Positions 1 through 16,025 of a DNA stretch of 16,025 bases are shown here, piece after piece. The notes under the pieces were generated by a model. That model had not been told where the DNA came from and did no database searches. It worked only from the letters and a program-made list of their open reading frames with translations. Source of the DNA: Bacteroidota bacterium (GTDB lineage Bacteria > Bacteroidota > Bacteroidia > Flavobacteriales > Flavobacteriaceae); contig JADFSQ010000011.1 in the NCBI GenBank assembly GCA_022560715.1, positions 1 through 16,025 of the forward strand, in the 5' to 3' direction. Numbering within the stretch: the first letter of the stretch is position 1; every line of letters starts with the position of its first letter. Position numbers and translations under genes: made by a program.

Positions 1-97
1 TTAATTTATCAGGAGGGAAACTACCAAGAATTAGATATTTAGCATTATTATTAGTTTTTGGAAATCTTTTCCATGGATGTTTTTCTGTTTTATTCAT
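1..97 (-). CDS. Uracil-DNA glycosylase family protein, N-terminal fragment
   Basis: The ATG at 97-95 opens 32 codons that run off the left edge. The residues include HPWKRFP, then NAKYLILGSFPPDKL. The pattern HPW-x-x-F...AK-(Y/V)-LILG-(S/T)-FPP is how small uracil-DNA-glycosylase-fold proteins of Bacteroidetes usually begin; these enzymes excise deaminated or mismatched bases from DNA. The start overlaps the end of the upstream gene as ATGAATAA, so the two are probably translationally coupled. Only the first strand and loop of the fold can be seen. The catalytic part lies outside the window, so activity and exact subfamily are inference. Confidence 0.6.
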   Translation of the reverse strand, partial: MNKTEKHPWKRFPKTNNNAKYLILGSFPPDKL

Positions 98-611
98 TAC
101 ACATCCTTCTCGCATTGTTCATGCCGTCAAATCTTTTTGCACACCTATCAATTTCTATTTGCACATCCCAAGAGGGAGTGCTAAACATTCCTCCTTTATT
201 TTGATAATTGTCCCAAAGACTAACACAAGTACAAGCCTCTTCTTTTTTGCTTGGTGTAATCGCAAAAACTACTATTACTCCAATAACAATTATTGCAATA
301 ATTATGTTTCTACCCGTTTTACCTTGTTTTCCTTGTTCTTTTCTTCTTTCTTCTAATTTTGATATAGGTGGAGTTGGCTTCTTAAGAGTAGGAGAAGATA
401 TTCTTTTCTTGCTTTCAGCAGATAATTTTTTAATAATATCGTCATGCAGTTTATTTATATCATCTTTAAAAATTTCATTACAAGTGGCATCTAATATTTT
501 TCTTTCATCCAAATTTGATCTTTCATATTCTTTTCTGTATCTACTGATGTGATTAACATCAATAATATTTGAATTATAAAGTGCCTCAATTGTGTTAATG
601 TATTTACTCAT
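90..611 (-). CDS. Single-pass membrane protein of unknown function, 173 aa
   Basis: I do not recognise a family. Residues 1-100 are charged and probably cytoplasmic, with many Lys/Glu and a Pro-rich stretch near 79-83 (KPTPPIS). A single hydrophobic helix spans about residues 102-118. The remaining ~55 residues would lie outside the inner membrane and hold four cysteines (127, 129, 157, 171), which could form two disulfides. There is no cleavable signal peptide, so an N-in, C-out topology is likely. ATG at 611 lies 2 bp after the stop of the DUF4177-like gene, and the TAA is overlapped by the start of the glycosylase-like gene, so the three form an operon. The context does not reveal a function. 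Confidence 0.7.
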   Translation of the reverse strand: MSKYINTIEALYNSNIIDVNHISRYRKEYERSNLDERKILDATCNEIFKDDINKLHDDIIKKLSAESKKRISSPTLKKPTPPISKLEERRKEQGKQGKTGRNIIIAIIVIGVIVVFAITPSKKEEACTCVSLWDNYQNKGGMFSTPSWDVQIEIDRCAKRFDGMNNARRMCNE

Positions 612-613
612 AA

Positions 614-778
614 TTATAAATTTTCTATTTGTTTTTTAAATATGTAAAGCCCATCTTTATCCGCAAGTACTAATTCATATCCATCCTCTCCATAAATATT
701 AAGTATTTTTTCAAGTTTTTTTATTCCTCCACCCCCACCAAGTGAAATATGCTCTGCTTTATAGTCCCATTTTTTCAT
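614..778 (-). CDS. DUF4177-like small protein, 54 aa
   Basis: A short open frame runs from ATG at 778 to TAA at 614-616. It starts MKKWDYKAEHI, has a run of five glycines, then LEKILNIYGEDGYELVLAD and ends with GLYIFKKQIENL. The layout MKKWEYK...L-x-x-G-x-x-G-(W/Y)-ELV...FKK is that of DUF4177, a small alpha-beta domain of unknown function that is common in bacteria. Here the usual Trp in GWELV is Tyr. The gene starts 23 bp after the interrupted lipoprotein gene and ends 2 bp before the next start, consistent with an operon running leftward. The family call rests on motif memory; the frame and tight packing are seen directly. Confidence 0.7.
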   Translation of the reverse strand: MKKWDYKAEHISLGGGGGIKKLEKILNIYGEDGYELVLADKDGLYIFKKQIENL

Positions 779-801
779 TTTGTTACTTATTTATTTTGTT
801 A

Positions 802-1460
802 TTAATTCTCATCTTCAAATATTATTTTAAATTCATGTTCTAACTCCACACTCAAACCAACATCGCTATTAAAGGTGGTTTTTATAAAAACCAGCGCAGT
901 ATCACCAGCCATTTCATTATCAAAAAAAAATTGTTGCCTTGGGTGATAATTGTTTTTACTATAAGTACCTAAAACCGTTTCGGCATATGGGCAATCCCAA
1001 CACATATTAGGTGATATTTGGTAACCTGCAATATTAAGAGGCGGTTGTATTTGAGCTATATCTGTTAATGTAAAAGTGAAATTACCTATTGGGATAGGGT
1101 TGTTAAATTCACCATCGGAAAACCAACTTAAAAACGAATACATAGGTACTGTAAATGTAATACTATCAAAAGCCACCCAATAATTAGAATCGTAGCCAAC
1201 CTCAATTAATGGTACTCCATTTATAACATAGTCAGGATGGAGTTCATCTAAAGTCCCTTTAATTGTAAAATAATTTAAGCCTATATGTTCGATATGCCAA
1301 TAACCATTATTGTCTTGATAAACATTTGGAGAAACTAGTGGGTCTATTTCAAATAAAGCGACACAATTTCCGTCTAAGCAAGATATGGTTTATTTATGTC
1401 ATTACTACAAGACAGTTGTATAAACATAAAGCAGAAAAGAAGAATGAATCTGTTTACCAT
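802..1460 (-). pseudogene. Frameshifted lipoprotein gene of unknown function
   Basis: The ATG at 1460 opens a lipoprotein signal peptide (MVNRFILLFCFMFIQLSC, lipobox IQLSC, Cys18). This frame hits TAG at 1374-1376 after 28 codons. A second frame is open from just after a TAA at 1390-1392 down to TAA at 802-804 and has no ATG near its beginning; it reads on as CLDGNCVALFEIDPLVSP. The two frames overlap at 1374-1389 and differ by one base. The whole span is 659 bp, one short of a multiple of three, so restoring one base would give a protein of about 219 aa. The body has CLDGNC and CWDC cysteine pairs and looks like a beta-rich secreted domain, but I do not recognise a family. Either the gene lost one base or the sequence has an error. 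A tempting GTG at 1176 is only an internal codon. Confidence 0.75.
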
Positions 1461-1664
1461 AGTAATAGACTAACATTTTAAAATTACAAAGCGAAAGCAC
1501 TCAAGAACTATAATTTATATCATATTATATTAAACGGAATTAAATGGTTGACGATGAATATATTAAAATACATTTTGTAATATGTAAAATATAGTAGAGA
1601 TTACATTCTCAAGCTGTTTATTGTTATAAAAACAATTATCTTTATAAAAACTTGTACAATACCA

Positions 1665-3041
1665 ATGCATAAAAAGTTTTACCTATTCAAATACTTACTA
1701 TTAATCTACAGTAGTCTTTATTTTTTAAAAGGATATGCTCAAGCACCAACAAATTTCACTAAAGATTATTTTTTGTTTATAGACCACGAAAAACAAATCC
1801 CTGTTTTAATTTTGGAAGACTCCTTAATGTACACAGGATATGACTTTAAGAAAACAAAGATTAATGGTTTACCTAAAAATATACCGTTAAAAGACTTTAA
1901 GGCAGTAAAACATAAAGGGCAAACTTATATTGTTGATAAGGGCTGTGGTCCTGTTTTTAAGTTTGAAAATAATTCTTTAAATAGAATAGATAAATCGTTT
2001 AGGCATCGAAATCAATTTAACGCATCAGTTTTTGTGTATAATGACAAGATTCATTTTTTTGGAGGTTATGGCATGTTTACAGACAAAAATATTGTCACTT
2101 ATTTTGACGAGGAGATGGGAGATTGGTTAGAACTACCAATTAATTCAAAAGAGAAACCGCTACCGAGAAGTAGTTGTTTTAGTGTATTAATTGGAGATGA
2201 ACTTTATATATGGAATGGTTCAGTAAAAGATGATATTATTTTTGCAGATGCTATAAACGATAATACAGTATGGAAATTGAATTTAAAAAACAATAAATGG
2301 ATTCAATATGGGGAAACCGAAAAACTTACAGCATCTAATCGTAATATCCAGCTAACGTTTCAAGCTAAAGATTTTCTATATCAAATTTCATTCGATGCCG
2401 TTTATAAGATAAATGTTTTAAATAATAACATTACACAATATGAGTTTAAAATGCCAACCCTTATCGATTGTGTTTACGACCCTTATGCTAATAAAGTAAT
2501 TTTAGTAGTCAAAAACCATGGTAATGACACAAAAAACATTTATATATAAAATTTAGATGAGCTTACTAAAAATATTGTAAATCAGACTCCTTTTTATTCC
2601 TCCTTCAAACAGAAATATTTGTTTTGGTTATTAGGTGGCTTTATTCTTTTGGTAATTATATTAATTGTAAGAAAGACAGCAATTGGTAAATTAAAGAAAA
2701 GTAAATCTATAATTTATAATAATAAGACTAACACATTTATATACAAACAAAAACCGATTATTTTTGAAAAAGAATTGCATTCACTATTTGTGTTTTTAAT
2801 TAATAACCAAAATCAATTTATTTTATTAGATAAAATTAATGAACTTTTTACAAGTGGAGATATACAAGAAAGCTATATCACCATAAATAAAAGGAGAGAT
2901 ACTGCGGTTAATAAACTTATTTTTACTTTAAAAACTGTACTTAATAAAGAAAAAAGTGAAATTATTATTGAACGTAAAAATGCCAAAGACAAAAGAGTTA
3001 AAGAAATTAAACTTGGAATTTCTGTTCAGGTTATTGAATAA
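1665..3041 (+). pseudogene. Kelch-like / TM / winged-helix-like transmembrane regulator, interrupted by in-frame TAA
   Basis: Two open stretches, 1665-2549 and 2550-3041, are in the same frame and separated only by TAA at 2547-2549. Read through, they make one 458-residue product. Residues 1-25 are a signal peptide (cut near GYA-Q). Residues ~30-290 look like a Kelch-type beta-propeller (for example VYNDKIHFFGGYGMF, ending in a MGDWLEL strand). A hydrophobic helix lies at ~319-336 (LFWLLGGFILLVIILIV). The last ~110 residues resemble an OmpR/PhoB-type winged helix (ESYITINKRRDTAVNKLIF...). This would be a one-component sensor with an outside propeller and an inside DNA-binding domain. A CAA-to-TAA change would explain the stop. 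A weak promoter-like TATCTTTA lies at 1637-1644. The propeller call is moderate, the winged-helix call weaker. Confidence 0.7.
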
Positions 3042-3053
3042 ATATTATCTTCG
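3021..3053 (+). promoter_or_regulatory. Probable tRNA-Ala promoter
   Basis: TATCTTCG at 3046-3053 matches the Bacteroidetes -7 box TAnnTTTG with one mismatch. A partial -33 box, TCTG at 3021-3024, lies 21 bp upstream. It would start transcription about 8 bp before the mature tRNA. It overlaps the last codons and stop of the preceding open frame. Confidence 0.45.
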
Positions 3054-3066
3054 ACAAAATTAATTT

Positions 3067-3140
3067 GGGGATGTAGCTCAGTTGGCTAGAGCGCTTGACT
3101 GGCAGTCAAGAGGTCGTGGGTTCGAGCCCCATCTTCTCCA
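3067..3140 (+). tRNA. tRNA-Ala (anticodon GGC)
   Basis: A complete cloverleaf can be folded over 74 nt. The anticodon stem CTTGA/TCAAG encloses the loop CTGGCAG, giving anticodon GGC, which reads GCC and GCU codons. The D stem is GCTC/GAGC, the T stem GTGGG/CCCAT and the T loop TTCGAGC. The acceptor stem has the G3-U70 wobble that marks alanine tRNAs, plus one U-U mismatch at 6-67. The 3' CCA is not encoded: discriminator A is followed by CTA. The next base on the plus strand is already the stop codon of the convergent amidase gene. Confidence 0.95.
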
Positions 3141-4676
3141 CTAATTTAAAACAGGTGGTATTCTATGTTTTGTCCCTTGTTCATAAGCATAGGCAAGTTT
3201 TATCAATGTAGGCTCATCGAAGAGTCGTCCTAAAAATTGTATTCCAGCGGGTAAATTTCCCGAAGTGAAACCCATTGGCACAGTAAAAGCTGGTTGCCCT
3301 GTATGAGGTGCAATAATCTGGCTATTATCGCCTTTGTATTCCTCGTTAAACAAATTAATTTTTGCAGGTTTATTATTCCAGGTAGGATAAATAATAGCAT
3401 CCAATTGCAACTCATCCATACGCTTTTCAATGGCTTCTCTAAACGCAATTCGCTTTACATCAGTATAGGCATCCAAACACTCAATATCTTTGTTTTCAAA
3501 TCGTCCGTCATGCGTTGCAAAATATTGTAACCGTCCTGTAGCATATTCTGATTTGGAACCAATAGCGATAATATCTTCTAAAGTTTTCAGGCTATTCCTT
3601 TTAACATAAGTTGCAAGATAGGATTCTACATCTTTTCTAAATTCCGCACACCATTGATTTTGTTTTAAGGTCGAAAAATCAAGGATTTCAACCGAATCAA
3701 TAATTTGTGCACCAAGAACTTTTATATCTTCAATTGCTTTATCAAATAATACGATGATTTCTTTGTCAGAATCTGCATCAATTAATTCTCGTAGCACACC
3801 AATTCGAGTATCTTTTAATCCGTCTTTTTGAAGAAATTGAGTATAATTATTAGGAATCTTTCCTTCGGAATATTTAGTAATTTCGTCATTTGCATCAAAC
3901 CCAACCATTACTTCCATAACTTTTGTAGCATCTTCAACAGTACGACACATTGGACCAACCACATCATTTCGTAAAATAAGCGGAATAATGCCTTCTCTAC
4001 TTATAAGCCCAAGAGTGGTTCTAAAACCTACTAATGCAGTACGAGATGAAGGTCCACGGATTGAGTTTCCGGTATCGGTACCCAAACCAATGATTCCAAA
4101 ATTTGAAGCTACAGAAGCTGCTGTGCCACCACTTGACCCTGCTGGAACATAAGCTAAATTATAAGGGTTTCTAGTAGTCCCTTTAGTTGAACTTTCGGTA
4201 TGTTTTGCACTAAAAGCCCATTCAGCCATATTAGATTTTGCGATAATAATTGCACCAGCATTTACTAATTTTTCAATTATAAAGGCGTCTTCTTTTGGAA
4301 TAAAATCTTTTAGAGCCAACGAGCCTCCAGTAGTTGGCAAACCTTTGGTGTTAATATTGTCCTTTACAATTAAAGGGATGCCGTGTAATGGTTTCAAGAC
4401 ACCTGTGTTTTTATAATCATCATCCAATTTTTTGGCTATAGAAAGTGCTTCAGGATTTATAATAGAAATGGAGTTTATACTATCGTCAAACTTTTCAATT
4501 TGTTTTATATACGCTGACACTAATTTTTCACACGTAAAGCGACCATCTTTATATGCAGAATGAATATCGCTTATCGTCAATTCGCTGAGATTAATATCTT
4601 TCACTTCTTTTGAAGTGTTGCACCCTAAAATTCCTAAAGCAAATATTAAGTAAGCAGATTTTATAATAAAGTTCAT
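3141..4676 (-). CDS. Amidase-signature lipoprotein, 511 aa
   Basis: Amidase-signature hydrolase that cleaves a C-N amide bond; the substrate is unknown (peptide amidases and aryl/acyl amidases share the fold). The Ser-cisSer-Lys triad is visible: Lys105 in LIVKDN, cis-Ser181 in AGSSGGTAA, and nucleophile Ser205 in TDTGNSIRGPSS, 24 residues after the cis-Ser as in the family. The residue before the nucleophile is Asn rather than the usual Gly. I chose ATG at 4676 because it opens a lipoprotein signal peptide (LGILGC, Cys19), so the enzyme should be membrane-anchored outside the cytoplasm. The longer frame to 4754 starts with TTG inside the upstream gene. The gene lies 5 bp after the hydrolase stop and is last in an operon. 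There is no GatB or GatC neighbour, so it is not GatA. Confidence 0.9.
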   Translation of the reverse strand: MNFIIKSAYLIFALGILGCNTSKEVKDINLSELTISDIHSAYKDGRFTCEKLVSAYIKQIEKFDDSINSISIINPEALSIAKKLDDDYKNTGVLKPLHGIPLIVKDNINTKGLPTTGGSLALKDFIPKEDAFIIEKLVNAGAIIIAKSNMAEWAFSAKHTESSTKGTTRNPYNLAYVPAGSSGGTAASVASNFGIIGLGTDTGNSIRGPSSRTALVGFRTTLGLISREGIIPLILRNDVVGPMCRTVEDATKVMEVMVGFDANDEITKYSEGKIPNNYTQFLQKDGLKDTRIGVLRELIDADSDKEIIVLFDKAIEDIKVLGAQIIDSVEILDFSTLKQNQWCAEFRKDVESYLATYVKRNSLKTLEDIIAIGSKSEYATGRLQYFATHDGRFENKDIECLDAYTDVKRIAFREAIEKRMDELQLDAIIYPTWNNKPAKINLFNEEYKGDNSQIIAPHTGQPAFTVPMGFTSGNLPAGIQFLGRLFDEPTLIKLAYAYEQGTKHRIPPVLN

Positions 4677-4681
4677 AAAAA

Positions 4682-5524
4682 TTAATTTTTTAAAAAAGTA
4701 ATAGAAACATCTACAGCATTCTGTAATTCTTCTGTTAAGGTATCTTTTTTCCAAGGATGAGAAGTCCCAAAAACATGGTTTGCACCTTTTATAATTTTCA
4801 ATATGCTGTTAGGATTCCATTTATGAAGTGCCTTGGCTTCTTCAACCGAAACCGATGTGTCGTCATTGCCATGAATTATTAAATGGGGAATCTTTAAATT
4901 TGAAACTGCTCGTTTTATAGTTAAACGCTTTTCATTACTTTCGAAATCTTCAAAATATTGAAAGTAATGTGGCATTTGCTGTTTGGTTCTTCCGTTTTCT
5001 ACAAACATTACACCTTGCTCTTTCCATTGTTTTAAATGCTGACCGCTCGGAAATCGTGCTTTAAAATCACTTACTCCAGCCAGACTTATAATATTATTGA
5101 TACGAGAATCTTCTTCAGCTTTGATTGAAACAATACCACCACCTCTACTATGTCCAAGTAAAGTAATGTTATTGGTATTAGCTTCTGTTGTTAAAGTAGG
5201 ATTTTTGCTGACCCAATTAATGACCGTTTTTAAATCGTCTAATTCTTTAGTGTAGTTATTGTTTCCAAAGGCTTCTAAATCCGGAAAATCTATGGGTTGT
5301 TCTGCAGTACCACCATTATGTGAAAAATTGAATTTTATAAAATAGAAACCAGCATCAGCAAATATTTTTGCCATTATATTCCACGCTCCCCAATCTTTAA
5401 ATCCTTTATAGCCATGGGAGAAAATCAGGATTGGTTTAGGAATCTTATTTGAGACATAAAAGGCATCAACAAGAATAGGTTTATCGTGTTTTCCTTCTAA
5501 AACTATGTTTTTTGTAATAATCAT
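4682..5524 (-). CDS. Alpha/beta hydrolase (dienelactone-hydrolase-like), 280 aa
   Basis: Cytoplasmic serine hydrolase with no signal peptide. The nucleophile elbow is GHSRGG with Ser126. The acid is Asp222 in IHGNDDTSV and the base is His250 in GANHVFG, giving a full catalytic triad in the canonical order. The oxyanion region is IFSHGYKGFKDWG near residue 35. Length and motifs fit the dienelactone hydrolase / acyl-peptidase-like part of the superfamily; the substrate is not predictable. ATG at 5524 lies 2 bp after the stop of the AddB-like gene, and the amidase starts 5 bp after this stop, so these three genes are probably cotranscribed. The pairing with an amidase may hint at a shared catabolic role, but that is speculation. 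Confidence 0.9.
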   Translation of the reverse strand: MIITKNIVLEGKHDKPILVDAFYVSNKIPKPILIFSHGYKGFKDWGAWNIMAKIFADAGFYFIKFNFSHNGGTAEQPIDFPDLEAFGNNNYTKELDDLKTVINWVSKNPTLTTEANTNNITLLGHSRGGGIVSIKAEEDSRINNIISLAGVSDFKARFPSGQHLKQWKEQGVMFVENGRTKQQMPHYFQYFEDFESNEKRLTIKRAVSNLKIPHLIIHGNDDTSVSVEEAKALHKWNPNSILKIIKGANHVFGTSHPWKKDTLTEELQNAVDVSITFLKN

Positions 5525-5526
5525 TT

Positions 5527-8286
5527 TTAAACTTCTTTTTCTGTAAATGGAATTTCAGGATTACAGATTTCTAAAATTAAGGATTTAAGTTCGTTATAAA
5601 AAGATTCGAGCGTTTCTTGCGTAATTAAACTGTCTTTTTTAGCTCCAATCCCGATTTTATCTTTTTTAGAAAACTTTAAAAAGCCAGCTTTTAAATTTTT
5701 AAATGAGATTATTCCGGCTTCAACAGGATTTGTAAAAGGGATGCTTATATTTAGCATATAAGCATATATTAGTACTTGGAAGCTTTTGCTGTATTTTGTA
5801 TAATCGGTTGTTATGTCTTCCCAATTAATAATTTCTACTTTGCTTTGTTCTACCTTTCCTGTTTTGTAATCTATTATTCGCATAGTTCCATTATACTCAT
5901 CTACACGATCTACTTTTCCTTTAAGGATTACAGGAAAATCTAGCTCTGGGATATCTATACTTACATTTAGGGCGGTTTCTATTTGAAGAATTTTAATGGT
6001 GTTTCCTTGTTTTAAGGTTTCTATTTCAGCGTTTAAAAAGTTAGATATATAGCGTTTTGCAATTTCAAAAATAATGAGATTTTTGCCTTTAGTAATATCA
6101 CCTTCTTTGTATATTTTATGAAAATGTAAAAAAACTTTTTCAGCAATATTTTGTTTCATGGTTTTTACAGCTTCAACCGATAAAAACCCATCAATCAAAG
6201 GGGTATACAAATCTTCTAAAGTATTATGTATAACAGTTCCTAAAGTATTAGAGGCTACAATTTCTTCAGCAGAATCTTCTTCTTTTATTTCTAAAATTTT
6301 TTGATAATAAAAATCAATAGGATTCCTCATATAGTTGGTTAAGGAAGAAGGAGAAAATCCATTTGAAGCTACAGACTTTATTTTAGACATCATTAGTTCT
6401 GTTTTAGGCACAGAAATTAATTGTGTTTTAATTATTGGAGTTTTTGGAGCAACAATAAACTGCTTTAGATTGTGGATACCTTCAATTTCAAGTTGAGTAA
6501 TAAATCTACTCTTCTCTCCACCATTTAACACGTCTGGTTCAGTATTATATAAAATATAGATGTTTTTGGCACGCTGTAACAATCTATAAAAATGATATGT
6601 ATATACTGCATCCTTCTCTTTGTAAGTTGGCAGTCCATTTTCAATCTTTACACCATAAGGAATAAAGGAATTGTTGCTTTTCCCGGAAGGTAAAATCCCT
6701 TCGTTGACGGATGAAATAATTACAGTTTCGAAATCTAATACGCGAGATTCAAGCATCCCCATAATTTGTAAACCTTGTAAGGGTTCACCTTGAAAATCCA
6801 AAGTTTCATTATTTAAAATTTCCATATACAAACTATGCAACACCTTAATTGAATTGATATAATTATATTTAAAATTGAGTTCATTAAGGATATTAAAAAC
6901 TTCATGAAATTTGTATAAATATTCTAAACCTAGAAGATTTTCGTTTTTATTTAGGTTAAGATGCTCCTTTAAAATCAATATAAGTTCAGCACAGTTTTGC
7001 AATGCGATTTTAGGACTCTCTTCCCAACTATCAAATATCAGAGCTATAATATCTTTTTTTTCAATGGCAAGGCTTATAAGTTTGTCTTTAGATAAATAGA
7101 TGAGGTTGTTAGCTTGAATGTTTTTGATAATATTTTCAGCTAAATTGGTTTTTTTTATATTAAATAAAGGTCTGATGAACTGATGAGATAAAAGCGATAT
7201 GATATCTTTATAATAATAAAAAGCTTTATTGTTTTTATGGAGTGTAAATAATTTATCGAACAATGATGCCAATGGTATTATTCTTAAAGGCAATCCCATT
7301 GTAATGTTTAAAGATTCAATGTTTTTTGGGATAGAATTTAAAAGAGGAATAAGGAGGTTTTCGTCACCTAAAACAACAGCAGTATTATTTAGATTATTAT
7401 TTTCATTTTTTTGTTTAAGTAATAACTCTCCAATATATTTTGCTTGACCAACATTTTTTGGAATTCCAATAATTGAAATATTTTTTTCTTTGTTATAATT
7501 TTTGGATACCCATTTAAAAGTATGGGTTTTATAATACCTCCAATTTTTTTTATGCATCTTAACAAAAAAGCCAGCGTCATGATTTGTAGTATTAATGAAT
7601 GAATCATCAATATCCCAATAAATATCTGCCAGATCATTATGAAGCAATTCTTGAATTATGGTTTCTTCAGCAGTATTTAAAGCATTAAAGCCAATGAAAA
7701 TATGTTTTTTATCCTGATTAGTCTGTATGTAGCTTTCAATATTTTCTACAGCCTCCCTATATATCAATCCTTGATATCCAAAGCCTTTATTTATAAGATG
7801 ATTTGTTAAACTTGCATACGTAGTGTTTAATTTTTTCCAAAAAGAAAGGTAATTTTTAATTAATTGGGTTTGATTATTTTCAAGCGACCAATGATTAATA
7901 TCCTGAATGGCGCTTAAATAATTAAATATTTTCTCTTGAGGAATTAAGTAACGATCTATTTCGTTAAAATCTTGTAACAGTATTTGTGCCCATTTTGAAA
8001 AAGTATCAAAATTGTCTAAGTTCTCTTTTGAAGTATTTTTAAGATATATACAATAAAATTCAAAAAGCAACTCAATGTTTGAGAGTTGTTTTAATTGAGA
8101 CAATTCTTCCACAAATTCCTCTATACTTAAAATGTAAGGAGAGAAAAAAGTTTGAGAGTAAATATTAGATAGTTCTTGTTTTAAAAAAACACCAGCACGT
8201 TTACTTGGTAGTATATAGGTAAAATCCGAAATGTTAACGTTCTTTTTTTTTAGATCATTTAAAACGTCATTGATAAAACTTGCCAT
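5527..8286 (-). CDS. addB: AddB-like PD-(D/E)XK nuclease, 919 aa
   Basis: Likely the AddB partner of the AddA-type helicase-nuclease encoded at 11048-14188; together they would resect DNA double-strand ends for RecA-dependent repair. The N-terminus (YILPSKRAGVFLKQEL, ~25-40) looks like the inactivated helicase fold of AddB, without an intact Walker A GxGKT. The C-terminal nuclease is complete: LGTVIHNTLEDLY (His687), GKVDRVD (Asp793), IIDYKTGK (Asp806, Lys808) and SFQVLIYAY (Gln837). The cysteines that bind a 4Fe-4S cluster in classical AddB are missing: the usual RCP is RNP near residue 655, and only one Cys occurs after it. ATG at 8286 lies 10 bp after a large palindrome. The symbol follows from nuclease family and pairing with addA, so treat it as functional equivalence. 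Confidence 0.82.
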   Translation of the reverse strand: MASFINDVLNDLKKKNVNISDFTYILPSKRAGVFLKQELSNIYSQTFFSPYILSIEEFVEELSQLKQLSNIELLFEFYCIYLKNTSKENLDNFDTFSKWAQILLQDFNEIDRYLIPQEKIFNYLSAIQDINHWSLENNQTQLIKNYLSFWKKLNTTYASLTNHLINKGFGYQGLIYREAVENIESYIQTNQDKKHIFIGFNALNTAEETIIQELLHNDLADIYWDIDDSFINTTNHDAGFFVKMHKKNWRYYKTHTFKWVSKNYNKEKNISIIGIPKNVGQAKYIGELLLKQKNENNNLNNTAVVLGDENLLIPLLNSIPKNIESLNITMGLPLRIIPLASLFDKLFTLHKNNKAFYYYKDIISLLSHQFIRPLFNIKKTNLAENIIKNIQANNLIYLSKDKLISLAIEKKDIIALIFDSWEESPKIALQNCAELILILKEHLNLNKNENLLGLEYLYKFHEVFNILNELNFKYNYINSIKVLHSLYMEILNNETLDFQGEPLQGLQIMGMLESRVLDFETVIISSVNEGILPSGKSNNSFIPYGVKIENGLPTYKEKDAVYTYHFYRLLQRAKNIYILYNTEPDVLNGGEKSRFITQLEIEGIHNLKQFIVAPKTPIIKTQLISVPKTELMMSKIKSVASNGFSPSSLTNYMRNPIDFYYQKILEIKEEDSAEEIVASNTLGTVIHNTLEDLYTPLIDGFLSVEAVKTMKQNIAEKVFLHFHKIYKEGDITKGKNLIIFEIAKRYISNFLNAEIETLKQGNTIKILQIETALNVSIDIPELDFPVILKGKVDRVDEYNGTMRIIDYKTGKVEQSKVEIINWEDITTDYTKYSKSFQVLIYAYMLNISIPFTNPVEAGIISFKNLKAGFLKFSKKDKIGIGAKKDSLITQETLESFYNELKSLILEICNPEIPFTEKEV

Positions 8287-8296
8287 TGTATAAAAA

Positions 8297-8330
8297 TAAA
8301 AAACGCTTCGAAATTTCGAAGCGTTTTTTA
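8297..8330 (-). terminator. Perfect palindrome / rho-independent terminator after ompA
   Basis: A 34-bp perfect palindrome centred between 8313 and 8314, with core ACGCTTCGAAATTTCGAAGCGT flanked by A-runs and T-runs. On the minus strand it lies 20 bp after the ompA stop and ends in a T tract, so it should stop ompA transcription. By symmetry it would also work in the other direction. It ends only 10 bp before the AddB-like start codon. Confidence 0.85.
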
Positions 8331-8350
8331 AAATTTATTTTAAGATAGAA

Positions 8351-9712
8351 TTAGTTTTTAATCAAATTGATTTCAACTCTTCTATTTCTTTCTCTACCTT
8401 CTCTAGTGTCGTTTGTCATAAGCGGTTGAGATTCTCCGAATCCTCTACTTACTAAACGAGAACTATCAATACCATTCTCAACTAACCAATCTACCACAGC
8501 TTGCGATCTGTTTTTAGACAAGGTCATATTGCTTTCATCACTTCCAACACTATCAGTATGACCATCTATATTAAAATGTGCACGATGATACTCTTTTAAT
8601 ATTTCTGCAATATTACCAAGAATTTCTGCAGATTCGAATTTAATATCTGATTTTCCAGTTTTAAATAGAATAGTTTTTACATAATCGTTTAATGCTTTTT
8701 TAACTGCTTCCGGAAGTTCTGGGCAACCATTATTAGCCACTGTTCCAGGTTCGTTAGGACATTGGTCGTCTTTATCTAAAACACCATCACCATCACTATC
8801 AGGCCAAGGACAACCATTATTTGCAACCGGACCAGCTTCGTTAGGACATTCATCGTCACCATCAACAATACCATCACCATCAGCATCAGGACAACCATCT
8901 AAAGATTTTAAACCTGGAGTGTTAGGACATTTATCCGTATTGTCTGGAACACCATCACCATCGCTATCTGGACAGCCATCAAATTCAGCTAAACCAGCTT
9001 CATTTGGACAAGTGTCTTTACTATCTTCAATACCATCACCATCAGAATCTGGACAGCCATTAAATGCTGCAAGACCTGGAACTTCAGGGCAAGCATCATC
9101 TTTATCATAAATGCCATCACCATCAGTATCTTTACCACCAAATTTAATCGACACTCCTAAAGAATGTTGAAAATGTTTAGGTAAATAATCTTCGAAAGAG
9201 TGCTTATAAGAAGATTGCGCAGTAAGTCCCCAATTATCATTAAACCAATAGTTTATACCAAAAGTACCATTAAAAGTACCAGCTCCAATATCGTCTATCC
9301 ATGTGTAACCACCACCAACACCAAGATATGGCTCAAATTTTTCACAGTTTAAAAGGTCTGACAGACTATATTTAATTATTGCGTCAAGGCCAAAATAACT
9401 TAAACCGTCAACTGCAGCATCCCCCCATTTATCAATTTTATTTATTGATCCCGTAACACCAAGAGAGAATCCGTCTCCAAGGTATTTAGATACTGTTACA
9501 GTACTTAATGAACTTACAATATTGTAATGGTCGTTGACATTGAAGAATTCGACAAAATAATCTCCCAATGGAGCATCTTCTCCAGTTGGAAAAATATCAA
9601 CTGCATTTACCCCAAAACTAAATTGCCAAGGATTGTTGTCGTCTTGTGCGTTTGCGTTGCTATATCCAAGTGTTAGCAATAAAGCGAACATTAATCGGCT
9701 AAAATTTTTCAT
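8351..9712 (-). CDS. OmpA family outer-membrane protein with thrombospondin type 3 repeats, 453 aa
   Basis: Tethers the outer membrane to peptidoglycan. Residues 1-22 form a signal peptide (cut at SNANA-QDD). Residues ~28-192 are an eight-strand-type beta barrel with alternating aromatic strands. Residues ~195-334 carry five calcium-binding repeats of D-x-DGDG-x-x-D...CPN...GCP type (Cys pairs conserved). Residues ~340-453 are the OmpA C-domain with GHTDSVG and SKNRSQAV. Asp387 and Arg402, 15 residues apart, match the pair that binds diaminopimelate in OmpA. The gene stands alone: it has its own strong promoter and is closed by a palindromic terminator. This architecture is usual for abundant flavobacterial outer-membrane proteins. 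Confidence 0.95.
8723..9130 (-). repeat. Five tandem 81-bp-type repeats encoding calcium-binding TSP3 units
   Basis: The segment encodes five units beginning DTDGDG, DSDGDG, DSDGDG, DADGDG and DSDGDG. The first three are spaced 27 residues (81 bp) apart; the fourth is 29 residues because of an added WP. Each has a CPN/CPE and a GCP. Such repeats bind Ca2+ in the linker between barrel and peptidoglycan domain, and repeat number can vary by slippage or recombination. Confidence 0.9.
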
Positions 9713-9747
9713 ATTAAATATTTTAATTTTTAAGTGTTAATTGGAAG

Positions 9748-9778
9748 CAAAAGTAAGTTGTTAAATGTTATTAACAAA
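9748..9778 (-). promoter_or_regulatory. ompA promoter, Bacteroidetes consensus
   Basis: On the minus strand TTTG (9778-9775) is followed after exactly 19 bp by TACTTTTG (9755-9748). Both boxes match the Bacteroidetes housekeeping sigma consensus TTTG-N17-21-TAnnTTTG perfectly. The predicted start lies near 9742, giving a leader of about 30 nt that is AT-rich and lacks a Shine-Dalgarno sequence. This is the best promoter in the window and fits a highly expressed outer-membrane protein. Confidence 0.8.
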
Positions 9779-9800
9779 GACAAATATATAAAAATATTGG

Positions 9801-9817
9801 GTTTTAACGATTAAAAC
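9801..9817 (-). terminator. Weak hairpin after kbl
   Basis: GTTTTAA-CGA-TTAAAAC forms a 7-bp hairpin 20 bp after the kbl stop. It has only one G-C pair and no clean T tract follows directly, so termination here is only a guess. Confidence 0.25.
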
Positions 9818-9836
9818 ATCATTTTTTAGAAGTGTT

Positions 9837-11030
9837 TTAAATGATTTTAAGTGCTTTACCTACGTTTTCAAATGCTAATATAGCTTTATCTATGTGATGC
9901 TTTTCGTGTGCAGCAGAGAGTTGTACCCTAATTCTTGCTTTCTCTTTTGGCACTACCGGAAAGAAAAACCCTATAACATAAATTCCTTCGGCAAGAAGCA
10001 TTGTTGCCATTGTTTGTGCAAGTTTAGCGTCGAAAAGCATTACAGGTACTATTGCAGAGTCGCCATTAACGATGTCAAACCCTGCTTTTTTCAGACCTTT
10101 TTTAAAGTAATTAGTATTCCATTCTAATTTGTCTCTTAATGTAGTATCCTTTGAAAGCATTTCAAAAACTTTAATTGATGCACCTACTATTGCTGGAGCA
10201 AGAGAATTTGAAAATAAATAAGGTCTTGATCTTTGACGTAGTATATCAATAATTTCTTTTTTACCAGTTGTGTAGCCTCCCATTGCTCCACCTAATGCTT
10301 TACCAAGCGTTCCAGTTATTATATCTATTCGATTTAAAACATTTTTTTCTTCAAGGGTACCTCTGCCTGTTTTTCCTATAAATCCAGTTGCATGGCATTC
10401 ATCAATCATTACCATTGCATCATATTTATCAGCCAAATCACAGATTTTATCAAGCGGAGCAACTATTCCATCCATTGAAAACACACCATCTGTGACAATA
10501 ATTTTAAATCGTGCTCCATTTTTATCTGCATCTTGAAGCTGCTTTTCCAAGTCAGTCATATCACTATTTTGGTAACGATATCTTGCTGCTTTACATAAAC
10601 GTACGCCATCAATAATGGAAGCGTGGTTTAATGAATCTGAAATAATAGCATCATCTTTTGTTAATAAGGGTTCAAAAACACCTCCATTTGCATCAAAAGC
10701 TGCTGCATATAATATGGTGTCTTCAGTTTGGTAGAAATCAGCTATTTTTTGTTCTAATTCTTTATGAATGTCTTGTGTGCCACAAATAAACCGAACCGAA
10801 GACATCCCAAAGCCATGAGTATCCATTGTATCTTTTGCTGCTTGAATAACTTCTGGATGCGATGACAAACCCAAATAGTTGTTAGCACAAAAATTTAATA
10901 CAGTTTCTCCTGTACTTAATGTTATTTCTGCGCCTTGAGCTGATGTAATAATACGCTCTTCTTTATATAGACCGTTATCTTTTATACTTTGAATTTCTTT
11001 TTGAAGATGTTCTTTTATATTTCCGTACAT
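9837..11030 (-). CDS. kbl: Glycine C-acetyltransferase (2-amino-3-ketobutyrate CoA ligase), 397 aa
   Basis: PLP enzyme that splits 2-amino-3-oxobutanoate with CoA into glycine and acetyl-CoA, the second step of threonine degradation. Similarity to the E. coli enzyme is visible along the whole length: [39 protein letters not shown], the IDECHATG acid/His region, and [15 protein letters not shown] with the PLP lysine. I chose ATG at 11030. That gives 397 aa (E. coli 398) and puts the PLP lysine at 244 and active-site His at 136, the E. coli numbers. The frame is open to 11045, but that codon is TTG. The gene follows addA by 17 bp and is probably cotranscribed. No threonine dehydrogenase gene is nearby. 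Confidence 0.97.
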
Positions 11031-11047
11031 ATTCTGTTTTTGCAAAT

Positions 11048-14000
11048 TTAAACTTCTTTTATTTCTAATTCATCATTAGCGTAGATCAATAATTTTTTTG
11101 TTACTACATAGTTCATGTCTTCTAAAGCATCTTGATATATTTGTAATTGCTGAGCATATTTTTTGTCATGCTTGCCAGTTTTATAGTCTATAATTACTAC
11201 TTCGTTTTTATTATTAAAAACCAATCTGTCTGGACGTACTGTAATACCTTCTTTAGTAATGATATCCCTTTCATTATAAATTGTATTGTCTGAATTGAAA
11301 TAATCTGATAATTGTTGATGTTCGACAATGTCTAATACTATTTGTTTAAGCTCTTGTGCTTGAAAAGTATTTATCATTCCTGAAGATAAGCAGTTACTAA
11401 AAGTGATGTCAATATCAATTTTAGTTTTAATTTGAGACATAATATAATGTATAAGGTTTCCTTTTTCAATAGCTTCTTCTTGTTTTGTGTCCCATAAATA
11501 TCCTGAATTAGTGACTATTTTTATGTTATGCTCTTTTTTAGGTGTAGAAATAAAACGCCCTTGTTCTATAGATAATTTACCACTTTCTTTAGTTTTTGAA
11601 GTTTTTATTTGTTTCCCAAAAGAATAAGAAACTGTCTCGTCATCCCACCTGTCTGTATGTTTTAAATAATTAATAAATAATCCTGAAAAAAGTTTTAAAT
11701 TTTCGTTTCCTTTCTTATCCAATTGTTTGTTGCTTATAATATGCAATTGCTCAATGGGTCTTGTTAATGCCACATAAAGCAAATTAATATTATCAAGTTC
11801 AAGTTCGGATTGATGTTTAGCATAAATGTTTTGCCCGATTTCTCCATAATTTTCAAAGTCTTTATTGTAATTCAGTAGTGAATGTGAAAAACCATTATAA
11901 TTTGTTGCTTCTAACGGGAACCACTCTTTAGGCTCTATTTCTTTATAAATATTTAAATCGGCATACGGAAATATCACTACAAGGAACTCTAATCCTTTAG
12001 ATTTGTGGATGGTCATGATTTGCACAGCATTTTTTTCTTGAGGAGATACAATACTCAAGTCTGATTTTTTACTATCATAATAATCAATAAACTCATTTAA
12101 ATTTGAATGAAACTTTTGTGTATAGTCTAATGCAAAATCTAAATAAAACTGAATATAAGCATCCGATGTATTAACCAAATTGAAACTATAAATAATGGTT
12201 TCCACAGCTTCGTATAGAGGAAGTTGTAAAACTTCATTGAAATTAAAAGCAATTCCTAATTTGCTTAAAGCTTCAAAAAACGAATGTATCTCTAAATTAA
12301 TATTAGAGCTATAGAACAAATGCTTGTCAGTTATATTTAATTTATGTACAGCGAGATAATTTAAAACAAGAATTTTAACTTCGCTATTGTGAGGTTCTAA
12401 AACATACTTTAAAACATTATTAATAAATTCAACTTCAGGAGAACGCGAAAGCAACAAGGTTTCAGACGAAATAATATCTATGCCTTCATCGCTCAAATAA
12501 TCTGCAATGGCAACTCCTTCTTTTTTCTTTCTTACTAAAACACAGATGTCTTTTAATTGAAAACCATTTTTTTTGCATTCGTTTATTGTTTCTAAAACTT
12601 TTTGAGGGTAAATTTCATCTCGGCTTTCGTCAGTATCAAAATCTAAAAATGTAATATTTACATAACCATCTTCTTCAATAGTATGGTTTTGTTTACTTTT
12701 ATTGTATAATTCTGCGTATTCGTTTTTACAAAAAGCAAAGCTTGAAATATGCTGAAAAAAATCATTATTGAAATTTACAATACTTTTAAAACTTCTATAA
12801 TTAAAGGGTAAGTTGTCAATTTTTGGCTTGATAAAGAAAGGGTTTTCAGCGTTATTATATAGGTCAATAAATTGTTCTGCTTTTCCGCCACGCCATCTGT
12901 AAATTGCCTGTTTCGCATCGCCAACTAACATTACAGAACCATTTTCGCTGGATAATGAATTGTCTAAAAGAGGTAATAGGTTTTCCCATTGTAGCACAGA
13001 AGTGTCTTGAAACTCATCTATAAAATAATGATGAAATTTTTCGCCAATACGTTCATAAATAAAAGGTGCTGGCTGATTTTTTATTTCGTTACTTATAATT
13101 GAATTAAACTCGGAAATAAGAATTACATTTTGCTCTTCTTTTAAAGCTTCTAACTCTTTGTGAATTGCATTTAAAACCGATAATGGAGTTATGTTTTTTA
13201 GTATTGCCTTGAAGAATTTAAGTTGAAAAACGTCCTGTTTAGTTTCATTGAAAGCAATAACTATTTGGGGTTGAATTTCGTTTATTGTTGATGCAATATC
13301 TTGGGCTGCTTTTTTAGGATATAATGTATTTCCTTCAATTAAATCGATTTGCCAGTTTAGATTAAATATAATATCGAAATTCTTCTTACAAAGATTTTTA
13401 AAATATTTTGGCAAAGAACTTCTTGAAAAATCATTAAACTGTAAACCACATTCTTCGATAAGCGTTAGCATAGATTGAGCTTTTTCAATAATTAGAGTTT
13501 CTGTTAACGCTATTTTTTTAATCAAATTTGTTTTAAGTAGTTTAAAATCTTTTAAAGATTTATCTTTTAAGGTTTTAATAAAAGGGATATCGTTTTCGTT
13601 TACGAGCAGTTTGGCAATTTTATAAAAATCTAAAGAAATGTCCCAACTTTTGTCATCATCGGCTTTTTCAATAGCAAAATCGATTAGAGTTTTAGTTAAT
13701 GCTTTATCGCTTCCAGCTTTAGCAATAAGATTATCTACAGCTTTGGTTAGTAACATTTTTGTGTCTAATTCGACTTCAAAATTTATAGGAAGTTTTAAAT
13801 CGTAAGCAAAAGTCCGTATTAATTTTTGAGTAAACTTATCGATGGTAGAGATGTCAAAAGCAGCATAATTTTGTACAATGTTATTTAAAAGTTTTTTTGA
13901 TTTATCATGAAGTGCTTTTGGCTGTATCGATAATTCCTCACAAATAGATCTAAACACAGTATTTGGTGTCACTAAAATGTCTTCAGAAGAAAAAGCTTTT

Positions 14001-14188
14001 AATGTTTCTATAATACGTGTTTTCATTTCGCTAACCGCTTTATTGGTAAACGTAATGGCAAGAATATGCTTGTAAGGATATCTATCCGAAGACCTAAACA
14101 TTACTTTTAAATACTCTTTTACGAGTGTATATGTTTTGCCGCTTCCAGCTGAAGCATTATAGATTTGAAAAGAAGTAGAATCCAACAA
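11048..14188 (-). CDS. addA: AddA-type UvrD-family helicase with C-terminal nuclease, 1046 aa
   Basis: ATP-driven 3'-5' DNA helicase fused to a PD-(D/E)XK nuclease, the motor of AddAB-type end resection. Superfamily 1 motifs occur in order: Walker [10 protein letters not shown] (11-19, Lys18), DEFQDT (391-396), [13 protein letters not shown] (423-435), [12 protein letters not shown] (724-735) and LLYVALTR (803-810). The nuclease follows with [15 protein letters not shown] (Asp987), IIDYKTGK (Asp1001, Lys1003) and QQLQIY. Both activities look intact. The start must be TTG: the frame has TAA at 14198-14200, then no ATG until codon 30, after Walker A. Two adjacent TTG codons (14188 and 14185) are the only plausible starts. 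It heads an operon with kbl and diverges from sodA across an inverted-repeat element. An odd feature is that its AddB partner lies beyond kbl and ompA. Confidence 0.93.
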
Positions 14189-14228
14189 AGAAAAATTTTA
14201 TACCAAAATAGACATTCTTAATAACTTA

Positions 14229-14360
14229 TTAATGAACTCGTTTAAACTTTTTGTATTTAACCGAAAATAAGATAAAATTTGTCCAGACGAGATACTTTTT
14301 ACAGTACATAGCAGCGATACGTATTAGAAAAGTAACGAAGTATGGGCGAATTTCAGCCAT
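14229..14360 (-). CDS. Small open frame inside the intergenic repeat, 43 codons (doubtful gene)
   Basis: ATG at 14360 follows an in-frame TAA by one codon and the frame stays open to TAA at 14229-14231. It reads MAEIRPYFVT at the start and KYKKFKRVH at the end, with a hydrophobic middle (FILFSV). It covers nearly the whole interior of the inverted-repeat element, and its last codons are the left terminal repeat read backwards. There is no recognisable ribosome site or family. It could be a chance frame carried by a dispersed repeat and annotated as a hypothetical protein in other genomes. Confidence 0.2.
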   Translation of the reverse strand: MAEIRPYFVTFLIRIAAMYCKKYLVWTNFILFSVKYKKFKRVH

Positions 14361-14394
14361 TTTTTAGGTAATAGAAAAAGTTTAAACGAGTTCA
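14233..14394. repeat. 162-bp element with 20-bp perfect terminal inverted repeats
   Basis: TGAACTCGTTTAAACTTTTT at 14233-14252 is repeated in perfect inverted orientation at 14375-14394. After a G-G mismatch the pairing continues for four more bases (TATT/AATA). The ~115-bp interior is less AT-rich than its surroundings and includes the palindrome ATACGTAT. Size, terminal inverted repeats and intergenic position between addA and sodA resemble a MITE or dispersed flavobacterial intergenic repeat. No clear target-site duplication is visible at the ends. As RNA it could form one long hairpin. The right end lies just upstream of the sodA promoter box and the left end near the addA start, so it may shape both promoters. 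Confidence 0.75.
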
Positions 14395-14417
14395 ATACAA
14401 AAGACAAACCTTTATTG

Positions 14418-14425
14418 TAAATTTG
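14418..14425 (+). promoter_or_regulatory. sodA -7 promoter box
   Basis: TAAATTTG matches TAnnTTTG exactly and would start transcription near 14430, about 29 nt before the sodA ATG. No convincing TTTG -33 box sits 17-21 bp upstream, so an activator or a relaxed -33 element may be involved. The position where a -33 box is expected abuts the end of the inverted-repeat element. Confidence 0.5.
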
Positions 14426-14458
14426 AATGAAAATAATTATTAACAAAAACAAAATATT

Positions 14459-15067
14459 ATGGCTTTCGAATTACCAGAATTAGGATACGCTTACGATGCT
14501 TTAGAGCCACATATTGATGCTCGAACAATGGAAATTCATCATTCTAAACATCATAATGCTTATACAAATAATTTAAATAATGCTATTGCTGGAACAGATA
14601 TAGAAGGAACATCTATTGAAGATATTCTTGCTAATTTGGACATGAATAATGGTGCGGTTAGAAATAATGGAGGCGGATTTTACAACCACTCTTTATTTTG
14701 GACTGTCATGAATCCAGAAGACAAAGGATATTTATCAGGAGAATTAAAAGATGCTATTGAAGCCGAATTTGGTTCGGTTGATGCTTTTAAAGAAGCTTTT
14801 TCAAAAGCAGCCGCAACGCGTTTTGGCTCTGGTTGGGCTTGGTTATGTGTACACAAAGGAGGTAGAGTTGAAGTTTGCTCTACGCCAAATCAAGATAACA
14901 CTTTAATGCCAGAAGTTGGTTGTGGTGGCACACCAATTTTAGGTTTGGATGTTTGGGAACATGCATACTATTTAAACTATCAGAATCGCAGACCAGATTA
15001 TATAAATGCCTTTTTTAATGTAATTAATTGGAACGAAGTAGAACGAAGATATGCTAACGCAAAATAA
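14459..15067 (+). CDS. sodA: Superoxide dismutase, Mn/Fe type (probably Mn), 202 aa
   Basis: Converts superoxide to oxygen and hydrogen peroxide. All four metal ligands are present: His27 (MEIHHSKHH), His77 (NHSLFW), Asp164 and His168 (DVWEHAYYL). The second-sphere Gln is in NQDN (about residue 145) in the C-terminal half, as in Mn enzymes, with Gly in [11 protein letters not shown], rather than the N-terminal Gln of Fe enzymes. A cambialistic enzyme cannot be excluded. There is no signal peptide, so it is cytoplasmic. ATG at 14459 gives the usual family length and N-terminus ([15 protein letters not shown]). It is monocistronic, with a -7 box upstream and palindromes and a terminator hairpin downstream. 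Confidence 0.97.
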
Positions 15068-15102
15068 TGTGGGTTAAATATCAATACTATAAAGAGATTC
15101 TC

Positions 15103-15120
15103 TCCCGATAGCTATCGGGA
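15103..15120. repeat. 18-bp perfect palindrome after sodA
   Basis: TCCCGATAGCTATCGGGA is self-complementary over its full length and lies 36 bp after the sodA stop. This type of palindrome is, from memory, widespread between genes in Bacteroidetes. It may form part of the sodA 3' end together with the hairpin at 15139-15168. Confidence 0.8.
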
Positions 15121-15138
15121 TTCATGGGAATAAAAAAT

Positions 15139-15168
15139 AAAAAAGGTGAACGAGAGTTCACCTTTTTT
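15139..15168. terminator. Bidirectional terminator hairpin (13-bp stem)
   Basis: AAAAAAGGTGAAC and GTTCACCTTTTTT pair perfectly around a GAGA loop, giving a strong stem flanked by A and T tracts on both strands. It can end sodA transcription from the left and the minus-strand small RNA unit from the right. Confidence 0.85.
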
Positions 15169-15209
15169 GCCCCAAATCTACCATAAACTTAACCTACTTA
15201 TGTTATGGT
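15139..15209 (-). ncRNA. Candidate small RNA, copy 1
   Basis: Read on the minus strand this is a complete small unit: a 7-bp hairpin ACCATAA/TTATGGT with a 16-nt loop, the single-stranded linker AGATTTGGGGC, then a terminator with a 13-bp stem and T tract, about 71 nt in all. A perfect TAnnTTTG box (TATATTTG, 15221-15214) ends 4 bp before the first base, so the RNA would start at or next to the hairpin. A near-identical copy lies 270 bp away in the same orientation. It may belong to the Flavo-1 structured RNA family of Bacteroidetes, but I could not check the covariance model. Otherwise it is an uncharacterised repeat. Confidence 0.5.
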
Positions 15210-15213
15210 AAGC

Positions 15214-15221
15214 CAAATATA
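15214..15221 (-). promoter_or_regulatory. -7 box of candidate small RNA copy 1
   Basis: TATATTTG on the minus strand matches TAnnTTTG exactly and lies 4 bp upstream of the conserved RNA-like unit. No good TTTG -33 box is visible. Confidence 0.45.
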
Positions 15222-15318
15222 ATATTGCTTTTCGGAAATTGTAAAATTTATTAGACAAAATACTAATAAATTAGTCTAACAGTTATTGATAGTAAAAATT
15301 TAAGACGAATAAATGAAC

Positions 15319-15344
15319 TACCTCGACGCAGAGCGTACGAGGTA
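15319..15344. repeat. Hairpin repeat with CGACGC-AGA-GCGT core, copy 1
   Basis: TACCTCG pairs with CGAGGTA and ACGC with GCGT around an AGA loop, leaving one bulged A at 15337. It shares its core with the hairpin at 15371-15385, so the two are related copies of an intergenic palindromic repeat. Confidence 0.75.
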
Positions 15345-15370
15345 TCAAATAGGAATTCCTTTTTTTATTT

Positions 15371-15385
15371 CGACGCAGAGCGTCG
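15371..15385. repeat. Hairpin repeat with CGACGC-AGA-GCGTCG core, copy 2
   Basis: CGACGC-AGA-GCGTCG is a perfect 6-bp stem with a 3-base loop. It is followed by CGGG-GAATTAAA-CCCG, which can form a second, alternative hairpin sharing the CGGG. It has the same orientation and core as the copy at 15319-15344. Confidence 0.75.
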
Positions 15386-15408
15386 GGGAATTAAACCCGA
15401 AAAACGAT

Positions 15409-15481
15409 AAAAAAAGGTGAACAAGAGTTCACCTTTTTTTGCCCCAAATCTACCATGAACTTAACCTACTTATGTTATGGT
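15409..15481 (-). ncRNA. Candidate small RNA, copy 2
   Basis: Second copy of the unit at 15139-15209, same orientation. The 16-nt loop and linker AGATTTGGGGC are identical. The first stem has one change (ACCATAA/TCATGGT) that replaces A-U by G-U and so keeps the pairing. The terminator stem is 14 bp with an AAGA loop in place of GAGA on the plus strand. At the same 4-bp spacing upstream is TAAATTAG (15493-15486), one mismatch from TAnnTTTG, so this copy may be more weakly transcribed. Its terminator also lies downstream of the purF end on the same strand and may serve purF. Confidence 0.45.
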
Positions 15482-15591
15482 GCATCTAATTTAATTGTAT
15501 TTTGTTTAATGGCTCTAAATAATAGACGAAATGCATTTTTTTTAGTTTAAACGCTATTTTTTTAGATGAAATGCTAATAATTATGGTTTTA

Positions 15592-16025
15592 CTAATATGC
15601 TCGTTCTTTGTTTCCTTCGTAAAAATTTATGAATGCTCGGTTAACAACTCTATTACCTCCAGCCGTTGGATAGTTACCTGTAAAATACCAGTCTCCTAAA
15701 TTTTTCGGACAAGCTTTGTGTAAATTTTCAATAGGCTGAAAAATGATTTTCACATCAGCTTTTATAGTGTTATTACAAACCAATTCAGCTATTTTATCTG
15801 AGATTTGTTCAGCAGTAAAAAGACTATAAATATCTTTTACATAATTTTTTACTTCCTTATCCTGAAGACCAACTTGAGCTTTACATTTATTATAAATAGT
15901 TTTAACAATGTGATATTTATCAACATCCTTTAAAAGCTCTAATGCCGCTTTAAATGCGATGAGGCTTTCTAAATTTGCCATATCAATACCATAACAATCT
16001 GGATAACGAATTTGAGGTGCCGATG
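15592..16025 (-). CDS. purF: Amidophosphoribosyltransferase, C-terminal part (runs off the right edge)
   Basis: First committed enzyme of purine synthesis: it makes 5-phosphoribosylamine from PRPP and glutamine. The frame is open through the last bases of the window and reads SAPQIRYPDCYGIDM before the codons that follow the internal Met at 15981. CYGIDM is a hallmark of the phosphoribosyltransferase domain. The tail (IFQPIENLHKACP, LGDWYFTGNYPTAGGN, ending NFYEGNKERAY) matches the long (~630 aa) PurF form of Flavobacteriaceae as I recall it. The start and the N-terminal glutaminase domain lie outside the window, so the Met at 15981 is not the true start. About 144 codons are visible. Confidence 0.92.
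   Translation of the reverse strand, partial: SAPQIRYPDCYGIDMANLESLIAFKAALELLKDVDKYHIVKTIYNKCKAQVGLQDKEVKNYVKDIYSLFTAEQISDKIAELVCNNTIKADVKIIFQPIENLHKACPKNLGDWYFTGNYPTAGGNRVVNRAFINFYEGNKERAY

Follow-up and report, generated by a model that had tools for sequence, protein, structure and literature searches.

Flavobacteriaceae are major polymer degraders of the sea and the soil and, to our knowledge, post-transcriptional control in this family has been little charted. LytTR-controlled sRNAs are known from the Firmicutes, e.g. RNAIII with AgrA and FasX with FasA. The closest described systems are found within the Bacteroidota: according to the sections of PMC11697453 that deal with them, the FopS/GibS RNAs of Bacteroides, described together with RbpB, are multicopy sRNAs of ~65–70 nt with a conserved seed and sigma-A-type promoters, and FopS pairs at the translation initiation regions of envelope-protein mRNAs (SusC), which it represses. 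Rfp18 of Flavobacterium psychrophilum is, as far as its description in PMC9723704 goes, conserved beyond the species and has secreted proteases and an adhesin as predicted targets; its knock-out lowered target mRNA, i.e. a positive action. Here we analysed a stretch of flavobacterial DNA of 16,025 nt (the window), in which two tandem units lie downstream of a purF-like gene. In our best reading of the comparative data, these belong to a putative new family of tandem base-pairing sRNAs.

Two tandem units in the window

Both units are ~72 nt long and lie on the minus strand of positions 15139–15481 (Table 1), forming a 61-nt direct repeat with 89 % identity and a start-to-start distance of 272. 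An earlier note, made from the letters alone, had proposed twin promoter-to-terminator units at this place, and these are real, i.e. the sequence, the repeat, both terminators and the box-to-RNA spacing were all found. The 16-nt stretch that it had called a loop, CATAAGTAGGTTAAGT, and the linker AGATTTGGGGC agree exactly between the copies, as claimed. The exact promoter spacing was likewise found, the −7 box lying at −12 to −5 of 15481 and 15209, with both +1 positions being predicted by the −12 to −5 rule, which in the part of PMC9723704 on promoters describes a sigma-A box TAnnTTTG at this distance from mapped starts of F. psychrophilum.

The two copies are identical from +1 to the end of the terminator except for a C/T change, a single A in the A tract, a single T in the T tract and a base of the terminator loop. 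The A-tract base and the C/T change had been reported before, the T had not; the reading of the C/T change as one that preserves a stem is not needed, since the predicted duplex with a target in the same genome is equally good for either copy (−22.7 and −22.8 kcal/mol). Each terminator hairpin is flanked by a T run and, on the opposite side, by an A run.

Table 1. Features predicted or annotated in the window
Feature	Position	Strand	Remarks
Putative sRNA gene, copy A	15409..15481	−	predicted +1 = 15481; terminator stem end = 15409
Putative sRNA gene, copy B	15139..15209	−	predicted +1 = 15209; terminator stem end = 15139
Candidate antisense core, copy A	15442..15474	−	CATAAGTAGGTTAAGTTCATGGTAGATTTGGGG = RNA nt 8–40; leader/start-codon seed and G-rich seed for mRNA 5′ end
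Candidate antisense core, copy B	15170..15202	−	one C to T change relative to copy A
Predicted sigma-A −7 box, copy A	15486..15493	−	TAAATTAG; from sequence and the rule given in PMC9723704
Predicted sigma-A −7 box, copy B	15214..15221	−	TATATTTG; from sequence and the rule given in PMC9723704
Intrinsic terminator, copy A	15409..15440	−	14 pairs; stem covaries across family
Intrinsic terminator, copy B	15139..15168	−	13 pairs; stem covaries across family
LytTR/AlgR-like direct repeats (three), copy A	15522..15574	−	20-bp steps; read by eye; GCATTTCATCTAA 15574–15562, GCGTTTAAACTAA 15554–15542, GCATTTCGTCTAT 15534–15522
LytTR/AlgR-like direct repeats (two), copy B	15251..15283	−	20 bp; read by eye; ACTGTTAGACTAA 15283–15271, GTATTTTGTCTAA 15263–15251
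purF-like gene, 3′ part, upstream neighbour of the units	15592..16023	−	conserved synteny
Fe/Mn superoxide dismutase, convergent downstream neighbour	14459..15067	+	Pfam Sod_Fe_N and Sod_Fe_C; conserved synteny

Other inverted elements were seen in the window. A hairpin-forming repeat, GACGCAGAGCGTC, occurs twice in the spacer between the units (15323–15336 and 15370–15383) and, among 411 loci, only in the five that represent this same locus. The perfect palindrome CCCGATAGCTATCGGG lies 3′ of the sod gene (15104–15119) and recurs, with one mismatch allowed, in 11/411 loci, five of which are again this same locus. Further away, a strong A/T-flanked hairpin at 8297–8330 separates the minus-strand genes 5527–8286 and 8351–9712; its Rfam matches are all sub-threshold.

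A cmscan of the whole window against Rfam 15 at E≤10 gave no family at gathering score over the units, which agrees with the proposal of an RNA family new to Rfam; the sub-gathering rows that overlap the units are STnc40, MicX, STnc250, STnc320 and GibS, and GibS has no match above chance in the window. Membership of Flavo-1 (presumably RF01705), also a flavobacterial RNA motif, had been considered and is not borne out, as the same scan returned no Flavo-1 row. The core sequence has no exact occurrence in open-licence PMC papers, and the papers listed there for Flavobacterium sRNAs, LytTR and T9SS showed no sign of this RNA. Two other origins were rejected: a short coding sequence within the unit (with an ATG further on in the core), because differences in A-tract length put the copies in different frames and inspection by eye revealed no synonymous pattern, and a viral one, the core pattern having 0 exact matches in viral_contigs.

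Distribution and conservation

A blast of the unit across genomes, as suggested in the earlier note, matched 240 of 299 genomes of Flavobacteriaceae (76-nt copy-B query, E≤1e-3), far more than chance would give, covering 192 of the 236 genera sampled; a few of the matching genomes, e.g. G019 and G295, are near the threshold. At least 118 stretches of named genomes contain the exact core pattern, and the matches listed (80) come from Zobellia, Maribacter, Winogradskyella, Aquimarina, Flavobacterium and others, or from unclassified Flavobacteriia, Bacteroidetes or Bacteroidota bins, the named genera being ones that we take to be Flavobacteriaceae. When 246 genomes of the order were searched with a covariance model under Infernal's stricter filters, matches below about 1e-6 were confined to Flavobacteriaceae. 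Weak matches (best 4.6e-5) appeared in 24 genomes from other families, and in 9/24 they cover the 3′ part of the model only.

The 118 loci from named genomes hold 1–6 units each, two having none by a stricter test, and the median unit spacing is 206 bp (124 gaps). Both a purF-like gene and SOD flank the units in 82 loci, purF alone in 21, SOD alone in 11 and neither in four, although a missing neighbour may be due to truncation since the loci are of limited length. Where scored, the purF-like gene is on the sRNA strand in 101/101 cases and SOD is convergent in 93/93. The former is so named because a relative in L041 matches the NCBIfam purF model at 1.8e-26, below the curated cut-off; the piece in the window has no Pfam match.

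The stretch AAGTAGGTTAAGTT hardly changes across 339 distinct copies, an invariance that is partly circular, as many copies were fetched by the exact core pattern and the script required at least 12/14 core bases; copies found by BLAST nevertheless look alike in this respect. The terminator stem varies, with compensatory changes at 8/9 consensus pairs. The earlier note had named as its counter-test a loop and linker that vary freely beside a conserved terminator, and the opposite is seen, i.e. there is hardly any variation in core and linker, whereas the stem of the terminator varies with compensation.

The conserved 7-bp 5′ hairpin that had also been postulated is not confirmed. Two of 264 distinct units were dropped for abnormal length or stem, 70 diverse units were chosen from the other 262, and all of these except L157:2419-2493 entered alignment A1. 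Its 69 copies show no covariation in the hairpin, the sixth pair (columns 8–27) is broken in 48/69, and although 85.1 % of cells pair, shuffles reach that value in 497/500 cases. The 45-nt heads, taken without the first two nucleotides, are no more stably folded than shuffled sequences (z 0.23 and 0.77); copy A, unlike copy B, has a bulged variant of the hairpin as its minimum-energy fold. Given a hairpin without covariation and a nearly invariant core, selection seems to act on the sequence and not on the 5′ fold.

This bears on the question of whether the units are more than terminators. Their place between convergent genes, together with hairpins whose T and A runs could stop transcription on both strands, would suit terminators or DNA repeats without any RNA function, e.g. 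for insulation between the purF-like and sod genes. The core is, however, more conserved than the terminator, the −7 box keeps its exact position, matched targets exist (see below) and copies also occur outside the purF/sod locus (L274–L277); we thus consider such an explanation extremely improbable. The preference of the earlier note for sRNA genes over mere terminators is supported by this sequence comparison, i.e. by the conserved core and linker and by the box position.

Promoters and upstream direct repeats

Of the 290 class I promoters, 232 have TAnnTT at −12; 47 copies are treated below as class II. Further upstream, the box TT[TC][AG][TA]C[TCG][AG]A precedes 185/339 copies (13.25 expected in shuffles), with boxes clustering about 50 and 70 nt upstream of +1 and a box-to-box spacing of 20 or 21 bp in 82/107 pairs. 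Repeat pairs 19–22 apart are found in 78/290 class I promoters, compared with 0.12 in shuffles. As described in the relevant parts of the sources, LytTR regulators bind direct repeats with mostly 12 bp between them (PMC6193735), and the core site of AlgR is CCGTTCGTC (PMC4064291). The period of 20–21 bp agrees with the arrangement given there for LytTR promoters, i.e. two upstream direct repeats with 11–13 bp between them (PMC6193735), and the L059 copy matches the AlgR core CCGTTCGTC exactly. Based on the repeat period and the AlgR-like core, the sRNA promoters are probably activated by a LytTR-type response regulator. The direct repeats might nevertheless be bound by some other factor, a possibility to be taken seriously considering that the upstream boxes are degenerate and AT-rich, even if the period and the CCGTTCGTC-like core fit published LytTR/AlgR sites.

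Class II copies have the linker GGGA[CT]; the repeat pair was found in 0/47 and a single box in 3/47. They carry a different conserved upstream block, CAATACCAGTAaTTTAGT, which is perhaps a second regulatory input. Several of them (e.g. L084:1697, L091 and L067:2110), in many cases the unit closest to sod, show a GGGACGAAAAGGG-type linker, and the upstream block CAATACCAGTAATTTAGTATTG contains an inverted repeat.

Complementary mRNA leaders

Short mRNA leaders, e.g. ACCAAATCT..ACCTACTT-ATG, hold sequence complementary to the core (RNA nt 8–38), and the start codon is part of the match. Antisense-like BLAST matches in the genus led to two such leaders, one belonging to an adhesin-like protein in which Pfam finds a T9SS sorting domain (L034/L224) and the other to a small ORF (L027/L029), both with similar repeats upstream; matches inside coding genes (e.g. 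L005, L011, L033 and L036) were dropped as targets. Searching the genus for the repeat of these two leaders, GCATTTCATCGATT, gave six sites in 3/5 genomes, all six preceding genes whose leaders hold CCAAA-type complements of the sRNA. Three were already known, and the other three, for which there was no selection on complementarity, represent two further families: a lipoprotein with a CAP domain (L223, L225) and, in L227, a secreted protein. Over the whole leader, the duplexes of L227 (z 0.3) and L272 (z 1.0) are no better than shuffled.

The bipartite antisense pattern CCCAAA-N0-16-CTTAACCTA matched mostly the sRNAs themselves in 60 genomes, plus 16 other sites, which compared with 19 for the reversed pattern is no genome-wide excess; placement alone differs, with 9/16 sites at most 40 nt before an ATG-ORF against 0/19 by a strict script. 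One of these nine, L265, comes from G029, a genome without a detected sRNA. Four of the fetched sites were extra sRNA copies, and G038:C1:1254508, which was not fetched, was also taken for one.

A pattern joining the repeat to CCAAATCT over N22-52 was found at 47 places in 149 genomes, against 15 for its reversed form, and 11/30 loci against 0/15 reversed ones are true leaders by script; five more (L278, L291, L296, L301, L306) were recognized by eye, a look not given to the controls. Of 28/149 genomes without the sRNA, three had a match, and neither of the two that were read is a leader. ACCTA between CCAAATCT and ATG was found in 5/15 cases (2.24 by shuffling), which is weak taken alone; this count was made without L298, L287, L223 and L258, and L298 was also left out of the duplex energies, which for pattern-selected leaders are biased by selection, and of the Pfam set.

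Several targets carry the same direct repeats as the sRNA promoters. Among 31 target promoters, most of them selected for one box and with L298 and L287 left out, 11/18 box pairs are 19–21 bp apart. It is common for a site to begin at the predicted 5′ end of the mRNA, e.g. in L284 and L300, where CCAAATCT directly follows the −7 box. Pfam recognized CAP in five and Peptidase_S8 in two of 32 candidate target proteins, with single members having PorP_SprF, thioredoxin, cleaved adhesin, LRR, FG-GAP, esterase, a T9SS sorting tail and others, and 24/33 candidates have signal-peptide-like starts as judged by eye.

CAP-lipoprotein leaders collected by homology

A fairer test than the energies of pattern-selected leaders is one in which the genes are collected by protein homology. 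CAP-lipoprotein genes were so found in 70/100 genomes; the best match was taken from 69, G083 (stops) being left out, paralogous genes were not used, and without L398, which lacks a start codon, 68 leaders remained. The family had been chosen after five leaders were seen (L223, L225, L259, L269, L273), four of whose genomes are among the 68. With z-scores from mononucleotide shuffles, 39/68 CAP leaders pair with the sRNA at z≤−2, compared with 8/84 SOD and 9/200 generic leaders; at z≤−3 the counts are 21/68, 2/84 and 2/200. CCAAATCT or CCCAAA is present in 42/68, 1/84 and 7/200 leaders, and ACCTA in 28/68, 4/84 and 7/200, respectively. The other 29/68 CAP leaders have z above −2, and in the sRNA-lacking genomes G007 and G051 the values are −0.6 (L391) and −0.2 (L380).

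ACCAAATCTAAATTTACCTACTTATG is a typical leader; in the predicted duplex it is paired over its whole length, including the start codon, with sRNA nt 8–38, with two sRNA-side bulges and −27.6 kcal/mol. The genome of the window itself has CCCAAATCTAAAATACCTACGATG before its CAP gene, the predicted duplex being that of −22.7 kcal/mol given above.

Other layouts occur among the CAP leaders. Those of L384, L386, L389, L390, L393 and L394 (variants L387, L396, L400) are GCATCATGCCCCAAATTTGATGCCCCC-like and unusual in that nine nucleotides match the linker ATTTGGGGC and GCATCA/TGATGC forms an inverted repeat. Those of L392, L399, L402, L403 and L407 (variants L406, L410) have CCTACTTAC-type sites roughly 15–40 nt before ATG, not at ATG.

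Proposed mode of action

Overall, the interpretation of the earlier note is partly supported. Its proposal that core and G-rich linker are target-binding regions gains support from the leader complementarity; it missed the putative activator sites formed by the direct repeats, the tandem arrays that occur across the family and the targets. As expected of a base-pairing sRNA, the units have, by sequence, their own promoter and intrinsic terminator and show complementarity to mRNA translation starts above control. We consider it likely that they encode trans-acting sRNAs of ~72 nt from LytTR-activated tandem genes, which would mask the leader and AUG of mRNAs for secreted and envelope proteins and thereby repress them.

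Each copy would be transcribed from its own sigma-A promoter to its own terminator, with a LytTR-type response regulator at the 20–21-bp repeats as the probable activator. The core (about nt 8–38) would then pair in two parts with the short leaders: AGAUUUGG(GG) with (CC)CCAAAUCU, which lies at the predicted mRNA 5′ end or close to it, and CAUAAGUAGGUUAAG with CUUAACCUACUUAUG at and before the start codon. In the best cases the leader would be clamped end to end, most likely blocking ribosome entry so that translation is repressed. The repeats common to the sRNA and several targets would place both under co-control, resembling a feed-forward loop, and the dose may be set by the 1–6 tandem copies. 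The promoter, terminator and leader-pairing steps rest on comparative sequence evidence; transcription, repression and the LytTR-type activator we infer.

Two other readings take the same leader matches differently. The core could be a protein site and the RNA a sponge or scaffold, with the leaders matching through the same regulating protein. Conservation over ~31 nt exceeds that of usual seeds, and multicopy titrating RNAs of the RsmY/Z type do exist; a shared single-strand site does not, however, predict what is found, i.e. that the leaders hold the reverse complement of the core and not the same sequence, which makes a protein-binding RNA improbable. The other reading keeps the base-pairing sRNA but reverses its sign, so that pairing with the leader and 5′ end would protect the mRNA from decay or promote translation. 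Activation of this kind would fit the sites that often begin at the predicted mRNA 5′ end (e.g. L284, L300), the promoter repeats in common, which suit co-induced partners, and the lowered mRNA of two metalloproteases after Rfp18 deletion, as described for that RNA in PMC9723704. Nonetheless, the AUG itself is covered in typical leaders, the leader in the window's own genome is unstructured when alone (0.0 kcal/mol) and so offers no inhibitory fold to open, and FopS represses by pairing near the start codon, according to its description in PMC11697453. Masking therefore seems likelier than opening, and we regard activation as rather unlikely.

With masking as the preferred reading, the data suggest a route for translation control in mRNAs without a Shine-Dalgarno sequence, namely antisense masking of the start codon. 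A near-invariant sRNA family in most genera sampled, with a readable target code (leader 5′ end and start codon) in front of genes for secreted and surface proteins, lends itself to testable predictions.

Small-ORF transcripts

Small-ORF genes in five genera (L222/L226, L268, L271, L278, L291) have the repeats upstream. The ORFs are 29–41 codons long (e.g. L222:1281-1403) and have KK[ILV]-type C-terminal ends, like TKKxFML. Antisense 7-mers cover 26–57 nt of their transcripts, compared with means of 5.8–8.6 in shuffles, although the 26 nt of L268 are inside the shuffle range (maximum 32), and they form 2–4 separate stretches against 0.71–1.12, of which one site each was selected by the antisense-containing searches and two are single 7-mers, perhaps due to chance. 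One of the stretches in L278 lies after the stop codon. Considering the several sRNA-complementary stretches in these transcripts, it is tempting to speculate, albeit with little confidence, on a closed circuit in which one repeat-bound regulator drives the tandem sRNAs, the secreted targets and the small-ORF mRNA, the latter being a co-induced, peptide-coding sponge that resets the sRNA.

Comparison with known systems

LytTR control would place the present RNA beside RNAIII/AgrA and FasX/FasA, which it resembles in an sRNA promoter with paired LytTR repeats upstream, while RNA and phylum are unrelated. By description, the likeness to FopS/GibS extends to multiple copies, a similar size, a conserved seed, a sigma-A-type promoter and the starts of envelope mRNAs. 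As far as their published account covers these points, FopS copies are located at many loci and pair through the 5′ end (nt 1–21 served as the query there), whereas most copies read here belong to one tandem locus, the proposed pairing involves nt 8–38 in two parts, LytTR-like boxes are found upstream and the host family is another. Rfp18, again compared by its description, is likewise a flavobacterial sRNA conserved beyond the species with secreted-protein targets. The main text of PMC9723704 mentions neither purF nor superoxide, and its account of Rfp18 has that RNA pairing through a third stem-loop (PMC9723704), whereas the present one has a single strong hairpin.
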